Translations under genes and position numbers: made by a program | Shown: piece by piece, positions 1 through 64,000 of the stretch | How the letters are laid out: every line of letters begins with the position of its first letter | Numbering within the stretch: position 1 is the first letter of the stretch | From: Thermoplasmatota archaeon | Lineage (GTDB): Archaea > Thermoplasmatota > Thermoplasmata > UBA10834 | NCBI GenBank assembly: GCA_018818785.1 | Contig: JAHIRF010000008.1 | Span: forward strand, 124,001-188,000 | Direction of reading: 5' to 3' | DNA length: 64,000 nucleotides | Notes under the pieces: generated by a model | What the model was told of the DNA's origin: nothing | What the model saw: the letters and a program-made list of their open reading frames with translations, nothing else | Databases searched by the model: none

Positions 1-1
1 C

Positions 2-1207
2 AGCGTTTCGGATGATCTCGCGGCACAGGAGAGAGATTCTGAGAGATCTTGGACTATCGGGATGTATTGGGCGGCAGATAACAACATAGACAGCATGACG
101 GATACTTTCCTTGATATCTGGCTCGACAATCTCTGGAACCGTGATGACGTCTCTCTGGCGATATTCATAGACAGGTTGGAACTTCCCGCCAACATAAGCA
201 CGGTCACCGAGGAAGGTTGGATCGAGAGGGAATGCATGGGTGATGTCAACTCATCCGATCCAGAGACGTTGTCTGATTTCATCGAATTCTTCATGACTGA
301 GCAGTATCTCGAGGCTGAGAACTACATGCTCATAATCCAGGATCACGGCCTCGGTTACCTTGGAATCTGTGTCGACGAGGGTGAGGAGGGAAGACCATGG
401 ATGAGCATAGACGGGCTCGGCAAAGCTCTGGATGCGGCGATGGTTGCGACGGGGAAGAAGCTCGACATAATCGATCTCGACGCATGCACCCTCGCTACGG
501 TCGAGGTCGCATACGAACTCAGAAACAAGGCATCATACTATGTCGCATCTGAGATCGCGGTGCCGTTCGACGGACTCAACTACATCGCTCTCCTCGATGG
601 GTTGTCGGAGAATCCCGACATACTGCCTCTTGATCTCGCGTGCAAGATGGTGGATGATTACGAGGAATGGTACTCGGCACCACTGGGCACATATCCCACG
701 CTGTATCCGTACATGCAGGATTTCGCCACGCTCTCCGTGATGGATCTCTCAAGGATGGAAGGCCTTGGTACGGCCTTCGCTGCACTATCAGACGAACTTC
801 TTCCTAAGGATGGCACATTGATCACTCCATTGAATACCGCCGCACAAGAGCATTTCGTTGCCATGTGGATGAACAACATGGGCTGCGGATTCAACTCGGA
901 TATCAGGGGGATGTTCGGACAACTTGCCGAAGAGCTCGCTGATTCCCATCCCGTGGTTGCCGGATTGTGTGACGAGATAGTCGACGCCGCGAACGATGTG
1001 ATCGTGAAGAACTGGGAGAGCTGGAGGACGAGGGATAGGCTATCGGGTTTGGCCGTGTTCGTCCCACCGTCGATAGGCATTTATGATGTGAATTGGGACA
1101 GCCTCTATCGTGTCTACGACAAGTTGGAACTGGATTTCGTTGCCGACAGCGGGTGGAACGAGGTTCTCCTGAAGTACTTCTGTACCATGAGACAGCACGG
1201 GGTATGA
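2..1207 (+). CDS. C11 (clostripain-like) cysteine peptidase, 5' truncated by window edge
   Basis: The frame is open from base 2, before the first ATG at 62, and reads WTIGMYWAADNNID across it. That is the first beta strand of the clostripain fold, so the true start lies left of the window. The catalytic dyad is visible as His in QDHGLG and Cys in LDACTLAT, the usual C11 pair. Family members are calcium-dependent endopeptidases, often secreted; a signal peptide would be in the missing part. The next gene follows 76 bp downstream on the same strand. The family call is firm; substrate and location are unknown. Confidence 0.85.
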   Translation, partial: SVSDDLAAQERDSERSWTIGMYWAADNNIDSMTDTFLDIWLDNLWNRDDVSLAIFIDRLELPANISTVTEEGWIERECMGDVNSSDPETLSDFIEFFMTEQYLEAENYMLIIQDHGLGYLGICVDEGEEGRPWMSIDGLGKALDAAMVATGKKLDIIDLDACTLATVEVAYELRNKASYYVASEIAVPFDGLNYIALLDGLSENPDILPLDLACKMVDDYEEWYSAPLGTYPTLYPYMQDFATLSVMDLSRMEGLGTAFAALSDELLPKDGTLITPLNTAAQEHFVAMWMNNMGCGFNSDIRGMFGQLAEELADSHPVVAGLCDEIVDAANDVIVKNWESWRTRDRLSGLAVFVPPSIGIYDVNWDSLYRVYDKLELDFVADSGWNEVLLKYFCTMRQHGV

Positions 1208-1283
1208 AGGACTCGGACAGTATCAGGTTGATAGCCGACAGGCCAGTGCCTTCAAATAACCTCAGGTCTATTGCGGAATTACA

Positions 1284-2801
1284 ATGCAAGGTCCATATCC
1301 GAAAAAGAAGCCTCTGAAGACAGTCATAGGGACCTTCGAGCTCTTCGGACAGGAGATCGTCGAGCTATCACCATCGTTCTTCAAATTCTTCGGCAGACTG
1401 CCGAAACTCGTTCAGAGGTCGATCAAGCTCACCCTACCGTTCGTGGCGCTGTTGCTGATGACCATTCTGCCACTTCCTGTAGATCAGCAGATACAGTATG
1501 CGCTTGCGATCTTCGTCTGCATATCTATGCTGTGGACCTTCGGTGCTCTGCCTCTTCCGGTGACCGCGCTACTGGTTCCGGTTCTGCTCACATTCTATGG
1601 AATATTCCACACGACAGAGGCTTTGGTACCTTTTGCAGATCCGGTAGTCTATCTCCTAATGGGTGGACTGATATTGGCCGAGGCTTTCCGAAAGCACGGT
1701 GTGGACAGAAGATTGGCATATTCGATTGTATCGAAGTTTGGAGGAGAGATCAACAAGATACTCTTCTCGTTCATGCTCGTCGCGGCCGTCCTATCGATGT
1801 GGATATCGAACACCGCGACCGTCGCGCTCCTCATACCAGTTGTGCTCGGTCTCGCGTCAAAGGCAGGTGAGGAGAAGGGACGGCTCTCTGTGCTCTTCCT
1901 GCTTGGCATAGGCATAGGATCCGCGATAGGAGGCATGGCCACCGTAACGGGATCGGCCCCCAACGCAGTCGCATCATCATTACTAGCAACCAGGCTAGCA
2001 GAGGACGGGATGACGTGGACCTTTGTCGATTGGATGAAGATCGGCCTACCAACGAGCATGGCTCTGCTGGTCATCGCATGGTTTCTCCTCCTGAAAGTGT
2101 TCCCAGTCAAGATCAAATCATTGGACATATCCTCAGTCAGCAAGGAGCTGAAAGAGATGGGGCGCTTGAGCGCGGGCGAGATGAAAACCCTGGGCATCTT
2201 CCTGCCGACAGTTGCCCTGTGGATCGTGGGTGCGAACATAGGTGAGATGCTTGGATTCCCTGCGAGTTTTATGAGCGCGACGATAGTTGCGCTCGGTGCA
2301 GTGGTCATCCTGTTCGCCACGAGGACCCTCGATTGGCAGGATGCGCGCACAATCTCATGGGACATCTTCCTGATAATCGGCGCAGGACTCGCCTTGGGCG
2401 AAGGACTCCAAGTGTCTGGAGCAGCTGGATGGATGGCCGAGCAATTGATCAGCGTGACTCATGGCTTCCACATACTCGTGATCATGTTGATAATCGCAGG
2501 AGTGTCTGTGACCCTGTCCAATTTCATGAGCAACACGGCCACCGCGGCAATCCTGGCACCAGTGCTTATCGGAATGTCCTCGGTGCTCGGCGTTGACCCG
2601 AAGCTGCTAGTTCTCGTATGTGGGTTATGCGTGTCCTTATCATTCATGACCCCGATTGGAACTCCACCGTTCACTCTGATATTCTCCACGGGGATAGTAT
2701 CCAGAAGAGACATAGCGATTGGAGGGATGAGGGTGACGATCCCTGCGATATTGATAGTGGTCTTGATGGTATACATATTCGTCAAGTTCGGACTAGTTTA
2801 G
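1284..2801 (+). CDS. SLC13/DASS family sodium:carboxylate or sulfate symporter
   Basis: This 505-residue polytopic protein has two inverted halves. Each carries the Ser-Asn-Thr signature of the divalent anion:sodium symporter family: SNTATVALLIP near residue 175 and SNTATAAILAP near 415. These motifs form the sodium and substrate sites. Likely substrates are C4-dicarboxylates, citrate or sulfate; the sequence does not decide. A cytoplasmic N-terminal stretch of about 45 residues precedes the first membrane segment. An AT-rich box (about 1250-1260) upstream suggests its own promoter. A small Rossmann protein follows 20 bp later. Confidence 0.88.
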   Translation: MQGPYPKKKPLKTVIGTFELFGQEIVELSPSFFKFFGRLPKLVQRSIKLTLPFVALLLMTILPLPVDQQIQYALAIFVCISMLWTFGALPLPVTALLVPVLLTFYGIFHTTEALVPFADPVVYLLMGGLILAEAFRKHGVDRRLAYSIVSKFGGEINKILFSFMLVAAVLSMWISNTATVALLIPVVLGLASKAGEEKGRLSVLFLLGIGIGSAIGGMATVTGSAPNAVASSLLATRLAEDGMTWTFVDWMKIGLPTSMALLVIAWFLLLKVFPVKIKSLDISSVSKELKEMGRLSAGEMKTLGIFLPTVALWIVGANIGEMLGFPASFMSATIVALGAVVILFATRTLDWQDARTISWDIFLIIGAGLALGEGLQVSGAAGWMAEQLISVTHGFHILVIMLIIAGVSVTLSNFMSNTATAAILAPVLIGMSSVLGVDPKLLVLVCGLCVSLSFMTPIGTPPFTLIFSTGIVSRRDIAIGGMRVTIPAILIVVLMVYIFVKFGLV

Positions 2802-2821
2802 GAGGACGGGGTGGTCATTCG

Positions 2822-3163
2822 ATGAGAGTATTGGTGATTGGTGCGGGGAAGTTCGGCGTGCGTGTGATAAAGCAGCTTAGGAAGAATCCGAAGCTGGAAA
2901 TAATCGTGGCAGACCCACATGAGACCCCGGAGGCGGTCGCACAAGGACTCATACCCAAAGTGGACATCAGAGCTCATGTGACCACGCTCAACTTCGATGA
3001 GGTGGTTCAGAAGGTTCGCCCAGATTTCGTTGTCCTCGCAAGGACGCTGCAGGATTGGGAGAAGACGGACACGCCCATGGGAACCCAGTACGTGGTCGGC
3101 ATGGAGAGAGAACTCACGAAATCAGACGTCCCGGTCTTGCCCATATCAGAAGACGTACTCTGA
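2822..3163 (+). CDS. Small single-domain TrkA-N-like Rossmann protein
   Basis: The protein is 113 residues and starts MRVLVIGAGKFG, a GxGxxG nucleotide-binding loop of the TrkA-N/RCK type. The ATG at 2822 is preceded by GGAGG at about 2802-2806, which starts immediately after the transporter stop, so the two genes are probably co-transcribed. RCK domains gate potassium channels and some transporters by binding NAD(H) or nucleotides. A role as a regulatory partner of the upstream SLC13 protein is inference from adjacency. It lacks the RCK C-terminal domain and is shorter than TrkA. Confidence 0.7.
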   Translation: MRVLVIGAGKFGVRVIKQLRKNPKLEIIVADPHETPEAVAQGLIPKVDIRAHVTTLNFDEVVQKVRPDFVVLARTLQDWEKTDTPMGTQYVVGMERELTKSDVPVLPISEDVL

Positions 3164-3212
3164 CCAATAGCGCATCAGTGCCCTACGGTCGATCCGTCAA
3201 ACGATTCGCAGG

Positions 3213-4097
3213 TCATATCACTCCGAGATGACCGATTGCCAGGAGTTCACGAGGAAATGGGCTGACTGCCCTTGCCGATCGAGAGACACGGACAACGCCC
3301 TCGGTCATCAATGAGAATCCTTCGTCCAAGAAGATCTCCTTTGCCAGTTCGTTTGACGAGGATATTCCAACATCTGTCCTGCGGTCGGGTAGTCTCGCAA
3401 TCACATATCTGAGCATAGCTCGAGCGGTCTTCCTATCGGGATGATTCATGAACCAGGGACCCAATGGATTCAAATCAGAACCTTTTCTGGCAATAAGCAT
3501 CGCCGTCGTCGAGCCCCCCACGATTCTACCGACAGGACACTCGGGAAGATCTGTATTCAAGGCGTATTGAAAATCACACTCATGAAAGCCCATCATCCGA
3601 GCCTGGCATTCCGACAAGGACAGTGTCTCGTCAGAGTCGAGCAATCTGAACTCCGCATCCATGGGTGGATCAACGGTGTCCTGAAATCCTCCTGTCCCGC
3701 GATGTTTGCAGAAGAATGAAATCTCTTCGACCTTCTTAAATCCGAATTGATTGTAGAAGTCCGCAGCATCCGGCATCGCATGCAATTCTACATTGTCCAC
3801 ACCCAGAGAATCAAGGTTCTGAAGAGCGTCGCGCATCATTCTTGCGCCGAGTTTCTTCTTCCTCCAACCCTCCTTCACGATCACATGGACTATGAATGCT
3901 GTCTTCCCGAAGTTGATCAGGGTGATGAGACCGACTATATCGCCATCGATCTCAGCCACTATGGAGTTCCTGGTGTCAAGGGCGAATATCCTACGGATCT
4001 CATGGAACTCCCAACCCCAATTCTCCCGGTCAATCAGTGAGAATACTTGACTCAGGTCGGTGTCAGCCATTAATCGTATGGATGGTTCGTCAGCCAT
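3213..4097 (-). CDS. GNAT family N-acetyltransferase with C-terminal extension
   Basis: The 294-residue protein has an N-terminal GNAT domain (about residues 1-140) with a motif-A-like segment (VKEGWRKKKLGARMM) that binds acetyl-CoA, then a second domain of GNAT-like length (about 145-290) similar to two-domain acetyltransferases. The start at 4097 is chosen because a TATA-like box lies 31-38 bp upstream (4128-4135), implying a nearly leaderless transcript. A longer frame to 4157 would run through that box. The substrate is unknown. It is convergent with the 2822 gene. Confidence 0.75.
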   Translation of the reverse strand: MADEPSIRLMADTDLSQVFSLIDRENWGWEFHEIRRIFALDTRNSIVAEIDGDIVGLITLINFGKTAFIVHVIVKEGWRKKKLGARMMRDALQNLDSLGVDNVELHAMPDAADFYNQFGFKKVEEISFFCKHRGTGGFQDTVDPPMDAEFRLLDSDETLSLSECQARMMGFHECDFQYALNTDLPECPVGRIVGGSTTAMLIARKGSDLNPLGPWFMNHPDRKTARAMLRYVIARLPDRRTDVGISSSNELAKEIFLDEGFSLMTEGVVRVSRSARAVSPFPRELLAIGHLGVI

Positions 4098-4127
4098 AAT
4101 CCCGGATACTAGAATATGATGAGCACC

Positions 4128-4155
4128 TAATATACCCACGGAGACCCTTGGTCTC
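4128..4155 (-). promoter_or_regulatory. Promoter and palindrome upstream of the GNAT gene
   Basis: On the minus strand GTATATTA (4128-4135) sits at the right distance for a start at 4097. A perfect inverted repeat GAGACC-ctt-GGTCTC at 4141-4155 lies just upstream of the box, where an archaeal activator or repressor could bind. Function is inferred from position only. Confidence 0.45.
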
Positions 4156-4416
4156 AAGAACTTGCTAAGATGATATTGATGCAGCCAAACGAAATCTGCA
4201 TCATTTATGACGTAATGATCTGAAAAAGAAACCTTGTCCTATAGCACAGATATTATCGACTGCGTGGGTGTAGCTAGTAAATTCGAGGTCGCTCAGCACC
4301 ACGTCCAGGATTTGTTCGCTCGTCAGCATGGGAGCCTCAGTCAATGAGATCACACGACACGTATCAACAACAACCATTGAAGAAGTTGGGCACGTACGAT
4401 GCCAATCTTGGAGAAG
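4156..4416. other. Intergenic region without a supported gene; one stem-loop
   Basis: No convincing gene is seen between the GNAT promoter and the next promoter. An inverted repeat with 8-bp arms (TGATGCAG and CTGCATCA, 11-nt loop) spans 4177-4203. An open minus-strand frame through 4201-4503 has no recognisable motif and crosses the downstream promoter. Confidence 0.4.
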
Positions 4417-4474
4417 CATTATATCATTTCTTACGGTTACTGACGTGAGATCATCTGTCAGATAATTCTGACAG
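4417..4474 (+). promoter_or_regulatory. Promoter with operator-like palindrome for the surface protein gene
   Basis: CATTATATCAT at 4417-4427 is a good archaeal TATA box. The expected transcription start is near 4447. A perfect inverted repeat CTGTCAGA-taat-TCTGACAG at 4455-4474 lies just inside the transcript and 14 bp before the chosen ATG. This placement suits a repressor operator or a leader hairpin. Confidence 0.5.
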
Positions 4475-4488
4475 ACATGGGATGGGTG

Positions 4489-5895
4489 ATGAACATTAGG
4501 CATTCGTTCGCAATTTTGACGTGTGTTGTAGTCAGTCTAGCGCTAATAGGAAGCGCGAGCGCTTTTCCACCGGAAACCTGGCAGGATGGAGATGAAGTAG
4601 CGGTATTCGGTCATTCGTTCGAGGAGGAGTATTGGACAAACGAGTCGTTCAACGAAACCAGCCCAGCAGGCAATGATGTCAGCTTTGCCGCGTCCTATGT
4701 CAACTATCAAAACGTGCAGGCGTTCCTGCTCTCACTCAACATGGTCGAGAATTCCACCGGAAGCGGAACTGTACCGTTCCAGCTATTTGGTTTGCATTAC
4801 TGGACCCCGGACAACACGGAGGTCTTCATCGGTGCCGTCCTCGCATTTCTCATGGCGTTCGACGACACATATAATGGCACAGGTCCTGGGTCCAACGGAC
4901 TACCTGATCCAGGAAACGAACCGGTCTACTACATAATTCCATTCGGAGTTGGAGGAGTGCTTGAGGACGCCTATGCCCCTGAGGTCGAAGTCCAGAGCGT
5001 CGCAAAGCTCGGAGACGGACATTATAGATTCGGCGTATCGTACAAGAATCTGTATGCATTCGTAACGCAGAACCTTCTTGCGAGCATACTATTGAGTTCG
5101 GGATGGATAGCCAAATTCACCGAGCTGACGGTCAGCTATGAGGTCACTATGAACACTGAGACGGGAGAAGTGACCGCGGAGACATGGTACACGCTCGGAG
5201 AGGTCACCGAACTCTGGACTGTATTCCTAGGATTACCGATACCGACGGATCCCCACGCGCTTCCTGAGACAATGGGAATAAGCGTCGTCCATTTCGTCAC
5301 CGTATTCACCTCGAAGTACGTCGGCCCTTCAGGTAATACGACGGGTACGACCATCAATACCAACATCAACGCTCCGTTGGATGAGGATATCGTCCTCAAG
5401 GTGGGTGACGACGCCGAGCGCGCCATGAAGATAGGGACCCGTGGGACTTTCGATCTAATAAACGAAAGCACGGACTACGTCATTAAGGAGGATCAGCCCG
5501 CCATGAATGCGATCATAGGCGCTCATCTTGTCGACCTCTTACTCGTTGGCTGGCAATTGGGATTCGCTGCCGGGGCCATGAGCATATTCGCTTACGCCCT
5601 CAGCGAACATGTCCAGGAGAGCTATGACGGACCCATGGACCTGGCGGAGAGGAGCCTGGTGCCCGGCAACGCGGATGGCTTCAACGCGTATCCGATGTGG
5701 TACGCAGTCTCGTTCCCAGGATGGAATGGGTACAGGGTGGTGCACGATCCAGTCTATACTGCGTATACGAGCTTCGAGGATGGAGAGCAACAGGACGATG
5801 CGAACCCAATCCAAGCGGCCGGACTGCTTGTGCTACTGCTAATCATTGCGGTCGTCGTAATCGTCGTTGTCGCTGTGACTCGCCGGAAGAAATGA
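4489..5895 (+). CDS. Secreted, C-terminally membrane-anchored surface protein of unknown function
   Basis: The 468-residue protein has a signal peptide (about residues 1-27, ending ASA before FPPETW) and a C-terminal hydrophobic helix followed by RRKK. The bulk would therefore be outside the cell with a cytoplasmic stop-transfer tail. The ectodomain contains many N-x-S/T sites, expected for archaeal glycosylation. No enzyme motif was recognised. Internal hydrophobic stretches near residues 100-125 and 340-370 could be extra membrane segments. An ATG at 4477 is also possible, but 4489 gives the cleaner signal peptide. Confidence 0.7.
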   Translation: MNIRHSFAILTCVVVSLALIGSASAFPPETWQDGDEVAVFGHSFEEEYWTNESFNETSPAGNDVSFAASYVNYQNVQAFLLSLNMVENSTGSGTVPFQLFGLHYWTPDNTEVFIGAVLAFLMAFDDTYNGTGPGSNGLPDPGNEPVYYIIPFGVGGVLEDAYAPEVEVQSVAKLGDGHYRFGVSYKNLYAFVTQNLLASILLSSGWIAKFTELTVSYEVTMNTETGEVTAETWYTLGEVTELWTVFLGLPIPTDPHALPETMGISVVHFVTVFTSKYVGPSGNTTGTTINTNINAPLDEDIVLKVGDDAERAMKIGTRGTFDLINESTDYVIKEDQPAMNAIIGAHLVDLLLVGWQLGFAAGAMSIFAYALSEHVQESYDGPMDLAERSLVPGNADGFNAYPMWYAVSFPGWNGYRVVHDPVYTAYTSFEDGEQQDDANPIQAAGLLVLLLIIAVVVIVVVAVTRRKK

Positions 5896-6001
5896 ACGAA
5901 GATGCAGATCAGAAGACCTGGCGCATCCGCAGTCACGAAACAGAAAAGAATATCTCCGCGAATACGCTCCATTATACATCACAAGGAAGAAGGAGCCGAA
6001 G

Positions 6002-7423
6002 ATGACGAACGAGCCAACTGCATATCAGCAGATTCTATTGAAGGCCCTGGAGAAAGAGGAACTTGCTCTGGATATGTTGCGAAGACTCATCGGGTTCCCT
6101 TCAGTTGCGGTTCGAGACGATCTAGGGATAAAAAGCTGCGCAGATCACGTGCAGGCGCTGCTCAAAGATCATGGATTTACGACAAGCCAGTTCCGAACAG
6201 AAGGATCACCGATCATATTCGCTGAGAAGAATGTGGGTGCAGAACGGACCCTCCTGTTGTATCACCACTACGATGTCCAACCAGAGGGACCTCTCGAACT
6301 ATGGGAATCCCCTCCGTGGAAGATGACGATAAGAGACGAACGGATATATGGAAGAGGAGCGCAGGATAACAAGGGCCCTTTCGTAGCGAACCTGTTGGGA
6401 ATCAATCTGATCGAGGAGATACTGGGAAAACTCCCGATAAATGTCAAGTTCGTGGTCGAAGGAGAGGAGGAAGCATCCTCGGCACATCTCAGTGAGTTTG
6501 CCAAGGCTCATGAAGAGTTCTTGAAGGCTGATGGCTGCGCCATGGAATTACTGACTACTACGCCTGGAAGTCCAGCAGAGATATACTGCGGCAGCAAGGG
6601 GATGGTCTATCTCGATGTGATTGCTGGTGGACCACCGAGGTTTCCACGAACGGATGTTCACTCTGGCTTCTCAAACGCAGTTCCGAACGCGGCATGGCGC
6701 TTGATTCAGGCATTGAGCTCATTGAAGGACGAGAATGAGAACATACTCGTGGATGGAATCGATGAAAGAGTCATGAAACTGTCGGAAGAGGATCTGAAGG
6801 CTCTAGAAGAATACAAGGCTGACGTCGTGGGCATGCTGAAGGACGATTATGGTCTAGACAGACTGCTTCTCAACCTCACAGGATTGGATGCTCTAGAAGC
6901 GGTGTTCATGAAGCCCAGCATAACAGTCTGCGGCATAACTGCAGGCTTCGATGGTCCAGGAATCATGACCATCGTGCCTTCGACCGCGCGCGCGAAGCTC
7001 GAAGTCCGGCTCGTCCCACATCTCACGGCAGAGAACACGATAGGACTGTTGAGGAAGCATTTTGTGGATAAGGGATTCGATGACATCGTGATTCAAGATG
7101 TGGGGGGAGGCAGCTACGACCCCGCCAAGACTCCGGTTGACAACCCATTCATCAGATTGATCCATGAGGTATCAAAAGAAGTCGCCGTGCCTGCATCCTC
7201 GAGCGTGGTCCCGATGGCATTCGGAACTGGGCCAGGGTACCTATTCGCCCCTCATGCACCCATGTGCCTGACCATCAGCCAGGTCGATCTCAAGGGAGTC
7301 AACATACATGCACCCAATGAGAACTGGCCTTTGAAGAGCCTGACCAACACTATCGCATTCGTAGCTACGGTCGCAGAGAGAATGCAGAGAATGGAATCAC
7401 CCCACAAGTCAGAGACCGATTAG
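6002..7423 (+). CDS. M20 family metallopeptidase (dipeptidase-like)
   Basis: The 473-residue protein resembles carnosine dipeptidase/CPG2-type M20 enzymes, which use two zinc ions to cleave dipeptides or N-acylated amino acids. Visible metal-site residues are His and Asp in HHYDVQP, Asp in GAQDNKG, and the Glu pair in EGEEEASS, which includes the general base. A dimerisation (lid) domain is expected in the middle, and a C-terminal GTGPGYLF stretch replaces the usual region near the last ligand. Start 6002 has a purine-rich GGAAGAAGGAG upstream. It probably acts in the cytoplasm in peptide use. Confidence 0.85.
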   Translation: MTNEPTAYQQILLKALEKEELALDMLRRLIGFPSVAVRDDLGIKSCADHVQALLKDHGFTTSQFRTEGSPIIFAEKNVGAERTLLLYHHYDVQPEGPLELWESPPWKMTIRDERIYGRGAQDNKGPFVANLLGINLIEEILGKLPINVKFVVEGEEEASSAHLSEFAKAHEEFLKADGCAMELLTTTPGSPAEIYCGSKGMVYLDVIAGGPPRFPRTDVHSGFSNAVPNAAWRLIQALSSLKDENENILVDGIDERVMKLSEEDLKALEEYKADVVGMLKDDYGLDRLLLNLTGLDALEAVFMKPSITVCGITAGFDGPGIMTIVPSTARAKLEVRLVPHLTAENTIGLLRKHFVDKGFDDIVIQDVGGGSYDPAKTPVDNPFIRLIHEVSKEVAVPASSSVVPMAFGTGPGYLFAPHAPMCLTISQVDLKGVNIHAPNENWPLKSLTNTIAFVATVAERMQRMESPHKSETD

Positions 7424-7627
7424 AATCTTGATGGGCGTCGAGAGCCGTCACGCAGAGATTAACAGGATTTTGACCAGCCCGGTGATTGTCTTGGGGCAAG
7501 AAGGGTGGCCCCATATTTGAATATCGAAGAGGTTTGGTGAGACTACACGTGCGCTTAAATTATTCAATCGATGTGTCCAGTTGATTGATGTGGAACAACT
7601 TTCGGATGGACGTGCCCCGGAGCTGCC

Positions 7628-10594
7628 TCATTGTTCCTTGAGATCTCGGAATACCTTCTCCTTACGCCTCTCTCTCTGAAGCGGTCCTGGTGCCCACCAA
7701 CCCCACTTGCCTAGCAGAGTCATCATCGCTGGGACTATGTATGTTCTGACGACCATCGCATCCAACAGGATGGCAAATCCGAGGGCGAATCCGATCTCCT
7801 TCAGCATCACCGTGCTCGAAATCATCATCATGGCGAAGGCCGACCCCATGATCACTGCCAAGGCAGTGATGATACCACCGGTCCAGTCAAGGGATTCGAC
7901 TATCGCATCACGGTCTGACCGCCCCTTGTGCATCTCCTCCCGGATCCTAGTCAGTATGAAGATGTTGTAGTCCATCCCGATGCCCATTAGCATTATGAAC
8001 AATATCAGAGGGGCAATCCACAGGATCGGCTCGTTCAAAGAATAACCGAACAGGAGAACCGTCGCAGCAAATGCCCATGAGATGCTCAGCATGATGGATA
8101 TTATCGCGAACAGTGAGAGCAGAACGGCTCTGAGCACGATGAGCAGCACGATGAAAATACCGATGACCACGACCACCTCCATGATGGTAAACTGCTCGTT
8201 CAAGTCCTTGGCCAGGTCGGCGATCACCGCTGTTGCCCCACCGACATATACCACTGCAGATGCCAGTGAAGGATTGTCAGCCTTCAAGGAAGCAATCAAA
8301 CCCCGAATGTCATCGATGGTGGCAATCGAGTCTGAAGTCATCGGTCCAGTCTCCAGTATGACAGTTATCAGAACCGTGCGCTGGTCCAGACCTATGGTTT
8401 CAAGCATGAGGGACTCCTGACTGGCGCGAGTCTCCGAGGATAACATGCTGAGGTTCCTGTAATCGATTGGAGAACCCCGAGGGTTCGTGGTGCCTGTCAC
8501 CTGCTTCACGTTTTCCAGGTTGGTCATGGATGCAGTGACGAGTGCAACAGCATCCAACGCAGGCATACTGAAATTCCCATCGACATACACGAGAGAATCG
8601 AATATCACCACGATCTCTGTCGGCATTATCCTGCCAGCACCGAATCCATCGGTCATAGCTGTGATACCCTCGTTACTCTCCGCGCCAGAGGACATACCGC
8701 TGATGAAATCGAAACTTGTCTCCGCAGTAAGGAAGACATAAGTCGTTGGAACTGAGATGAGAATGGCTACGAGCATCACAGCCTTCGCATGATTGATCGA
8801 GAAGGTCGCGGCCTTGCGGAAATAGCTGCGATGGCCTTGCGCCCTCTTTGCCATCACATTTTCAGCGAACTTCTTCCAGCGTTGTCCTCTTGTGGGCCAG
8901 AATATCCTGTTTCCCAGTAACAGGAGCAGGGATGGGACCAATGTCAATGCCACAATGAGCGAAATGCCGATTGCCATCCCAAGGACCAGACCCATTGTCC
9001 TGATCATGGAGAAATCGGAGATTGACAGTGCAAAGAAGGATATCATCACCGTCGCACCGCTGGTGGATATGCTCTCGCCTGCCCATGTTATGGAGGTCCG
9101 GACCGCATCCTCCCTCCCGTGACCCTTTATCCGCTCCTCCCTATATCTGGCGACGATGAATATGGCATAGTCGGTGCCGACACCCATCAGTATGCTGAAG
9201 AGCATTGTTACGACAGTGTAGTGAATATCGGCCACCAAAGAACCTACAACGAACACTATCGCCTGGCTCACGCCCAATGCGACCATCACGCCACCCAACG
9301 GAAGGAACTGTGCCACGACAGATCTGAAGAACACGCCCATCAGCACGATTATAAGAACGATTGTGATGGGCTCGATGAGCATCAGCTCATTTGTCATTGA
9401 GGATTCCATATCAGCCGTTATGGCTGCGTCTCCAGTCACATAGAGCTCATAGTCGGTTCCGAGGGATGTTGGCTTCGCATCCGACACCATATCCCTTAGA
9501 GCTTGCACATTGTCCACGATGGGTTTCTCGCCACCCTCCATGAAATCCGAACTCTTGTCGAAGGTAAGAATGACCAACATCGTGCTGTTATCCGGACTCA
9601 CGAATCCGGCTAGATATTCGGCAGGAATGCTGATAGGATAATCCGAGATCGAACCTTCGGCGACAATTTGAGAAGCGAATGCAATAGCCTGCGAATAATC
9701 ATATTCTGGACCTATTGAATAGACTTCTTCCAGGAAGGACAAGTCATCGATTCCAGAAAGTGACGAAATCATCGAAATGGAGAATCCATGGATGACGCTA
9801 GCATTGGAGAAGGTAGTGAGATCGAATGAGTAGAGAACCGATGTCATCATGACCATCTGGTCTTCAGGATATTGCATCTCATCGATGAAGATCGGCGCTG
9901 CGACTGTTATCGCGTCATCCGCTCTAGCCATGGGATCGGACGCTAGTGTGGAGTTCTCAGAGGTCGCGTTCCAGGCTATGGCAAACGAGGAGAAGTACTG
10001 ATATGTGACAAGTTTGACCGTTTCATCCTCGGTTGCGAGAGTGGCATCCAAGGCAGACAGGGTGATCGTGTATGCTTCGGCATCTCGATCAGAGATATTG
10101 AGTGTCGAATTAGTGTAGTATATCCAGTTATTCAGGTAGAGAGAAGGAACACCATAAAAGAGGTTCACGGTTTGATTGACTTCAGACTCGACGGAGTACA
10201 TCATCGGTCCCATTTCGATTACAGCGGCGGTGATCGCGCCAGTGAACACGGAATAGATAGTGGTCATGGATTCCAAGTATTCGAGTCCATCCTCCGCGGC
10301 AACTTGGTCCTCCAGGTCAATACAGAAATCCCTCACAGACGGGCTAGTGACATCATTCCCACCGATGACGATCATAAGGGTGCTGTTCGCTACAGCGGTA
10401 GGAAACTGCTCATCAATGATATCTTGAGCGATGAGGGACTCCTTATCGCCAGCAACCATTTCGGATTCCTGGTATACCAGCACCTCATTCACTTTCAGCA
10501 CTGCAGGCACAACGAACACGAGGATGATTATCCAGGCGACGAGGATCTTCTTGTGATGTCGGATTACGCCATCAGCGAGCTTTTCGAATACCAT
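7628..10594 (-). CDS. RND superfamily (MMPL/HAE3-like) exporter
   Basis: The 988-residue protein has two RND repeats. Each has one N-terminal helix (residues about 14-33 in the first), a large extracytoplasmic domain, then a cluster of five helices. The paired motifs GVGTDYAIFIVARYREE and GIGMDYNIFILTRIREE carry the Asp-Tyr of the proton-relay helix typical of MMPL proteins. Family members export lipids or hydrophobic compounds. The ATG at 10594 is preferred because GAGGGTG lies just upstream; 10612 is an alternative. It is divergent from a TrmB-type regulator with a shared promoter region, so regulation by that protein is likely. Confidence 0.88.
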   Translation of the reverse strand: MVFEKLADGVIRHHKKILVAWIIILVFVVPAVLKVNEVLVYQESEMVAGDKESLIAQDIIDEQFPTAVANSTLMIVIGGNDVTSPSVRDFCIDLEDQVAAEDGLEYLESMTTIYSVFTGAITAAVIEMGPMMYSVESEVNQTVNLFYGVPSLYLNNWIYYTNSTLNISDRDAEAYTITLSALDATLATEDETVKLVTYQYFSSFAIAWNATSENSTLASDPMARADDAITVAAPIFIDEMQYPEDQMVMMTSVLYSFDLTTFSNASVIHGFSISMISSLSGIDDLSFLEEVYSIGPEYDYSQAIAFASQIVAEGSISDYPISIPAEYLAGFVSPDNSTMLVILTFDKSSDFMEGGEKPIVDNVQALRDMVSDAKPTSLGTDYELYVTGDAAITADMESSMTNELMLIEPITIVLIIVLMGVFFRSVVAQFLPLGGVMVALGVSQAIVFVVGSLVADIHYTVVTMLFSILMGVGTDYAIFIVARYREERIKGHGREDAVRTSITWAGESISTSGATVMISFFALSISDFSMIRTMGLVLGMAIGISLIVALTLVPSLLLLLGNRIFWPTRGQRWKKFAENVMAKRAQGHRSYFRKAATFSINHAKAVMLVAILISVPTTYVFLTAETSFDFISGMSSGAESNEGITAMTDGFGAGRIMPTEIVVIFDSLVYVDGNFSMPALDAVALVTASMTNLENVKQVTGTTNPRGSPIDYRNLSMLSSETRASQESLMLETIGLDQRTVLITVILETGPMTSDSIATIDDIRGLIASLKADNPSLASAVVYVGGATAVIADLAKDLNEQFTIMEVVVVIGIFIVLLIVLRAVLLSLFAIISIMLSISWAFAATVLLFGYSLNEPILWIAPLILFIMLMGIGMDYNIFILTRIREEMHKGRSDRDAIVESLDWTGGIITALAVIMGSAFAMMMISSTVMLKEIGFALGFAILLDAMVVRTYIVPAMMTLLGKWGWWAPGPLQRERRKEKVFRDLKEQ

Positions 10595-10658
10595 AGGTGC
10601 ACCCTCAAACATGTTGTCATTGTCTTACTAACAAGAATGTCGTTAAATCCAAACTAAC

Positions 10659-10697
10659 ATATAAGTATTTCGCAGTCATATCTACGTTGGTAGATAT
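10659..10697. promoter_or_regulatory. Divergent promoter with operator palindrome (MMPL exporter / TrmB regulator)
   Basis: ATATAAGTA at 10659-10667 can serve as a TATA box in both directions. For the regulator the start would fall near 10687, inside a perfect inverted repeat ATATCTAC-gttg-GTAGATAT at 10678-10697. A palindrome over a transcription start is a typical repressor site. Control of both genes by the TrmB-like protein is inferred. Confidence 0.6.
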
Positions 10698-10713
10698 CAC
10701 AGAAAGGGATACG

Positions 10714-11469
10714 TTGACCCATCAAAAAGTTATTGATAGATTGATCTCACTAGGTTTGACCACATACGAGGCCAAGGTATTCTCCGCACTCACAAGATTG
10801 GGAGAAGCCAGAGTCAGCGAAATCCACACAGTCGCCGAGGTCCCCAGGTCCGCGATTTATGAGACTCTGGATCGCTTGGAGCACCGAGGGATCATCGAGA
10901 CATCAACCGGGAGGCCGAGGCGATTCAGGGCGGTATCTCCGAAGATAGCGATATCGAAGATAGAGTCTGAAGTGATGAATGCGGTCAAAGACGCAAGGGA
11001 AGGACTCGAAGAACTCGCATGCACACCCCCTCAGGGAGCATCAGATGTCCGAATCTGGGCCATCAAAGGGAAGACGAGAATGAAGGAGCGGATAGAGCGC
11101 ATGATTGATTCCACGGAATCGGAATTGCTCGTCGCAGGGTACCCTGACCTACTCGTCGCATTTGAGGGACTATGGAAAATGGCCAAGGGAAAGAATACCA
11201 AGATCCGATTCGCTACCACGGATCACGATAAAATCAGGGCTCTGAAGAAATATGGAGAGATTCTTCGTCCAAAGTCAAAAATGAAGACATCTGAGATGAA
11301 TCCTCCGAAAGTGCTGTTCGTCCGTTCGGATAAGAAGACCATACTCGTGGCGAGTGAGTACAAGGACGAGAAGCAGATAGAGGATATGACTGCGTTCTGG
11401 ACTGATGATAAATCGATAGTTGGATTCATCAACTACCTCATGGAGCCGGTCACAAACCACTATCATTGA
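10714..11469 (+). CDS. TrmB family transcriptional regulator
   Basis: The 251-residue protein starts with a winged helix-turn-helix (DRLISLGLTTYEAKVFSAL through RSAIYETLDRLEHRGII, residues about 6-75), characteristic of TrmB. It is followed by a short coiled linker and a phospholipase D-like effector-binding domain (about 100-245). The TTG at 10714 is chosen as start because AAAGGGA precedes it and the palindromic operator lies upstream. A longer frame from 10597 would overlap the divergent exporter. It probably senses a ligand handled by that exporter. Confidence 0.8.
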   Translation: MTHQKVIDRLISLGLTTYEAKVFSALTRLGEARVSEIHTVAEVPRSAIYETLDRLEHRGIIETSTGRPRRFRAVSPKIAISKIESEVMNAVKDAREGLEELACTPPQGASDVRIWAIKGKTRMKERIERMIDSTESELLVAGYPDLLVAFEGLWKMAKGKNTKIRFATTDHDKIRALKKYGEILRPKSKMKTSEMNPPKVLFVRSDKKTILVASEYKDEKQIEDMTAFWTDDKSIVGFINYLMEPVTNHYH

Positions 11470-11534
11470 TTTGAGCCTCGGATATGTTCCTGGCAGGGGT
11501 CAAGAATAATCGATTATCACCAGGGAGGAGTCAT

Positions 11535-12044
11535 ATGGATGAGTCGGAACCCGTGAATTATCGAAAGTTCAGTGATAATGATCTTGGAAGCTGTCGTAAT
11601 CTCTGGGAGCAGCTCACAATCGCGCATCGAGCCATCTATGACAATCCAAGCATAGGTGGTCCAGACCCCGGCAAATTCTTCGACGAACACCTCGAAAAGA
11701 TCGGCACTGAGAACATATGGATCGCCGAGATGGATGGTCAGGTCAAGGGGCTCATGGGACTCGAGATTGGAGAAGATGAGATTACGATCGAGCCACTCGT
11801 CATCTCTCAGTCTCAGCGTGGGAAAGGCATAGGAAGAGGGTTCATGGAGATTGCCATTCAAGAGGCGAAGAACCGGAACGCCACATTCTTGAGCGTCAAG
11901 CCAGTTGCGAGGAATCTGAGCGCACTCAGATTCTTCAGCATGAATGGCATGACGACTGTCGGCCATGTCGAGCTATTTATGGATTTGAAGAATAGAGAAT
12001 GGAAGGATGGGCTCAGACTACATGACATGGATTTCAAATATTGA
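11535..12044 (+). CDS. GNAT family N-acetyltransferase
   Basis: This 169-residue single-domain GNAT has acetyl-CoA pyrophosphate-loop motif QRGKGIGRG near residue 95 and a C-terminal FFSMNGM segment typical of the fold. The ATG at 11535 follows GGAGGAG with ideal spacing, so the upstream extension to 11484 is rejected. It may be co-transcribed with the TrmB gene 65 bp upstream. The acceptor substrate cannot be predicted. Confidence 0.82.
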   Translation: MDESEPVNYRKFSDNDLGSCRNLWEQLTIAHRAIYDNPSIGGPDPGKFFDEHLEKIGTENIWIAEMDGQVKGLMGLEIGEDEITIEPLVISQSQRGKGIGRGFMEIAIQEAKNRNATFLSVKPVARNLSALRFFSMNGMTTVGHVELFMDLKNREWKDGLRLHDMDFKY

Positions 12045-12440
12045 TGATTCATGATAGCGTCTCGGCTGAGTTGCGGCAGCATGGTCATGTGGTGGTAGAA
12101 ACTCCATGTCAAGACTTGGACTATAGGCATACATAGTTGACTCCGTCTCGACAGCAGGAAGATAAGGCACATTGATTCTGAGCGCTCAGAAGTGAATCTG
12201 ATGGCCTTGCGTCTATTAAGATCGAGATGCTGGATTGTCACCAACCAGGGAATGGAAGGTGATGAGAATACGACCTACATGTTCTGCCAGACCAAGCTCC
12301 GAGGCATGCGATGCCCACTGAAAGGGGTCCCTGGCAAGATTGCTTTCGAACTCAGCAGCGACTGTTTCGAAGCCGTGAGAAAAGAGAGCTCATACAAGAA
12401 ACGGCGAAACCTATGATCCATCGTTTCAATCAGACCCTGA
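12045..12440. other. Intergenic region without a supported gene
   Basis: About 400 bp with no recognised gene. A plus-strand frame of 74 codons (12192-12416) has several Cys and Lys residues but no family match or convincing ribosome-binding site. No strong hairpin was seen. Confidence 0.35.
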
Positions 12441-12452
12441 TTCTGGGAAAGA

Positions 12453-12507
12453 CTTGATATACTGCGTATGAATTGTGTGCAATGTGTGATTTGTATGAAT
12501 AATACAA
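12453..12507 (+). promoter_or_regulatory. Promoter and AT-rich palindromes ahead of the AbrB-type gene
   Basis: A TATA-like ATATAC is at about 12455. Two inverted repeats follow: ATTG-tgtg-CAAT near 12470-12481 and TTGTAT-gaata-ATACAA at 12491-12507. The second ends six bases before the chosen ATG. AbrB/MazE-type swapped-hairpin proteins bind such AT-rich palindromes, so autoregulation of the operon is plausible. Confidence 0.45.
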
Positions 12508-12512
12508 TTCAA

Positions 12513-12770
12513 ATGAAGCCCCATACCCTGAACGTTTACGGAACTGTCAAGGTCGGAGAGAGAGGACAGGTTGTCATTCCTGCTGAGGCGAGAAAGGAGT
12601 TCGGCATAAAGACAGGTGACCTTATGCTGGTAATCGGAACACCGATGAAGGATGGTATCGCCCTGATCAGAGCGGAGGCAGTGCAGGAAATGATCAGCAA
12701 GATAAGCATGGGGTTGGCAGTGACGGATGTCAACAAAGAACGTTCTTCTAAGAAGAAGAATAGAAGATGA
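12513..12770 (+). CDS. AbrB/SpoVT-type swapped-hairpin DNA-binding protein
   Basis: The protein is 85 residues with the hallmark GTVKVGERGQVVIPAEARKE segment at residues about 9-28, followed by GIKTGDLMLVIG. This is the AbrB swapped-hairpin fold, which acts as a dimer. A basic tail ends in KKKNRR. The start at 12513 gives the usual family length; in-frame ATGs at 12468 and 12495 would lengthen it. It heads an operon of two ABC exporters, so it is probably their local regulator. Confidence 0.82.
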   Translation: MKPHTLNVYGTVKVGERGQVVIPAEARKEFGIKTGDLMLVIGTPMKDGIALIRAEAVQEMISKISMGLAVTDVNKERSSKKKNRR

Positions 12771-12796
12771 ACACTCAATCAAAGGGGGCATCCGAA

Positions 12797-13732
12797 ATGA
12801 ACGAACCGATCAGAACCGAGAATCTCACAAAGAATTTCAACGGATTCAGAGCGCTAGATAATCTCAGCATCGCTGTCAGGAAGAATTCATTCATGGGATT
12901 TCTTGGACCCAATGGTGCTGGAAAGACCACAACAATCAAGATATTAACGGACCTGTTATCACCATCAAGTGGATCCGCATATATCAATGGGATTGATATC
13001 TCTGAAGATCCAAAGAAAGCTCTGACTGACCTGGGGACAGTCGTCGAAACCCCTGAATTCTATCCTTACCTCACACCAAAGGAGACACTGGCATACCTAG
13101 GCGAATTGCATGGAATGGGCGATGAGGACCTTCGAAGGAGAACGAAGGAAGTACTTGAGATTGTCAAGATGTCGGAATGGGCGGACAAGCGTGTGGGCAA
13201 ATTCTCCAAAGGAATGAAACAACGCATTGCCATCGCCCAGGCGATATTGCATGAACCGTCCGTTATCATCCTCGACGAACCGACCAGTGGACTTGATCCC
13301 AGAGGCATGTACGAAGTTCGTGAGATCCTGACAGAACTGAAGAAGGAGGACTACACCATACTGATGTCATCCCACCTGCTAAATGAGGTACAGCAGGTAT
13401 GTGATGATGTCGCACTCATAAACCGAGGACAACTCCTAAAGATCGGTTCTGTAGAAGAGATGATAGCTTCCGCGAATGTAAGGAGACTGGATGTAAGGAC
13501 TCTAACTGAGACGACAGAATCCCAGCTCAAGGAGATATCTCAATTCAAAGGTGTGTCTGATCTTGAATCGTTCGGTTCAAGAGACTTTTCGCTCTCACTC
13601 GAAGGAGCCGATGAGACGCAGGCCGATTTATTGACTGGGCTTCAGAATATGGGGCTTCGGCTTGTACATTTCAAGGAGAACGGAGTCACGTTGGAAAACC
13701 TGTACATGTCACTGATAAAGGACTCGAGGTGA
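12797..13732 (+). CDS. ABC transporter ATP-binding protein (ABC-2 exporter type)
   Basis: This 311-residue nucleotide-binding subunit has Walker A GPNGAGKTT (about residue 37), signature FSKGMKQR (variant of LSGGQ) and Walker B VIILDEPTSGLDP. A C-terminal extension of about 90 residues is typical of DrrA/CcmA-like exporters. The start at 12797 follows AAGGGGG; an ATG at 12767 overlapping the regulator stop is also possible. It overlaps the next gene by four bases (GTGA), indicating translational coupling to its permease. Confidence 0.9.
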   Translation: MNEPIRTENLTKNFNGFRALDNLSIAVRKNSFMGFLGPNGAGKTTTIKILTDLLSPSSGSAYINGIDISEDPKKALTDLGTVVETPEFYPYLTPKETLAYLGELHGMGDEDLRRRTKEVLEIVKMSEWADKRVGKFSKGMKQRIAIAQAILHEPSVIILDEPTSGLDPRGMYEVREILTELKKEDYTILMSSHLLNEVQQVCDDVALINRGQLLKIGSVEEMIASANVRRLDVRTLTETTESQLKEISQFKGVSDLESFGSRDFSLSLEGADETQADLLTGLQNMGLRLVHFKENGVTLENLYMSLIKDSR

Positions 13733-14604
13733 TTGAGATTAACGAGACCATAACAAAGACAGACCGAAAGAGCCCATATGTTGCACCATCAGACCTATCA
13801 CAGATAGGCATTGTCATGAAATATGACATTCTGAAATACTTGCGAAGCAGCCGACTAATCGGGTTCGTAGCCATCGAAGCGCTCGTGCTTCTACTCATAA
13901 CTGCGATCCCTCCGCTGCTCGGTAATTCATATGCAGACAATGCGGATGAATTCATAAACACCTATGCCAGTTTTGCAGGCATCCTCATCATAATCGGCGC
14001 GACATTATTCGCTGGAGATGCCATCGTATCCGAATTCCAGAACCGAACGGGATATCTGCTGTTTCCAAAGCCAGTCAAGAGATGTACACTCTTGGCAGGC
14101 AAATTCCTGGCATCAACTGGGGCAATGTTCCTCATGTTGTTCCTGTACTATGGCGTCGCGCTCGGGCTAGGGCTCCTCATAACTGGAAGGTTCTCCATCC
14201 TTGGCGTCGAATCGCTACTCCTGGCGATGATGTATGCAACAGCAGCCATCTCAGTTGGATTCCTGATTAGCTCAGTAATGAAAGGGACAACCGGTGCTCA
14301 GATACTCACTTTCGCCCTATTCCTGTTCATCTTCACGATCATAACAGGAGTGCTGACAGTGAGCGGCATGGAACCGTGGTTCATAGTGAGCTATTCCGGT
14401 GGGACAATCAGCTACATCACTCAGGACCCGTATCCAATCAGCGGCACAGCCATTGGGGGAACGGAGGGTTTCGCTCCAGGTGGGATCGAGATGACCAATT
14501 ACTATCCTGAAATCGGCGTGGCTATCGCAGTCATGCTGGCTTATGCCGTGATATCGCTGGTTCTTGCATACTACTTCTTCAACAGAAGGCAGATGTCAGC
14601 GTAG
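13729..14604 (+). CDS. ABC-2 type permease
   Basis: This 291-residue membrane subunit has about six helices. The first lies after a 45-residue cytoplasmic N-terminus (GFVAIEALVLLLITAIPPLL) and the last near the C-terminus (VMLAYAVISLVLAYYFF). An extracytoplasmic loop before the last helix matches ABC-2 permeases with a NatB-like layout. It starts with GTG inside the stop of the ATPase gene. It should form a homodimer with two copies of that ATPase. The exported substrate is unknown. Confidence 0.85.
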   Translation: MIEINETITKTDRKSPYVAPSDLSQIGIVMKYDILKYLRSSRLIGFVAIEALVLLLITAIPPLLGNSYADNADEFINTYASFAGILIIIGATLFAGDAIVSEFQNRTGYLLFPKPVKRCTLLAGKFLASTGAMFLMLFLYYGVALGLGLLITGRFSILGVESLLLAMMYATAAISVGFLISSVMKGTTGAQILTFALFLFIFTIITGVLTVSGMEPWFIVSYSGGTISYITQDPYPISGTAIGGTEGFAPGGIEMTNYYPEIGVAIAVMLAYAVISLVLAYYFFNRRQMSA

Positions 14605-14638
14605 ACCAAGAAAGGATAGAAGAAATCGTGGTGTGATC

Positions 14639-15616
14639 ATGACAGACAACATCATAGAAGTGGAGAATCTCGAACATTCATTCGGGGATCTAAAGGCCGT
14701 CGATAAGGTGAGCTTCTCAGTTCAAGAAGGAGAGATCTTCTCTTTCCTCGGGCCCAACGGAGCGGGCAAGAGCACCACGATCAACGTATTGACCACCCAA
14801 TTGCCGTGCCAGAAAGGAACCGTCCGCGTATGTGGGTTCGATGTCAGAACGGCCCCTCATTCCGTGAAGGAGTCGATTGGCATAGTGTTTCAGGATGAGG
14901 TACTCGATAGGGACATGACCGTCAAGGAGACCTTGGAATTCCATGGACGAATCTACTCGATGCCAAGGGCACAGAGGCTCGAGAGAGAGAAGGAACTCCT
15001 GGAATTGGTGGAACTCGAGGAAAAAGTGGATGTCAGGACTAAGCACCTCAGTGGAGGCATGAAGAGGCGCCTAGAGATCGCTCGGGGTCTAATGACTCGC
15101 CCGAGAGTCCTCTTCCTAGATGAGCCAACGATAGGCTTGGACCCACAGACGCGTCTTCGGATATGGGACTATATAAAACGCGTCAATGAGGAGGGGACGA
15201 CGATATTCCTTACGACCCACTACATGGATGAGGCAGATCTTCTGAGTGACCGTATAGAGATCATGGATCACGGCAAGATAATCGCTTCTGGAACTTCCGA
15301 ATCTTTGAAAAATACCCTTGGCAAGGATATGATCTACCTCGAAACAGAGAATGATGAGAAATCTGCTGAGATCTCAAGGAGGGTCTCGGAGGTTACTGAG
15401 GTAAAGAAGACCTCGAAAGGTCTAGAGCTCATCCTGGATGCGGACGGAAGCAGAGTTCTACCAACGATCATCCGATCCATCGAAGACGAGAGCATCGACA
15501 TCCTGAGCGTCAAGATGAAGAAACCATCGCTCGATGATGTCTTCGTGCACTACACGGGAAGAGAGATTAGAACCGGCTCCGGCGAAAATGGCATGCCTAA
15601 GATGAGGAGGCACTGA
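14639..15616 (+). CDS. ABC transporter ATP-binding protein (DrrA-like)
   Basis: This 325-residue ATPase has Walker A GPNGAGKST, signature LSGGMKRRLEIARG and Walker B VLFLDEPTIGLDP. The C-terminal domain of about 100 residues includes KKPSLDDVFVHYTGRE, a motif of the daunorubicin-resistance DrrA group. ATG 14639 is 34 bp after the preceding permease stop. It is the second ATPase in the cluster and pairs with the permease starting two bases after its stop. Confidence 0.9.
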   Translation: MTDNIIEVENLEHSFGDLKAVDKVSFSVQEGEIFSFLGPNGAGKSTTINVLTTQLPCQKGTVRVCGFDVRTAPHSVKESIGIVFQDEVLDRDMTVKETLEFHGRIYSMPRAQRLEREKELLELVELEEKVDVRTKHLSGGMKRRLEIARGLMTRPRVLFLDEPTIGLDPQTRLRIWDYIKRVNEEGTTIFLTTHYMDEADLLSDRIEIMDHGKIIASGTSESLKNTLGKDMIYLETENDEKSAEISRRVSEVTEVKKTSKGLELILDADGSRVLPTIIRSIEDESIDILSVKMKKPSLDDVFVHYTGREIRTGSGENGMPKMRRH

Positions 15617-15618
15617 TC

Positions 15619-16455
15619 ATGGGGAAGGAGTTTCTCACAATCTACTGGAGAGAGATGATACGGTTCACAAGGTTCAAGGGGCAGCTTTTCGCAGCCCTCG
15701 TCCAGCCAGCCCTTTGGTTGCTGCTGTTTGGCGTGGCGATGTCAAGCAACTTCGATGCAGCCTCAGGCGCGTTCTCACCACTTCCAGGGGTGGTCTCCAT
15801 CGATTACCTGACGTTCATGGCTGCAGGCGTGATGGCAATGACCGCCCTCTTCACATGCCTCTTTGGCGGGATGGGGCTCCTATTTGACAAGAACTGGGGG
15901 ATAATGAAGGAGATGCTCGCGAGCCCGATGAGAAATCATCACATCCAGATCGGTGTGGGGCTAGGCGGAATCACCAAGGCATTGATACAGGTCGGATTGA
16001 TAATGGTATTCGGGCTGGTGCTCGGCGTTACGTTCTTTTCAGGGTTCTCAGCCATAGAAACCGTCATGGCTGTGCTTGGGATATTCGCGTTCATCGCGGT
16101 CTTCTCTGCAGGATTCATATTCCTCTCAGCTGGTCTCGCCATGAGAGTCGAGAGCATGGAGAGCATTCAAGCGATGATGACTCTGTTGACATTGCCCCTG
16201 ATGTTCTCCAGCAATGCGCTTTACTCGACGAGCGCATTCCCAGGATGGCTCCAAGCCGTTTCAACGGTGAATCCTCTGACATATCTCGTGAACGGGATCA
16301 GGTACTTCGCACTTGGCGATGATTTCACTGCAATGGGAACTCATTACGAGTATACTGGTGGAGACATCATCCTCTCGTTCATCGTGTTGCTTGCCTTCAC
16401 GGGGCTCACATTCGTGTTTGCCTGGCGAGCTTTCAAGACTGCGAAAGTGACCTGA
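15619..16455 (+). CDS. ABC-2 type permease (DrrB-like)
   Basis: This 278-residue membrane protein has six predicted helices and the ABC-2 signature region around SAFPGWLQAVSTVNPLTYLVNGIRY near residue 210, characteristic of DrrB/NodJ-type permeases. GGAGG precedes the ATG at 15619. It completes the second exporter of this operon. Related systems export drugs, lipids or polysaccharide; none can be chosen here. Confidence 0.88.
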   Translation: MGKEFLTIYWREMIRFTRFKGQLFAALVQPALWLLLFGVAMSSNFDAASGAFSPLPGVVSIDYLTFMAAGVMAMTALFTCLFGGMGLLFDKNWGIMKEMLASPMRNHHIQIGVGLGGITKALIQVGLIMVFGLVLGVTFFSGFSAIETVMAVLGIFAFIAVFSAGFIFLSAGLAMRVESMESIQAMMTLLTLPLMFSSNALYSTSAFPGWLQAVSTVNPLTYLVNGIRYFALGDDFTAMGTHYEYTGGDIILSFIVLLAFTGLTFVFAWRAFKTAKVT

Positions 16456-16659
16456 GAAGAAATGACGGTTTTGGAATCTGTGTTTGTGAGGAATGTGAAA
16501 GATGGTTGTCCGATCAGATGCCGTTTCACCCTGTGCTCCTATGCACGGTTCACACTGAAGAGCATTTCGAACGACCTCTAGCCCACCGCGAGACAGCTAG
16601 AAACCAAGGCTTGTTGTTGCGCCTACCTCATTTCATACATAGCCATACGTGTGCTCACA

Positions 16660-18585
16660 TCATAACTGCCCCGCGAATCTCGCCGTCACAATCCTCTCGA
16701 GAGTGTCGAATATGAGAAAGATGCACCCAAGAAGGAAGAACATTCCAATGAATGGATAGATGACATAGTCCCATCCTCCCGTCGCCATCATCGAATACGT
16801 GTATGCCCGATACACAGCTGTCCCCCAGCTGCTCGTATTGGACACGCCTATGAAGTCGCACATGAAAACTGCAAGTACTATCATCGGCATGCCGTATTTG
16901 AGGCCGCTAATCGTCCACGAAAGCACAGAGGGGACTGAGCGCTTGAATGGCACGGAGTGCACAGATTGTCCCTCGAGCTCGCCACCCTTGGAGACCATTC
17001 TCTCTCTCGAAGATACGAAACCGAAGTAGACGAGCAAAGCGATAAGAGCCGCAACCGGCAGCACTAGATCAGTGGAGATTTCTAAGTATCCAGAAAATCC
17101 TGGCCGGATCAATGATCTGTTTGCGATCACCATGATCCCGACTAGGCACACCAGTGGCAGTGCGACCAAACCCTGCATGGCGCCGGTCACCAAGCCATCG
17201 GCGTATGGTCTGATCAACCCTGCAACGATTCCGATGGAAATCCCTATCACAGATGCCATCAAACCTACTAAGAGAGGGACGGCAACCATGGCGGTTGCGC
17301 CATCCAGGAATAATTTGGAGGGTGAATAGATGTATGGCACGACAATCTCATCGGACGATATCGCAGGGCCGATAATTGCGAGCACCACGAACCCCAGATA
17401 GATGATGAGTGCGACCATACCTACTGGACTCCTTAGGTAGTCTCTAGCCAGTCCAGCCATGACTTTCAGGGTCTTAGCCGGCATAGGCGATTGTGTCGGG
17501 ACCTGGTCTGTGGCTGAGCTATCAAGGTCCTCTTCGAGCTCATCAGAGTTCTGGAGTTCGTAAGAATCCAGCTTGCGGCCTGGTCTGAGCAACATCACGA
17601 ACAGGTCCAATAAGAAATTCGTGAGGAATACTATGATCGCCATGAGGAAGAACGATGCCTGGAGCACAAAGTAGTCGAATCGATATAGGGATTGAATGAA
17701 CAGGAAACCCAGGCCAGGATAGCTGAAGAACACCTCAATCACAAACACGAAGCACATGGACATGGCGATCAGGAATTGGATATTGGGCATCGCGGCGAAG
17801 AGGCCGTCCATGAACCTCGGATTCTTCGATGGATAAGTCAGCGGAATCTTCGAAGTTCGTGAGTGACCGTCCCTGATCATGAGTGCAAAGGCTCCGATCA
17901 TGGACATGGATATGATCAAAATCGGGAGTGCCGCATGTCGAGCATAATAGTACAAGAGTTCGAGCGAGCCAGCCGATTCATAATCGTATGGGAGACATCC
18001 ACCCCCAGGAAATAGACGCAGTGAAAAGACAAGGTAATAATAGAGTACCCAAGCGGATGCGATGACTGGAACACAGAACATCGCCAAAGGAACGAAGGAG
18101 GCCACTTGACGAGACACATGAGCTCTCATTCTGGATATCAGACGACCGATAAACGAGCCGATAAGAAGTGCAATAGATAGGGATGCGATGAACAGAATCA
18201 GGGTCCTGCCCATAAAATCATAGATGAAGCCTGAAATCGCGGAGCGATGTATGTAGCTATAATGGAAATCTCCGCTGAGCATGTCACCGATGAATTCAAA
18301 GTATTGTTCGAACAGAGGTTTATCCACCAAAGCCATAAGCCGGTGGACCTCTTCGTCATCCAAGGACATACTAGGATTACGCGGCATCACTAGATTCGCG
18401 ACGTCGTCTGGCATGACCCTCAGGATCACGAACTCCGCCGTAAGTATCACAATCATGCCGACAGCTAGTATCAGAAGTCGCTTAAGTGCAAATTCGCCGA
18501 CTCTATTCACGCCGCCCCACTCCAGATTCCCAACAAGGGATGGTTCACTTGATATTTCTTGATTATCGTGGATGTCCAATCGCAT
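16660..18585 (-). CDS. Fused DppB-DppC-like oligopeptide ABC permease
   Basis: The 641-residue protein combines two permease-like halves. Residues about 30-345 resemble DppB (an N-terminal helix, a large periplasmic loop, then five helices ending in FFSYPGLGFLFIQSL). Residues about 370-641 resemble DppC. A charged, acidic linker (LQNSDELEEDLDSSATDQ) joins them. The cytoplasmic EAA coupling loops are not recognisable in either half: the expected stretch reads SRTSKIPLTYPSKNPRFMDG in the first. No binding protein or ATPase is adjacent, so the partners must be elsewhere or the protein has changed role. Confidence 0.75.
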   Translation of the reverse strand: MRLDIHDNQEISSEPSLVGNLEWGGVNRVGEFALKRLLILAVGMIVILTAEFVILRVMPDDVANLVMPRNPSMSLDDEEVHRLMALVDKPLFEQYFEFIGDMLSGDFHYSYIHRSAISGFIYDFMGRTLILFIASLSIALLIGSFIGRLISRMRAHVSRQVASFVPLAMFCVPVIASAWVLYYYLVFSLRLFPGGGCLPYDYESAGSLELLYYYARHAALPILIISMSMIGAFALMIRDGHSRTSKIPLTYPSKNPRFMDGLFAAMPNIQFLIAMSMCFVFVIEVFFSYPGLGFLFIQSLYRFDYFVLQASFFLMAIIVFLTNFLLDLFVMLLRPGRKLDSYELQNSDELEEDLDSSATDQVPTQSPMPAKTLKVMAGLARDYLRSPVGMVALIIYLGFVVLAIIGPAISSDEIVVPYIYSPSKLFLDGATAMVAVPLLVGLMASVIGISIGIVAGLIRPYADGLVTGAMQGLVALPLVCLVGIMVIANRSLIRPGFSGYLEISTDLVLPVAALIALLVYFGFVSSRERMVSKGGELEGQSVHSVPFKRSVPSVLSWTISGLKYGMPMIVLAVFMCDFIGVSNTSSWGTAVYRAYTYSMMATGGWDYVIYPFIGMFFLLGCIFLIFDTLERIVTARFAGQL

Positions 18586-18625
18586 ATTGATCGATGTCGT
18601 CTAGGAACAACATCGCAAAGGACAT

Positions 18626-19252
18626 TCACACAGGAGTCTTGGATGGCTTACGGATCATGATCCAATATTCTGATGATGTCACTGGCTCTATATGTGAGAC
18701 GACGCATTCGAAACCGAGCCGTTCGTAGAACGAGATGCTGCGAGGCGAATATGTCTCCAAGTAGCATTCGGCGTCTACACCATCAGCTTCGTAGAGAGTA
18801 GGCTCCAGCAGCCTTCGTCCGAGTCCTCGGTTCTGTGCGTTGGGAGGTACCCCCAGGATCGATAGGTACCAGGTGCTGCTTCCCACTACCTCTCGCGCTC
18901 GAGGCGACATGAATCCGATGATCCTATGATAATCCTCAAGTCCGCCCCTTCCGAGTATTGATTCCAGGAATCTATGCTTCTCAGACCTGGATTCTGCTAG
19001 AAGCCTCTGAGGTCTCGGCATGATCCAAATGGCAGCGCCCCTATCGTCGTCCGGCAGGATTGTGCAGCATCCAAGTCTCATGCCTTCCTTCATCGAATAA
19101 TCAAAGTAGGCTTCCAAGACCTCGTGCCGCTTGACATCATCGCCTGAGAAATCTCTTGTAATAGCAGCATAGAATGGGTCATTCTCCAATGCCTCGACTA
19201 GACTCATGGAAATGGCAGATTCATGATCGCGTTCATCGAAAGGACCAGTCAT
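18626..19252 (-). CDS. GNAT family N-acetyltransferase
   Basis: This 208-residue GNAT has acetyl-CoA loop NRGLGRRLL and the C-terminal YSPRSISFYERLGFECV segment, typical of acetyltransferases in which a Tyr acts as general acid. ATG 19252 (MTGPFDERD) is preferred over 19261. It lies 40 bp downstream of nothing else on its strand and is followed by the fused permease on the same strand. The acceptor substrate is unknown. Confidence 0.8.
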   Translation of the reverse strand: MTGPFDERDHESAISMSLVEALENDPFYAAITRDFSGDDVKRHEVLEAYFDYSMKEGMRLGCCTILPDDDRGAAIWIMPRPQRLLAESRSEKHRFLESILGRGGLEDYHRIIGFMSPRAREVVGSSTWYLSILGVPPNAQNRGLGRRLLEPTLYEADGVDAECYLETYSPRSISFYERLGFECVVSHIEPVTSSEYWIMIRKPSKTPV

Positions 19253-19616
19253 ACACTGCATCAACCGCTCATGGATATGCCTCTAGATAATTGGAGCGGT
19301 TACGGAAACCACAATCCGCGTGACATATCGAAAGCTGCCCGGACTATGGCCCGAGATTTACCCTCAATAAAAACTGCCAGCAATATAATCTTCAAAGCCA
19401 AATGCGAACCAAACCACTACGGGGTTCTTTGATTGTAAGAAATGAGCTGGGCGTTTTGGTTCAACCAAGGCTCCCCGTGAGAGAAGGCACCATGGAAGGA
19501 AAGGATGACGGCTACGGGAGGCTGCCAGGAACTAACCCCTCGATGTTCATCCCTTGCAGACGTTCACATGACCCTCGTCGTCTGGAATGGGGACCTGTAT
19601 AGCCTGCAATCTCAAC
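19253..19616. other. Intergenic region without a supported gene
   Basis: Holds the promoter region of the minus-strand GNAT gene and the 3' side of the tbp gene. Short plus-strand frames (for example 19402-19602) have no recognisable motif. No tRNA or SRP RNA signature was found. Confidence 0.35.
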
Positions 19617-20165
19617 CTATGCAAGCAGACCAGCAGCCTTCAGCTCTTCTGTGATCTTATCGACGGCAGTCTCGGCATCCTCTGACTTCCTGGCGCCAGT
19701 GCATACCAGCTTCCCGCTGCCAAACAGAAGCATGACCACTTTCGGAGAGTCAAGACGGTACACGAGTCCAGGGAACTGCTCTGGTTCGTATTCGACCCTC
19801 TCAAGGCCAAGGGTGATGGCTGTTGCGTTGAGATTGATCTTCGCCCCGAGATCGCTTGTGGCAACGATGTTCTGCACCACGATAACCGGCTCATCATTGA
19901 TCACTATGCCCGCAGCTTCGATCTGCTTCACGACCTTGCTTATCGCGGCCTTCAGCTGCTCGAGGTTCTTCGCGCCAGTGCAAACAACCTTTCCACTCGC
20001 GAACAGGAGCGCTGCAGTCTTTGGTTCCTTGAGTCTGTATATCAAGCCAGGGAACTGTTTTGGCTCATACTCCGCGCCGTCAAGCGCTAGAGCGATCGCG
20101 TTCAAATCCAATTTCACACCCAGAGACGTTGAAGCGACAACGTTCTCTATCTTGATGATTGCCAT
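19617..20165 (-). CDS. tbp: TATA-box-binding protein (TBP)
   Basis: The 182-residue protein is made of two direct repeats of about 90 residues, each ending in a PGLIYRL...LLFASGKVVCTGAK or PGLVYRL...LLFGSGKLVCTGAR block. This is the saddle-shaped TBP fold that binds the promoter TATA box and recruits TFB and RNA polymerase. Length matches archaeal TBP. The start at 20165 (MAIIKIENVVAS) is the conserved N-terminus; the upstream extension is rejected. A near-perfect inverted repeat brackets its own putative TATA region. Confidence 0.97.
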   Translation of the reverse strand: MAIIKIENVVASTSLGVKLDLNAIALALDGAEYEPKQFPGLIYRLKEPKTAALLFASGKVVCTGAKNLEQLKAAISKVVKQIEAAGIVINDEPVIVVQNIVATSDLGAKINLNATAITLGLERVEYEPEQFPGLVYRLDSPKVVMLLFGSGKLVCTGARKSEDAETAVDKITEELKAAGLLA

Positions 20166-20210
20166 CAGAACCTCACTAAACACAGGCTGCTCGAGTCTCT
20201 CGTTGGTATT

Positions 20211-20246
20211 GGAGCATAAGATACATAACGATAAGTCTTGTGCTCC
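20211..20246 (-). promoter_or_regulatory. Inverted repeat over the tbp promoter region
   Basis: Arms GGAGCATAAGA (20211-20221) and TCTTGTGCTCC (20236-20246) pair with one G-T exception. The 14-bp centre is AT-rich and lies 46-81 bp before the tbp start, where the TATA box and BRE should be. Autoregulation is an inference. Confidence 0.4.
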
Positions 20247-20566
20247 ATGATACGCGTGTGACACTGAATACATCCCATATCAATGTGTCTGTGACCCGTC
20301 AGCAACCATCTACGATAGCTCACGCGTAGGGTGCACACCATCTAGCACACCGGGTACCGAAATGTACGGATCTCGGTGGTGGCTTCATCCGATTCATGGA
20401 TTTGGCCTGCCCAACTTTCTATTTCTGCCTATTCTGGTCAACGAGATTGGAATTCACGGATAGCGCCCCTGAAACCTTCATCTTCATGAGGCCTGATCAG
20501 TCTCTTCCAGACATTCGTCCAGACCACGCTCAACGCTACGATCCGGATTTCAGTCAGGAATCTACC
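20247..20566. other. Intergenic region without a supported gene
   Basis: About 320 bp between the tbp promoter and the 3' end of the MJ1316-domain gene. A plus-strand frame at 20396-20605 runs antisense into that gene and has no motif. No structured RNA was recognised. Confidence 0.35.
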
Positions 20567-20821
20567 CTATTTGAGGTCACTTGCCGTCTCATCCTTCAGA
20601 AATAGGGTCTTGTCCCCATGATCTATCCTCAGTATCCTGTGATAAGGGATCGATGAGTCATCCGTCTCCAGGAAGTAGCTCTCTAGATTCCTTATGCTCG
20701 AACCGGATATCTTGAGATAGTCCCCGGACGCACCTCTGTGTATGTACCAGATCGTTGCGTCATCCAGTGACTCTCCGCCCTTCCATCGGAGCCGATTGAG
20801 CGCTTCCCTCGGATATACCAT
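20567..20821 (-). CDS. MJ1316/DUF504 (UPF0248) domain protein
   Basis: This 84-residue single-domain protein has the family landmarks PREALNRLRW at the N-terminus, WYIHRGASGD in the middle and IPYHRILRID near the end. The domain occurs alone in archaea and fused to RNA-repair enzymes such as polynucleotide kinases and LigT-like phosphodiesterases elsewhere. It has been proposed to recognise RNA ends, including cyclic phosphates. A basic patch is consistent with RNA binding. It is a monocistronic gene next to the inverted-repeat element at 20867. Confidence 0.82.
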   Translation of the reverse strand: MVYPREALNRLRWKGGESLDDATIWYIHRGASGDYLKISGSSIRNLESYFLETDDSSIPYHRILRIDHGDKTLFLKDETASDLK

Positions 20822-20866
20822 TGCATTCGAATGAGTATGTGATGCTAATCACTGTTGCGGGCATGA

Positions 20867-21215
20867 GGTTCTGTATAGTTATCGGGTGGTGTTGTTGACG
20901 GTGCCTTTTTCCGATGCCACACATTCCTCATGGATTGCATGTGTAATCTGCGTGTAGCCGCGTGGTGGATATGCCCATGGCCATATCCACCCTCTGATGC
21001 TCCACAGAGCAGTCGTGTTCCAGCCAGCATAAACCTGCTGCAGACAGCCTTCCCGAATGGGATGGCAGGGGGCTTACGGTTCAGCCCCGGCGCGTTCCAG
21101 CATGACGTGGTGACGACCCTCTACGACCCAGAGATGGGCGCAAGGTCGGAGCCGAATGGAACGAGTCGATTGGTCGGGCGGTCATGATGACCACCACCCG
21201 ATAATTGACAGAACC
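20867..21215. mobile_element. MITE-like 349-bp element with terminal inverted repeats and 9-bp target duplication
   Basis: The ends are inverted copies beginning GGTTCTGT and containing TTATCGGGTGGTG (20867-20891 and 21188-21215 reversed). The flanks CGGGCATGA (20858-20866) and CGGGCATGG (21216-21224) match at 8 of 9 bases, a target-site duplication flush with both ends. Inside are a 28-bp near-perfect palindrome (20964-20991) and shorter hairpins, but no transposase frame. A third copy of the end lies at 59857. The GGTTCTGT end and 8-9 bp duplication resemble some IS families (for example IS6), but no family can be assigned. Confidence 0.75.
20964..20991. repeat. 28-bp near-perfect palindrome inside the mobile element
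   Basis: Arms GGTGGATATG and CATATCCACC surround CCCATGGC, so only one position per arm breaks the symmetry. As DNA or RNA it would form a very stable stem. It may be a secondary structure needed for single-strand mobility, or simply a remnant. Confidence 0.7.
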
Positions 21216-21297
21216 CGGGCATGGTCGAAAACGATAGTTCGCCGCCAAGTCCTGGAACCAGGCGGCCGTATTGTTTGTCCTTGAGATCGTCAAGAGT

Positions 21298-22497
21298 TCA
21301 GAGAGCAGACAACTTCTCCTCGATCTTGTCGGCCAGCTCCTTGATCTTCTCGAACTCGGCCTCCTTGGGCGGGCCCTTGACATCCACGACTCCGAGGATC
21401 TCTATTTTCGTTCCGCCCAGCAAGTCCTGGACCGCCTTGACCGCGCCACCGCTCCATCCATGCGATGTCAGCAGTGCCGCATACTTGGTCGGTGATCTCA
21501 ATTGTTTAACGAGCATCGCAGCATACGCCGCGACCGGGTGCATGCCATTGAGAACGGTGGGTGTACCTACGACCACGACTGGAGAATCGATCAGCTCTTT
21601 CGCCACATGCCCTATGTCCGCGTTTGTAAGGTCGAAGAGCTGGACCTCTATCCCCTTGTTGATGAGCGAGCCCGCGAGAGCGTTGACCATCTTCTCGGTG
21701 CTGCCCCACATGGACACGTACGGTATCAGGACCTTCTTCTTCATCTTCTCCCCGGTCCAGTCGGTGTACGCGTCGAGTATGATCTTCGGATCGTTCCATA
21801 TCACTCCGTGCGAAGGTGCGATCATCTTTACGCCGAGCTTCTTCACCTTCTCCACCGCGGTCTGCCCAGGCTTCCTGAAAGGCATCATGATCTCTGCGAA
21901 GTACAGCTTCGCCAGATCGAGCGAGACTCCTTCGCCGAGCTCATCCGCGTAGAACTGGCCGTATGCGACGTGTGATCCGAAGAAGTCGCACGGGAACAGT
22001 ATCTTGTCCTCTTCGAGATATGTGAAGATCGTCTCCGGCCAATGGAGCCAGGGTGCATCTATGAACTTCAGGGTCTTGCCGCCGAGTTCCAGTTTAGACG
22101 ACTCGTCGACGACTATGATCCTCTCGGAGTCTATCCCGAAATACATGATGGCGGCGTCCTTTCCCTTCGCGCTCGTGACGAGCTTCGCGTTCTTTGCGAC
22201 GTCCAGCACGTACCTACCTGCATCTGCGTGGTCTGGTTCAGCATGGTTCATGATCACATAGTCGAGCTTGGCGGGATCCATGTGTTCAGCTATCCTTCCC
22301 AGCAGATCCTCGGCGAATCCCGGATTCACTGTATCGATCAGGGCGGTCTTGTCCGAGCCAACGACCAGGTACGCGTTGTAGCTGGTTCCATGCGGCAGCG
22401 GAATCAGTCCGTCGAACAATCTTCTGTTGTGATGTTTAACTCCGACCCAATAGACGTTCGGAGCCATGCAAATCGTCCCTTTCGGTGTCTCTACCAT
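21298..22497 (-). CDS. fprA: Flavodiiron protein (FprA-type A flavoprotein)
   Basis: The 399-residue protein has an N-terminal metallo-beta-lactamase-like domain (about 1-250) with the diiron motif HAEPDH near residue 85, and a C-terminal flavodoxin domain (about 255-399) with an FMN loop after VLIPYVSMWGSTEKM. Flavodiiron proteins reduce oxygen to water and/or nitric oxide to nitrous oxide, using electrons from rubredoxin or F420H2. This makes it an oxygen or NO defence enzyme suited to an anaerobe. Length and domain order match the basic class A. No rubredoxin gene is adjacent. Confidence 0.95.
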   Translation of the reverse strand: MVETPKGTICMAPNVYWVGVKHHNRRLFDGLIPLPHGTSYNAYLVVGSDKTALIDTVNPGFAEDLLGRIAEHMDPAKLDYVIMNHAEPDHADAGRYVLDVAKNAKLVTSAKGKDAAIMYFGIDSERIIVVDESSKLELGGKTLKFIDAPWLHWPETIFTYLEEDKILFPCDFFGSHVAYGQFYADELGEGVSLDLAKLYFAEIMMPFRKPGQTAVEKVKKLGVKMIAPSHGVIWNDPKIILDAYTDWTGEKMKKKVLIPYVSMWGSTEKMVNALAGSLINKGIEVQLFDLTNADIGHVAKELIDSPVVVVGTPTVLNGMHPVAAYAAMLVKQLRSPTKYAALLTSHGWSGGAVKAVQDLLGGTKIEILGVVDVKGPPKEAEFEKIKELADKIEEKLSAL

Positions 22498-22615
22498 TTC
22501 TAACCCTCGTCCTCATAGCGAATCGCCAGGGGGTTCATAGTTTTGTTGACGTTCATACTATCGGCATGGCATCACGACATAAGTTTGAAATCGATGGAAC
22601 GCTTTGGATGTATCC

Positions 22616-22646
22616 ATATCTGGACCAGAGTGAAGGTCCTGGATAT
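22616..22646 (+). promoter_or_regulatory. Leader hairpin upstream of the adenine phosphoribosyltransferase gene
   Basis: ATATC-t-GGACC pairs with GGTCC-tg-GATAT around an 8-nt loop, giving a 10-bp stem with a small internal bulge, ending 44 bp before the start codon. An upstream ACATAAGTTT (22577-22586) could be the TATA box, putting the stem in the leader. Function unknown. Confidence 0.35.
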
Positions 22647-22690
22647 ACCGCAGCCGATAGGAAGATATGGGTTCTGAAGGTGACCGTACC

Positions 22691-23218
22691 ATGGATTTGA
22701 GATCGAAGATCAAGAGGGTGCCAGAGTTCAAGGGAGTGGTATTCTGGGACATCACGCCATTGCTCAAGGACAAGAAGGCCTTCGGCCAGTGCATCGAGGA
22801 GTTGGCAGACCATTTCAGGGGTCATGACGTCAGGGCCGTCGCCTCGAACGAGGCGAGAGGATTCATCATCGGCGCAGCGGTAGCCCACGAGCTCGGCGTA
22901 GGATTCATACCCATAAGGAAGAAGGGGAAGCTCCCGCCGAAGGTGCGCAGCCTGAGCTACGCGAAGGAATATGAATCCGACGTGATCGAGATCAGGGATG
23001 ATGGCATCGAACCTGGCGACAGAATCCTGCTCGTGGACGACCTCCTGGCCACTGGTGGTACTATCAGAGCCAATGCAGAATTGGTCGAGACCCTCGGAGG
23101 GGAGGTCGTCGGTATGGGTTTCCTGGTTGAGCTGGATTATCTCAATCCGAGGAAGCAGCTTGGCGACAAGTACGAGATACACTCGTTGATCAGACTCGAG
23201 ACGACGAACGAGTTCTGA
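22691..23218 (+). CDS. apt: Adenine phosphoribosyltransferase
   Basis: The 175-residue enzyme has the type I phosphoribosyltransferase PRPP loop ILLVDDLLATGGT near residue 115 and the APT hallmarks FWDITPLL at the N-terminus and EARGFIIGAAVA in the hood region. It converts adenine and PRPP to AMP in purine salvage. ATG 22691 follows GAAGGTGA with good spacing; a longer start at 22667 lacks support. A second purine phosphoribosyltransferase follows 64 bp downstream, making a salvage pair. Confidence 0.93.
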   Translation: MDLRSKIKRVPEFKGVVFWDITPLLKDKKAFGQCIEELADHFRGHDVRAVASNEARGFIIGAAVAHELGVGFIPIRKKGKLPPKVRSLSYAKEYESDVIEIRDDGIEPGDRILLVDDLLATGGTIRANAELVETLGGEVVGMGFLVELDYLNPRKQLGDKYEIHSLIRLETTNEF

Positions 23219-23282
23219 GCCACTTTCAGCATGTCGGAGCCAGAGAACAAGTTTCAATTACTTGTCAGTCGTTCTCTTCAGC

Positions 23283-23840
23283 ATGGTGCTCGAAGCACTC
23301 AAAGCTTCACTAGCGGAGTCATTGGTGGTTGAACGCGGGGATTATGAGTACATGATCCATCCACTCACAGACGGCATACCTCGAGTCGAACCGAAGATTC
23401 TGAACGATGTGGTCGATGCGATGATCGAGGTCGGCAACTTCGATTGCGATGTCATACTGACGGTGGAAGCGCTCGGGATACCGCTCGCGACCGCTCTATC
23501 ACTCAGGACCGGCAGGCCGTTCGCGGTCGTGAGGAAGAGGATGTACGGCCTTCCCGGGGAAGTGAACCTTACCCAGGTCACAGGATACTCGAAGTCCGCC
23601 TTGTTCCTAAACGGCGTCCTGCCCGGAGAGACGGTTACTATCGTGGACGATGTCGTCAGTACTGGCGGCACTATGTGGGCCCTCGTAGAGGCTCTGAAGA
23701 AGATGCAGGTCAAGATCGCGGACATCCTCGTGGTCGTCGAGAAGACGGATAAGAAGGCCGAGATAGAAAGGAAGATCGGACATCAGATAAAGACCATCGT
23801 CAAGGTGGAGATAGTAGACGGCAAGGTACGCGTCTTGTAG
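23283..23840 (+). CDS. hpt: Hypoxanthine/guanine phosphoribosyltransferase, archaeal type
   Basis: The 185-residue enzyme has PRPP loop VTIVDDVVSTGGTMWAL near residue 117 and N-terminal sequence MVLEALKASLAES...GDYEYMIHPLTDGIP, diagnostic of the archaeal Hpt group related to APT. It salvages hypoxanthine and possibly guanine to IMP/GMP. The ATG at 23283 matches the conserved N-terminus; 23262 is an upstream in-frame alternative. It lies next to apt in the same orientation. Confidence 0.9.
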   Translation: MVLEALKASLAESLVVERGDYEYMIHPLTDGIPRVEPKILNDVVDAMIEVGNFDCDVILTVEALGIPLATALSLRTGRPFAVVRKRMYGLPGEVNLTQVTGYSKSALFLNGVLPGETVTIVDDVVSTGGTMWALVEALKKMQVKIADILVVVEKTDKKAEIERKIGHQIKTIVKVEIVDGKVRVL

Positions 23841-23867
23841 ATTGGCATCTATTGCTAAAAAAGCGCA

Positions 23868-23908
23868 CTCCAACATAGTGATTGTTCTAAATATGTTGTT
23901 TATTGGAG
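23868..23908. repeat. Nested inverted repeats between hpt and the TctA-like gene
   Basis: CTCCAA (23868-23873) pairs with TTGGAG (23903-23908), while the overlapping CAACATA (23871-23877) pairs with TATGTTG (23892-23898). The two pairings exclude each other. The AT-rich centre also resembles a promoter. It could be a terminator or an operator. Confidence 0.35.
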
Positions 23909-23974
23909 CATAGACTCTCTAGTGATCCGAAGCCTACTTGCAGTCATCATATCGAGTATTTCCGCACCCTTTGG

Positions 23975-25378
23975 ATGTCCGTGTCCGACATAGGTCTCCT
24001 CGCATCGATAGCCGTCTCTTCGACCGCAGGTTTCATCCTGGGCTTCGTCACGGGTCTGGTCCCCGGCCTTCATGTGAACAACGTCGCAGCCGCTGTCGTC
24101 GCCTATGCCGGAACCATGCTTGGATGCTTCGCGGTCATGGGTGAGCTGCTGGGATGTGACGCCCCTGGGCTGCTGATATCGTGCTTTCTGGTGTCCGCCT
24201 TGGTATCGCACAACTTCTCGGAAGCTGCGCCCAACACTTTCGTGGGCGTCCCTGCGTCGGATGCTGTATCCGTCCTGCCGGCGCATAGGCTAGCGAAGGC
24301 AGGCCTCGGCTGGCTCGCGGTCAGATCATCCATAGATGGATCGATGGCGGGTGTGCTGCTCGCAACAGTCATGATCGTGCCAGTCTGCCTCTGTATGGGT
24401 CCTTGGATCGGAATCTACGCCGCCCTCAAGACGGTGATGGGAGTCCTGATCATCCTGTTCTCCGTGATTCTAGTCCTCTCTGATCGTGGGTCCAACGATC
24501 CAATATCTGGTAGCGTGGGTGACAGGGTAAGGATCGCGATGATCGCATCTGGCATCTTCATAATCTCCGGACTTCTGGGCATGGTGGTTCTGGAGAGCGA
24601 TTATTTCTGCTCGGACCTATCGCCACTTCCATTCGGTTCGGAGCCGATTCCATCCTCGTCTTTGCTGCTCCCTCTGTTTGCGGGGTTGTTCGGCTTACCG
24701 ACGCTTCTGCTGAGCCTGTCACAGGAAGAGGGCGCTTATGTCGAGATGGCGCGCGGCATCAAATTGTCTGCTGGCAAATATCGTTCGGAGAGTCTCCTGA
24801 CAGTGTTTGGAGGATTGCTGGTCGGCTGGATCCCTGGCATGACCTCGGGGTCTTCGGCCACGTTATGTGCGATCATCGCTAGGAAGCCGCTGGGAGAAGG
24901 CTGTGGCGTGGACGCGTCGAGGCGTTTCATATGGCTATATTCCGCGATCTCATCTGCGGGGGCTGTGCTCTCAGTTGGCGCTCTGTTCGTGATATTACGC
25001 GCGCGTAGTGGCGTCATGGATGCAGTGACGATATTCCTTGGAGAGATCGACCCATTCGACGGAGAGATGGGAGACTTGGTCGCGCCGTGTGCGCTCCTGT
25101 TGTCGATGATGCTGTCAGCCATCGCCTCCCATTCGCTCATGCAATCGATGCGCGGCATACTGAAGCGAGGCGCGAAGCATCTCCTGTCCAAGAGATTGAC
25201 CATCACCTGCATCATTTTCATATGCGTCCTGGCAGCGGCCCTCACAGGCTTCAGAGGCATATTGCTGATGTCCGCCGCATGCTCGCTCGGTCTACTCCCT
25301 CCGAGGCTTGGCGTCCGTAGGATCCATCTTATGGGGTGCCTGCTAGTGCCCATATCGATATCGTTCTTGACGGGGTGA
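23975..25378 (+). CDS. TctA-like (tripartite tricarboxylate transporter) permease
   Basis: The 467-residue polytopic protein has about 10-12 helices. Two inverted halves carry the paired Gly-Pro-Gly-type signatures GLVPGLHVNNVA (about residue 28) and GWIPGMTSGSSATL (about 290), as in TctA/DUF112 membrane proteins. Bacterial TctA imports carboxylates with a periplasmic binding protein TctC and small subunit TctB; neither is nearby, and archaeal members usually stand alone. ATG 23975 is chosen; a TTG at 23903 lies inside the inverted repeat upstream. Confidence 0.78.
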   Translation: MSVSDIGLLASIAVSSTAGFILGFVTGLVPGLHVNNVAAAVVAYAGTMLGCFAVMGELLGCDAPGLLISCFLVSALVSHNFSEAAPNTFVGVPASDAVSVLPAHRLAKAGLGWLAVRSSIDGSMAGVLLATVMIVPVCLCMGPWIGIYAALKTVMGVLIILFSVILVLSDRGSNDPISGSVGDRVRIAMIASGIFIISGLLGMVVLESDYFCSDLSPLPFGSEPIPSSSLLLPLFAGLFGLPTLLLSLSQEEGAYVEMARGIKLSAGKYRSESLLTVFGGLLVGWIPGMTSGSSATLCAIIARKPLGEGCGVDASRRFIWLYSAISSAGAVLSVGALFVILRARSGVMDAVTIFLGEIDPFDGEMGDLVAPCALLLSMMLSAIASHSLMQSMRGILKRGAKHLLSKRLTITCIIFICVLAAALTGFRGILLMSAACSLGLLPPRLGVRRIHLMGCLLVPISISFLTG

Positions 25379-25491
25379 CACCCGATCGACACAGCTCATG
25401 CTAAGAAATGGATTGTTAAGAAGGTGGAAGGGGTGACGGCCTTTCTCCCCCCGTTTAAAATTGGCGTGGACCCAATTGCCGCTCTGGTCGG

Positions 25492-25992
25492 TTAATCCTT
25501 CTCTTCAGAAGGAGGCCAGGGCTCAATACCCAGCTCATCAGGTCCGCCTGCCCAAGGCACGCGCCCTTCCACCTTTATTGTGATCTCTTCACCAGTGTCG
25601 AGGTTGACTATCTTCCACGCCTCGAGCACTGTTATGTCATCCACTAGCTTCAGCACACCGGTGACGTTCACTCTGTCACCTACGCTGACGACGTCCTTCA
25701 CTGTCACTTCCTGGGTGGACCAGTACCACCATGGACCGAACTTCACGAGGACCTCCTCGCCGTCGTCAGTCTCTAGGATGAACGCGCCCTCTCGTTCCTC
25801 GCAGAGGTCGCAGCAATCGTCAACATCCGTTTCATTGTAGTTGTCACAGCAGACGAACTCTGTGACTGTTCCTTCGACCGAGATGAGTTCGCATGCACCG
25901 TCGGAATTTGTGAATGCGATCGTTGCGGGCACGGCTATGAGTGCGAAAACAGCTATTGCGACAACAGGTACCGTGTATTTTGAACCGAACAT
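25492..25992 (-). CDS. Secreted OB-fold-like protein with a cysteine cluster
   Basis: The 166-residue protein has an N-terminal hydrophobic segment (residues about 8-27) acting as signal peptide or anchor. The rest resembles an extracytoplasmic OB-fold: ISVEGTVTEF, then VSVGDRVNVTGVLK and ITVLEAWKIV strands, as in nucleic-acid- or cofactor-binding secreted OB proteins. An insertion after the first strand contains CC...CC..C within 20 residues, suitable for a metal site or disulfides. GGGGAGGAC precedes the start and a TATA box lies at 26044-26051. Function unknown. Confidence 0.65.
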   Translation of the reverse strand: MFGSKYTVPVVAIAVFALIAVPATIAFTNSDGACELISVEGTVTEFVCCDNYNETDVDDCCDLCEEREGAFILETDDGEEVLVKFGPWWYWSTQEVTVKDVVSVGDRVNVTGVLKLVDDITVLEAWKIVNLDTGEEITIKVEGRVPWAGGPDELGIEPWPPSEEKD

Positions 25993-26043
25993 TTTACTGT
26001 GGTCCTCCCCCTCGGTCTACGCATACCTGTTTTGCCAACATCG

Positions 26044-26051
26044 TATATAGT
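26044..26051 (-). promoter_or_regulatory. Promoter of the secreted OB-fold gene
   Basis: CTATATAC on the minus strand, preceded by AAAA, lies 52 bp before the start codon. The predicted leader of about 30 nt contains the strong ribosome-binding site GGGGAGGAC. Confidence 0.5.
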
Positions 26052-26110
26052 TTTATCTATTACTGACCCCCCCCTTAGAACAAATGTCAAAATTAGATGC
26101 CCGAAGTGGT

Positions 26111-28792
26111 CTAACATAACAATGTATTGCGCAATTTTGCGCATCCGTGTCCCATCGGGAGTAGCATCGTCTCTGCAGCCCTCAGCAACAGCTCCACATA
26201 CGCGCTAGCATCGTATTCTTCGTATCCTGTGAGCAGGATCTCCGCCCTAACCCTCTCTTCTAGATCCTTGCTCTTCGAGGCTGTAATGACGTATCCTATG
26301 CACTCACCTGGCTTCACATCGATACCCTCGTCGCTCAGCTGGGACAACGCCGCGACAGAGTCGTTCAGCTGTGTGTATCCGTCGAGCGGTTTGGATACCT
26401 TCTTCGTGAGTACCAACTTATTCATGGGGATTGTGCCCGATTTGATGTCATCGACATATCTTTCTATGACTTCCAATGCTGCTGGCACGAGCCTCTTCAA
26501 ACCATCTGCGTCGTCCGCTTGAGAGAAACGATCGAGGACATCTGTCTGCATGTCCCTCACGATTCCTGGTGTGTCCCTGCGTCTCAACTCTATGCCCCTC
26601 AGCTTCAACTTCCCGTTCTCGAACATGCCGTAGTACCTGTTCAGGACGCCGACGCCGTTCGTCTTGTCAGGCAGGAACACGATCCATTTGTAAACCCCTT
26701 CGGGTTCGAGCGGTATGCCTATGTGCCCGGAGGCATGCTCGCAGAACCTCTCAGGGTCCCCTGTGCCCTTGAGCCAAAGTGAGTCGACTATACCGTGGAG
26801 TATCTCGAACCCGTGGGCCTCGGCTATCTCGGATGCCTGGAGCAATATCTCCCTTCCGTAGGCGTTGATCGCCTCGTGACATTCTATTCGCCCGAACCTC
26901 GCGTTCTTGTATCCAGTATATCCGAAACAGTTGTGCGTGAGTATCCCGTTGGAGAGAGCGAACCCGTGCATCGGTCCATCCACCGAGAAACAGTAGACGT
27001 GTCGGCCAGATGTCTCGGTCCTACTGACGGAATCTATCCTTACCTCGGACAGATGACGGCCCCTCCTCGCCTCTGGGTCGTAGAGCGGGAGTATTCGCGG
27101 GACCAGGTCTCCCGCGGCCAGCGAGTCCGCACGTCGCACCTCCAGCACACTGCCATCGAAAATGTAACTGGGATGGTCAGGAGTCACCACGATACGGTCC
27201 CCATCGATAGTAAGCTCCACCATCTCCTCGGGCGCTTCGAATCTGAACGCGGTCACCGCTGATTTCATAGCGGGTTGCTGGTATCGGTCCAGGCCGAACA
27301 GGTTCAACGAACCTCTAACCCTGTGCTCGCCACACCCTCTTCCGGCCACCCTGTCGATGATGTCCCGTATCGCCTCGATCCCGAACCTGCCGTCGAGCTT
27401 GAACGGTATCTCCGTGGACCCGTCCAGGCAAGTCACAAGGAGCCATTTCAGTATGTCCACGCGCTCCTTGTAGTCTTTCGTGTCCCCTACGCCGTCCCTC
27501 ACCCGCCTCTTCAGCGTCGTCCTGCGGTCGACCACTGGTTTCAGGACCCTAGGTATCAGCCCATGTCTCCTGTCGCATATGCCATATCCAAGCACGGGCA
27601 CTCTCATGGATGGCTCGGGACAGCAGGAGCACATGATCGTCTCGGGCGAGATGTTGAACTTGGCCATGATGTTCGGATAGAGCGATGTGAAGTCCACTTC
27701 GAGCACATGGTCATGGACGCCGACTACTGGCTCGTAGATGAACCCGCCCCTATCCGCCAATATCAACTCCTGCGCAGTCTTGAACCCCTCTGGCAGGTTC
27801 TTCTTCCACAGCACTACGCATCCATCCTTGAGCGCCTGGTTCACTTCCATCGCGCTGATAGCGCTCCCGGGCGACAGACGCGCCAGCTCCTGGACAGGCA
27901 CCGAAGATATCCTCGAGAGGTCGATAAGTCCGTTCAACCCACTCTCGACATACATGAACGAGCTGGTCTTGTCTATGTGGATTCGCCCTCTGAGCTTGTA
28001 CGATGGTGGCTTGTACTTGATCTGGCCATATGTGAAGTACGACTTGCCTCTCCTATCCGTGTTTAGGTCGTCATCGTCCCGACCGAGGCGCAGGCGGTCC
28101 ATGCCAATCTGCTTGGCCTTGTTGTATAGGTAAGGTATGTCGAATATGTCTCCGAATTCTGTGCATATGATATCTGGATCGAGTCTGTCTAGGGTATCAA
28201 CGACCCCTTTCAGTACCCGTTCCTCGTCTCCGTCTATCGTGGTGTCGCCCACCCTCGCGGATACGAGCTTGTCGTCCATGGCCGGCATCCTGTTCTTCGC
28301 AGCCACGGACACATTCAGTTCCGCGCTTGTCAACGGTGGCTTCTCGTAATCTAAGGCGAAGCGGTCGTCGAGCATGGCCGGTTTCGGCTTCAACTCCATC
28401 AGCCCGAGCGGGAAGATATCCTTCTCATGGAAGAACCGCTGGCTGAAACGCAGGTCTACGTTGAACAAAGAGTATCTCTTGTATTTTCCGCGATTGTCTA
28501 TCGTGTGGGCGACGTCCTCTATCCTCGAGAACTTCCTTATGCCGATGCCGAGCACCTCGCGCGGCTCCTCGCCCAACCAGGTACTCTTCATCTCGCGCTC
28601 AACATTCGCTACAGCGTCCAATATCGGGAGCGCCTTCTCCAGCTCATCCATATCGTCTCTGGACGAGTGCGCGAATATCTTCGGCACGAACGAACGCTCG
28701 ACGATCTTGTGCGCTCCCTTCCTGGTCTTGATCCAGTAGACGATGGAGTTGTCCTTGTAATCGGGATATATGTCGAGCAGCCAGCCCCTCAT
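26111..28792 (-). CDS. B-family DNA polymerase (divergent, PolB2-like) interrupted by a mini-intein
   Basis: The 893-residue precursor gives a 726-residue polymerase after splicing. Motif A is EVDFTSLYPNI (365-375). Motif B is KWLLVT joined to CFGYTGYKN across the intein. Motif C reads HGIVDS (666-671), keeping the second catalytic Asp but lacking the first of the usual GDTDS. The exonuclease region keeps FDIPYLYNKA, but the DIE motif is replaced (LNVSVAAKN) and Exo III is not recognisable, so proofreading is probably lost. Its start overlaps the stop of a small protein gene, itself overlapping a RecA-like gene. A role in translesion synthesis or repair, rather than replication, is inferred. 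Confidence 0.88.
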   Translation of the reverse strand: MRGWLLDIYPDYKDNSIVYWIKTRKGAHKIVERSFVPKIFAHSSRDDMDELEKALPILDAVANVEREMKSTWLGEEPREVLGIGIRKFSRIEDVAHTIDNRGKYKRYSLFNVDLRFSQRFFHEKDIFPLGLMELKPKPAMLDDRFALDYEKPPLTSAELNVSVAAKNRMPAMDDKLVSARVGDTTIDGDEERVLKGVVDTLDRLDPDIICTEFGDIFDIPYLYNKAKQIGMDRLRLGRDDDDLNTDRRGKSYFTYGQIKYKPPSYKLRGRIHIDKTSSFMYVESGLNGLIDLSRISSVPVQELARLSPGSAISAMEVNQALKDGCVVLWKKNLPEGFKTAQELILADRGGFIYEPVVGVHDHVLEVDFTSLYPNIMAKFNISPETIMCSCCPEPSMRVPVLGYGICDRRHGLIPRVLKPVVDRRTTLKRRVRDGVGDTKDYKERVDILKWLLVTCLDGSTEIPFKLDGRFGIEAIRDIIDRVAGRGCGEHRVRGSLNLFGLDRYQQPAMKSAVTAFRFEAPEEMVELTIDGDRIVVTPDHPSYIFDGSVLEVRRADSLAAGDLVPRILPLYDPEARRGRHLSEVRIDSVSRTETSGRHVYCFSVDGPMHGFALSNGILTHNCFGYTGYKNARFGRIECHEAINAYGREILLQASEIAEAHGFEILHGIVDSLWLKGTGDPERFCEHASGHIGIPLEPEGVYKWIVFLPDKTNGVGVLNRYYGMFENGKLKLRGIELRRRDTPGIVRDMQTDVLDRFSQADDADGLKRLVPAALEVIERYVDDIKSGTIPMNKLVLTKKVSKPLDGYTQLNDSVAALSQLSDEGIDVKPGECIGYVITASKSKDLEERVRAEILLTGYEEYDASAYVELLLRAAETMLLPMGHGCAKLRNTLLC
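26930..27430 (-). other. Mini-intein (167 residues) in the DNA polymerase
   Basis: Precursor residues 455-621. Block A begins with Cys in CLDGSTEIPF. Block B is VTPDHPSY, with the TxxH pattern. Block F is HVYCFSVDGPMHGFAL. Block G ends NGILTHN, followed by Cys622 as the +1 nucleophile. There is no LAGLIDADG or HNH endonuclease between B and F, so this is a splicing-only mini-intein. It splits polymerase motif B immediately before the residue equivalent to Ser of the classical NSxYG. Confidence 0.92.
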
Positions 28793-29064
28793 CTATCGGA
28801 CTCACCGCTCCAAACACTCCCATCCTCTTCCGAGCATTCGTTCTTCTTCCTCAGGGCGAGCAACTCTTTCTCGTGTTCCAGGAGCATCGAGAGCAGAGCG
28901 GACTCCGTCGGGTCCATGCTTATCGCGTATGTCGCAGCAGAGGCGTGCATGCGGGCCCTGTTCATCAGCGAGTCGAAAGCCACCCTGTCATCCTTCCTCA
29001 GCGCCCTTCTGAAATCGTTCCATTGCCTGGCCATCGCCTCAAGTGCTAGGCGATATGTAGGCAC
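28789..29064 (-). CDS. Small conserved helical protein encoded between RecA-like and polymerase genes
   Basis: The 91-residue protein, from GTG 29064 after GGGGAGGAC, begins MPTYRLALEAMARQWNDFRR. It is almost entirely helical, with an acidic/Ser-rich tail. It overlaps the polymerase start by four bases (ATGA) and the 3' end of the RecA-like gene by 26 bases, so the three are translationally coupled. I know similar short proteins next to archaeal polymerase genes but no assigned function. An accessory or bridging subunit is inference. A GTG at 29088 is an alternative start. Confidence 0.7.
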   Translation of the reverse strand: MPTYRLALEAMARQWNDFRRALRKDDRVAFDSLMNRARMHASAATYAISMDPTESALLSMLLEHEKELLALRKKNECSEEDGSVWSGESDR

Positions 29065-29835
29065 CGTCCTCCCCGTCGTGATCACCACCGTACTCGTCTA
29101 ACGTGGACTGGTTCCACGGGACCGGATGGAATAGTGTGGACCTCCCCTCCTTTGGTAGATTGAAGACGGTCCCATCCTTCTTCTCTTTCATGTGGATGAC
29201 GCGATCAGCCTGGACGCGTATCAGCGCAGTCAGCCTGTTGTCCGTTCTACCATATCCCGCGGTGTGGTCCGTGACGAAAGATATGGTCTCATGCTCCTGG
29301 GTCATCCTCCTTATGTCGTCTACGCACCTCCTCAGTAACTGGTACGATTCCGCCCACTTCATGTCCTTGTCCTGGAAGAGGTCTGTGAGCGACGACACTA
29401 TTACCACAGCAGGAGTGCTCTCGATGATCTCCTGCTCGAGCTTTTCATCTATGAGCGTGACGAGTTGGTATGCCGTGAACGCCCGCGAGATGTTCACCCT
29501 GGAGAGCACATCCCTCTTGTCCATGCGCATCTTCTTGCACAGGGCGCTTATCGAGTACGGATCGACCGTGTTCCCGCCGTCGATCCACACGACCTCCTCG
29601 TCGAACTCATGCACCGCTTTGACGCATAGTAGATGAAGTAGGGTGGACGCGTAGCCCGTATCCCCCTCGAACAGTACCAATTCTGATGCCCTGAAGCCGC
29701 CTACGAGCCTGTCCAGGGGCGCGACCGATGTTCGGAGTACACGCTCGACATGCAGCGTTTCCTCTTCGAACTCGTGCGCTAATGGATGGACCTGAGCGTA
29801 GGCTGGCCTATGGTCGTGCGTGGTATCACCGGCAT
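29039..29835 (-). CDS. RecA-superfamily protein without Walker residues; apparent frameshift near the 5' end
   Basis: The RecA-like core includes LDRLVGG, GDTGYASTL in place of Walker A (no Lys), WIDGGN, SRAFTAYQL and VVIVSSLTD in place of Walker B (no acidic residue). ATP hydrolysis is therefore unlikely. In the core frame the first usable start is TTG 29680, yet similarity continues upstream (LRTSVAPLDRLVGGFRAS) to about 29783. A well-placed ATG at 29835 after GGAGGAT opens a frame that ends 18 codons later at 29779-29781. A one-base shift between 29783 and 29807 would join them: either a sequencing error or a broken N-terminus. It is comparable in design to bacterial ImuA. Confidence 0.68.
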
Positions 29836-30126
29836 GATTCTATCCTCCGCGCGGGAGTTAAAGCGATAGCCTGGGGAGGGCGGTGAAACTAGTCATGATA
29901 GATGCACGCACCCGCGTCATATCCCCCAATACCTTATGGGACGTCTCAAGCTCTTGACCGGCGGGTCTTCCGATGGGGCACAAATCGGGTCAGTGGTGCA
30001 TTGCGCCAGCATGATCGGGAATTTTGTCCCGATTGTAAACCATAAACCAATGTTTAAGTATCCATAGCATGCTCTTTAGCGATAGTCCAGCAGCTGAAAG
30101 GGACTGGCCCGGAAGAGTTGAGATAT
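29836..30126. promoter_or_regulatory. Divergent promoter region with palindrome (RecA-like/polymerase operon and coiled-coil ATPase)
   Basis: For the plus-strand gene TTTAAGTA at 30053-30060 is a TATA box; a perfect inverted repeat ATCGGGA-attttg-TCCCGAT at 30014-30033 lies 20 bp upstream of it, where an activator could sit. For the minus strand a weaker CTTTAACT lies near 29858-29865. The rest of the 290 bp shows no gene. Confidence 0.5.
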
Positions 30127-32979
30127 ATGGCGCCCAGATCGACTAAGAAGAAATCATCTGCGGCGACTGCGCCAAAGATCACTTCACGAGTCCGTGACAA
30201 GTATTCTAGTGATATCGAAGCCTCAGAGGCACCAAGGTCCAGGAAGGCAGCGATGCTCCAACTGAGGATGGGGCGGTTGGCACATGTCCTGGGCATAGCA
30301 TCCGGACTCGCTCTGGCCGTCACCGCGGTCCTCGCATATCTTCTGGAGAACTGGAGCTATCTCACGGACGCTCCCGAGTTCGTGACCGCGTTGAAATGGG
30401 TGGTCCCGCTCGTCGGAGGCCTGGCCGTTGCAATAGTCGCGATAGCGATGAAGTGGGAGCCGTACTTCGCGGACCGCACAGACCCGCATTTCATAATGAG
30501 CGCCGCATCGGTCGCGGTGCCCTCGGTTCTGATTGCCCTAGTGGCCCTAGACGAGGGCGGGTACATCGCCATTGGTCGGCCAGATTGGCTCTATTCCGTA
30601 TCGTTGCTCGGCATGAGCTTAACCTTGATCTCATTGGCGATGACCTGGGAAGGCACCAGTCGTCGCAAGATAATCAGCATAGCATCCGCGGTGTTCCCTC
30701 CAGTCCTTCTGATATTCCCCATGTTGTTCAGATTCACCCCGCTCGAGCTGGCCAGCATACTGCCCATGGCATACCTGGGCAGCGCGGTGTCGATCCAGTT
30801 GAGCGGTTCGATGCTCCACATAATCGCGAGCTCCACGAACGTCCAGGAGCGCGAGGTCCTGAAGGCGAGCGACGGGAAGCTCAAGATGATCATAGTGGAC
30901 GTCGAGAAGCGCAAGGAGGCGCTCGAGTACAGAGAGGACGCGCTACGTTCAAGGGAATCGGACCTGGAGGCCTACGAGAAGCGTCTGTCCGAGGAGCTGG
31001 CATCGATCGATGACGGAAAGCGGCAGATTGAGTCTATGGAAGCGGAGCTCCAGCAGCGCATCAATCAATCCAGACGAGCAGCCGAGGAGCTTGCGCGGAA
31101 GGATGTCGATAACGAGGGCAAGCTGGACACATTGCGCTTGATGCAGGCAGACATCGACGTGCAGAAGAATACGCTCGATAAATCGCTCAAATTGATATCG
31201 TCCAAAGAACAGAAGTTGGCGGCAAGGGAAGCAGAGGCCGAGAAGGTGCTCCTGGACGTACACGCTAAGGAGCGCGATGCCCGAGCGAAGTTCGGCGACG
31301 CCGGAGCTCAGGAGGCCGAGCTCGAGCTGTGGGCGAAGGAACTTGACGCGCTGAAAAGATCTCTCGCGGAAAGGGAGAAGCATCTGAGCATGAGGGAGAA
31401 CTCCCTCGACATGAAGAGCGTGGAACTCATCGCAGCGAAGGAACAGCTGGGCAAGGTCGCAGCAGAGAGGAACATAGTTAAGAGCATCGAGCAGCAGCTC
31501 CTGCTGAAGCAGGAATCTGTCGCCGAGAAAGAGATCTCTCTACGGGAGAAAGAGACCTCGCTCAGGATGGCCTCTGAGCGCGCACAAAGGCTGATAGAAC
31601 GCTCGGACAAACAGATGAACGAGCTAGTAGACAAGGAGAATACATTACTCAAGCGCGAGAAAGCCTTCGCAGACCGGGAAGCGGAGCTGAGGAACTCGAT
31701 GAGCAAGCTCAATACCCAGCTGGAGGAGATCGAGCGAGCGAAGGATTCCGCGGGCGAGAGGGAGAAGCAATACCTGTCACTTTCCGAGAACACCAGGACC
31801 AAGATCGCCAGCGTATCAGCAAAGGAGCAGGAGCTCAGCAGGAAGATGGCCGCCCTCGAGAGACGCGAGTCGAGCATCAAGGACCTGGAGCAACGGATCA
31901 GGGCCGAGCAGGAACAGATGAACTCGAAGTTGAGGACTCTGCTCGAGAGGGAGAAGGGTCTGAAGGCTGACGAAACGAAGATGACACTCAGGAGCGCAGA
32001 GCTGAAGGCCCGTGAGAGGGACATGCTCCGGTCGGTCGAGGATGTCGAGAGTGCGCGTGCCGAGATATCACCTGCAGATGATCATTCAAAAACGATAGAG
32101 CTGCGCGAGAGACGCCTTCGGGAGAAGGAGCACGAGATGAAGGCCCGGCTCTACCAGCGTGAGAAGGAGCTGGAGAACCGCGAGCACGCCCTTCAAGCGC
32201 ATCTGATGAAAGACCTGGACGAGAGCACGGAGGTACAGGAGGAGCAGAAGGAGGCGAAGGTCAAGACAGGCATAGAACGTCTGGACGATCTGCTGCTCGG
32301 TGGTATGCCGTTCGGGTCCAACATCCTGTTCGCAGGTCCGCCGTTCATAGGCAAGGAGACCGCCATGCTTCTGTTCATAGCCGAGGGACTGAAGAAAGGT
32401 GTGCCGGTCATGATCGTGACCACCTCCAAGCCGCCAGTCGAGATAGCCAAGGACATGGCTCCGATAATGCCCACATTCATGGAATTCGAGCAGCTGGGTC
32501 TTGTGAGATGGATCGACGCTACAGGTCTTCCGATAGATCCGAACAGCCGCAGGAGCAATGTCTTCAAGACGAAAGGTCAGGACGATTTCGATGGCATCCT
32601 GAAAGGTCTGGACGAATCCGTCAAACTGTCCATGTCCAGCGGGAAATCATACTTCAGGTTGGCGTATTTGTCGCTCTCTATGAGCATCACAGGCAAGGAT
32701 GATAAGCGGTCGTTCCAGTTCGTGCAGGAGTTGACCAGCAAGGTCCGTCAACATCAGGCAGTGGCCTCTTTCGCCGTGGAGAAAGGAATGCACACCGACC
32801 AGCAGCTAAACTCGATCCAGCATCAGATGACGGGCGCGGTCCACTTCAAGAGCGAGAAACAGAAGACTCTGTTGAGTATCGAGGGGATATGTGATGCCCA
32901 GACACGGGGCTGGATCGATTACAGGCACACGAACAAGGCAATCCTTATGGGAGCATTTTCACTCGAGAGGATAAGATAA
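30127..32979 (+). CDS. Membrane-anchored coiled-coil protein with C-terminal KaiC/RecA-like domain
   Basis: The 950-residue protein has three parts. Residues about 1-50 are basic and cytoplasmic, and about 50-230 hold five to six helices. About 240-700 form a long, highly charged coiled coil rich in repeated REKEL/EREK heptads. About 715-950 form a KaiC-like ATPase domain beginning GIERLDDLLLGGMPFGSN. Walker A is GPPFIGKET (737-745), with Glu where KaiC has Thr or Ser. The Walker B position (FRLAYLSLSMSI) lacks the acidic residue. The architecture suggests a membrane-tethered structural ATPase, for chromosome anchoring, signalling or motility. No described family was recognised. ATG 30127 is preferred to TTG 30118. 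Confidence 0.75.
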   Translation: MAPRSTKKKSSAATAPKITSRVRDKYSSDIEASEAPRSRKAAMLQLRMGRLAHVLGIASGLALAVTAVLAYLLENWSYLTDAPEFVTALKWVVPLVGGLAVAIVAIAMKWEPYFADRTDPHFIMSAASVAVPSVLIALVALDEGGYIAIGRPDWLYSVSLLGMSLTLISLAMTWEGTSRRKIISIASAVFPPVLLIFPMLFRFTPLELASILPMAYLGSAVSIQLSGSMLHIIASSTNVQEREVLKASDGKLKMIIVDVEKRKEALEYREDALRSRESDLEAYEKRLSEELASIDDGKRQIESMEAELQQRINQSRRAAEELARKDVDNEGKLDTLRLMQADIDVQKNTLDKSLKLISSKEQKLAAREAEAEKVLLDVHAKERDARAKFGDAGAQEAELELWAKELDALKRSLAEREKHLSMRENSLDMKSVELIAAKEQLGKVAAERNIVKSIEQQLLLKQESVAEKEISLREKETSLRMASERAQRLIERSDKQMNELVDKENTLLKREKAFADREAELRNSMSKLNTQLEEIERAKDSAGEREKQYLSLSENTRTKIASVSAKEQELSRKMAALERRESSIKDLEQRIRAEQEQMNSKLRTLLEREKGLKADETKMTLRSAELKARERDMLRSVEDVESARAEISPADDHSKTIELRERRLREKEHEMKARLYQREKELENREHALQAHLMKDLDESTEVQEEQKEAKVKTGIERLDDLLLGGMPFGSNILFAGPPFIGKETAMLLFIAEGLKKGVPVMIVTTSKPPVEIAKDMAPIMPTFMEFEQLGLVRWIDATGLPIDPNSRRSNVFKTKGQDDFDGILKGLDESVKLSMSSGKSYFRLAYLSLSMSITGKDDKRSFQFVQELTSKVRQHQAVASFAVEKGMHTDQQLNSIQHQMTGAVHFKSEKQKTLLSIEGICDAQTRGWIDYRHTNKAILMGAFSLERIR

Positions 32980-33024
32980 CTATATCCCCATGGGCCGGTC
33001 ACGTGATGCTAGCCGCCGGATACC

Positions 33025-34005
33025 ATGAGGATTGTGGGCACTTTGATATGTCTCGGAAACGGCATCTTGGTCGAAGTCGATGGCCGTCGGTATCGTCTGG
33101 ATCCACGGAGGACTACCGTTGATGATACGAATGTGATATCCCATGCGCATACCGATCACATACCGCGATCGTTCAAGACGCTGGATGTGACCTGCTCCGA
33201 GATAACGCGCGATTTCGCAAGTGAACGATGCCGAAAGGATCTGCGGGCCATCAAGGACGACCATGTGGAACTCGTGGACGCTGGTCACATACCTGGATCT
33301 ACGATGTGCCGCATCTCTGGGAGCAGGAGGGTCGTATATACCGGTGATTTCTGCGTGCGCTCCAAAACTCATACAGATGGCGCGAAGCCCTTGAGCTGCG
33401 AAGTGCTCGTTATGGAAGCGACATACGGTAAGCCTCGTTACAGGTTCCCGGATCATTCTGAAGTCGTGTCTGCCATGAAGGACTGGGTCTCTGAAGTCCT
33501 CCATTCGGGGTCGTCCGCGATATTGCTCTCATACCCTCTCGGGAAATCACAGGAACTCGCATCAATATTCCGCGAGTTCCCCATCTTCTTCCATCCCGCC
33601 ATAGCATCATACAATCGAATCCTGCGCACGCATGGTTTCGACATCCCGAGCGAACCGTTCGAAGACATCAAGGGCGGCTCACCGATAGTCTATGTCTCAT
33701 CTGGCCTCGGCAAGGATAGCAGCAGGGTGCAGACGATGCGCAAACGTGGAGCGAAGACCGCTGCATTCTCCGGATGGGCAGTCGATGGCATGTTCGGCGG
33801 TCGATCGTCCTATGTCGACCGCGCGTTTCCCCTATCGGATCACTGCGGCTACGACGAACTGCTGTGGTTCGTCAAGAGGTGCGCACCGGAGGTCGTGTAT
33901 ACGGTCCATGGGTTCGCAAGGGAGTTCGCAGGATCCATAAGAAGTGAGCTGGGCATCGATGCGCGTCCATTGATCGCCAATCAGAGGATGATCGACCAGT
34001 TCTGA
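33025..34005 (+). CDS. SNM1/DNA-ligase-associated-type metallo-beta-lactamase nuclease
   Basis: The 326-residue protein has the metal motif SHAHTDHIP (HxHxDH), then DAGHIPGST, VVYTGDFC and a C-terminal LSDHCGYDELL...VYTVHG. Together with MEATYGKPRYRFP and LSYPLGKSQE, these match the putative exonuclease family found with archaeal-type DNA ligases in bacteria and related to SNM1/Pso2 and beta-CASP nucleases. It probably processes DNA or RNA ends with two zinc ions. It follows the coiled-coil ATPase gene by 45 bp and is likely in its transcript, extending the repair-island picture. Confidence 0.82.
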   Translation: MRIVGTLICLGNGILVEVDGRRYRLDPRRTTVDDTNVISHAHTDHIPRSFKTLDVTCSEITRDFASERCRKDLRAIKDDHVELVDAGHIPGSTMCRISGSRRVVYTGDFCVRSKTHTDGAKPLSCEVLVMEATYGKPRYRFPDHSEVVSAMKDWVSEVLHSGSSAILLSYPLGKSQELASIFREFPIFFHPAIASYNRILRTHGFDIPSEPFEDIKGGSPIVYVSSGLGKDSSRVQTMRKRGAKTAAFSGWAVDGMFGGRSSYVDRAFPLSDHCGYDELLWFVKRCAPEVVYTVHGFAREFAGSIRSELGIDARPLIANQRMIDQF

Positions 34006-34010
34006 ATGGC

Positions 34011-34979
34011 CTATTCCTTGCTAGTGCCCCACGATTTCGTATAAGTGCCAGTGGCCATGAACACCCTTGAGATGTCCACGCCGAAACCCTCAGATCTCAT
34101 CAGCATCTCGCTGCTGTCCATTAGGGTGCGTCCCAAAGCTACGCTCTCTCCGCTTAGCGACATCACGGCTACGACATCCCCTTTCCTGATGCTCTCATCC
34201 AGAGAGATAATACCAGGCATCGCGAGGTTCGCTCCGTGACAGATCGCGTCCACTGCGGAATCCTTGACCACTATCTTTGGCATGTGGGAAAGGAGCGACT
34301 CCAGCGGCTTCATCATCTTGGCCAGGTGCGAGCTGTCGCCGGACCTGTGCGCCTCGATGGCGTCTCGGAGGTCGTGGAGCGTGACAGCGTCGTCCTCCAC
34401 GAGCGCCCCAGCCCTCGTCCTTCTGAGGTCTTGGAGGTGCGCCCCGACTGCGAGCGCATCCCCGACATCGACCGCGAGGCTCCTGATATACGTCCCCGCA
34501 TCGCACTTGACATCGAACAGGATGTCCCTTCCGGATGATTCGAGCAGGTTCAACTCGTGTACCCTCCTCGCCCTCTGTTCTCGCTTGACCGCTGATCTCA
34601 TCGGTGGCGTCTGGAATATCTCGTCCGTGAACTCCTTGAACACATTCTCAAGCCTGGTCTTGTCCACGTTGCCGTGCATCCTCATGACCCCGACATACGC
34701 CTTCGTGCCGTAATGTAGGACATCCATGGCACGGACACATATCCCGACGCCGACGGGCAAGACCCCGGTCACCCGAGGGTCCAGCGTGCCACCATGAGCA
34801 GCCTTGTCGGCACCGATCATCTCCTTCACCCATGTCGTAATCTGGTGGGAGGTCGGTCCCGATGGCTTGTCGATCACGACGACTCCGTTGGCCATGAGCT
34901 CGTCCACGGATCTGTCCTCGGGCCGTTTGCCTGTCCCAGACCTAGACGCCTTCTTGGACTTGACGAGCATCTTCGACAT
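34011..34979 (-). CDS. cbf5: rRNA/tRNA pseudouridine synthase Cbf5
   Basis: The 322-residue TruB-family enzyme has catalytic Asp in HGGTLDPRVTGVLPV (about residue 68), VKREQRARRVHEL and GTYIRSLAVDVG motifs, and a C-terminal PUA domain (about 240-315). In archaea Cbf5 works with Nop10, Gar1 and L7Ae on H/ACA guide RNAs, and can modify tRNA U55 alone. A strong AAGGAGGAT precedes the ATG. It overlaps cmk by 38 bp and is the last gene of the ribosomal superoperon. The usual eL14 gene is missing here. Confidence 0.95.
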   Translation of the reverse strand: MSKMLVKSKKASRSGTGKRPEDRSVDELMANGVVVIDKPSGPTSHQITTWVKEMIGADKAAHGGTLDPRVTGVLPVGVGICVRAMDVLHYGTKAYVGVMRMHGNVDKTRLENVFKEFTDEIFQTPPMRSAVKREQRARRVHELNLLESSGRDILFDVKCDAGTYIRSLAVDVGDALAVGAHLQDLRRTRAGALVEDDAVTLHDLRDAIEAHRSGDSSHLAKMMKPLESLLSHMPKIVVKDSAVDAICHGANLAMPGIISLDESIRKGDVVAVMSLSGESVALGRTLMDSSEMLMRSEGFGVDISRVFMATGTYTKSWGTSKE

Positions 34980-35508
34980 GGATCCTCCTTACCTCCTTGA
35001 TAATGATGTCCGTGATATCGTCGGGCGTCATCTCGCCCGATTCGAGCCACAGATCGTAAGAGCACTTGTCCGAGACATCTATCCCGTAATACGCCTTGTA
35101 TCGCTTCTTCTCGGACCGTTCCCTGGAGTTCATCTCATTTAGGACGGTCTCGAAATCATTGCCCTCTCTCTCCACTATACGCTTCGCCCTCACATTCTCT
35201 GGCGCATCGATGTATATCGTTAGTCCAGGAATATCGTTCCGTTTCATCAGGGCTGCGGTCAGCCGTCCCTCGAGCACCACGTCGGTCTTCGATTCCGCGA
35301 TCTTCATAGTGCGGTCGTCCAGCTCCTTGTCTATGGTCTCGTTCTCCTCCGCGAGGGCACCGAACGTCTCCAGGCTCACGCCTCTCTCGGAAGCCATCTG
35401 TCTGAAAATCTGACCGACGAGCACCAGCTCATAACCGAGCCTCTGGGCGACGAGCGCGGACACGGTGGTCTTTCCGCTCCCAGGGGGGCCGGATATAGCG
35501 ATTCTCAT
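34942..35508 (-). CDS. cmk: Cytidylate kinase, archaeal type
   Basis: The 188-residue P-loop kinase begins MRIAISGPPGSGKTT. VLEGRLTAALM and AKRIVEREG correspond to the nucleotide-binding and lid segments of archaeal CMP kinases. It phosphorylates CMP/dCMP with ATP. Its place between the DUF106 gene and cbf5 is standard in archaea, although eL34 normally precedes it. ATG 35508 is preferred to the TTG two codons upstream. Confidence 0.93.
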   Translation of the reverse strand: MRIAISGPPGSGKTTVSALVAQRLGYELVLVGQIFRQMASERGVSLETFGALAEENETIDKELDDRTMKIAESKTDVVLEGRLTAALMKRNDIPGLTIYIDAPENVRAKRIVEREGNDFETVLNEMNSRERSEKKRYKAYYGIDVSDKCSYDLWLESGEMTPDDITDIIIKEVRRIHVEDARQVQEGV

Positions 35509-35520
35509 CAGCAACCATCC

Positions 35521-36225
35521 TTAATGCTTATATCGATCGAGAGGCGGCGCGACGCCCACCGTCTCGAGTTCCCTCAGCCTTCTGCTGAAGCTGAACATCT
35601 TGAGGAATCTCTGGAGCACCTGTCCGAATGGCAACGTCATGAGAGAATAGAGCAGCACCCAGTTGGGCAGCAGGTTCGAATTCCTCATGTTCGAGTTGAA
35701 CTCCCACGGGACCGAGAACACGGTAGAACCAAGACCTATGTACACGAAGTTGGCCAACCATGCGAAGATGGGGATGATCACCAGCATCGTTATGGGCATG
35801 AGCTTGAACTGCGATTGCGTCGTCTTGAGCGACGCCGACATTATCTGCGGCTGGAGCTCCATGAGCTTCTTCAGCTTGTAGGTATTGTTGCTCGTCCTGG
35901 CCTCCCTCATCTCCTTCGAGAAGGCGGACTGTATCCTCTGGTTCCTTGCCTGGCCCACCCAGTCGATGAAGAAGTGCCTGACCGATATGCTGAAGCAGGT
36001 CATGACGAGACCGCTCAATAGCAGCGTGACGATCGGGTACTCCCCGTTGAAGCCTACGACAGGCTCGAGACCGTAACCCACGATCTCTCCCAGTCCCTCT
36101 CGGATGCTCGGGTTGAACAGGATGAATATGGCGAACATGAACGCCATCAGCATCACTAGCTGATTGGTCATGTTAGATCCGGCCGGTTTCCCGGCTGGAC
36201 CTCCGGCTGTGCCGCTGCTTGCCAT
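35521..36225 (-). CDS. DUF106/EMC3-TMCO1 superfamily membrane insertase-like protein
   Basis: The 234-residue protein has three to four membrane helices, one near residues 22-42, one near 65-85 and a pair at about 140-205. A cytoplasmic, basic coiled segment (about 95-135) lies between the second and third. Archaeal DUF106 proteins are the counterparts of bacterial YidC and eukaryotic EMC3/TMCO1/GET1 and assist membrane protein insertion. It lies 4 bp after secY, so insertase and translocon are co-expressed with ribosomal proteins. adk, which often separates the two, is absent. Confidence 0.92.
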   Translation of the reverse strand: MASSGTAGGPAGKPAGSNMTNQLVMLMAFMFAIFILFNPSIREGLGEIVGYGLEPVVGFNGEYPIVTLLLSGLVMTCFSISVRHFFIDWVGQARNQRIQSAFSKEMREARTSNNTYKLKKLMELQPQIMSASLKTTQSQFKLMPITMLVIIPIFAWLANFVYIGLGSTVFSVPWEFNSNMRNSNLLPNWVLLYSLMTLPFGQVLQRFLKMFSFSRRLRELETVGVAPPLDRYKH

Positions 36226-36229
36226 CTAC

Positions 36230-37825
36230 TTACTCTCCGCCGAAGAACCCTCTCATCACAGGGTGCATCTCCATCATCTGCTCTCGGCCTATCGCATCGT
36301 AGAGCTGTATCATTATACCGACCGCGAGCAGGACACCGGTTCCTGTAGCATTACCTACAGTACCTATGAGGTCAGCTCCCGCGGCTAAACCACCTACCGT
36401 AGCGCCGGATATCACCGTGACCACAGGAATATACCGCTCAAGCACGCGCTTGAGCACTCTGGGATCCCGTCTGAAACCAGGTATCTGCATGCCGCTCGAC
36501 TCTATCTGCGAGGCGACCGCTTCGGGACCCATGTTCGTGGTCTCTATCCAGAACTTGGCGAACATGATCGATCCTACTATCATTACCGAGACGTAGACGA
36601 TGACGTGTATGCCTATCTGCAGGGTCGATTTGACCACCACCCCGCCAGACAGGTTCGAATTATACGACGCTAGGTACTCCGGACTCAGCATGGGTAGAAG
36701 CCAATCGCTAACACCGTTAACTGTTGATAGATAATACGCTAAACCAGCGGCAGGCGTGGTGCTACCCTCAGCATAGTATCCTAACATCCAATTATTGCCG
36801 AGCAAGGGCATGTTCATGAAGCTCCCGTGGCTCCAGAAAAGCATCGAGAACATGCTCACGTTTGCCAGCAGCGCGGCCATCAATATGACAGGGATGTTGG
36901 ATGCGTATATCAGCTTGATCGGATACCTTCCCCTCGCACCCCTCGCACCTCCATGCGAGAGAGGCAGTTCTATCCTGCTGGATTCGGTATATGCAACGAA
37001 TAGGAATATGACAATGGTGCCAATGAGCGCGACCATCGGGTTCGGCTGCGCTAAGAAGATCTGTTCATAGCCGCCGCTAGATAATTCCGGCGCGGACATA
37101 TGGTGGAACATATAGATCGTCTTCGGCAACGTCCCTGCGGGAGGGTTGTTCACACTCAAAGCCGTGCTCGGGTCCGCGGAATGCCAGTTCAACGTGCCTG
37201 TGAATATCTGCTGCGCGACACCGGCTGCGATGAAGAGCGAGATACCGCTGCCTATGCCCCACTTGGACACTACCTCGTCCATGAGGAACACCAGGTATGA
37301 ACCTGCGAACAGCTGCGCGACTATGAGCATCCTAGCCATCGAGTCGCCGTTGCCGCCTATGAACGAGCCCATGCCGTCCACGAACTTCTGGGACGGCTCC
37401 ATGAACCCGTAGACCTGAGGCACGGACTCGACAATGATCATCACTATGACCAGGAGCTTCTGCGTGCCCTGGTATATCGCCTTGTCCTCCTCGTTCTTGA
37501 GGTTGAGCTTGATGATCTTGGCACCGGTGAACAGCTGCATGATGATAGAACCGGTGACGATCGGACCGATACCAAGGTGCATCAGAGAGAACTGCGCGCC
37601 TGCAAGTATCGCCCTGTACTGTGCGAACAGGTCGACTCTAGTTTCCGCGTCAAGCCCATAGATGACGACATTCGTCATCGCGAAGTAGATGATGAGTATG
37701 AGGATGATCCACATCATCTTCGTTCTGAAATGAACATGCCCTTCTGGCCTGGTCACGGCCGGTAACCGGTCCGTGATCGGCTTGAGCTTGTAGAGCATGC
37801 TCTTCTCTTCTTTGCCCTCCGCCAT
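36230..37825 (-). CDS. secY: Preprotein translocase subunit SecY
   Basis: The 531-residue channel has ten helices, with a cytoplasmic amphipathic N-terminus (LYKLKPITDRLPAVTRPEGHV). The plug and gate region follows helix 1. Cytoplasmic loops include ESSRIELPLSHGGARGARGRYPIK, which contacts the ribosome. It is longer than typical archaeal SecY (about 450-490) because of enlarged external loops around residues 205-250 and 330-380. SecE and SecG are not in the window. ATG 37825 is used; GTG 37831 is in frame. Confidence 0.97.
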   Translation of the reverse strand: MAEGKEEKSMLYKLKPITDRLPAVTRPEGHVHFRTKMMWIILILIIYFAMTNVVIYGLDAETRVDLFAQYRAILAGAQFSLMHLGIGPIVTGSIIMQLFTGAKIIKLNLKNEEDKAIYQGTQKLLVIVMIIVESVPQVYGFMEPSQKFVDGMGSFIGGNGDSMARMLIVAQLFAGSYLVFLMDEVVSKWGIGSGISLFIAAGVAQQIFTGTLNWHSADPSTALSVNNPPAGTLPKTIYMFHHMSAPELSSGGYEQIFLAQPNPMVALIGTIVIFLFVAYTESSRIELPLSHGGARGARGRYPIKLIYASNIPVILMAALLANVSMFSMLFWSHGSFMNMPLLGNNWMLGYYAEGSTTPAAGLAYYLSTVNGVSDWLLPMLSPEYLASYNSNLSGGVVVKSTLQIGIHVIVYVSVMIVGSIMFAKFWIETTNMGPEAVASQIESSGMQIPGFRRDPRVLKRVLERYIPVVTVISGATVGGLAAGADLIGTVGNATGTGVLLAVGIMIQLYDAIGREQMMEMHPVMRGFFGGE

Positions 37826-37900
37826 CAGCACCCTTCCTCTTGTCCCACGGCTCTAGTGTTATCCTATGGTTTCAAAGGACACTCGCGTGCCCCGCAGACA

Positions 37901-37925
37901 GGAGCCACCCATCAGGTGGTCGTCC
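37901..37925 (-). promoter_or_regulatory. Hairpin between rpl15 and secY
   Basis: CCACC-catca-GGTGG (37905-37919), extended by GGA and TCC, forms a stem in the 106-nt spacer, the second largest gap within this superoperon. It could modulate or partly terminate transcription before secY. Confidence 0.35.
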
Positions 37926-37931
37926 TGAAGG

Positions 37932-38357
37932 TCATTCCTTGATCAGTTCCCCACCGGCCGCCTTGAGCTTCTCCGCGGCTTTGGCAGATGCTTCCGCAAC
38001 CTTGACTGAGATCGGTAGGTTTATCCTGCCCGTTCCCAGCAATTTGTCCACACCCATCTTGGTAAGGTCCACGATCCATTTCCCGTTCTTCTCGGTCGCG
38101 AATCCATCTTTCGCCAGTGTAGGCAAGGTCGCCTCGACCTCCGAGAGGTTGATGGTCACCTTGCTTTCCACTACGGATTGTGGCCTCTTGAACCCGTGGT
38201 GGCCGAAATGATTGGGATAGTACTTAACCGTGCTTATCCACTTGTGTTTGTGAAGGCCTGCGTTTCCGCGGCCGCCCCTCAGGCCAGCACCCCTGCCGGC
38301 CTTCTGGCCACGCCCGTGGGTCCTGCTTCCCCTGAACTTGCTGGTCCTACTTACCAT
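37932..38357 (-). CDS. rpl15: Ribosomal protein uL15
   Basis: This 141-residue large-subunit protein starts with the basic, glycine-rich arm SKFRGSRTHGRGQKAGRG that threads into 23S rRNA, and ends with the globular domain (VTINLSEVEATLP to the C-terminus). Length is normal for archaea. Its ATG directly abuts the uL30 stop. Confidence 0.97.
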   Translation of the reverse strand: MVSRTSKFRGSRTHGRGQKAGRGAGLRGGRGNAGLHKHKWISTVKYYPNHFGHHGFKRPQSVVESKVTINLSEVEATLPTLAKDGFATEKNGKWIVDLTKMGVDKLLGTGRINLPISVKVAEASAKAAEKLKAAGGELIKE

Positions 38358-38846
38358 CTACTTCGCCTCCTGGGATTTCGGCAGCATCTTGTCGACGAGC
38401 GTCTCCATCGCCGCCCCTCGGTATCCGAGGGCGCCGCCATTCGCGAACTGCAGCTTCGCACCCTTGTAACCTGTCCTTGGCGGATGCATCCTGAGGACCG
38501 GCTTCAGCCCTTTGACATCGGAGAGCTTCGCCTCTCCTTTCTCGACCGCCTTCGCGAGCGAGAGTATCGATGTGTATGTCGAGTTCTCCTTGACGAACGC
38601 GTCAGTGAGCCTATCGCCGCCGACCACCTCGCCTCTGTGGAAGAGGAGCCGCGCGATCGTCTCGTGGGAGACCTCGCCCCAAGTGACGAAATCCTTCACC
38701 ATCTGTAGCATACCCTTGTTACAGTCGTTCACTGGGAGTAGTACGCAATGGTTAGGCCTGAACAGTCTGAGCATCTCCATAGTCTCAACGACCTTGTGGT
38801 TTATCCTTGAATGGCCACGAACCCTTACTACCGCAACTGTAGGCAT
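38358..38846 (-). CDS. rpl30: Ribosomal protein uL30
   Basis: The 162-residue archaeal-length uL30 has an N-terminal ferredoxin-like fold (VAVVRVRGHSRINHKVVETMEMLRL) and the archaeal/eukaryotic C-terminal extension ending HPPRTGYKGAKLQFANGG. It binds 23S rRNA near 5S rRNA. It joins uS5 stop to uL15 start without gaps. Confidence 0.97.
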   Translation of the reverse strand: MPTVAVVRVRGHSRINHKVVETMEMLRLFRPNHCVLLPVNDCNKGMLQMVKDFVTWGEVSHETIARLLFHRGEVVGGDRLTDAFVKENSTYTSILSLAKAVEKGEAKLSDVKGLKPVLRMHPPRTGYKGAKLQFANGGALGYRGAAMETLVDKMLPKSQEAK

Positions 38847-39569
38847 CTAACTCCCCTCCTGCTCTTTGGCGACCTCGCCCTCGTTCTCGGCCGATTCCTC
38901 GACCACGATCGGGGACGGTGCAATATGCATCTTGACGGGTCCAGAGACGATGTTCAGCCTCTCCTTCTGCTCGCCGGTGATCCTCACTGCGGAGGTCTGC
39001 CTGAGAGCCTCGAACGCAGCTATGGAGTAGTTTATGGTGGTCTTCGTGTGTCCCTTCGTGAACCCCCATGCATCCTCCACGCCCGCCATCTTGATGACGC
39101 TCTTCGCGATCTTGCCGACCGCGAGACCGGTACCTCTCGGTGCTGGCTTGACTGTGACGACGACCGATCCAGCACGTCCTTGTACGTTGAACGGCAACGA
39201 GTGAGGCGTGAGGCACCCGCATTCCCACGAGCCGCAGCCTCTCTTGACCTCGATTATGTTCAGTTTGGCGACGTCTATCGCGGCCCTGATCGCAGGTCCG
39301 ACTTCCTTGCCCTTGAACCTTCCAAGGCCTACGAAGCCATCTTGGTTGCCGACGACGACGGTTATCGCGAACCTGACTCTTCGTCCAGAGTCGGTCATAC
39401 GCTGGACCATGTTCACGTCCAGCACCTCGTCCACGAGATCCGGGAGAAGTATGTCCACTATCTCCGGTTCCCTGAGCGGGAGCCTCGTATTGAGAGCTTC
39501 GCTCATCGTGGTGATCTTACCCTGCGAGACGAGCTTTCCCAGCATCGTCTTCGGGATCCACTCTGCCAT
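38847..39569 (-). CDS. rps5: Ribosomal protein uS5
   Basis: The 240-residue small-subunit protein has a double-stranded-RNA-binding-like N-terminal domain with [28 protein letters not shown] and a C-terminal domain with [10 protein letters not shown]. It shapes the mRNA entry tunnel and decoding fidelity. An acidic tail ([13 protein letters not shown]) is an extra feature. The start at 39569 (MAEWIPKTM) shares one base with the uL18 stop; longer in-frame extensions have no homology. Confidence 0.96.
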
Positions 39570-40072
39570 CAGTGTCCACCTCCAATCTTCTTCTTGACTT
39601 CTTCGAACGCCGCCTCGGTACCTTCCTTCATGTGCTTGCCAGATATGCGCTCTCCCACTGGCAGCACTTCCTTGCCGTGCGGGATCTCTACGCCAGCATC
39701 GAGCAGCCCCTTGAGGGCCGCGAACAGCAAGTTGCCCTTGGTCGGCTCGTGCAGACCGATGTCCAGCACCGCCTCTTCGATGCCCTTCTCCTTGGCCCTC
39801 GTGCCTGCGAGGTAACCTGTGAGGTAGGCACCTGGCGAGTTCTTGCCAGAGAGCTTCCATCCCAGCTCGGCCAGCTCGGTCGAGACTGCCGATGCGAGGA
39901 CGAAGTCGCCCCCGTCCTTGTATTCTATCAACTGTATCGTCATGTTCTTGTTAGACTTACGAACGACCGCTCTCGGAACATGGCTCCGGAGCAGCGCCGC
40001 CCTCCGCCTGTAATCCGTGCGGCCCTCGCGTCTCCTTCTGAACGGAACTCTGTATCTAGGTCCTGTGGCCAT
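39569..40072 (-). CDS. rpl18: Ribosomal protein uL18
   Basis: This 167-residue archaeal uL18 binds 5S rRNA, with a basic N-terminus ([18 protein letters not shown]) followed by the [12 protein letters not shown] core. ATG 40072 is used because GGAG sits at proper distance; a GTG nine bases upstream overlaps the eL19 stop. Confidence 0.96.
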
Positions 40073-40077
40073 CTTGC

Positions 40078-40527
40078 TCACTCCTTCAATATGCCTTCGG
40101 ACCTGAGGTGCGAGTCGAGGTGCGGCCTGTTCTTGAACATTCCACCCTTGGCCCTCATGTAGTACTTCCTGTAGGTCCTGGTGTCTATCTTACCATTTTC
40201 TCTGAGCTCCCTCAACCTTATCCTGATGGGTCGGATGGACTGCATCCAGACCTCCTTCGAGGGCTTCCTCGCGTTCTTCGTGCCACGCCTGGAACCCTGG
40301 CCCTTCCTGCGGCCTTTGGCCTTCTGGTCCTTATTATGGTTGGCCCTGCCTCTGGACACACCGGTCTTCTGCCTCGCGGCGATGGTGCCCGAGGCGATGA
40401 GGGTCCTCACATCCGCCCTCGTGATGGCGTCTGCTGCGTCTTCCGTTCGGTTCGGGTCTATCCAGACTCTGTTCTCACCGCACTTGAGCAGCTCCGAAGC
40501 GACCCTCCTCTGATTCTTCAGATCCAT
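40078..40527 (-). CDS. rpl19e: Ribosomal protein eL19
   Basis: This 149-residue protein is found only in archaea and eukaryotes. The N-terminal domain (LKNQRRVASELLKCGENRVWIDP) is followed by a very basic linker (RGRANHNKDQKAKGRRKGQGS) and a long C-terminal helix. It spans the large subunit toward the subunit bridge. ATG 40527 overlaps the eL32 3' region by only a few bases of spacing. Confidence 0.96.
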   Translation of the reverse strand: MDLKNQRRVASELLKCGENRVWIDPNRTEDAADAITRADVRTLIASGTIAARQKTGVSRGRANHNKDQKAKGRRKGQGSRRGTKNARKPSKEVWMQSIRPIRIRLRELRENGKIDTRTYRKYYMRAKGGMFKNRPHLDSHLRSEGILKE

Positions 40528-40529
40528 GG

Positions 40530-41309
40530 TCACACGCTCCTGTTGAGTACTCTGATCTTGAGTTCATCGGCCTTCGCCTCGATCTCGATGCGCTTCTTCA
40601 TGCCGACCTTGTGTGCGATCCTCGCGGCCTCTACCTCGGGGTTTATCTTCTCGAGGTCCCGGACGTTATGGACCATCACCTCTCTGAATCCCGATGGATG
40701 CAGATACCTCGCGAGCTTCGGGGAGCCGTAGCCGATCGACACGACCGGTCGCCTGTATCCGAAGTTCTGCCTCATCTTGGAGTGCATACCCATCGGCTTC
40801 CTCCATTTGACTTTCTGAAGCCTTGGCCTCTTGTGCCATTCCTGCCTGAGGAACTCGGGCCTTCGGGATTGTATCTCCGCGCGCTTCTTGAGCGCATCCA
40901 GCATCTCCTTCGAGAGTTTGGGCTTGAGCTTGACTTTGTATCCGATGTCCTCGTCGTCTCCGATCTTGACGTCCTCTTCCTCATCGTCCTTGATCTCGAC
41001 GTCTTCGTCCTCATCGGCTTCCTTCACCTTGCGCGTCTTGGGGGCGGGCTTCTCGTCAGCCTCCACCTCTGCCTCGGCCTCGTCTCCCTCTTCGTCGGGT
41101 TCGACACCGAGCTCCTCGCGCCAGTGTTCGATGGTCTTCGGGCCCACGCCCTTGCAGTGCTCGTGGATCTCCGTCACACGGGCATCGTCAGCGAGCGCTT
41201 CGGCCAGATCGTCTAACGTCTCTATGCCCAAGGCTGCGAGTTTCTCGACGTACTCCTCCTTGAACATCTTGAGCTTCATGAAATCCTGTTGATCCTTCTT
41301 CTCTGCCAA
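40530..41309 (-). CDS. rpl32e: Ribosomal protein eL32 with helix-hairpin-helix N-terminal extension
   Basis: The 259-residue protein is nearly twice the eukaryotic length. Residues about 15-75 form a helix-hairpin-helix-like domain (LAALGIETLDDLAEAL and CKGVGPKTIEHWREEL). About 75-125 are strongly acidic. The eL32 core begins at about 130 (RRPEFLRQEWHKRPRLQKVKWRKP). Euryarchaeal eL32 proteins are known to carry such an extension. Start is TTG 41309, seven bases after GGGAGGTGA; no ATG fits the N-terminal domain. Confidence 0.93.
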   Translation of the reverse strand: MAEKKDQQDFMKLKMFKEEYVEKLAALGIETLDDLAEALADDARVTEIHEHCKGVGPKTIEHWREELGVEPDEEGDEAEAEVEADEKPAPKTRKVKEADEDEDVEIKDDEEEDVKIGDDEDIGYKVKLKPKLSKEMLDALKKRAEIQSRRPEFLRQEWHKRPRLQKVKWRKPMGMHSKMRQNFGYRRPVVSIGYGSPKLARYLHPSGFREVMVHNVRDLEKINPEVEAARIAHKVGMKKRIEIEAKADELKIRVLNRSV

Positions 41310-41314
41310 ACCGC

Positions 41315-41857
41315 TCACCTCCCGGGCTTCTCCGTGATGTATATGCCATCCTGGAATATCCTGGGGTCGAATCCCCTGATCTTCGTGGCCCTCTCTATGT
41401 TCGCGGCGGTCTGTCCGACCTCCTCGATGTCCGAGCCGTTCAGGAGGACCTGGTCGCCCTTGACCGTGACCTTCGTCTTCCCTAGGATGCTCGTCTTCCT
41501 CGGGCACTTCTCACCAAGGAAGTTCTCGACCACGAACGTGTCACCCTTCACCGATGCCTTGATCGGGAAGTGGGCGTACACGATCTTCATCTTGTACTCG
41601 AAGCCTTCTGTGACTCCGAGTATCATGTTGCGCATGTGCGCCGCATAGGTGCCGACAAGCGCCCTCTCCTTCGCCCTCATGGTCTCGCACGAGACGAAGA
41701 AATCCTTCCCCTTCTGTGCGATCCTGATCTTCGGGTGGTGGAGTCTCCTGGAGATCTCCCCCTTCGGCCCCTTGACCTTGACCATGCCGTTGTCGAGGGT
41801 GACCTGGACCTTCTCCGGCACCTTGACCTGCTCCGTCACCAAACCTTCGGAAGTCAT
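41315..41857 (-). CDS. rpl6: Ribosomal protein uL6
   Basis: The 180-residue uL6 has two similar RNA-binding domains. The C-terminal one contains the conserved RIFQDGIYITEKPGR end. It sits near the GTPase centre and the sarcin-ricin loop. ATG 41857 follows GAGGTG and is 10 bp after the uS8 stop; an upstream in-frame start at 41878 would overlap uS8. Confidence 0.96.
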   Translation of the reverse strand: MTSEGLVTEQVKVPEKVQVTLDNGMVKVKGPKGEISRRLHHPKIRIAQKGKDFFVSCETMRAKERALVGTYAAHMRNMILGVTEGFEYKMKIVYAHFPIKASVKGDTFVVENFLGEKCPRKTSILGKTKVTVKGDQVLLNGSDIEEVGQTAANIERATKIRGFDPRIFQDGIYITEKPGR

Positions 41858-41867
41858 CTGTGACACC

Positions 41868-42257
41868 TCAGTATACATACGCCAGGAGCTTGCCCCCGAC
41901 GCCTCCTTTCTTTGCCTCGGAGTGGTTCACGACCCCCTTGGTGGTCGTGAGTATCAGCACGCCGAAGTCCTGGGCAGGAAGGTATCTCGCCTCGAACTTC
42001 TCGAGGTCGGTCGTCTTCACCGAGTACCTTGGTCTTATGACCCCGCAATTGTTTATCTGGCCGGCCAGAGTGACTTTGAACATGCCGCTCCTTCCATCCT
42101 CCAGCAGCTCGAACTGCTTGATGTATCCGCTCTCCTCCATCACCCGGAGGACGCGTCCGATGAGCTTGGACGACGGCTTGATGTAGCATTCTCCCTTACC
42201 GACTTTCTCTGCGTTCTTGATGGTAACCATCGCGTCATTGAGTGTATCTTGTTGCAT
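41868..42257 (-). CDS. rps8: Ribosomal protein uS8
   Basis: This 129-residue protein binds 16S rRNA helix 21 through its conserved C-terminal domain ([29 protein letters not shown], read in two parts). It begins [10 protein letters not shown]. Length is normal for archaea. In many organisms uS8 represses its own operon by binding mRNA; no target site was sought here. Confidence 0.96.
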
Positions 42258-42268
42258 TTCTGGTCACC

Positions 42269-42415
42269 TCATGAGTATTTCCTGAATCCAATCTGTGGGG
42301 CGATCTCTCTGAAGCACTGTCTGCACAAGTGGAGCCCATATCTCCTTACGAGCCCCCTCTTCCTGCCGCACCTCAGGCACCCTATCTTTCTTCCAAACTG
42401 TTTCTTAGGCTTCAA
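42269..42415 (-). CDS. rps14: Ribosomal protein uS14, zinc-binding type
   Basis: A 48-residue protein translated from TTG 42415: it begins [19 protein letters not shown] and ends GFRKYS. Two CxxC pairs (CLRC and CRQC) bind zinc. The TTG overlaps the uL5 stop codon, which implies coupled translation. It is small and easily missed by length filters, but it occupies the standard place between uL5 and uS8. Confidence 0.95.
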
Positions 42416-42924
42416 TCGACCACCTCTATGTTGAACTTGGACCTTACAAACTCCTGGCCTTCTTCCGTCGTGATCCTATGGTCCTTCGGGATGGATCTCT
42501 TCATGACCCGTCGTATCCTCACACGCTTGCCTGGTCGGCTCAACGAGATGCAGACATCTAGGCCGAATATGCCTATCTCCGGATCGTACTTCATGCCAGG
42601 GAAGTCCGTATAGTCCTGGATGCCGAAGGAGAAGTTGCCTTCCGGGTCGAATGACCACTTGGCCAGCTTGTTCTCCCTGATCCAGAGTGCCTTCTTGACG
42701 AACTCCTCGGCCTCTTCGCGCCTAAGGGTGACCTTGCACCCAATGTCCTGTCCCTCCCTGATGCCGAGGTCCCTGTTCGTGGTCTTCGCGATCGTGCGCA
42801 CGGGCTTCTTACCAGTGACCATCGCCAGGACCTTCACGGCTTTCAGGAGACGTTCTCCGGCGTCGCCGGCACCGATATTCACCACGACCTTTTCCAGTCG
42901 TATGTCTCTCATAACGTCGCTCAT
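42412..42924 (-). CDS. rpl5: Ribosomal protein uL5
   Basis: The 170-residue uL5 binds 5S rRNA and contacts the P-site tRNA. Conserved segments include [13 protein letters not shown] at the N-terminus, [21 protein letters not shown], and the C-terminal [14 protein letters not shown]. The start overlaps the eS4 stop by four bases. Confidence 0.97.
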
Positions 42925-43631
42925 GCTACTTTCGCCTCCAGGAGCGTGATCTCAGGAGTCTTGTCGCCGACTACGAATACGTTCTTCTCGATGGTCGTCA
43001 GACCCTCCTTGAATGTCACTATGTTCGCAGCGGAACCCCTCTTGACCTGGTAGCTGTCGACGGTCTGGAGGCTGCCCGGGTGCGAGCCTCCCGTGAGCAG
43101 CGCGACGCTGCCCTTGTCCAGCGTGAATGCCTTCAGGACCTTCTGGGACGGCACCTCTATCTTGAGCACATCGCCAGTCTTGTACTGATCCACAGGCAGG
43201 AGTATGTTCCTCCCGTCGTGGAGCGTCACCTGGGTCTTGCCCCCGCGTACGGTCGTCTTGTTGTCGACCCTCGCGAGCTTCCAGCCGCTCTCGTTCTCGT
43301 CAATCGGAGCGAGCTGCAGCCTGCCTTTGTAGTCCATCAGCATCCTGTAGCTCAGCTTCGTCTTCTTGATAGTCACGACATCCATCAGTCCGACCGGGAA
43401 CTTGTAGTCCGTGACCACGCGTCCGTCGACCGCGATGTTCCTGCTGCTCAGTATGAGTTTCGCCTCTCTCGCGTTGTCACATACTTTCAACATGTCCCTC
43501 AGGACCGTCTCGATGGGTATGCTGTCCATCATTGCGTGCGGTCCTGGCCTCGGCTTCGTGACCCAGTGGCTGGTCTTCCTTGTCACGGACCAGCTCCGGG
43601 GAGCCGTCATTCTCTTCATGTGCTTCTTCAC
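42921..43631 (-). CDS. rps4e: Ribosomal protein eS4
   Basis: The 236-residue archaeal/eukaryotic small-subunit protein has an S4-like RNA-binding domain (about 40-110), a central domain and a C-terminal KOW motif (GSVALLTGGSHPG region). It starts with GTG after AAGGAGGCGA, and overlaps the uL24 stop by four bases. Confidence 0.96.
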   Translation of the reverse strand: MKKHMKRMTAPRSWSVTRKTSHWVTKPRPGPHAMMDSIPIETVLRDMLKVCDNAREAKLILSSRNIAVDGRVVTDYKFPVGLMDVVTIKKTKLSYRMLMDYKGRLQLAPIDENESGWKLARVDNKTTVRGGKTQVTLHDGRNILLPVDQYKTGDVLKIEVPSQKVLKAFTLDKGSVALLTGGSHPGSLQTVDSYQVKRGSAANIVTFKEGLTTIEKNVFVVGDKTPEITLLEAKVA

Positions 43632-44011
43632 GCTCTCGCCTCCTTAAGGCTGTCGAGCTTGCGCTTTCTCCACGGATCGGATAGGTCCAGCTTGGTGATC
43701 AACACGTTCGACGGGTCGATCGCCCTCGGTTTCTGTGTGCCGTCAGCCTTCGCGATCGTGATGTTCTCTATGATGATCTTGCATTCGTTGAGGTCCACGG
43801 AGGCGACCTTCGACTCGACGCCCTTCACGCCCTCGGGCCCTCTTACCACCTTGACGGTGTCGCCTCTCTTCACGGTAAGCGAACGCACGTTGTACTCACT
43901 CATGAGCGTGGAACTCAGATGGGCTGCGACCATACGCCTCTTCTTGTGCAACGGGGCATTGGCCCTCGCCTTCCTCTGCTTCCCCGCCCTGGTGCTCTTA
44001 GTCGTTGTCAT
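43628..44011 (-). CDS. rpl24: Ribosomal protein uL24
   Basis: The 127-residue uL24 has a basic N-terminal extension (KSTRAGKQRKARANAPLHKKRR) and a KOW domain with LTVKRGDTVKVVRGPEGVKG. It initiates large-subunit assembly. ATG 44011 follows GAGGTG; the 17-residue upstream extension lies over the uL14 3' end and is rejected. Confidence 0.96.
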   Translation of the reverse strand: MTTTKSTRAGKQRKARANAPLHKKRRMVAAHLSSTLMSEYNVRSLTVKRGDTVKVVRGPEGVKGVESKVASVDLNECKIIIENITIAKADGTQKPRAIDPSNVLITKLDLSDPWRKRKLDSLKEARA

Positions 44012-44022
44012 TCCTGAACACC

Positions 44023-44421
44023 TCACACTATCATGGACGCCGTCGCTGCGATCCGAGGCCATCTCTCGGCGGCCTCTCTCGCCACGGGTCCCTTGATATC
44101 CGTACCTTTGGTCTCACCAGTCTCGGTCACGATGACCACTGCGTTGTCGTCGAACTGGACCATCGTGCCCTCGGGCCTCCTGAACGCCCTCTTCTGACGG
44201 ACTATGACTGCCCTCATGACCTGCTTCCTCGTCTCCGGTGAGCCCTTCTTGACCGTCACCACGATTACTTCGCCAAGGGCGCCTGCCGGATACCTCCTCT
44301 TCACACCGTGCCAGTTCAGAACGGCGATTACCTCGACGATCTTGGCCCCCGTGTTGTCTATGCAATCGAGCCTCGCCCCGGTCGGTATGCCCCTGGTCTG
44401 TCTTCCTGGAACTCCTTTCAT
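44023..44421 (-). CDS. rpl14: Ribosomal protein uL14
   Basis: The 132-residue five-stranded barrel protein has the family signature GALGEVIVVTVKKG and basic VIVRQKRAFRRPEG. It lies at the subunit interface and is the docking site of anti-association factors. ATG 44421 follows GAGGTG; GTG 44430 is a possible earlier start. Confidence 0.97.
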   Translation of the reverse strand: MKGVPGRQTRGIPTGARLDCIDNTGAKIVEVIAVLNWHGVKRRYPAGALGEVIVVTVKKGSPETRKQVMRAVIVRQKRAFRRPEGTMVQFDDNAVVIVTETGETKGTDIKGPVAREAAERWPRIAATASMIV

Positions 44422-44431
44422 CGCGGCCACC

Positions 44432-44791
44432 TCACTTCCTGTTCTCTATTACGACGTATGATACGCGCTTGCTGAGAGGCCTGCACTCCATGATGCTGAC
44501 CTTGTCCCCGAGCTTGGCTAGCTGGCAGGGCGGAGAATGAGCGAGGTACTTGCTGGTCCTCTTCTCATACCTCTCGTACTTGGGCACGTATTTCATGTGC
44601 TCCCTCTCAACGACTACTGTGCCCTGCATCTTGGCCGAGACTATCGTGCCGCTCAAGACGGTGCCCCTCACAGGGAGCTTTCCGTGGAACGGACAGTGGA
44701 TGTCTTCACAGCCTTCCATCGGCGGCACGACGTCCAGCCCTATATCGTTCGCCTTGGGCTTGTCGCCCGCCTCTTTTGACTTGTCTGCCAT
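44432..44791 (-). CDS. rps17: Ribosomal protein uS17
   Basis: The 119-residue OB-fold protein has an archaeal N-terminal extension containing [10 protein letters not shown], with two Cys and two His that could bind zinc. The core is [19 protein letters not shown] to [17 protein letters not shown]. It binds the lower body of 16S rRNA. Confidence 0.96.
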
Positions 44792-44808
44792 CGTACTTCA
44801 CCTTCGTG

Positions 44809-45072
44809 TCATCGTACTTTCTTGATCCTGTCTTCAGGTCTGAATTTGATGTCCTTGCCGGAGACCTTGAATGCATGCGAACCCTCCCTGAAGAGGAACT
44901 CACAGCACTCCTTCGGCACGACCTTCTCGGCCCCCTCGTGCTCTATGACGAATGTGTTCCTCGTCTCGTCCACGACCTTGCCGCGGATCTCGAGGTACGA
45001 AGCACATGTCGCCTGCACGATCTCTACTTCGAGGCCTATCAGTTCGCGCCTTCGGAAGTCACCTGCCTTCAT
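44809..45072 (-). CDS. rnp1: RNase P protein component 1 (Rpp29/Pop4)
   Basis: This 87-residue Sm-like barrel protein has LIGLEVEIVQATCASYLEIRG and RNTFVIEHEG strands, as in archaeal Rpp29. It helps the RNase P RNA bind precursor tRNA and pairs with Rpp21. The gene sits between aIF1 and uS17, the standard euryarchaeal position. The ATG at 45072 is used; upstream in-frame codons lie within aIF1. Confidence 0.92.
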   Translation of the reverse strand: MKAGDFRRRELIGLEVEIVQATCASYLEIRGKVVDETRNTFVIEHEGAEKVVPKECCEFLFREGSHAFKVSGKDIKFRPEDRIKKVR

Positions 45073-45079
45073 GCTCGGT

Positions 45080-45379
45080 TTACCTGCTGTCCACGGAGAA
45101 GCCCAGCTCCTCCAGGACATCCTTCACCTTCTTCTTGTGGTCGCCCTGCAGCTCTATCTTCCCGTCCTTGTAGGTCCCTCCGGCGGCGCACCGTGTCTTG
45201 AGCTTCCTCGCGAGGTCTTCCATGTCTATCTCACCCGAGTTTATCCCGACGATCACGGTCATCACCTTTCCGTAGCGCCTAGTGTCCGTTAAGATGCGTA
45301 TCTGTTGCTGCTCTTTGGCGATCTGTTCACACATGCACAGTTCTTCAGGCAATCCACAAACCGAGCAAATACCAGCCAT
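45080..45379 (-). CDS. sui1: Translation initiation factor aIF1 (SUI1)
   Basis: The 99-residue SUI1-fold factor has an N-terminal zinc-knuckle-like CSVCGLPEELCMC and the conserved RYGKVMTVIVGI, LKTRCAAGGTYKDGKIELQGDH segment (given in parts). It binds the 30S P site and monitors start codon choice. It shares one base with the uL29 stop. Confidence 0.94.
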   Translation of the reverse strand: MAGICSVCGLPEELCMCEQIAKEQQQIRILTDTRRYGKVMTVIVGINSGEIDMEDLARKLKTRCAAGGTYKDGKIELQGDHKKKVKDVLEELGFSVDSR

Positions 45380-45696
45380 TACTTCTTCTCCTCCTTCTCC
45401 TGGGCATCATTCTCCTTCTTCTTCGCAGAAGTCGAAGCCTTCTTCGGGGAAGCCCCGATCCCCTTGGCCTTCGCCTTCGCAGGAGCGGCCTTCTCCGCCC
45501 TCTCCTTCTCGAGCATGATAGTGAACATCCTGGCGACGTTGGTCCTCAGCGCCCTGATCTTACCAGGGCTGGCTGGCGCGCCACCCATCGCCGCGACGCC
45601 GCGTTCGTGCATGAGCTCGTCCTTGAGCTCCTGTAGCTTGATGGTCCGGTCCTCCGGCCTCATATCCCTGATATCCTTCGTCTTGAGAAGAGCCAT
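45379..45696 (-). CDS. rpl29: Ribosomal protein uL29 with Lys/Ala-rich tail
   Basis: Residues 1-66 are a standard uL29 helical hairpin (DIRDMRPEDRTIKLQELKDELM, split by the turn). Residues about 67-105 form an additional low-complexity Lys/Ala/Glu tail, so the protein is about 35 residues longer than usual. It sits by the exit tunnel near uL23, where SRP binds. Confidence 0.95.
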   Translation of the reverse strand: MALLKTKDIRDMRPEDRTIKLQELKDELMHERGVAAMGGAPASPGKIRALRTNVARMFTIMLEKERAEKAAPAKAKAKGIGASPKKASTSAKKKENDAQEKEEKK

Positions 45697-45701
45697 CTAT
45701 C

Positions 45702-46607
45702 TCACTCCTTCGTCTCCGCTGGCGCCTCGACCTTTGGCGCATCGGGCGTCTCCTTGGCGGGAACTGGTTCTGTCGCTTCGGCCTTCTTCTCCTCGACTTC
45801 CTTCTTCTTGGTGGCGCGCTTCCTGGGCTTCTTCTCCTCACCCGCAGCGCCAGCCTCGGTCGCGTCCTTCTTCTTCGGGGAACGTCTCTTTGGCTTCTCC
45901 TCGTCATCCGCGGCCTTCTTGAGATTCTGGACCGCCTCGTCGACCTTCTTCTCCTCTTCCTTCGCGGTCTCCTTCTTCTGAACCGGGACCTCGGGCTTCT
46001 CCTCGACCGGTGCTGGCGGTATGATATCTATCTCATCCGGCAGTCTAGCGTTCGGATCCATTATCCTGACGGTGATGCCTATCACTCCGGGCTTCAACTT
46101 GGCGACGGCGAATCCGTTGTGCATGAACACCAGCTTGACATGGCCGCAGTACTTGATGTGCCCGTCCTTGAACTTCTCAGTCCTGTGCCTCTGTCCGGTC
46201 AGCTTGCCGGATATGACGACCTGGCATCCCCTCGCGCCGGATTCCATGATCCTCCTGACGGTGGAGTGTCCCGCCCGTCTGAAGTGCCATCCACGCTCGA
46301 GTGCGTTCGCCAGCTTCTCCGCCATGATCTGCGCGTTCAGGTTGGGGTTTTCCACTTCCTGCACCTCGATCTGCGGGTTGCTGTACTTGAAATCCTCTTC
46401 GATCGCTTTGGTGAGGCTCTTGATCGCCTCTCCTCTGCGGCCGATGACGAGCCCAGGCCTCTCCGTTATGAGCGTGACCCTGGTGCCCATGGGGGTCCTC
46501 TGCACGTCCAATCCTCCGAAGCCGGCCCTGCTGACTCTCTTCTGCACGAACTCCTTCAGCAGGACTCTGCGGACATTCTCAGTGACGAATTTTCTCTCAC
46601 TTGCCAT
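45702..46607 (-). CDS. rps3: Ribosomal protein uS3 with long charged C-terminal extension
   Basis: Residues 1-205 include the KH domain (RPGLVIGRRGEAIKSL) and the C-terminal uS3 domain. Residues about 206-301 are a low-complexity extension of Lys, Glu, Ala and Pro with repeated RRSPKKK/RKRATKKKEVEEKK segments. uS3 lines the mRNA entry channel. The tail would be outside the subunit; its role is unknown, and it is longer than in most archaea. Confidence 0.95.
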   Translation of the reverse strand: MASERKFVTENVRRVLLKEFVQKRVSRAGFGGLDVQRTPMGTRVTLITERPGLVIGRRGEAIKSLTKAIEEDFKYSNPQIEVQEVENPNLNAQIMAEKLANALERGWHFRRAGHSTVRRIMESGARGCQVVISGKLTGQRHRTEKFKDGHIKYCGHVKLVFMHNGFAVAKLKPGVIGITVRIMDPNARLPDEIDIIPPAPVEEKPEVPVQKKETAKEEEKKVDEAVQNLKKAADDEEKPKRRSPKKKDATEAGAAGEEKKPRKRATKKKEVEEKKAEATEPVPAKETPDAPKVEAPAETKE

Positions 46608-46630
46608 GTAATATCCTCCTTCGAAGGCGA

Positions 46631-47080
46631 CTAGGACGCCTCGACCTCCTCTAGTATGATCTCTATATTGGTGGTCTGCTCGTTCCAGGGCGTGCTTCTG
46701 CCCTGCGCCCTCGGCATGAAGGACTTCTCGATCCTGCCCCTGTGGGCGCAGGCGACCTTGATCTTCATGTTGTCGGCGTCCAGACCTTTGTACTCGGCGT
46801 TCGCCCTGGCGCTCTCGACCACTTCGAGGATCGCCTTGGCGGCATTCACGGGGTACTTGGCCGGGCCAACCCCTGGTTTCGGGCTGACGTACTTCTTGTA
46901 TCTTGTATGGGGAACGGCCACTTTCAGCTCGATGACTCCTTGGAGATACTCCTTCGCCTTCTCAACGGTCATGCCCTTGAGTTCCTTCAGTACCTCTCTG
47001 CAGTTCTTGGGTGAGACGCCCCTCTCCTTGCCTATCGCCTTCGAGGTCTTCTCCGGGTCGGTTTCCTGTGTGTATCCCAT
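46631..47080 (-). CDS. rpl22: Ribosomal protein uL22
   Basis: The 149-residue uL22 lines the polypeptide exit tunnel. Archaeal features are the N-terminal GYTQETDPEKTSKAIGKE and the insertion KYVSPKPGVGPAKYPVNAAK; the conserved C-terminal hairpin includes RAQGRSTPWNEQTTNI. Length is normal. Confidence 0.97.
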   Translation of the reverse strand: MGYTQETDPEKTSKAIGKERGVSPKNCREVLKELKGMTVEKAKEYLQGVIELKVAVPHTRYKKYVSPKPGVGPAKYPVNAAKAILEVVESARANAEYKGLDADNMKIKVACAHRGRIEKSFMPRAQGRSTPWNEQTTNIEIILEEVEAS

Positions 47081-47089
47081 GTAAATCCC

Positions 47090-47692
47090 TCACTTCAGCG
47101 GCATGAACTTGGACGATCTCGTGGCACCGACACCTAGACCGCTGTGGTTCACGGTCCTCCTAGTGAGAGCGAACTCTCCCAGGGCATGTCCGATCATCTC
47201 GGACTTGATCTCGACCATCTGGAACTCCTTCCCGTTGTACACGTGCACCGTCTTGCCCACGAAGTCTGGGAGTATCGGTATCTCCCTCCTGTGGGTCCTG
47301 ATCGGGACGTCAGATTTCCTGAGCTTGTCGACGAAAGTCTGCTGCTCCTCGTTGAGTCCACGGATATATGATCTGCGGGGTCTCGCGGGCAACAGTTCGA
47401 TTATGTCTGCAAGCGGCATCTTCTGGAGCTCCTCCAGCGAGTATCCGCGGTATGTGAATTCCTTCTTCCTTCTGGCCTGTATCTGGCTCCTCTTCTTCCT
47501 GAGCTTTCTCCTCGCGGCTTTGGCTGACCCCACGTGTCTCGCAGAGGGCTTCATCTTCTTCTGCATCGGGGCGGTCGCTGGAGCGACTGCGGCAGCTGCT
47601 GCCGTCTTCGGAGCCGCTGCTGCAGGAGCCGCTGCTGCCTTCCCCTTGTCTTGGGCAGGAGCCTTGGCAGTTGCCTTCTTCTCTTCGGCCAT
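47090..47692 (-). CDS. rps19: Ribosomal protein uS19 with Ala/Pro-rich N-terminal extension
   Basis: The 200-residue protein is about 60 residues longer than usual. Residues 1-60 are a low-complexity Ala/Pro/Lys extension, followed by a basic stretch (SAKAARRKLRKKRSQIQARR). The uS19 core starts at about 78 (KEFTYRGYSLEELQKMP) and ends with HALGEFALTRRTVNHSG. It binds the head of the 30S subunit near uS13. The extension is probably disordered. Confidence 0.95.
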   Translation of the reverse strand: MAEEKKATAKAPAQDKGKAAAAPAAAAPKTAAAAAVAPATAPMQKKMKPSARHVGSAKAARRKLRKKRSQIQARRKKEFTYRGYSLEELQKMPLADIIELLPARPRRSYIRGLNEEQQTFVDKLRKSDVPIRTHRREIPILPDFVGKTVHVYNGKEFQMVEIKSEMIGHALGEFALTRRTVNHSGLGVGATRSSKFMPLK

Positions 47693-47694
47693 GT

Positions 47695-48399
47695 CTACAC
47701 CTTCCTTACTTTCTTCTTGGGCGCCAATCTACCGACCTTCCTGCCCGGTGGCGTGTTCCTTCCGACGCTGGATTGCGTACCAACGTGTGGGTGACTGCCA
47801 CCACCGTGCGGGTGGTCTACCGGGTTCTTGGCCACACCCTTCACTGAGAAATATGCTTTCGACTTCGCGCCGTATGCGTGGAACTTCTTTCCTGCTTTCG
47901 CGAAGGGCTTCTCCGTGTGCCCTCCGCCGGATACGAGTCCCACCGTCGCGATACATTTATTGTCAATATCCTTGAACTTGCCAGACGGCAACAGGACTAC
48001 GGTCTTCGCGCCGTGGCTGACGATCGTTGCCGCGTTCCCGGCAGTCCTCGCGAGCTTGCCACCGTCTCCCGGCTGCAGCTCGATGTTGTGGAGCAACGTA
48101 CCCTCGGGCATGTCCCCGACGGGCATCGTGTTGCCAGCGGTTATCGCACCCCTTCTTCCGAAGGTGACCTCCTGGCCGACCAAGATCCCATCCGGCGCCA
48201 GCATCCAGTGCTCGGCGCCGCCGTATTCGACCTTGGCCAAAGGTGCGATCCTGCCCGCCTCGTGTTTGAGCTCGGTGATCGTACCGTTGACAGTCTCCTT
48301 CAGTTTCGGGTGCTTCGCATCAGTGAACCTGAGGTGACTCGGGGATCGATATCTTCCGAACCCGCGCCCTCTCCTCTGTGTTATCAGCCTCTTTCCCAT
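47695..48399 (-). CDS. rpl2: Ribosomal protein uL2
   Basis: The 234-residue uL2 has an OB-like and an SH3-like domain and the conserved C-terminal GVAKNPVDHPHGGGSH, containing the His important for peptidyl transfer. It is required for subunit association. The start ATG 48399 reads MGKRLITQRRGRG. Length matches archaeal homologues. Confidence 0.97.
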   Translation of the reverse strand: MGKRLITQRRGRGFGRYRSPSHLRFTDAKHPKLKETVNGTITELKHEAGRIAPLAKVEYGGAEHWMLAPDGILVGQEVTFGRRGAITAGNTMPVGDMPEGTLLHNIELQPGDGGKLARTAGNAATIVSHGAKTVVLLPSGKFKDIDNKCIATVGLVSGGGHTEKPFAKAGKKFHAYGAKSKAYFSVKGVAKNPVDHPHGGGSHPHVGTQSSVGRNTPPGRKVGRLAPKKKVRKV

Positions 48400-48408
48400 G
48401 TAAGCACC

Positions 48409-48696
48409 TCAGAATATTCCTATCCTCATGCCAATCTCCTCTGCGGAGTAGCCTTCCTTCAATTTGATGATCGCGTGCTTGCCGTCCTTCGATATCTTGA
48501 TATTTATCTTGTCCACCTTCGCGTCGAACCGCTCCTCGAAGGCCTTCTTGATCTCCGGCCTCCTGGCGTCCCTGCGGACCACGAATTCCAGCCTGTTGCC
48601 GTCCTTGAGGTCCTGGGATGGTGTTCCAGACATCGCGTTCATCGTCTTCTCAGTCACATACGGATGAAGTAGGACCTGTCGTCTCAGGAGCTTCAC
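48409..48696 (-). CDS. rpl23: Ribosomal protein uL23
   Basis: The 95-residue uL23 sits at the exit-tunnel docking site for SRP and the translocon. It contains VLLHPYVTEKTMNAM near the start and the ferredoxin-like core through VDKINIKISKDGKHAIIKL. GTG 48696 overlaps the uL4 stop (GTGA) with AAGGGGG upstream; GTG 48705 is three codons earlier. Confidence 0.94.
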   Translation of the reverse strand: MKLLRRQVLLHPYVTEKTMNAMSGTPSQDLKDGNRLEFVVRRDARRPEIKKAFEERFDAKVDKINIKISKDGKHAIIKLKEGYSAEEIGMRIGIF

Positions 48697-49520
48697 GAGC
48701 TCCACCCCCTTATCTCTTCCAGAGCCGCCTCTGACAGGACCATCAGCCTACCTGCATCGCCGCCAGGCGCCAATAGCGACGCATTCAGCGACTTTGGGGT
48801 GGCGATATCCACACCCGTCAGGTTCCTGAGGCTCTTGCCTCCTTCGCAGTCCCTCTTGGAGAGCACCACGAGCAAGCTCTTCGGGGTCCTGTATCTCCTG
48901 CCCCTCATCTTGCCCTTGCCTGCGCGGACGCTCCTGCCGTCGATCGCCCTCAGGACATCGTCGTAGACACCGATCGACTCGAGCGCCTCGACCGCATCCT
49001 TCGTGCTCTTCAATGATTCCAGGCCGTCCTTCACGACGACCGGCATCGTCAATTCGTCCTTGAACTGGTGACCCCTGGCCTTCACCAGGTCTGTCGAGCT
49101 GGTTGCTCCGAGCGCGGAGACCTTGGCCAGGTACATCTCCTTCTTGTTGATCTTCTTGCCCAGGTCCTTATCGACCTTTGGCGGGTGCGCACGCCTGCCA
49201 CCGACGTTGTTCGGTGATTGTGCAGCGTTCGAGCCGCCCTTGATCCTCTGGACCCTGGCGACTCCGCGACCCTTGCCCCATGTCTCGACTGAGTGGCGGC
49301 TGCCGCTCCACCTGCCCGGCCCGTAGGGCTGCCTCGCGTTCGCCTCTATGGCGACGACCGCCCTGTGGATCACATCGGTCCTCAGCTCGTTCTTGAATAT
49401 CTCGGGCAGATCCCTCTCGCCCGAAACATCACCCTTGAGATCGTAGACATTGACCTTGCCGGAAGCGGCCAGAACCTTGGATTCGTCTGCCTTTATTTTC
49501 TTCACTTTCTTCTCGGCCAT
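48693..49520 (-). CDS. rpl4: Ribosomal protein uL4
   Basis: The 275-residue archaeal uL4 has the long internal loop (GPGRWSGSRHSVETWGKGRG to GGRRAHPP) that reaches the exit tunnel, and a C-terminal domain ending LSEAALEEIRGW. ATG 49520 (MAEKKVKKIKADES) is 4 bp after the uL3 stop. In bacteria uL4 represses its operon; the structured leader upstream of rpl3 makes a similar mode worth testing. Confidence 0.96.
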   Translation of the reverse strand: MAEKKVKKIKADESKVLAASGKVNVYDLKGDVSGERDLPEIFKNELRTDVIHRAVVAIEANARQPYGPGRWSGSRHSVETWGKGRGVARVQRIKGGSNAAQSPNNVGGRRAHPPKVDKDLGKKINKKEMYLAKVSALGATSSTDLVKARGHQFKDELTMPVVVKDGLESLKSTKDAVEALESIGVYDDVLRAIDGRSVRAGKGKMRGRRYRTPKSLLVVLSKRDCEGGKSLRNLTGVDIATPKSLNASLLAPGGDAGRLMVLSEAALEEIRGWSS

Positions 49521-49524
49521 CGAA

Positions 49525-50529
49525 TCACACTCCCTGTTTTGATTCAAGTGATACAAAAGTGACCTGCGGCGCTTCCGACAGTTTGATTCCGATGTCCCTC
49601 ACGGGTTCCCTGAGCCTTATCAGACGCTTCGAGGGTCCCGGCACCGACCCGTGCAACAGGACGTACGAGTTGGACACATTCCCATAGTGGAGGAAACCTC
49701 CCTTGGGTGTGATCTCCTCGCCCTTCTCACCGATCTTGAGTATGCGCTTGTTGAGCTCGGTCCTCTGGTGGAATCCTATCTGTCCACCCTGCGGGACAGT
49801 GGGGTGGACGTAGTTCGGCCTCTTTTGGCCGAGGGTACCGATGAGTCTCCTGTGCTTGCTGTTCTTGTGCATGAGTAGCTTGGTGCCCCAACGCTTGGTC
49901 ACACCCTGCCATCCTCTGCCCTTGGTGATGGATGCGACATCGACCATCTCGCCATCCTTCGTAAAATCCTTGACTGTGACTGGCTTGCCGAGGATCTCCT
50001 TTGCGTAATTCATCCTGTCCTCGAGCTTCGCTCCGCCGATCCTGACTTCCATCATCTCGGGCCTCTTCTTGGGCAGCCCGCTCACCAGCACTGGCTGTGT
50101 GTACATGATGGCCCGGATATCGTCATATTCCAGCTTGTCGGTCTTCTTCCAGGCGGATGCCTCATCGTAATCCTTCGGGACCGGGAACTTCCTTGAGAGT
50201 TCCTTGTCCAACTTCTTCGCCCAGACCTCTCCCACGACCTTCTTGCCGTAGGCAGTCTCAGCATAGAATCGTATTCCGCATACTTTCATGGGTGGGACCT
50301 CGAGCACCGTCACGGGGATCTGTATCTCCTGTCCGGCGGTCGTGCTCCTGGGCCTGTAATCCACGACGAATGCGTGAGTCATTCCGGCCTTGTAGCCTGC
50401 GAACCCTTGCAGCTTCGCGCCATCTCCATCCGACTCGGGCCACGTGGAGACTCTGGCGGTTATGCTCCTGGCTCTCTTCCTGGGAGAATATCCCCTCGAG
50501 CCTTTTCTTGGGCTTCTTCTGGTTGACAT
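49525..50529 (-). CDS. rpl3: Ribosomal protein uL3
   Basis: The 334-residue archaeal uL3 is the first gene of the ribosomal superoperon. It starts with the basic arm STRRSPRKGSRGYSPRKRAR. Further features are GYKAGMTHAFVVD, the central GRGWQGVTKRWGTKLLMHKNSKHRR loop (in two parts) near the peptidyl transferase centre, and the C-terminal APQVTFVSLES. It has a 189-nt leader with three hairpins. Confidence 0.97.
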   Translation of the reverse strand: MSTRRSPRKGSRGYSPRKRARSITARVSTWPESDGDGAKLQGFAGYKAGMTHAFVVDYRPRSTTAGQEIQIPVTVLEVPPMKVCGIRFYAETAYGKKVVGEVWAKKLDKELSRKFPVPKDYDEASAWKKTDKLEYDDIRAIMYTQPVLVSGLPKKRPEMMEVRIGGAKLEDRMNYAKEILGKPVTVKDFTKDGEMVDVASITKGRGWQGVTKRWGTKLLMHKNSKHRRLIGTLGQKRPNYVHPTVPQGGQIGFHQRTELNKRILKIGEKGEEITPKGGFLHYGNVSNSYVLLHGSVPGPSKRLIRLREPVRDIGIKLSEAPQVTFVSLESKQGV

Positions 50530-50749
50530 CTACTATCCCTCTTCTTGAAGCGACAGACCTGGCTGAACAAACTCGAATAGTTCGAGCACACAGTCCGAGG
50601 CATCACTTCTCGGCCGTGACGCCTCGTGCACGCCTGAAAATTTGTTCTGGCGCGAGTGATGGGTTGCTCATTAGGCATTGCCCAAACGGCGTCTGGCCGA
50701 TACCGCCTCTGGTATCGCAATGTGGCGAATGGGGTACTTATATATAAAT
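50530..50749 (-). promoter_or_regulatory. Promoter and structured leader of the ribosomal superoperon
   Basis: A strong TATA box (TTATATATAA, 50738-50747) predicts a start near 50718. The leader begins with hairpin 1, CGATACC-agaggc-GGTATCG (50698-50717). Hairpin 2 has 11-bp arms CGAGGCGTCAC and GTGATGCCTCG with one G-U pair (50596-50626). Hairpin 3, CTCGAA-cta-TTCGAG, is at 50572-50586. Arms are in transcript sense. A ribosomal protein may bind here. Confidence 0.6.
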
Positions 50750-50776
50750 CTAGCAGGTGTCTGCGAGGGGTGTTGG

Positions 50777-51103
50777 CTATGCGCCGCCCTGCTTGACTTT
50801 CTTCTGGGCGCGCTTGCCGCGTTCCTTCGCGTTCAATCCCGTGACATTCTCTAGGAACGTGTTGTACGCCTTGATCGTCTTCTGAGCGGTCTCGTCATCC
50901 ACGGTCGGGTCCATCTTTGTCTCGACGCACAGGGACTTCTTCGACTCGCCTGGCCATGCTGTCAGTTCCTTGAGTGCACCGAAGGATGCGAAGAGCTTCC
51001 CATCCCTCTCGCTGACGTTCCCGAAGCTCTCCTTCATAGCAGTCTTCAGATTGTCGGCCTTGACGTTGTCGTACTTCCCTCTCTTGACATCGTACTCGTT
51101 CAT
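50777..51103 (-). CDS. DUF5611-like small archaeal protein
   Basis: This 108-residue soluble protein has an alpha/beta pattern ending in a basic AKERGKRAQKKVKQ tail. The order KRGKYDNVKADNLKTAMKE, LFASFGALKELTAW, KKSLCVETKMDP, TIKAYNTFLENVTGLNAKER resembles the archaeal family DUF5611, which has no known function. The ribosome-binding site AAGGTGAC precedes the ATG. It is upstream of the ribosomal operon on the same strand, but a separate promoter lies between them. Confidence 0.6.
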   Translation of the reverse strand: MNEYDVKRGKYDNVKADNLKTAMKESFGNVSERDGKLFASFGALKELTAWPGESKKSLCVETKMDPTVDDETAQKTIKAYNTFLENVTGLNAKERGKRAQKKVKQGGA

Positions 51104-51226
51104 GCGGTCGTCACCTTGCTAACCTCTAAGCTCGATAGGTACTGAAAAACCTTTGCGAATCCTCCAGCCCCTCGCGTCCACCCCATGGGTATGCATTTAT
51201 GGTTATGTTATCCATTCATGAGGGTG

Positions 51227-51271
51227 GATGGATGAGAATCTCACCTAGCGCGATGGATGAGGGAGTCTCCC
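51227..51271. repeat. Two tandem 25-bp units, each GATGGATGAG plus a short hairpin
   Basis: GATGGATGAG occurs at 51227-51236 and 51252-51261. The first runs into the palindrome TGAGA-a-TCTCA, the second into GGGA-gtc-TCCC. They lie between DUF5611 and the 3' end of the RaSEA gene. A plus-strand TATA-like ATTTATGGTTAT lies about 30 bp upstream. Possible small RNA or terminator; unproven. Confidence 0.35.
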
Positions 51272-51286
51272 GTCTGAGGGAATCCG

Positions 51287-52315
51287 TCATCGGCGTTGTG
51301 ATCTGAAGAACCTCTGAAGGTCGCAAGTCCCGCCCGTGACCAGCCCTTCAATATCTAGGATCATGTTCCACATGTCCTTGCAGCTGCAATCCTTGGAGCC
51401 CAACCTTGACCGGTTCTGGGAGATGCTGAAATCCTTCAGGCCATCGATGATAGTCTGGTCGCACTCTCCGCAGTTGTGCGCGCCCCTGATGCTGCCACCG
51501 CCGACCGGGTCGCACACGACCTTCACTCCGAAGTCCTCGCTCGCCCTCACGACCTGGAGGACGCTCCATAACCATGGCGGTCTGTAAGCCCAGTTCCTCC
51601 ACAGCTTATCGACGACCGTCCCCTTCTGGACGTTCACCGCGTTTATGGATATCGTGGCGCTGGTCCTGGCCGCATGCTTGACGGTCGCGACCGCATCCGC
51701 GATCGCCTCCGCCTCTGTGAGGAACGGGGGCTTTATCAGAACATATGATCGCAAGTCCACCTTCCGTTCATTCAGGATATCCGCCGCCAGGTCATAGTCC
51801 GCAACGGTGAACCCCTTATTGATTGAGTATCTCAGAACCTTGTCATTCGCACTCTCGAAACCTATCGCGATCTCCAGGTCATCATGCACGGACAGGATCT
51901 GATCGACGCGCTCACCGGTGACATATTCCGGTCTGGACTCCACGAGGAGCCTCATCCCTCTCGACGAACACTCCTCCAGGATCCTCCTTGCAGCTTCCTC
52001 AGGCACCTCGGCCTTGTCCAGGAACGACCCGGAGGTATAGATCTTGAGGACCTGCACATCGCCTATGCCTGGGAGGGCGCGTTCGAACTGCTTCACGATG
52101 TGCTCGGCGGAGATGCCCATCTTCGACACGGTGTTGTACCCGCACATGGAACATCCGCCGGTGTGGAAATGGCTGCAACCGCCCGTCCGTAGGATTATGA
52201 CGCCTGCATCGAGCAGCTTGCCTTTCAGGAACTCCTTCTCCGTCCAGACGGCTACAGCGCTCCCATCGTCCTTCCTTCGAGGACGCCGGCAACTATCACT
52301 CTCAAATCCAGTCAT
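51287..52315 (-). CDS. raSEA: Archaeosine biosynthesis radical SAM protein RaSEA
   Basis: The 342-residue radical SAM enzyme has the cluster region GGCSHFHTGGCSMCGYN and a late Cys-rich region (GAHNCGECDQTIIDGL, KDCSCKD) as in RaSEA. With ArcS it converts preQ0-lysine-modified G15 of tRNA into archaeosine, replacing the glutamine-dependent ArcS route. arcS and the tgt gene are not in the window. A histone-fold-like gene lies 34 bp upstream in the same direction. Confidence 0.9.
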   Translation of the reverse strand: MTGFESDSCRRPRRKDDGSAVAVWTEKEFLKGKLLDAGVIILRTGGCSHFHTGGCSMCGYNTVSKMGISAEHIVKQFERALPGIGDVQVLKIYTSGSFLDKAEVPEEAARRILEECSSRGMRLLVESRPEYVTGERVDQILSVHDDLEIAIGFESANDKVLRYSINKGFTVADYDLAADILNERKVDLRSYVLIKPPFLTEAEAIADAVATVKHAARTSATISINAVNVQKGTVVDKLWRNWAYRPPWLWSVLQVVRASEDFGVKVVCDPVGGGSIRGAHNCGECDQTIIDGLKDFSISQNRSRLGSKDCSCKDMWNMILDIEGLVTGGTCDLQRFFRSQRR

Positions 52316-52349
52316 TCGATCGCGCCGTGGTATGATTTCGAGAATATGC

Positions 52350-52514
52350 TCAGAGGTCGTATGGCTTCAGGGTCTTGCGCCCGTTCTTCTTGGCCCTTCT
52401 CACCGCGCGCTCAATCATCTCGTGGACCTCACGGTCCAGCTCGCAGTAGAATTCTTCCGAGATCCTGAGTCGGTCGCCCACAGCATCCTTCACGTCTGAG
52501 ACCTTGATTATCAT
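52350..52514 (-). CDS. DUF1931 histone-fold-like small protein
   Basis: The 54-residue protein, MIIKVSDVKDAVGDRLRISEEF..., ends VRRAKKNGRKTLKPYDL, a pattern of half-histone-fold proteins (DUF1931) where NGRKTxxPxDL matches the histone C-terminal loop and helix. Such proteins are predicted to bind DNA. An ATG at 52544 would add ten residues; GGAAAG supports 52514. Probably co-transcribed with raSEA. The biological role is unknown. Confidence 0.7.
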   Translation of the reverse strand: MIIKVSDVKDAVGDRLRISEEFYCELDREVHEMIERAVRRAKKNGRKTLKPYDL

Positions 52515-52613
52515 CTTTCCATTCCGAAGACTAGAAACAGGCATCTTCTCCCCTCTACACGGCCCCGTCAGGGAGATATTGCTAATGCGTGCTCAGTTCT
52601 TAACTCTTTTCGG

Positions 52614-52646
52614 TCGGACCTCCGCAAAGCTTTTCCACGGGTCCGA
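52614..52646 (+). promoter_or_regulatory. Inverted repeat in the tyrS promoter region
   Basis: TCGGACC (52614-52620) and GGTCCGA (52640-52646) are perfect 7-bp arms around 19 bp, ending 24 bp before the tyrS start. An operator or leader stem is possible. Confidence 0.35.
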
Positions 52647-52669
52647 TTCTTTACTGTCGAGGCACTAGG

Positions 52670-53713
52670 ATGGACGTCGACTCGAAAGTTGAGCTCGCAA
52701 CCAGGAACGCACTCGAAGTGGTCACGGAGGATGAGCTCAAGACACTTTTCGAGACGAAGCAGACGCCGACCGCGTATATTGGCTACGAGCCGAGCGGTTT
52801 CGTGCATGTCGGACAGGTGATAACTGCGACCAAGATCGCGGAGCTCCAGAAGGCAGGCGTCGACGTGACCATGTTCCTGGCCGACTGGCACGCCATGATA
52901 AACGACAAGCTGGGTGCAGACATCGAGAACATCCGCATATGCGGCGAGTACATGCGAGAGAGCTTCATCGCGCTCGGCATCCGAGAAGATACGAAGTTCG
53001 TATGGGCGAACGATCTCGTCAACAGGGCAGAGTACTGGGAGAAATTCATACGCGTATGCAAGGCGAGCTCGTTGATGAGGATCAAGAGGGCTATGACCAT
53101 AATGGGCAGGACCGAGGACGAGGCCGAGATTGATGCATCCAAGGTGATGTACCCACCGATGCAGGTCGCGGATATATTCGAGTTGGATGTCGATATCGCA
53201 CTTGCGGGCATGGATCAGAGAAGGGCGCATATGCTGGCCAGGGATGTCGCCGAGAAGCTCGGTTGGAGGAAACCCGTCGCATTGCACACACCGCTCTTGA
53301 TGAACCTAGTGGGCGGAGGCCGTATGGACCCTGTCGAGGCGAAGATGTCGAAGAGCGATCCGAACAGTGCGATATTCCTCCATGACACGCCGGAGGACAT
53401 ACACCGCAAGATGAAGAACGCGTTCTGCCCGCCCGAGGCGGAGAACAACCCCGTGTTGGAAGTCATGAGGTTGATTGTCTTCCCGAAGCTGGGCGGTGTC
53501 ACCATCGAGAGGCCCGCGAAGTTCGGAGGGCCGGTCACATTCGACAGCTACCAGGAGATCCACTCGACCTACGAGTCGAAGAGCCTGCACCCGATGGACC
53601 TCAAGAAGGGCGCCGCGGATTCTCTCGCAGCGGTCCTAGCTCCAGTCAGGGAGTATTTCTCGAAGAACCCGAAGAACCTCGACAGGCTGAAGAACATCTC
53701 AATCACGAGATGA
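52670..53713 (+). CDS. tyrS: Tyrosyl-tRNA synthetase
   Basis: The 347-residue class I synthetase is of the archaeal/eukaryotic type. The HIGH motif appears as SGFVHVGQ (about residues 41-48) and the KMSKS loop is AKMSKSDPNSAI (about 224-235). YEPSG and the QVADIFELDVDIALAGMDQRR tyrosine-binding region identify TyrRS over TrpRS. It is the only plus-strand gene in the 34-61 kb region, and its 3' end overlaps the convergent DHH gene by 15 bp. Confidence 0.96.
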   Translation: MDVDSKVELATRNALEVVTEDELKTLFETKQTPTAYIGYEPSGFVHVGQVITATKIAELQKAGVDVTMFLADWHAMINDKLGADIENIRICGEYMRESFIALGIREDTKFVWANDLVNRAEYWEKFIRVCKASSLMRIKRAMTIMGRTEDEAEIDASKVMYPPMQVADIFELDVDIALAGMDQRRAHMLARDVAEKLGWRKPVALHTPLLMNLVGGGRMDPVEAKMSKSDPNSAIFLHDTPEDIHRKMKNAFCPPEAENNPVLEVMRLIVFPKLGGVTIERPAKFGGPVTFDSYQEIHSTYESKSLHPMDLKKGAADSLAAVLAPVREYFSKNPKNLDRLKNISITR

Positions 53714-54709
53714 GTCCAGGTTCCTCAGCAGCTTCATGGCGTTGTCGACCGAAATGTTCAGGATGGCTTCCACGTCGCCCATGCCAGTTATGCCTGCCGC
53801 CCCTGGATGACCCCCGCCGCCGTTGGTGGTCTCCGTCCCGATGCCTCCGAGCAACTTGCCCAGGTGCACTCCGCGCCTCACCATGGCCTGCGTGGCTCTC
53901 GCGCTTATCCTGAACATGTTCCCTCTCTGCGAGCCCACGAACACTATGTCCGCTCCCAGGCCAATAAGCGCCTTGCAGACGGATGCTTCGAAAGCGCTTC
54001 CTTGGGACGCCGCGATGATCTTGTCTCCGACCTTCCAGTACTTCAATCTCTGGGCCCCTCTGAGCTGAGATATCTTCTCGGATGTGTCGACGTCTATAGA
54101 GACCAGCCCGGTGGCCTCGTCTATCTGTGTGCCGTTCTGTTCCATCAGCTCAGAGAACACACGCAGGGTGGCTGGCTTGGCGAACTTGAACATGCCCGTG
54201 TCGGTTATTATCCCCGCCATGAGCGCCAACGCGACCTCCCGCGTCATCTTCATGCCTGCCAGCTTCACTAGCTCGTACACTATCTCAGCGCAGGAGCTCT
54301 TGCCGTCATCACAATAATAGTACATCGCTTCGGACCATCTGTCGTTCCTGGCATGATGGTCTATCACAATAGCATCCTTGAGGTCGATCCCTTCGGGGAG
54401 CTGTTCAGGCCCCGAAGTGTCCAGGACCAAGAGCCTGCCGGGCGGCTCGTCAGGACCCTCGACGGTCTCGATCCCGAGGGTCTTCGTCATCACCTTCCCC
54501 ATACGATCTATCCCTCCAGGGGTCCAGATGACGACATCGGGGAAAGCGGACTGCACCACGAACGCGCTAGCGATCGCATCAGGGTCGGCGTTTCCGTGCA
54601 GGACAACCTTCGTCGGCCCCTTCGACAATTCCTCAACTATACTGGAAAGCACGTATCTCAAGGCTGAATGATGCCCTACGATAAAATAGATGCCGAAAAT
54701 ACCATGCAT
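53699..54709 (-). CDS. DHH/DHHA1 family phosphoesterase (RecJ-like)
   Basis: The 336-residue protein has motif HGNADPDAIASA, then LVLDTSGPEQ, VIDHHARND (the DHH motif) and a C-terminal DHHA1 domain with NGGGGHPGAAG. Family members are RecJ-like nucleases, nanoRNases or cyclic dinucleotide phosphodiesterases; archaeal examples at this locus are thought to degrade RNA oligomers. It is last in the exosome/prefoldin superoperon. The start is uncertain: 54709 or GTG 54652, each with a plausible TATA box upstream. Confidence 0.85.
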   Translation of the reverse strand: MHGIFGIYFIVGHHSALRYVLSSIVEELSKGPTKVVLHGNADPDAIASAFVVQSAFPDVVIWTPGGIDRMGKVMTKTLGIETVEGPDEPPGRLLVLDTSGPEQLPEGIDLKDAIVIDHHARNDRWSEAMYYYCDDGKSSCAEIVYELVKLAGMKMTREVALALMAGIITDTGMFKFAKPATLRVFSELMEQNGTQIDEATGLVSIDVDTSEKISQLRGAQRLKYWKVGDKIIAASQGSAFEASVCKALIGLGADIVFVGSQRGNMFRISARATQAMVRRGVHLGKLLGGIGTETTNGGGGHPGAAGITGMGDVEAILNISVDNAMKLLRNLDSSRD

Positions 54710-54755
54710 CCTGGTTAGAATGAAGATAAAGAGTTTGTCGGTTCATCCGGTCCGA

Positions 54756-55136
54756 TCAGTTGTCTTCGGATTCATCGGACTTCTGTGCGGGACCGCCCTG
54801 GAGCGCCTGGGTGATCTGCTGCTGGAGCGTCTGGTGCCTCTCCCTCAGATGCTTGTCCTGCCTCTCGAGGGTCTTCACGCGCACCTCTACCGTCTCCTTC
54901 TGCTCCTTCAGCTCGGTCACGAGCCCGTTCCTGTCCTTGTTCTGGACCAGAAGCGTCCCGACGTTCTTGAACACCGCAGCATCCTCAGAGGCCCTCTCGA
55001 GCTCCTGGACCGTCCGGTCCAGCTCCTTGGCCTGCGCCTCGAGCTGGATCTTCTGCGTGGTGACCATCTGTATCTGCTGCGTGAGCTGCTGGAACTGCGC
55101 GATCTGGTTCTGAACCTTCGGTGGGATGTTGTCCAT
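54756..55136 (-). CDS. pfdB: Prefoldin beta subunit
   Basis: The 126-residue coiled-coil chaperone subunit has two long helices (about 8-50 and 72-112) joined by the beta-hairpin segment VFKNVGTLLVQNKDRNGLVTEL (in two parts). Two alpha and four beta subunits form a jellyfish-like hexamer that holds unfolded proteins for the thermosome. Its ATG overlaps the pcc1 stop (TGATG). Confidence 0.94.
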   Translation of the reverse strand: MDNIPPKVQNQIAQFQQLTQQIQMVTTQKIQLEAQAKELDRTVQELERASEDAAVFKNVGTLLVQNKDRNGLVTELKEQKETVEVRVKTLERQDKHLRERHQTLQQQITQALQGGPAQKSDESEDN

Positions 55137-55378
55137 CATCTGTTTGCCTCCTTTGCCGTTTCCTCTGCCACATTGGCCCATCTGATATATGAGTTGAGGG
55201 CCGCTCTCAGCGATGTGAGGTCGTCCGCCTGTACGCGAATCGTCACCTCGCCCTCTCCTCCGAGCACATCGACCTTCGTCCGTGGGATGCTCTCTGACAT
55301 CTCAGGGGACAGCGCACGCACGACCACATCGGCATGTACCGTCCTGAAGGTCAACTCCGCCCTGTTCGTCAAGTTCAT
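55136..55378 (-). CDS. pcc1: KEOPS complex subunit Pcc1
   Basis: The 80-residue ferredoxin-like protein has the pattern RALSPEMSESIPRTKVDV, then VTIRVQADDLTSLRAALNSYIRW (in parts), as in archaeal Pcc1. Pcc1 is the dimerisation subunit of KEOPS, which makes tRNA N6-threonylcarbamoyladenosine with Kae1, Bud32 and Cgi121. Start overlaps the rpoP stop (ATGA). Position between rpoP and pfdB is conserved in euryarchaea. Confidence 0.9.
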   Translation of the reverse strand: MNLTNRAELTFRTVHADVVVRALSPEMSESIPRTKVDVLGGEGEVTIRVQADDLTSLRAALNSYIRWANVAEETAKEANR

Positions 55379-55509
55379 CTGCCCTTGACCGATTTGCGCA
55401 CGTTAGGTCTCTCCTTGTAGAACACCTTGGACCCGCACTTCTCACACTGAAGTCCCACGGTGTTCATGCCAGACCTGACGGGCTCTTTGCATCTCGAGCA
55501 TTTGTACAT
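55375..55509 (-). CDS. rpoP: RNA polymerase subunit RpoP (Rpb12/Rpc10)
   Basis: A 44-residue zinc-ribbon subunit beginning MYKCSRCKEPV, with the second pair CEKCGSK followed by VFYKERPNVRKSV. The four Cys bind zinc. It links Rpo3 and Rpo2 in the archaeal polymerase. It is easily missed for its size. Its stop overlaps the pcc1 start, and it follows eL43 by eight bases. Confidence 0.94.
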   Translation of the reverse strand: MYKCSRCKEPVRSGMNTVGLQCEKCGSKVFYKERPNVRKSVKGR

Positions 55510-55517
55510 TCGTTCAT

Positions 55518-55874
55518 CTACTCCTTCTCAGAGACCTCTTCCAGCCTCTCTTCTTCGCTGAGCACTTCGTTCTCCTCGTCTGCGGCAGCAGCGGCTTTGG
55601 CCAGCGCCCTTGCCTCCGCGAGCACGTCTGTCACTTCGCGTTTGACTGCGACGGGCTTCGTCAGCACGTACGAGCTGCTCGCAATAGATACGCCACAGTG
55701 CCTGCATTTCCAGATGCCGTTCGCCTCTCTCTTGACGGCTTTCGCCATGCACTTGGGGCACTCATGCCACTTCTTGCTCAGCTTCTCTATATCGGCTATG
55801 CGTTTCCTGATCCTGACGCCGTATCTCGGGCCCAGCCGACCGGCCGAGCCAACCTTCTTGGTTCTTTTGGCCAT
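55518..55874 (-). CDS. rpl37ae: Ribosomal protein eL43 (L37Ae) with acidic C-terminal extension
   Basis: Residues 1-75 are a normal eL43: MAKRTKKVGSAGRLGPRYG, then zinc ribbon CPKCMAKAVKREANGIWKCRHC (in two parts). Residues about 80-118 are an Ala/Glu-rich acidic tail (ADEENEVLSEEERLEEV), so the protein is longer than the usual 75-95. ATG 55874 follows GGGTGA; ATG 55880 overlaps the rrp42 stop. Confidence 0.94.
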   Translation of the reverse strand: MAKRTKKVGSAGRLGPRYGVRIRKRIADIEKLSKKWHECPKCMAKAVKREANGIWKCRHCGVSIASSSYVLTKPVAVKREVTDVLAEARALAKAAAAADEENEVLSEEERLEEVSEKE

Positions 55875-55879
55875 GGTCA

Positions 55880-56656
55880 TCACCCAGAGAGTTTGGCGCG
55901 CACCTCCGCGCCCCGCTTCCTCGACATCTCGATTATCTTGAAGACTTCGTCCATCTTGAGCGATCCGCTGCCACCCTTCTGCATGGCGCATATGCTGCCG
56001 TTCTCCAAAGTCGCGACCGTGAGCCTCGCATCTGCGACCCTCTCCTCGTCGTGGGTCGGGTCTATGAGCAGGTGCTCGCCTATCTTGACCGCGGTTACTG
56101 AGATCGGTTCATGGGAGATCGGCATCGGATAATCCTCGCCCTTGCCCGCCCTTGCCGCCGGCACGATCGCCGACTTCAGTGCGGCCAAGGCTCCAATGTT
56201 GCCCGCGTCGAACAGGTTGCCATCGAAGTCGAGTGCATGGATGTCCAGGAACATTATCCAGACCTCCTTTCCAGCCTCTATGCAGAGCTTCTTCATGTCG
56301 ACCGCGTGCCCTTCCCTTATGCCTCTGTCGATCACACGGGACACCTCGATCGATTCCTGGTCCGGCGGACCGGATTCGAATGTCTCGCTTGCCAATGGGA
56401 TGAGCTCTGCGTTCGTGGTCATCACGCCGGAGTTGGGCGTATCCGGGAACGGCGAGCCTACCATCATCTTGATGCCGACCAGCACGTCCGTTTTGCCCAG
56501 TCGGACCCTTGCGGATCCTTCTGCTGATAGGACGTAGTTTATCTCCACCGTGAGCGGGCGCATCTCGTCGAAGGCTCTCCCGTCGACCCTTGTGCCCTTG
56601 GACAGGAGTTGTACTATGTGGTCCCTCTTCAGGTCGGCCATCACATCCTTGCTCAT
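55880..56656 (-). CDS. rrp42: Exosome subunit Rrp42
   Basis: The 258-residue RNase PH-fold protein is the catalytically inactive partner of Rrp41 in the hexameric ring. It begins ADLKRDHIVQLLSKGTRVDGRAFDEMRP. The phosphate-binding and active-site residues seen in Rrp41 are not conserved, as expected. It is directly downstream of rrp41. Confidence 0.95.
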   Translation of the reverse strand: MSKDVMADLKRDHIVQLLSKGTRVDGRAFDEMRPLTVEINYVLSAEGSARVRLGKTDVLVGIKMMVGSPFPDTPNSGVMTTNAELIPLASETFESGPPDQESIEVSRVIDRGIREGHAVDMKKLCIEAGKEVWIMFLDIHALDFDGNLFDAGNIGALAALKSAIVPAARAGKGEDYPMPISHEPISVTAVKIGEHLLIDPTHDEERVADARLTVATLENGSICAMQKGGSGSLKMDEVFKIIEMSRKRGAEVRAKLSG

Positions 56657-57424
56657 CTAGGCCACCCCCTTCGGTTCTTCCACGGCATCCACGGACCGCA
56701 CCTGGTATCTCCTTTTGAGTGCGTTCCTCTGCTCCTCGTACACCTTCTTGCAGCCCTCGATCGCCATCTTCAGACTCAGAGTATATTCATCGTGTGTGAG
56801 TTCGCCGTCCATCTGGAGCAGGACGATCTCTTCGGTCCTCGGGACATAGCCGACGGGCACGTCTGCCTGCCCGAAGTTGTCCTCCTCCTTTCCGAGGTCC
56901 ACCATGACGGTGTCTGCCGCCTTTCCAGCAGCGCATGACGCGACCAGGTCCCTCATCGGCACGCCAGCGTCTGCCAGCGCGACTGATGCAGCCGTCAACC
57001 CTGCACATCTCGTGCCGGCGTTCGCCTGCAGGACCTCGATGTACACATCGATGGATGTCCTCGGGAAGTACTCGGTGAACACAACATGCGTGAGTGCCTC
57101 ACTGGTGATCTTGGAGATCTCGTGGGACCTCCTGTCCGGTCCCGGTCTCTTCCTGTCGTCCACCGAGAACGCTGCCATGTTGTAGTGGCACTGCACCAGG
57201 GCCCTAGTCGTGTTCTGCAGATGCCTCGGGTGACATTCCCTCGGTCCGTAGACCGCCGCTAGTACCTTGTTCAGTCCCCATTCGACATATGCGGAGCCGT
57301 CTGCCTTATTCAGCACGCCCGCCTCGATCTTTATCGGCCTCATCTCGTCGGGTCTCCGGCCATCGACCCTCTTGCCGTTCTCATCTAGCAACTTGATATC
57401 ATTGGGTATAGGTGTTCCGCCCAT
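56657..57424 (-). CDS. rrp41: Exosome catalytic subunit Rrp41
   Basis: The 255-residue phosphorolytic exoribonuclease has [20 protein letters not shown] at the start, [13 protein letters not shown] (RNA-binding Arg), the phosphate site [13 protein letters not shown], and acidic [17 protein letters not shown] with catalytic Asp. It trims or adds tails to RNA 3' ends. Its ATG lies within the last 26 bases of rrp4. Confidence 0.96.
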
Positions 57425-58124
57425 CAGTCTCACTCTCCGTCTCCTGGACCGTGTCTCCCAGGAGTTTCTTGACTTTCTCGGTGAGGCCTACGCTGTGCGC
57501 CTCTTCCTCTATCAGTTTGACGGCCTTGATGGCCCTGACAATATTATCGAGGTCCCCGTCGATCCATATCCTGCCGTTCTGCCCGACGTATATCCTGCAT
57601 CCAGTCGAGTTCTTCAACATCTGGATCATGGAACCGCTCTTGCCAATCACTCGTGGTACTTTCGAGGGCGATATGTCCAGGATCATGCCCCCTGTGAGCT
57701 TCCTCAATCCGTCCTCCTTCATGGAGATATGGATCTTCCTAGTCTCGTCCACATTGATGACCTTGAGGAGCACGACGTCTCCGACTGTCATGAACCTCTT
57801 GGTCTCTCCGAACTCCACCCTCCAAGGCACCTCGTTGACATGCAACGGTGCTGGGTACGGGGAATTGATGTCGACCAACCAGTTGGATGAACTCACATCC
57901 ACGATCTTGCCAACGACCATGTCTCCTCTATCGGGCACATATTGCCCTGACAACGGGACAACGCCGACCACGTTCTGCCTCACACTCTTAATCCCTAGCT
58001 GTGCGGCGTATATGTTCTTGCCCTCGTTGAAAGTCCCGGGGCCCGGAGTCAATCCGGAGCTGTCCAGGAGGTCCCCCGGTACAACTATCTCTCTCTCAAC
58101 ATCTTTAGAATCACTTGTCTGCAT
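57399..58124 (-). CDS. rrp4: Exosome RNA-binding subunit Rrp4
   Basis: The 241-residue cap subunit has an N-terminal domain ([20 protein letters not shown]), a central S1 domain ([20 protein letters not shown]) and a C-terminal KH domain with [16 protein letters not shown]. It directs RNA into the Rrp41-Rrp42 ring. ATG 58124 is chosen because a TATA box at 58151-58158 is about 30 bp upstream, which predicts a leaderless or short-leader transcript; ATG 58139 is too close to the box. Confidence 0.95.
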
Positions 58125-58150
58125 CTGACTCACTCGCATTCACCGTCAGA

Positions 58151-58158
58151 TAAATATG
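58151..58158 (-). promoter_or_regulatory. Internal promoter for the exosome-prefoldin genes
   Basis: ATATTTAT on the minus strand in a 189-bp spacer between SBDS and rrp4. Its distance to ATG 58124 suggests a nearly leaderless mRNA. It separates the proteasome/SBDS genes from the exosome block. Confidence 0.5.
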
Positions 58159-58313
58159 CCAGCACGGCCCTGGACAAAGATTCGTCCCGAGACCTGCAGC
58201 GCATTTACCTCTATCTCTTTTCGAATGGCTGAAGAACATCTCCTGTTTTAATCTTTTGGTCGTAATAGGGTCCTTTCAGGGAACTGCCTGGCATTGTGAG
58301 GGAGTGGGCGTGC

Positions 58314-59018
58314 TCACTTGCCCGCCTTCAGGACCTTGACGTCGGCCTCTCCATGGGTCTTGTTGTTTATCTTCTCGAAGAACTCCGTCTGCAGCCCCGC
58401 AGGCATCTCCACGACCCCTATCCAGGAACCATCGGTCTGCCATTCCTCCTTGACGATCTTCCCGAAATGGCGGAATTCCTCGTAGCAGCGACCGTAGTCC
58501 TCCCCGGACACCTTGACCGCGATCCTCACCTTGTCGAACTTGATTGGTATGAGCGGTCTGAGCGCGTCCATGATAGCGGGGACCTGCGCCTCGACAGACT
58601 TGAACGGGTCTATGTGTATCCTCGCCTCTTCCATGGCGGTCTCGATCCTGGTCGGTGGGTGCGGTCCGCCCGTCTGAGGGTTCATCGCGTTCCTCGCGAT
58701 GTACTCCACGACCCTCTTGCGCTTGTTCTCCTGCATCACCTTGCGCTGTTCCGTGGTGAGCTGGACCTCGCCCTTGAGGATGATGATTTTCGCGACTTCC
58801 ATCGGGTCCGTGGTCCCGAATATCTCCTTGATCTTGTCCTCGGACGCCCTAGTGCCCTTCTTGGCGTTCTTGAAAATGGTGTCTATCGCCATGTGGTCAA
58901 GAAGGTCTACCTCTTTGCCGTCCTTCATCTTCTGGACGACGTCTGGGTCTATCAGTATCTCGAAGCTCTCGCCATGAGATTCCATCCTGGCGACTATCGC
59001 CTCATCGAGGTCGACCAT
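58314..59018 (-). CDS. sdo1: Ribosome maturation protein SBDS (Sdo1)
   Basis: This 234-residue protein has three domains: the N-terminal FYSH domain ([21 protein letters not shown]), a helical middle domain, and a C-terminal ferredoxin-like domain ([20 protein letters not shown] region). In eukaryotes SBDS releases eIF6 from new 60S subunits; the archaeal gene is regularly linked to exosome and proteasome genes, as here. It follows psmA by 10 bp. Confidence 0.95.
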
Positions 59019-59028
59019 GGTCCTCAGC

Positions 59029-59751
59029 TCATGCCGTTAATTTCTTGACGTATCCCTCTACTTCGGTGTCTGTCAATCTCCGGAAATTCTCTCCGACCCT
59101 GACTACGCCGATCTCCACGGCCTTCGTGTTCAGGGTCTCCTCGGTGGCCTTCGATAGCGCCTTGAGTCCGAGCAGGATGGCCTCGTCCACCGTGAGGCCC
59201 TCTTTGTACTCCTCCTCGAAGACATCTATGATGGCGTTCTTGCCGGCACCGATTGATCCTGCCTTGTATGAGACCAGCGCGCCGCTGGGGTCCGTCTCGT
59301 ACAGGTGGCAGCCTTGATCGTCAACACCCGCGACCAGGAGGGCTGTTCCGAACGGCCTGACGCCGCCGTATTGTGTGTAGTTCTGCTTGAAGTCGCAGAG
59401 CCTCTTCACGAGGGTCTCGATATCGACCTTCTCCGCATAGGTGACCTTGTTGATCTGCGAGACCACTCTTGCGTGGTCCACGAGCACCCTTGCATCCGCG
59501 ACCAGTCCGGAGGTCGCGCAGCCTATGTGCTCGTCGATCTGGAATATCTTCTCTATCGAGCGTGATTCGATGAGCCTGCTCGCTATCCTCTTGTCGACTA
59601 TGAGTGCGACACCGTCCTTGAACTTCAAACCGACTGTCGTAGTGCCTCTCTTAACTGCTTCTCTTGCGTATTCGACCTGGAATAGTCTGCCATCGGGTGA
59701 GAACACCGTGATTGCCCGGTCATACGCCATCTGTCCTGGCTGCATCTTCAT
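59029..59751 (-). CDS. psmA: Proteasome alpha subunit
   Basis: The 240-residue 20S core outer-ring subunit begins [29 protein letters not shown] (shown in family terms: [15 protein letters not shown] and FQVEYA), with the N-terminal gate residues and the H0 helix that regulate substrate entry. It lacks the beta-type propeptide. A TATA-like CTTATATC at 59773-59780 and GAGGTG just before the ATG are both present, so the start of transcription is unclear. It is followed by SBDS. Confidence 0.97.
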
Positions 59752-59856
59752 TACACCTCTTTTCTTGACTGTGATATAAGTCTAGCTAGCATATCGCCCG
59801 CTATGTCTGGAAAGTGCCTAACGCGGTTGCCGGTATAAAGGTTTTTGGCGAATGAG

Positions 59857-59897
59857 GTTCTGTCAATTATCGCGTGGTGGTCACAAGGACCCCGACC
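59857..59897 (+). mobile_element. Solitary end of the 20867-21215 element, abutting the rnp2 stop
   Basis: GGTTCTGTCAATTATCG-c-GTGGTGGTCA matches the right end of the 349-bp element with one substitution. Similarity continues through a subterminal GGTC...GACC stem and CCGACC to base 59897, the last base of the rnp2 gene. No second end was seen nearby. It looks like the relic of an insertion that was deleted on one side. Confidence 0.65.
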
Positions 59898-60235
59898 TAC
59901 TCCCGAGTCTTCTGCTTGGGCGAGGTCGCCTTCAGATATTGCCGCTTGAGGTTCTTGATGGTGCCCGAAGTCCTGAGCGTGACTACCTTGCACGGGACAT
60001 TCATGACAGAATCCACCTTCGTCAGCACCTCTATCGCCTCGTCCTTGAATCTGTGAGGTACCTTGAGTATCCCGACCTCGGGCTCGAACACGGTTATCCT
60101 GAAGTCGTTCTGGATGAGCGTGCCTTTTGCCTTTGCCAGAAGTGATGAGAGAAAATCGTTTCTGGCGAAAGGTCTCACGCTCTCGATCCTGAAAGCGATG
60201 TATCTCCACCTCTCGCCAGGGGCCTTCTTCGGCAT
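59897..60235 (-). CDS. rnp2: RNase P protein component 2 (Pop5)
   Basis: The 112-residue RRM-like protein starts PKKAPGERWRYIAFRIES and has FRITVFEPEVGILKVPHRFKDEAIEVL (in parts) and VVTLRTSGTIKNLKRQYL, typical of archaeal Pop5. With Rpp30 it activates the RNase P RNA for cleavage. Usually rnp3 (Rpp30) and rpl15e precede it; here ftsZ is 5 bp upstream instead. The last few codons abut the mobile-element relic. Confidence 0.9.
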   Translation of the reverse strand: MPKKAPGERWRYIAFRIESVRPFARNDFLSSLLAKAKGTLIQNDFRITVFEPEVGILKVPHRFKDEAIEVLTKVDSVMNVPCKVVTLRTSGTIKNLKRQYLKATSPKQKTRE

Positions 60236-60240
60236 GGATC

Positions 60241-61350
60241 TCAGCGCACGAAGTCCATGCCATGTTTGGCGGTGTTCTGGGGATCGGGGGACAACAGCTG
60301 CGGGCTCTTGACTCCCGTGAGGACGACCATGACCCTCATGAGTCCGTCCATTGCCGGGTCCACGCTGCAACCCCAGATTATCCTCGCGTTCGGATTGATC
60401 TTCGCGTTGACGAGTTCGGCCGCCTTCTCCGCCTCAGAGACGGTCATGTCCGGTCCGCCCGTCACCCTGATCAGGGCGCCCCTCGCACTGGATAGGTCGA
60501 TATCTCCCAGGAGCGGCGATTCGAGCGCCTGTCTAACTGCGCTGTCCACGCGGTCTCCTCTCGAGGAAGTCTTGTTGTCCGCCTCGCCCATTCCTATGAG
60601 CGCGACGCCGCCGTTCTTCATGATAGTCATGACATCGTTGAAATCCAGGTTGACGAGCCCGGGTTTGGTGATTATCTCGGTGAGCCCCTTGATGGATTCC
60701 ATCAGGACTTCATCGGCCACTCTGAAAGCAGCGTCCAGTGGCAGTTTGGGGACCAGCTCCAGAAGCTTGTCGTTCGATATGACCGCGGTGGTATCGCAAT
60801 TCATCCTGAGCCGGTCTAGACCCCTGACCGCGTTCTCCATGCGGATCTTGCCCTCGGCTTTGAATGGCATAGTGACTATTCCGATCGTTAGAGCGCCGGA
60901 TTCCCTGGCCATCCTCGCGACGACTGGTGCGGACCCAGTGCCCGTGCCGCCGCCCATACCGGCAGTGACGAAGACGATGTTGGACCCCTTCACGTACTGT
61001 TTCAGGTCCTCTTCGGATTCCATCGCGGCTCTCTCGCCCACCTCGGGGAGTGCTCCTGCGCCCAACCCCTTCGTCAAGGTCTTGCCTAGGAGAATCTTGT
61101 GTGGCGAATGGATATGCAACAGGTGCTTGGCATCGGTGTTCGCGGCGACAATGTCGGCACCGAAAATGCCCGATTGCTGGAGGCGGTTGACCGTGTTGGA
61201 ACCTCCGCCTCCACATCCTACGATAGTTATGTTCACCTTCAGCTTCTCGACTATCTTGGCAAGTTCCTCATCCTCGGGAATGCCCATCTTGTCCTTCGTG
61301 CTCTTTTCCGTCGCGTGCAGCTCGAGAGCATCATCTATGAGTGATTTCAT
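60241..61350 (-). CDS. ftsZ: Cell-division GTPase FtsZ, paralogue next to rnp2
   Basis: This 369-residue tubulin-like GTPase has a GTP-binding G-box GMGGGTGTGSAP (about residues 130-141), the T7 catalytic loop GLVNLDFND, and an N-terminal extension of about 35 residues before VNITIVGCGGGGSN. It polymerises into the division ring. The protein ends GMDFVR, nearly identical to the end of the divergent paralogue. It overlaps no gene but is followed by rnp2 after 5 bp, so division and RNase P genes share a transcript. Confidence 0.96.
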   Translation of the reverse strand: MKSLIDDALELHATEKSTKDKMGIPEDEELAKIVEKLKVNITIVGCGGGGSNTVNRLQQSGIFGADIVAANTDAKHLLHIHSPHKILLGKTLTKGLGAGALPEVGERAAMESEEDLKQYVKGSNIVFVTAGMGGGTGTGSAPVVARMARESGALTIGIVTMPFKAEGKIRMENAVRGLDRLRMNCDTTAVISNDKLLELVPKLPLDAAFRVADEVLMESIKGLTEIITKPGLVNLDFNDVMTIMKNGGVALIGMGEADNKTSSRGDRVDSAVRQALESPLLGDIDLSSARGALIRVTGGPDMTVSEAEKAAELVNAKINPNARIIWGCSVDPAMDGLMRVMVVLTGVKSPQLLSPDPQNTAKHGMDFVR

Positions 61351-61710
61351 TTCATCCCATCCTAAATTGTTTGCAGATATGAAATAATCAGCTAACTATA
61401 TAAACGAATCCACACCCGCCAGTATGCATTTCTCCGAAGGTGTGTGAGCGCGCACGCGCATCGTGTCTCGGGCAACATCCGAGACAGTTCCTTTGATCTC
61501 ACGGGTCCATTGTTCGACTGCCCGCATGTGCATGCGTACGCTCAGATAGACTACGATGAATTACCGAGCATCGAGCGCGCGCACCCCCGTGCACGGTGAG
61601 CGGAACGGGACTCTATCGTGTTTCAGACAAAAATACTGGCTAGACCCAGTACTTAGGAATGTTTATATTCGAGTTACTGGATATCTTACACAGCTTTATG
61701 GGGTGCATTA
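61351..61710. promoter_or_regulatory. Divergent ftsZ-ftsZ intergenic region with two promoters and palindromes
   Basis: The left gene has TATATAAA-like sequence at 61397-61404, the right gene TTTATAT at 61662-61668 followed by GGGGTGC before ATG 61711. Between them are a perfect stem TGTCTCGG-7 nt-CCGAGACA (61464-61486), the palindrome CCGTGCACGG (61587-61596), GCATG-tg-CATGC near 61525, and runs of alternating GCGCGC/GCACGC. No open gene is present. The middle 250 bp probably carries regulatory sites or a small RNA. Confidence 0.5.
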
Positions 61711-62919
61711 ATGCCGAAATCACTTGTCAAAGACGCATTGGGAAAAGACGTGCAAGAAATTATCGAGAAATCTTCTCAACAGCCCGAACAGCAGGCGCAT
61801 GCTTCACAACCTGCGCCTATGTCCGCGGACGATGAAGAGATTGCCAAGATCGCGGAACAGCTGGATGTTAGCATCAAGATCATAGGCTGCGGTGGTGGCG
61901 GATCGAACACCATAAACAGGTGTGTTGAGGGAGGGATCTCAGGAGCGCAGTTGTGTGCCATAAACACGGATGCCAAGCATCTGCTGGTGATACACGCGCC
62001 CAAGAAGATATTGATCGGAAAGAACATCACGCGGGGCCTGGGTGCCGGCGCGATACCGCAGGTCGGAGAGGCCGCCGCGAAGGAGAACGAGCGCGATATA
62101 CGCGATTTCCTGAACGGTGCCAACATAGTGTTCGTCACCGCAGGCATGGGTGGCGGAACAGGTACTGGCTCGGCACACTTCGCTGCAAGGCTCGCGAAGG
62201 AGATGAAGGCACTGACCATCGGAGTCGTCACCCTCCCATTCAAGGCTGAGGGAGAACTCAGGATGGATAACGCCCTTGACGGGCTGGAGAGGCTGAGGAG
62301 ACTCTGCGACACAACCATCGTGATACCGAACGACAAGCTCCTGGAACTGGTCCCGAAGCTACCAGTCGATGCTGCGTTCAAGGTTGCTGATGAGATACTG
62401 ATGCAGACCATCAGAGGCCTTACTGAGATCATAACGAAGCCCGGACTGGTCAACCTCGACTACAGCGACATAATGACCGTCATGAACGAGGGCGGAGTGG
62501 CCTTCGTAGGCATGGGCGAGTCGGAGGACACAGACGCCGAGGAGAGGATCCAGTCCGCAGTGGATGAGGCTCTTAACTCTCCGTTGCTGGGCGAGATCGA
62601 CCTCGGAGACGCGAGGGGTGCGCTCATCAGGGTAGTCGGTGGACCGGACATGACCGTCACCGAAGCTCAGAGGGCTGCGGAGGTCGTCGGTGAGAGGATC
62701 AACAAGCATGCGAGGCTCATCTGGGGATGCAGTGTGGACCCGGCCTACGAGGGACAGGTCCGCGTGCTGCTGATCGTGACCGGTGCGAAGTCGACCACAT
62801 TGATCGGCAAGAACCACAACAGCGTGGCCTCCGACAAGTCGAACAATGACAGGCCTTCAGCTGCACCATCGCGATCGTACGGGTCCGATGACGACTCTGG
62901 GATCGACTTCGTGAGATAG
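61711..62919 (+). CDS. ftsZ: Cell-division GTPase FtsZ, second paralogue
   Basis: The 402-residue FtsZ has G-box GMGGGTGTGSAH, T7 loop GLVNLDYSD and a Gln/Ala/Pro-rich N-terminal extension of about 50 residues. A Ser/Asn-rich linker (SVASDKSNNDRPSAAPSRSYG) precedes the C-terminal GIDFVR. Archaea with two FtsZ use one for ring assembly and one for constriction; which is which cannot be decided here. The linker and end peptide are suited to binding SepF. Confidence 0.96.
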   Translation: MPKSLVKDALGKDVQEIIEKSSQQPEQQAHASQPAPMSADDEEIAKIAEQLDVSIKIIGCGGGGSNTINRCVEGGISGAQLCAINTDAKHLLVIHAPKKILIGKNITRGLGAGAIPQVGEAAAKENERDIRDFLNGANIVFVTAGMGGGTGTGSAHFAARLAKEMKALTIGVVTLPFKAEGELRMDNALDGLERLRRLCDTTIVIPNDKLLELVPKLPVDAAFKVADEILMQTIRGLTEIITKPGLVNLDYSDIMTVMNEGGVAFVGMGESEDTDAEERIQSAVDEALNSPLLGEIDLGDARGALIRVVGGPDMTVTEAQRAAEVVGERINKHARLIWGCSVDPAYEGQVRVLLIVTGAKSTTLIGKNHNSVASDKSNNDRPSAAPSRSYGSDDDSGIDFVR

Positions 62920-62974
62920 ACCGATCTGATAGTCAACAAACACAAACGGCGCGGCGGCCGAGAGGTCGTCCCGC

Positions 62975-63964
62975 CTAAACCTTGATTTTTCTCTCCCTCT
63001 TTCCTTCCAGTTTTGGCTCGTCCGCGAACCTAGCACCGCACTTCGGGCAGAACTTGTCATCTAGACTCACCTTGGACCCGCATAGGGAGCATTCCGCCCC
63101 GCCCACTCTGTCGGAGAACACGACACCGCACAGACAGGCGAAGGCGTCCTTGTCCACCCGTCGTCCGCACGATGGACATTCGGTAATGTATTCAATGAAA
63201 GACCGTCCACAGAAATGGCACTCCGACGACGACTCTGGTATCTCCTCGCCGCATCCTGTACATATCATGTTGCCTTCTCCGACCAGTCTCGCTCCGCACT
63301 TGCATAGACCCTCCTCATCGGAGACTATCCGCCCACATTCCGGGCATTGGTACAGGTCTCTCGAGAAATCCGTCGAGAAGACGACGCCGCAGCTGTTGCA
63401 GAACTGGTCGTCCTCCGATAATGTGTTCGCGCACTCGGGGCATTGGAGAGCCCGTTCGTACAGCGAGCAATCGCAGCTTTCGCCATCGATGAGCCTGCGT
63501 CCGCATATGTTGCAGAACATCGCGTTGTCCGGCGAACTCCGCACCTGCCCCTTGAAGGCGAGATAAGTGTGCTCGGTCATCTCTCCCAGCAGGAACCTCT
63601 CCTCGATGAGCAGTAATTTATCCTCTTTCGATAGAGAGATCGACCTCACCGAAGGCATCTCTGAGTCGACGACATGAGGTTTCTGCCTCGAGTATCCGAG
63701 CTCTCTGTCGCACACAGGGCAATTCTCGACGCGCATGGCACATGAGTTGTGGAACTGCTTTCCGCACCCGCACAGGACGCTTGGCAGCCCCTGCTTGATG
63801 ACCCCGAGGCATATGTCGCACTTGGTCTGCCCCTTCACTCTGACCGCCTTGACCTGTGGTCTTGTCCGGACCTGCACCCTCCTGGTGGCCGCCCGGATCT
63901 TCTGGCCCTTCGGCACCTTGATCAGACGCGGGCCAGTCTTGGACTTTCCACGAGGAGCAGTCAT
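62975..63964 (-). CDS. RING-like zinc finger protein with six zinc ribbons
   Basis: The 329-residue protein begins with a basic, Arg/Lys-rich segment of about 48 residues. Next is a RING-like finger: CDIC, then C-G-C, F-H-N-S-C and CPVC. A short linker (SLSKEDKLLLIEERFLLGEM) leads to six treble-clef/zinc-ribbon pairs, such as CNICGRRL, CPECANTL, CPECGRIV, CTGCGEEI, CPSCGRRV and CSLCGSKV, each closed by a second Cys pair. No enzyme domain is present. It may be a scaffold or a nucleic-acid-binding protein. The frame stays open to TTG 63992-63994 and may extend past the window; ATG 63964 is chosen. Confidence 0.72.
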   Translation of the reverse strand: MTAPRGKSKTGPRLIKVPKGQKIRAATRRVQVRTRPQVKAVRVKGQTKCDICLGVIKQGLPSVLCGCGKQFHNSCAMRVENCPVCDRELGYSRQKPHVVDSEMPSVRSISLSKEDKLLLIEERFLLGEMTEHTYLAFKGQVRSSPDNAMFCNICGRRLIDGESCDCSLYERALQCPECANTLSEDDQFCNSCGVVFSTDFSRDLYQCPECGRIVSDEEGLCKCGARLVGEGNMICTGCGEEIPESSSECHFCGRSFIEYITECPSCGRRVDKDAFACLCGVVFSDRVGGAECSLCGSKVSLDDKFCPKCGARFADEPKLEGKRERKIKV

Positions 63965-64000
63965 TCTGGATGATTTCCCTGCTCTGATAGACAAACTCTT

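Follow-up and report, generated by a model that had tools for sequence, protein, structure and literature searches.

The analyzed stretch of DNA (the window) is 64,000 nucleotides long and comes from the 1.97-Mb genome bin of an uncultured Thermoplasmatota archaeon. On the minus strand, three of its genes overlap and run in the same direction, in the order iRadA-PPB2-PolB2. Their products are a Rad51-family protein, a 95-amino-acid helical protein, and a family B DNA polymerase, respectively. The features of the locus are as follows.

26111 to 28792, minus strand: PolB2 gene; 893 amino acids with its intein, 726 spliced; Pfam DNA_pol_B, 3.1e-26
26780 to 26797, minus strand: polymerase motif C, HGIVDS; DxD has Ile for its first Asp and keeps its second, when aligned to archaeal PolB YIDTD
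26930 to 27430, minus strand: mini-intein of 167 amino acids in polymerase motif B (KWLLVT-intein-CFGYTGY); TIGR01445 and TIGR01443 above cut-off
27674 to 27694, minus strand: polymerase motif A, DFTSLYP; catalytic Asp retained
27743 to 27784, minus strand: FKTA...ADRGG segment, with a motif like that of Rad51-type oligomerization and a D(K/R) motif
28789 to 29076, minus strand: PPB2 gene (arCOG07300-like); 95 amino acids; putative ACG start at 29076-29074
29039 to 29821, minus strand: iRadA gene (inactivated RadA paralogue); 260 amino acids; putative ACG start at 29821-29819
29080 to 29089, minus strand: Shine-Dalgarno-like GGTGGTGATC before PPB2; includes in-frame GTG GTG and aligns with GGAGGTGATC-type leaders of relatives
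29087 to 29113, minus strand: PIP-box-like NQSTLDEYG (QxxLxxY/F) near the iRadA C terminus
29825 to 29830, minus strand: Shine-Dalgarno-like GGTGAT before iRadA; position conserved in g1 and g2 genomes
29857 to 29862, minus strand: TATA-like TTTAAC, from an alignment of promoters from 12 genomes of the host's family
29873 to 29890, minus strand: upstream box AGTTTCACCGCCCTCCCC, with the hexamer ANTTTC; no other exact copy in the genome

The first-pass annotation described the RecA-like protein as lacking both Walker motifs, and alignment with the host's own RadA bore this out. iRadA belongs to the Rad51 family (Pfam Rad51, 1.9e-8). An active RadA recombinase has a Lys/Thr pair in Walker A and an Asp in Walker B; with the host RadA as the reference, iRadA has lost the former (GDTGYAST versus FGSGKT) and the latter (VVIVSS versus LLVVDS). 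These residues are also replaced in the aligned iRadA homologues. The AlphaFold2 model (pLDDT 85) shows a RadA core that lacks the N-terminal domain, with RadA/Rad51 as its best PDB matches. The PIP-like Q-x-x-L/M-x-x-F/Y is kept in the host's family, and its Gln is invariant in 25 sequences. The host RadA has intact Walker motifs and its own intein, and the genome encodes a third member of the Rad51 family, similar in size to RadB.

A start for iRadA at ATG 29835 had been proposed, but this codon lies in another frame that stops after 18 codons. The first ATG, GTG, or TTG in the open iRadA frame is the TTG at 29680. Alignment instead places the start at the ACG at 29821-29819, a position occupied in relatives by TTG (G020, G006, G010, and G004), CTG (G007), or ATG (genus g3). 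In most g1 and g2 genomes the codon is TTG or CTG, preceded by GGTGA. Thus, on alignment, iRadA appears to start at ACG in the host genome. Programmed frameshifting from a GTG or ATG at about 29829-29835 into the iRadA frame was rejected because g1 and g2 would need opposite shifts; furthermore, the GTG there sits within the Shine-Dalgarno-like GGTGA. A sequencing error is an unlikely source of the missing start because neighboring genomes also lack an ATG at the same position.

PolB2 is clearly related to archaeal PolBs of known structure (phmmer, 2.8e-50). The reported replacement of GDTDS by GIVDS in motif C is real, with alignment to archaeal polymerases confirming loss of the first Asp, and every aligned PolB2 copy in the class has motif C as HGI-DS/DC. 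The motif A Asp, motif B (KW..LVT-CFGYTGY), and the second motif C Asp are conserved in the alignment throughout the class. The absence of recognizable Exo I and Exo III motifs also held up in an alignment with the host's PolB3 and PolBs from the PDB, in which only part of Exo II is retained. FKTA, or a close form of it, and D(K/R)GG are conserved throughout the class. This segment corresponds to the PolB2 region that binds iRadA and PPB2 by Rad51-type docking, as modeled in PMC11791011.

The first-pass annotation referred to a spliced polymerase, and a mini-intein was indeed found; it has Cys1, TPDH, His-Asn, and Cys+1 and no endonuclease domain. All complete PolB2 copies in the host's family carry an intein of 161 to 169 amino acids at the identical site with the same splice residues. 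These inteins are 40 to 51% identical to that of the window, and the exteins are 63 to 74% identical. Inteins at the same site, some of them longer, are found in G068, G095, G154, and other members of the class, and many PolB2 genes of the class have none. That every family copy retains an endonuclease-free intein at the active site of the polymerase suggests that the intein is still able to splice.

It is very unlikely that PolB2 is catalytically dead and that the complex serves to regulate replication or to mark stalled forks. The loss of the first Asp of DxD and the decayed exonuclease are consistent with this possibility, and inactivation with a role in repair or replication regulation was what was first proposed for PolB2 (PMC4104785). 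However, the motif A Asp, motif B, and the metal-binding second Asp of motif C are conserved throughout the class, and Sulfolobus Dpo2, which has the same I-x-D form, is active (PMC8764526, PMC11791011). The motif B intein points in the same direction: its splice residues are intact in all copies of the family, so the active site seems to be kept in a form that can be joined correctly.

The three genes touch or overlap in most of the class loci that were fetched; the exceptions are a few loci with insertions of about 1 kb or with partners missing or unlinked. A PPB2 profile matched the host genome at 7.9e-40 and had matches in 246 of 400 class genomes. A PolB2 query found relatives in 203 of 300, although the weaker matches may include other PolB groups; intein-free class relatives are 40 to 51% identical. 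Lack of conserved linkage among archaea had been named beforehand as a result that would count against a functional module; examined within the class, linkage holds. The recurrence of the three-gene order through the class indicates that the arrangement is not due to chance. It is therefore highly improbable that PolB2 is a replicative or general repair PolB with two small neighbors linked to it by chance. The polymerase does belong to family B, but the same genome has a separate PolB3, its one further PolB, located away from the operon, and PPB2-PolB2 linkage recurs in many families of the class with matching interaction motifs.

The locus is very probably a PolB2 mutasome operon that functions in lesion bypass because every sequence mark that could be tested is matched. 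This three-gene system is already known (Makarova 2014; Feng 2020 and 2022; Timinskas 2025). The operon was described in 2014 (Makarova, PMC4104785) and named a mutasome in 2025 (Timinskas, PMC11791011). The window shares with the published system (PMC4104785, PMC11791011) the gene set and its order, the lost Walker residues and PIP-like box of iRadA, the GRT arm and three helices of PPB2, and the D(K/R) motif, Rad51-type docking motif, DxD-to-IxD change, and decayed exonuclease of PolB2. The Dpo2 operon of Sulfolobus islandicus (PMC7390963, PMC8764526) has the same polymerase family and operon partners. Genetic evidence indicates that Sulfolobus PolB2/Dpo2 is damage inducible and solely responsible for targeted mutagenesis (PMC7390963). 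The purified enzyme lacks exonuclease activity and extends mismatched or lesion-paired ends but is accurate on undamaged DNA (PMC8764526). Thus, the earlier designation of the locus as a candidate archaeal error-prone mutasome was right as to the mutasome, which had already been published, but "error-prone" needs care.

The closest published comparison for the PolB2 mutasome is the Escherichia coli Pol V mutasome (UmuD'2C-RecA), which is argued to resemble it in architecture, likewise combining a lesion-bypass polymerase with a recombinase-fold partner (PMC11791011). Pol V differs in having a Y-family polymerase, an active RecA, and another partner. The first-pass annotation drew a parallel with the bacterial ImuA-ImuB-DnaE2 cassette, and as a functional analogy it stands, because both systems link a RecA/RadA-fold protein to a damage-tolerance polymerase in one operon. 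That the locus is a member or evolutionary relative of that mutasome is scarcely credible and, as homology, is refuted: the polymerase is of family B rather than a C-family DnaE2, the host genome yielded no Y-family (ImuB-like) gene, and the three-helix PPB2 has no ImuB-like match.

The absence of a Y-family match has a further implication for the PolB2 mutasome. Sulfolobus has the Y-family Dpo4 in addition to Dpo2; searches of the window's archaeon and of 19 genomes of its family, some of which are incomplete bins, turned up no Y-family polymerase. Y-family matches were found in 117 of 300 class genomes. Subject to bin completeness, PolB2 is the sole recognized candidate for a lesion-bypass polymerase in the host's family and, because no Y-family polymerase was found there, is probably the main one.

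This copy of the operon seems unusual mainly for its intein and its two apparent ACG starts. The motif B mini-intein and the near-cognate starts (ACG for PPB2 and, by alignment, for iRadA) differ from the published PolB2 mutasome, and the terms "intein," "start codon," and "promoter" are absent from the text of PMC11791011. Beyond the cited accounts, the present analysis offers placement of the locus by tests of membership, corrected gene starts, and three leads: the near-cognate starts, recurrently ACG; the conserved ANTTTC box upstream; and an intein fixed at the active site throughout the family.

PPB2 carries GRTVPTYR, and (M)GRT is the most conserved motif of its family. Its model has three helices (pLDDT 78), a fold for which no PDB match was found. 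Overlaps of 4 and 26 bp had been reported for the three genes. The 4-bp overlap (ATGA) of PolB2 with PPB2 is correct. The 26-bp overlap presumes a PPB2 start at GTG 29064, which is untenable because the (M)GRT motif would be cut off; with the aligned ACG as the start, PPB2 and iRadA overlap by 38 bp.

The codon preceding GRT was read in 93 different genomes (34 plus 59). All were start-like: ATG in 61, ACG in 12, GTG in 9, TTG in 6, and CTG in 5. The ACG cases fall in six families (f1, with two genera, f2, f7, f9, f12, and f20) and usually follow a good Shine-Dalgarno-like sequence (for example, GGAGGTGA or GGGGGG). No 16S end, from which an anti-Shine-Dalgarno could be read, was found in the host bin or three relatives. 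In G007, G001, and G050 there is no ATG, GTG, or TTG between the in-frame stop and the GRT motif, so some nonstandard PPB2 start is needed. The other ACG cases have an in-frame GTG or ATG inside or abutting the Shine-Dalgarno-like sequence; as an alternative, PPB2 of the window may start at GTG 29088 or 29085. These results suggest that PPB2 initiates at a near-cognate codon, with ACG recurring at that position in 12 of the 93 genomes. A limited literature search, which does not prove absence, turned up no report of archaeal ACG starts.

One explanation for ACG in PPB2 could have been a coding constraint from the overlapping iRadA frame. This was ruled out because changing ACG to ATG is silent upstream in all eight ACG cases checked. 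ACG is one base from ATG and, in the cases checked, has been retained even though the change would be silent. The PolB2 start is ATG wherever readable in the host's family; it is thus the partner proteins that have the weak starts. The ACG starts may reflect regulation or mere tolerance. It is about as likely as not that six Thermoplasmatota families have retained or regained ACG starts, in PPB2 and in the host also in iRadA, as a built-in means to restrain a mutagenic complex or to set its dosage.

The 12 family promoters align at TTTAAC and, further upstream, at ACTA-N-N-TTCACC and the C-rich run that comes after it. In Sulfolobus islandicus, the damage regulator Orc1-2 binds the element ANTTTC (PMC9738581); the window copy differs in being followed by a C-rich stretch. 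The hexamer was present upstream of 20 of 27 operons, compared with 5.6 ± 2.1 in dinucleotide shuffles (maximum of 12 in 300), a figure that overstates independence because the loci are related. Its reverse complement was upstream of 4 operons of this set. Matches to ANTTTC span several families, and six g3 genomes of the host's family have ATTC in place of TTTC.

A genome-wide scan with the promoter box at one mismatch gave no more hits than a reversed control and thus no sign of a regulon. The two Orc1/Cdc6 genes of the host genome lack the extended box in their promoters, and autoregulation of orc1/cdc6 through this box was therefore rejected. Both genes are on a contig other than that of the operon, whereas orc1/cdc6 has been reported elsewhere as a frequent operon neighbor; this observation, the failure to tie the box to a regulon, the ATTC of the g3 genomes, and the shortness of the ANTTTC motif count against the explanation favored here.

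In the proposed working of the system, DNA damage would induce transcription from the promoter near 29.85 kb, probably via the ANTTTC box and an Orc1/Cdc6-like regulator, and iRadA, PPB2, and PolB2 would be produced from a single overlapping message. The mini-intein, with its intact splice residues, would excise itself and rejoin polymerase motif B. In the published model (PMC11791011), PPB2 is a trimer and PPB2, iRadA, and PolB2 combine at 3:1:1. The motifs found here are consistent with that model, in which the FKTA segment of PolB2 would dock on iRadA in the manner of neighboring Rad51 subunits and the N-terminal GRT arm of PPB2 would be wedged between PolB2, iRadA, and DNA. iRadA would be a scaffold with no RadA-type ATP binding or hydrolysis, and it may bind the PCNA clamp through its C-terminal QxxLxxY. 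PolB2, lacking proofreading, would extend primer ends opposite or beyond lesions, as shown for Sulfolobus Dpo2, favoring survival at the cost of mutation.

The operon bears out the wide distribution of the published PolB2 mutasome in Thermoplasmatota, in some of which it may be the sole dedicated lesion-bypass system. The start codon pattern carries more weight than the operon itself. Here, iRadA and PPB2 will be truncated or overlooked by gene callers restricted to ATG, GTG, and TTG starts. Initiation at ACG would be an unexpected type of translational control for archaea. The presence of the ANTTTC box raises the possibility that the damage-response element of Sulfolobus also occurs in another archaeal phylum. 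If true, ACG starts and the ANTTTC promoter box would together constitute two-level control of mutagenesis in archaea.

Codon 1 of PPB2 precedes the conserved GRT arm. Among 93 genomes it reads ACG in 12, which belong to six families, and in all the others it is a start-like codon. In the window, iRadA likewise appears to start at ACG.
29074-29076, ACG, codon 1 of PPB2
29819-29821, ACG, apparent start of iRadA
The ACG start-codon observation extends to loci beyond the window (L026, L028, L029, L030, L037, L063, L114, L116, L136, and L143).

A conserved promoter box, AGTTTCACC-N3-CTCCCC (29857-29890), includes the ANTTTC hexamer bound by the Sulfolobus damage regulator Orc1-2, and many members of the class have a promoter box with this hexamer ahead of their PolB2 operons. 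Motif B of PolB2 holds a mini-intein (26930-27430) that is fixed across the whole family, and other families carry longer inteins at the same motif B site. The active RadA of the source genome (L169, 634-2106) has its own intein within the Walker A motif, with junctions GSGK|CVSG...HN|TQL. No match to a Y-family polymerase was found in any of the 19 family genomes, in contrast to its presence in 117 of 300 class genomes.

The operon is flanked by these genes.
23903-25378, plus strand, TctA-family (PF01970) membrane protein, downstream of the operon
25492-25992, minus strand, predicted secreted cysteine-containing protein (166 aa), immediately downstream of PolB2
30118-32979, plus strand, KaiC-like-domain protein (953 aa), divergent to the operon

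The 166-aa protein, for which a clear family match was not found, adjoins PolB2 in many family genomes. The 953-aa protein has a membrane-like N terminus, a long coiled coil and, at its C terminus, a KaiC-like domain with the Walker A sequence GPPFIGKE; where the flanking sequence is long enough, most genomes of the family keep it next to the operon, at 54-58% identity. The TctA-family protein keeps its downstream position throughout the family, and more distant TctA-family proteins adjoin PolB2 in several other families.

Follow-up and report, generated by a model that had tools for sequence, protein, structure and literature searches.

KaiC-like domains, inactivated members included, have been proposed as signalling hubs of archaea, and iKaiC, DUF835 and MEDS are described as inactivated KaiC-like signalling domains (Galperin et al., 2018, PMC5847659, in the part of that article available to us). 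The fold also occurs in KaiC-like single-domain proteins of the RecA superfamily, such as PH0284 (2dr3) and SSO2452 (2w0m). We analysed a window of 64,000 nucleotides from a Thermoplasmatota archaeon (genome of 1.97 Mb in 12 contigs; nearest named records are MAGs of uncultured Thermoplasmatota) that encodes a 950-residue protein with this fold in its C-terminal domain, here termed KaiC*. Compared with PH0284 and SSO2452, KaiC* has lost the Walker-A Ser/Thr and the Walker-B Asp and is borne on a membrane-anchored coil. It resembles the iKaiC-type domains of archaeal proteins in being KaiC-derived and in lacking the ATPase residues, but the protein differs from iKaiC, DUF835 and MEDS proteins, as the accessible portion of PMC5847659 presents them, in having no REC, PAS or histidine-kinase parts, in its own GKE signature, and in its six-helix anchor and very long coil. 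This is a new architecture inside the known KaiC-like superfamily and not a categorically new one; the sequence-only reading recognised no such architecture, and of the whole protein only the KaiC domain could be assigned to a known family. For this widespread, well-conserved and unnamed protein of uncultured archaea, the analysis sets out an anatomy, draws the limits of its family and offers a role open to experiment. Its features within the window are the following.

30127..32979, + strand: gene for the 950-residue membrane-coil-KaiC* protein (ORF list, alignment of orthologue starts)
30053..30061, + strand: possible TATA-like TTTAAGTAT ahead of the gene, picked out by eye
30244..30831, + strand: six-helix membrane domain, residues 40-235 (AlphaFold2 (AF2), profile A2, hydropathy)
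30838..32226, + strand: coiled coil, residues 238-700 (heptad period, fixed His-to-P-loop spacing)
32257..32976, + strand: KaiC/RecA-fold domain, residues 711-950 (Pfam, AF2, Foldseek)
32335..32358, + strand: altered P-loop GPPFIGKE, residues 737-744, with Glu for Ser/Thr (alignment)
32662..32682, + strand: Walker-B-equivalent strand AYLSLSM, residues 846-852, with Asp replaced by Leu 848 (alignment)

The open reading frame spans 30118-32979 when counted from a TTG, with an alternative ATG at 30127; we favoured the ATG because most aligned orthologues begin with MAP or MSP there. Differences from the nearest orthologue at codon positions 1/2/3 were 0.26/0.10/0.52 in the transmembrane (TM) part, 0.27/0.19/0.45 in the coil and 0.24/0.16/0.46 in the KaiC part, a pattern as under purifying selection. 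The gene is real and conserved, and it appears to be under purifying selection. Some match was found in 38 of 40 relatives, with full-length homologues in families f1, f2, f10 and f15. A membrane-domain profile matched 23 of 100 genomes of the class and 10 of 292 genomes of the phylum, all ten of these in class Thermoplasmata (further matches lie at G003:C54, G007:C1:780038 and G009:C44:127780), and the KaiC* domain alone was found in 79/100 class and 94/292 phylum genomes (E <=1e-20). Judged by these searches, the protein is conserved in many uncultured Thermoplasmata of several families and is not a one-strain oddity, so that the absence of conservation beyond one strain, named earlier as a refuting outcome, is excluded. 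A literature search, with subscription papers mostly outside its scope, returned no paper with this architecture in its title or abstract. In a 55-row tree of a quick kind, which carried a warning of long outgroup branches, the 18 TM-type rows formed one clade (SH-aLRT 100), sister (94) to a clade of 18 soluble coil rows (88). Given the single TM-type clade, the simplest reading would be that the membrane fusion arose once.

By profile and predicted fold, the C-terminal domain is a member of the KaiC-like superfamily. Residues 712-830 match Pfam KaiC PF06745 (45.7 bits; cut-off 26.6), residues 696-950 were modelled by AF2 as a KaiC/RecA fold (pLDDT 93.9, pTM 0.92), and the best Foldseek match of the model was 2dr3 (PH0284; E 7e-14), so that the RecA/KaiC-fold domain called from the letters was confirmed both by structure prediction and by profile. 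Against NCBIfam FlaH PRK06067 the protein scored 25.4 bits (cut-off 194), and an archaellum ATPase (ArlH/FlaH) was dropped as a candidate on that score. The atypical Walker motifs were as described, GPPFIGKE and no Walker-B acid (L848), and they hold across the family: Glu replaces the Walker-A Ser/Thr (GKE) in 54/54 aligned coil-type KaiC domains, and the Walker-B Asp is present in 0/54, its substitutes being L (30), R (16), M (4), F (2), T (1) and I (1). KaiC* also lacks the Glu that usually follows the second strand. Neither the active-type Walker A (GxxxxGK[ST]) nor the Walker-B Asp was found, whereas of seven ordinary KaiC relatives that this genome contributes as rows to the alignment, five keep GKT and Asp, the remaining two (L004, L005_644) not aligning as P-loops.

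The catalytic role of these Walker-A and Walker-B positions is well established for KaiC. Since the residues that split ATP are missing, a scaffold is more probable than an enzyme, and KaiC* is most likely a pseudo-ATPase scaffold, as far as alignment and model allow. The suggestion of an ATPase in the sequence-only reading thus fails on losses that are family-wide. A KaiC fold would here have been turned into a near-invariant pseudo-ATPase. GKE occurs in 73 of 75 unique domains (GKR and GKG once each), so the motif is not subject to drift; Gly and Lys of the P-loop are retained as well, from which we infer that the nucleotide pocket is probably under selection. The Glu at the metal-coordinating position could mean unusual nucleotide chemistry rather than none, and several short relatives still carry the Walker-B Asp. 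An active, unconventional enzyme in which this Glu takes a catalytic or metal role, acting as a membrane-bound ATPase or nucleotide sensor, is nevertheless unlikely in view of the complete loss of that Asp from the coil-type domains.

The coil described earlier as very long and charged was recovered over residues 238-700 (44% charged, one Pro). Residues 241-700 show a 3.50-residue period with a power of 13.1, against 8.8 for the 99th percentile of 100 shuffles; among six sub-windows of 80 residues, just one rose above its own 99th percentile. If the helix is continuous, simple arithmetic gives a length of up to ~69 nm. The spacing between the P-loop and a conserved His that ends the membrane domain measures 506-508 residues in 11/11 homologues with KaiC identity >=55%, and 428-508 residues in all 34 homologues measurable by motif search. 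Coil identity among the 11 is only 43-57%, and a length fixed despite this is what one would expect if the coil runs unbroken and has to keep its register. Such a fixed length would also suit membrane rods that form a cortical mesh shaping or stiffening the cell, cytoskeleton-like or mechanosensory, with KaiC* only an oligomerisation cap, and a paracrystalline S-layer is missing from cultured Thermoplasmatales (PMC12448462, in the part available). We consider this mesh quite unlikely: KaiC* is the best conserved part of the protein, the three proteins most distant from it sharing 46% identity vs 17-30% for the coil, which is beyond a cap's needs. A profile search found the membrane domain in 0/9 genomes of family f6. 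A chromosome-segregation protein of the SMC type was a separate candidate; TIGR02168 gave 21.5 bits (cut-off 567; best stretch residues 443-720), far below a full-family match with an ABC head, and it was dropped.

At the N-terminus, a basic 40-residue tail precedes the membrane domain. Hydropathy gave five segments >1.6 for the window protein, and between four and six at the N-terminus of the other 15 aligned proteins; AlphaFold2 modelled six long helices (pLDDT 89.5, pTM 0.82), in keeping with the tether of five to six helices first proposed. The N-terminal stretch holds 13 K/R, and the three loops predicted to face outward hold 0, 1 and 1; with this positive-inside pattern and an even number of helices, both ends of the protein are probably cytosolic. 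No Pfam family matched the membrane domain above cut-off, NCBIfam showed no family for this part of the full protein, and a Foldseek search of the model against the PDB gave nothing at E <=0.001 (best E 0.059). The best VIA-align 2 match was a designed helical barrel at Z 9.9, a value within that program's stated range for common helical arrangements. On these outcomes we claim neither a relative nor a new fold. BLASTP placed the same domain in extended DppC-type permeases of family f1 (L135, L136, L137), in one or two copies (two in L135; E 4e-18 and 7e-14), joined to BPD_transp_1 and OppC_N (Pfam) and lacking both coil and KaiC. A membrane domain common to permeases, with no Pfam family above cut-off, is hereby defined. 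The window itself encodes a BPD_transp_1 permease (16660-18585, - strand) that the membrane-domain profile does not match; its 641 residues are longer than usual for that family.

The flanks of the gene are as noted from the letters, with divergent polymerase genes at 26111-29680 (- strand) and a nuclease at 33025-34005 (+ strand). The former encode three proteins, namely PolB, one of 99 residues and one that is Rad51-like but in which no P-loop could be recognised; their arrangement is the iRadA-PPB2-PolB2 order described for the PolB2 mutasome (PMC11791011, available part). In family f1 the order runs iRadA-PPB2-PolB2 (divergent), window gene, nuclease, TruB-type pseudouridine synthase, a kinase-like and a SecY-like gene (the last two labelled by eye), with a gap to the Rad51-like gene of 224 to 4678 nt across seven loci. 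The nuclease follows on the same strand 23-64 nt downstream in 10 family-f1 loci, the window included, and this spacing is what speaks for a partner of the flanking nuclease or of the PolB2 mutasome in DNA or RNA repair. Homologues outside family f1 have other neighbours and lack both the PolB genes and the nuclease, and the composition proposed for the mutasome, as given in the accessible part of PMC11791011, includes no membrane-coil-KaiC*-like protein, which leaves such a repair role very improbable. As a mutasome component proper the protein was dropped, since the neighbourhood holds only within f1; the neighbourhood conservation looked for after the first reading is thus found there and fails in other families. 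Around TM-type homologues from other families, a search for shared neighbours turned up no recurring functional partner that lends itself to interpretation. The PolB frame (26111-28792, - strand) reads HGIVDSLW at motif C by eye and contains an insert that resembles an intein, with a subthreshold Pfam Intein_splicing score of 20.7 bits (cut-off 35.8). Two divergent FtsZ genes adjoin elsewhere in the window (60241-61350, - strand; 61711-62919, + strand).

The same genome encodes a soluble paralogue of 793 aa (L002:397-2778) with a zinc ribbon, a helix-hairpin-helix (HhH) domain (HHH_5, 52.5 bits, Pfam), a coil and a GKE-KaiC domain. This sister type shares the coil and KaiC* and differs in having no membrane helices, in its zinc ribbon, in the HhH carried by many members and in WLxGE repeats, seen by eye in its relatives. 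The earlier idea of a membrane anchor for DNA found no direct support, PolB being a neighbour only in f1, and survives indirectly because the soluble sister carries the HhH domain. Such a membrane-to-nucleoid tether, in which TM protein and soluble paralogue hetero-oligomerise via coil and KaiC* while zinc ribbon and HhH bind DNA, would fit the divergent DNA-repair operon of family f1 and the presence of the soluble type in 21/23 TM-type genomes vs 76/100 class genomes. That co-occurrence is weak, being only nominally above expectation (hypergeometric P 0.04, a value that ignores phylogeny) and broken by G065 and G072; the count does not take G081 and G094 (short KaiC* forms, family f18) as soluble coil type, nor G011 (a 101-residue TM-type-like KaiC fragment) as TM-type. 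HhH is, moreover, not obvious by eye in some soluble members (e.g. L120, L125, L126), and the PolB neighbourhood is absent from other families, so we hold the tether to be rather unlikely. Adjoining the soluble paralogue is a gene for a 145-residue protein without Pfam match (L002:2794-3231, - strand), relatives of which were seen close to the soluble paralogue at 10 loci, for the most part convergently and no more than 100 nt away. The soluble type is likewise found in L126, from a MAG named Aciduliprofundum. A Thermoplasmata-type soluble paralogue also occurs in L117 (CP070807.1), labelled Candidatus Omnitrophota, which is probably a mislabelled bin or a transfer.

Elsewhere in the phylum, 28 loci with short GKE-KaiC genes were compared: a KaiC::Ras/Arf-GTPase fusion adjoins the gene at 22 of them, and 19 encode a Roadblock protein. 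Roadblock proteins regulate Ras-like GTPases in bacteria (PMC4316618, available part). The three-gene set is present in all 17 examined f30/f53 loci (L201-L204, L247-L259) and in L216 and L217; L218, L219 and L261 have the fusion, L219 with a V4R protein alongside. Six loci with no fusion in the stretch analysed were counted as misses (L260, L262, L263, L264, L266, L212), some of these stretches ending near the gene, and L265, a stretch that does not cover the target gene, is outside the 28. The GKE KaiC domain of the Roadblock - KaiC::Ras/Arf GTPase - GKE-KaiC operon is homologous to KaiC*; it differs in being short and soluble, in keeping the Walker-B Asp where checked, and in having the GTPase and Roadblock encoded alongside. 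Most short relatives read GKE or GKD with Asp kept (L201-L204, L219), L218 reads GKA with Asn, the short forms of family f18 have lost the Walker-B Asp and have a variable P-loop, and the coil-bearing forms are without both active-site features; with such intermediate states, the losses seem to have come in steps.

That the window protein is a pseudo-ATPase anchored in the membrane is well supported; which proteins it would scaffold we infer. The explanation we prefer, tentatively and at somewhat less than an even chance, is a membrane-anchored pseudo-ATPase scaffold of Thermoplasmata whose KaiC* docks partners from a GTPase/Roadblock network. The chain would form a parallel coiled coil holding KaiC* tens of nanometres off the membrane, and KaiC* would dock partner proteins without hydrolysing ATP. 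The most likely partners would come from an archaeal signalling network made up of Ras/Arf-like GTPases, Roadblock/V4R regulators and further KaiC-like domains, among which the simplest relatives of KaiC* are encoded. Within class Thermoplasmata, one of the proteins bound directly may be the soluble zinc-ribbon/HhH-coil-KaiC* paralogue. We gave this network more weight than the tether to DNA, the cortical mesh or the unconventional enzyme because the short relatives are encoded with GTPases and because KaiC-like hubs have been proposed (in the available portion of PMC5847659). The signalling-module context of the short relatives does not extend to the window gene or its orthologues, beside which no GTPase or Roadblock gene recurs, and the KaiC::GTPase fusion occurs in only 2/40 relatives, neither in f1; the signalling link is therefore one of domain ancestry alone. 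As most short operon relatives keep the Walker-B Asp, their mechanism may also differ from that of KaiC*.

The window's genome does encode Ras-like GTPases (L241, L242) and two Roadblock proteins, the kinds of protein that an MglA/MglB-type polarity system would call for, none adjacent to the window gene. This Ras-like GTPase/Roadblock toolkit is usually discussed for bacterial polarity and for Asgard archaea, and its association with the GKE-KaiC domain is here brought to light across the phylum. A more speculative extension, to which we give a small chance, is that the anchor shared with oligopeptide permeases and the fixed-length rod present a dead KaiC to the DNA-binding soluble twin and to Ras-like GTPase and Roadblock proteins, coupling the membrane, and possibly the uptake of nutrients, to where the chromosome lies or to the polarity of the cell; if true, an archaeal polarity or tethering system would have evolved from KaiC and not from ParA, MinD or SMC. 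In L201, L202 and L204, a response regulator lies beside the Roadblock/KaiC::GTPase/GKE-KaiC operon. In the window's genome, a Ras-like GTPase gene is followed by one for a V4R-DUF835 protein (L241:5477-6915), a further case in which a Ras-like GTPase is paired with a KaiC-derived domain, as DUF835 is listed in the available part of PMC5847659.
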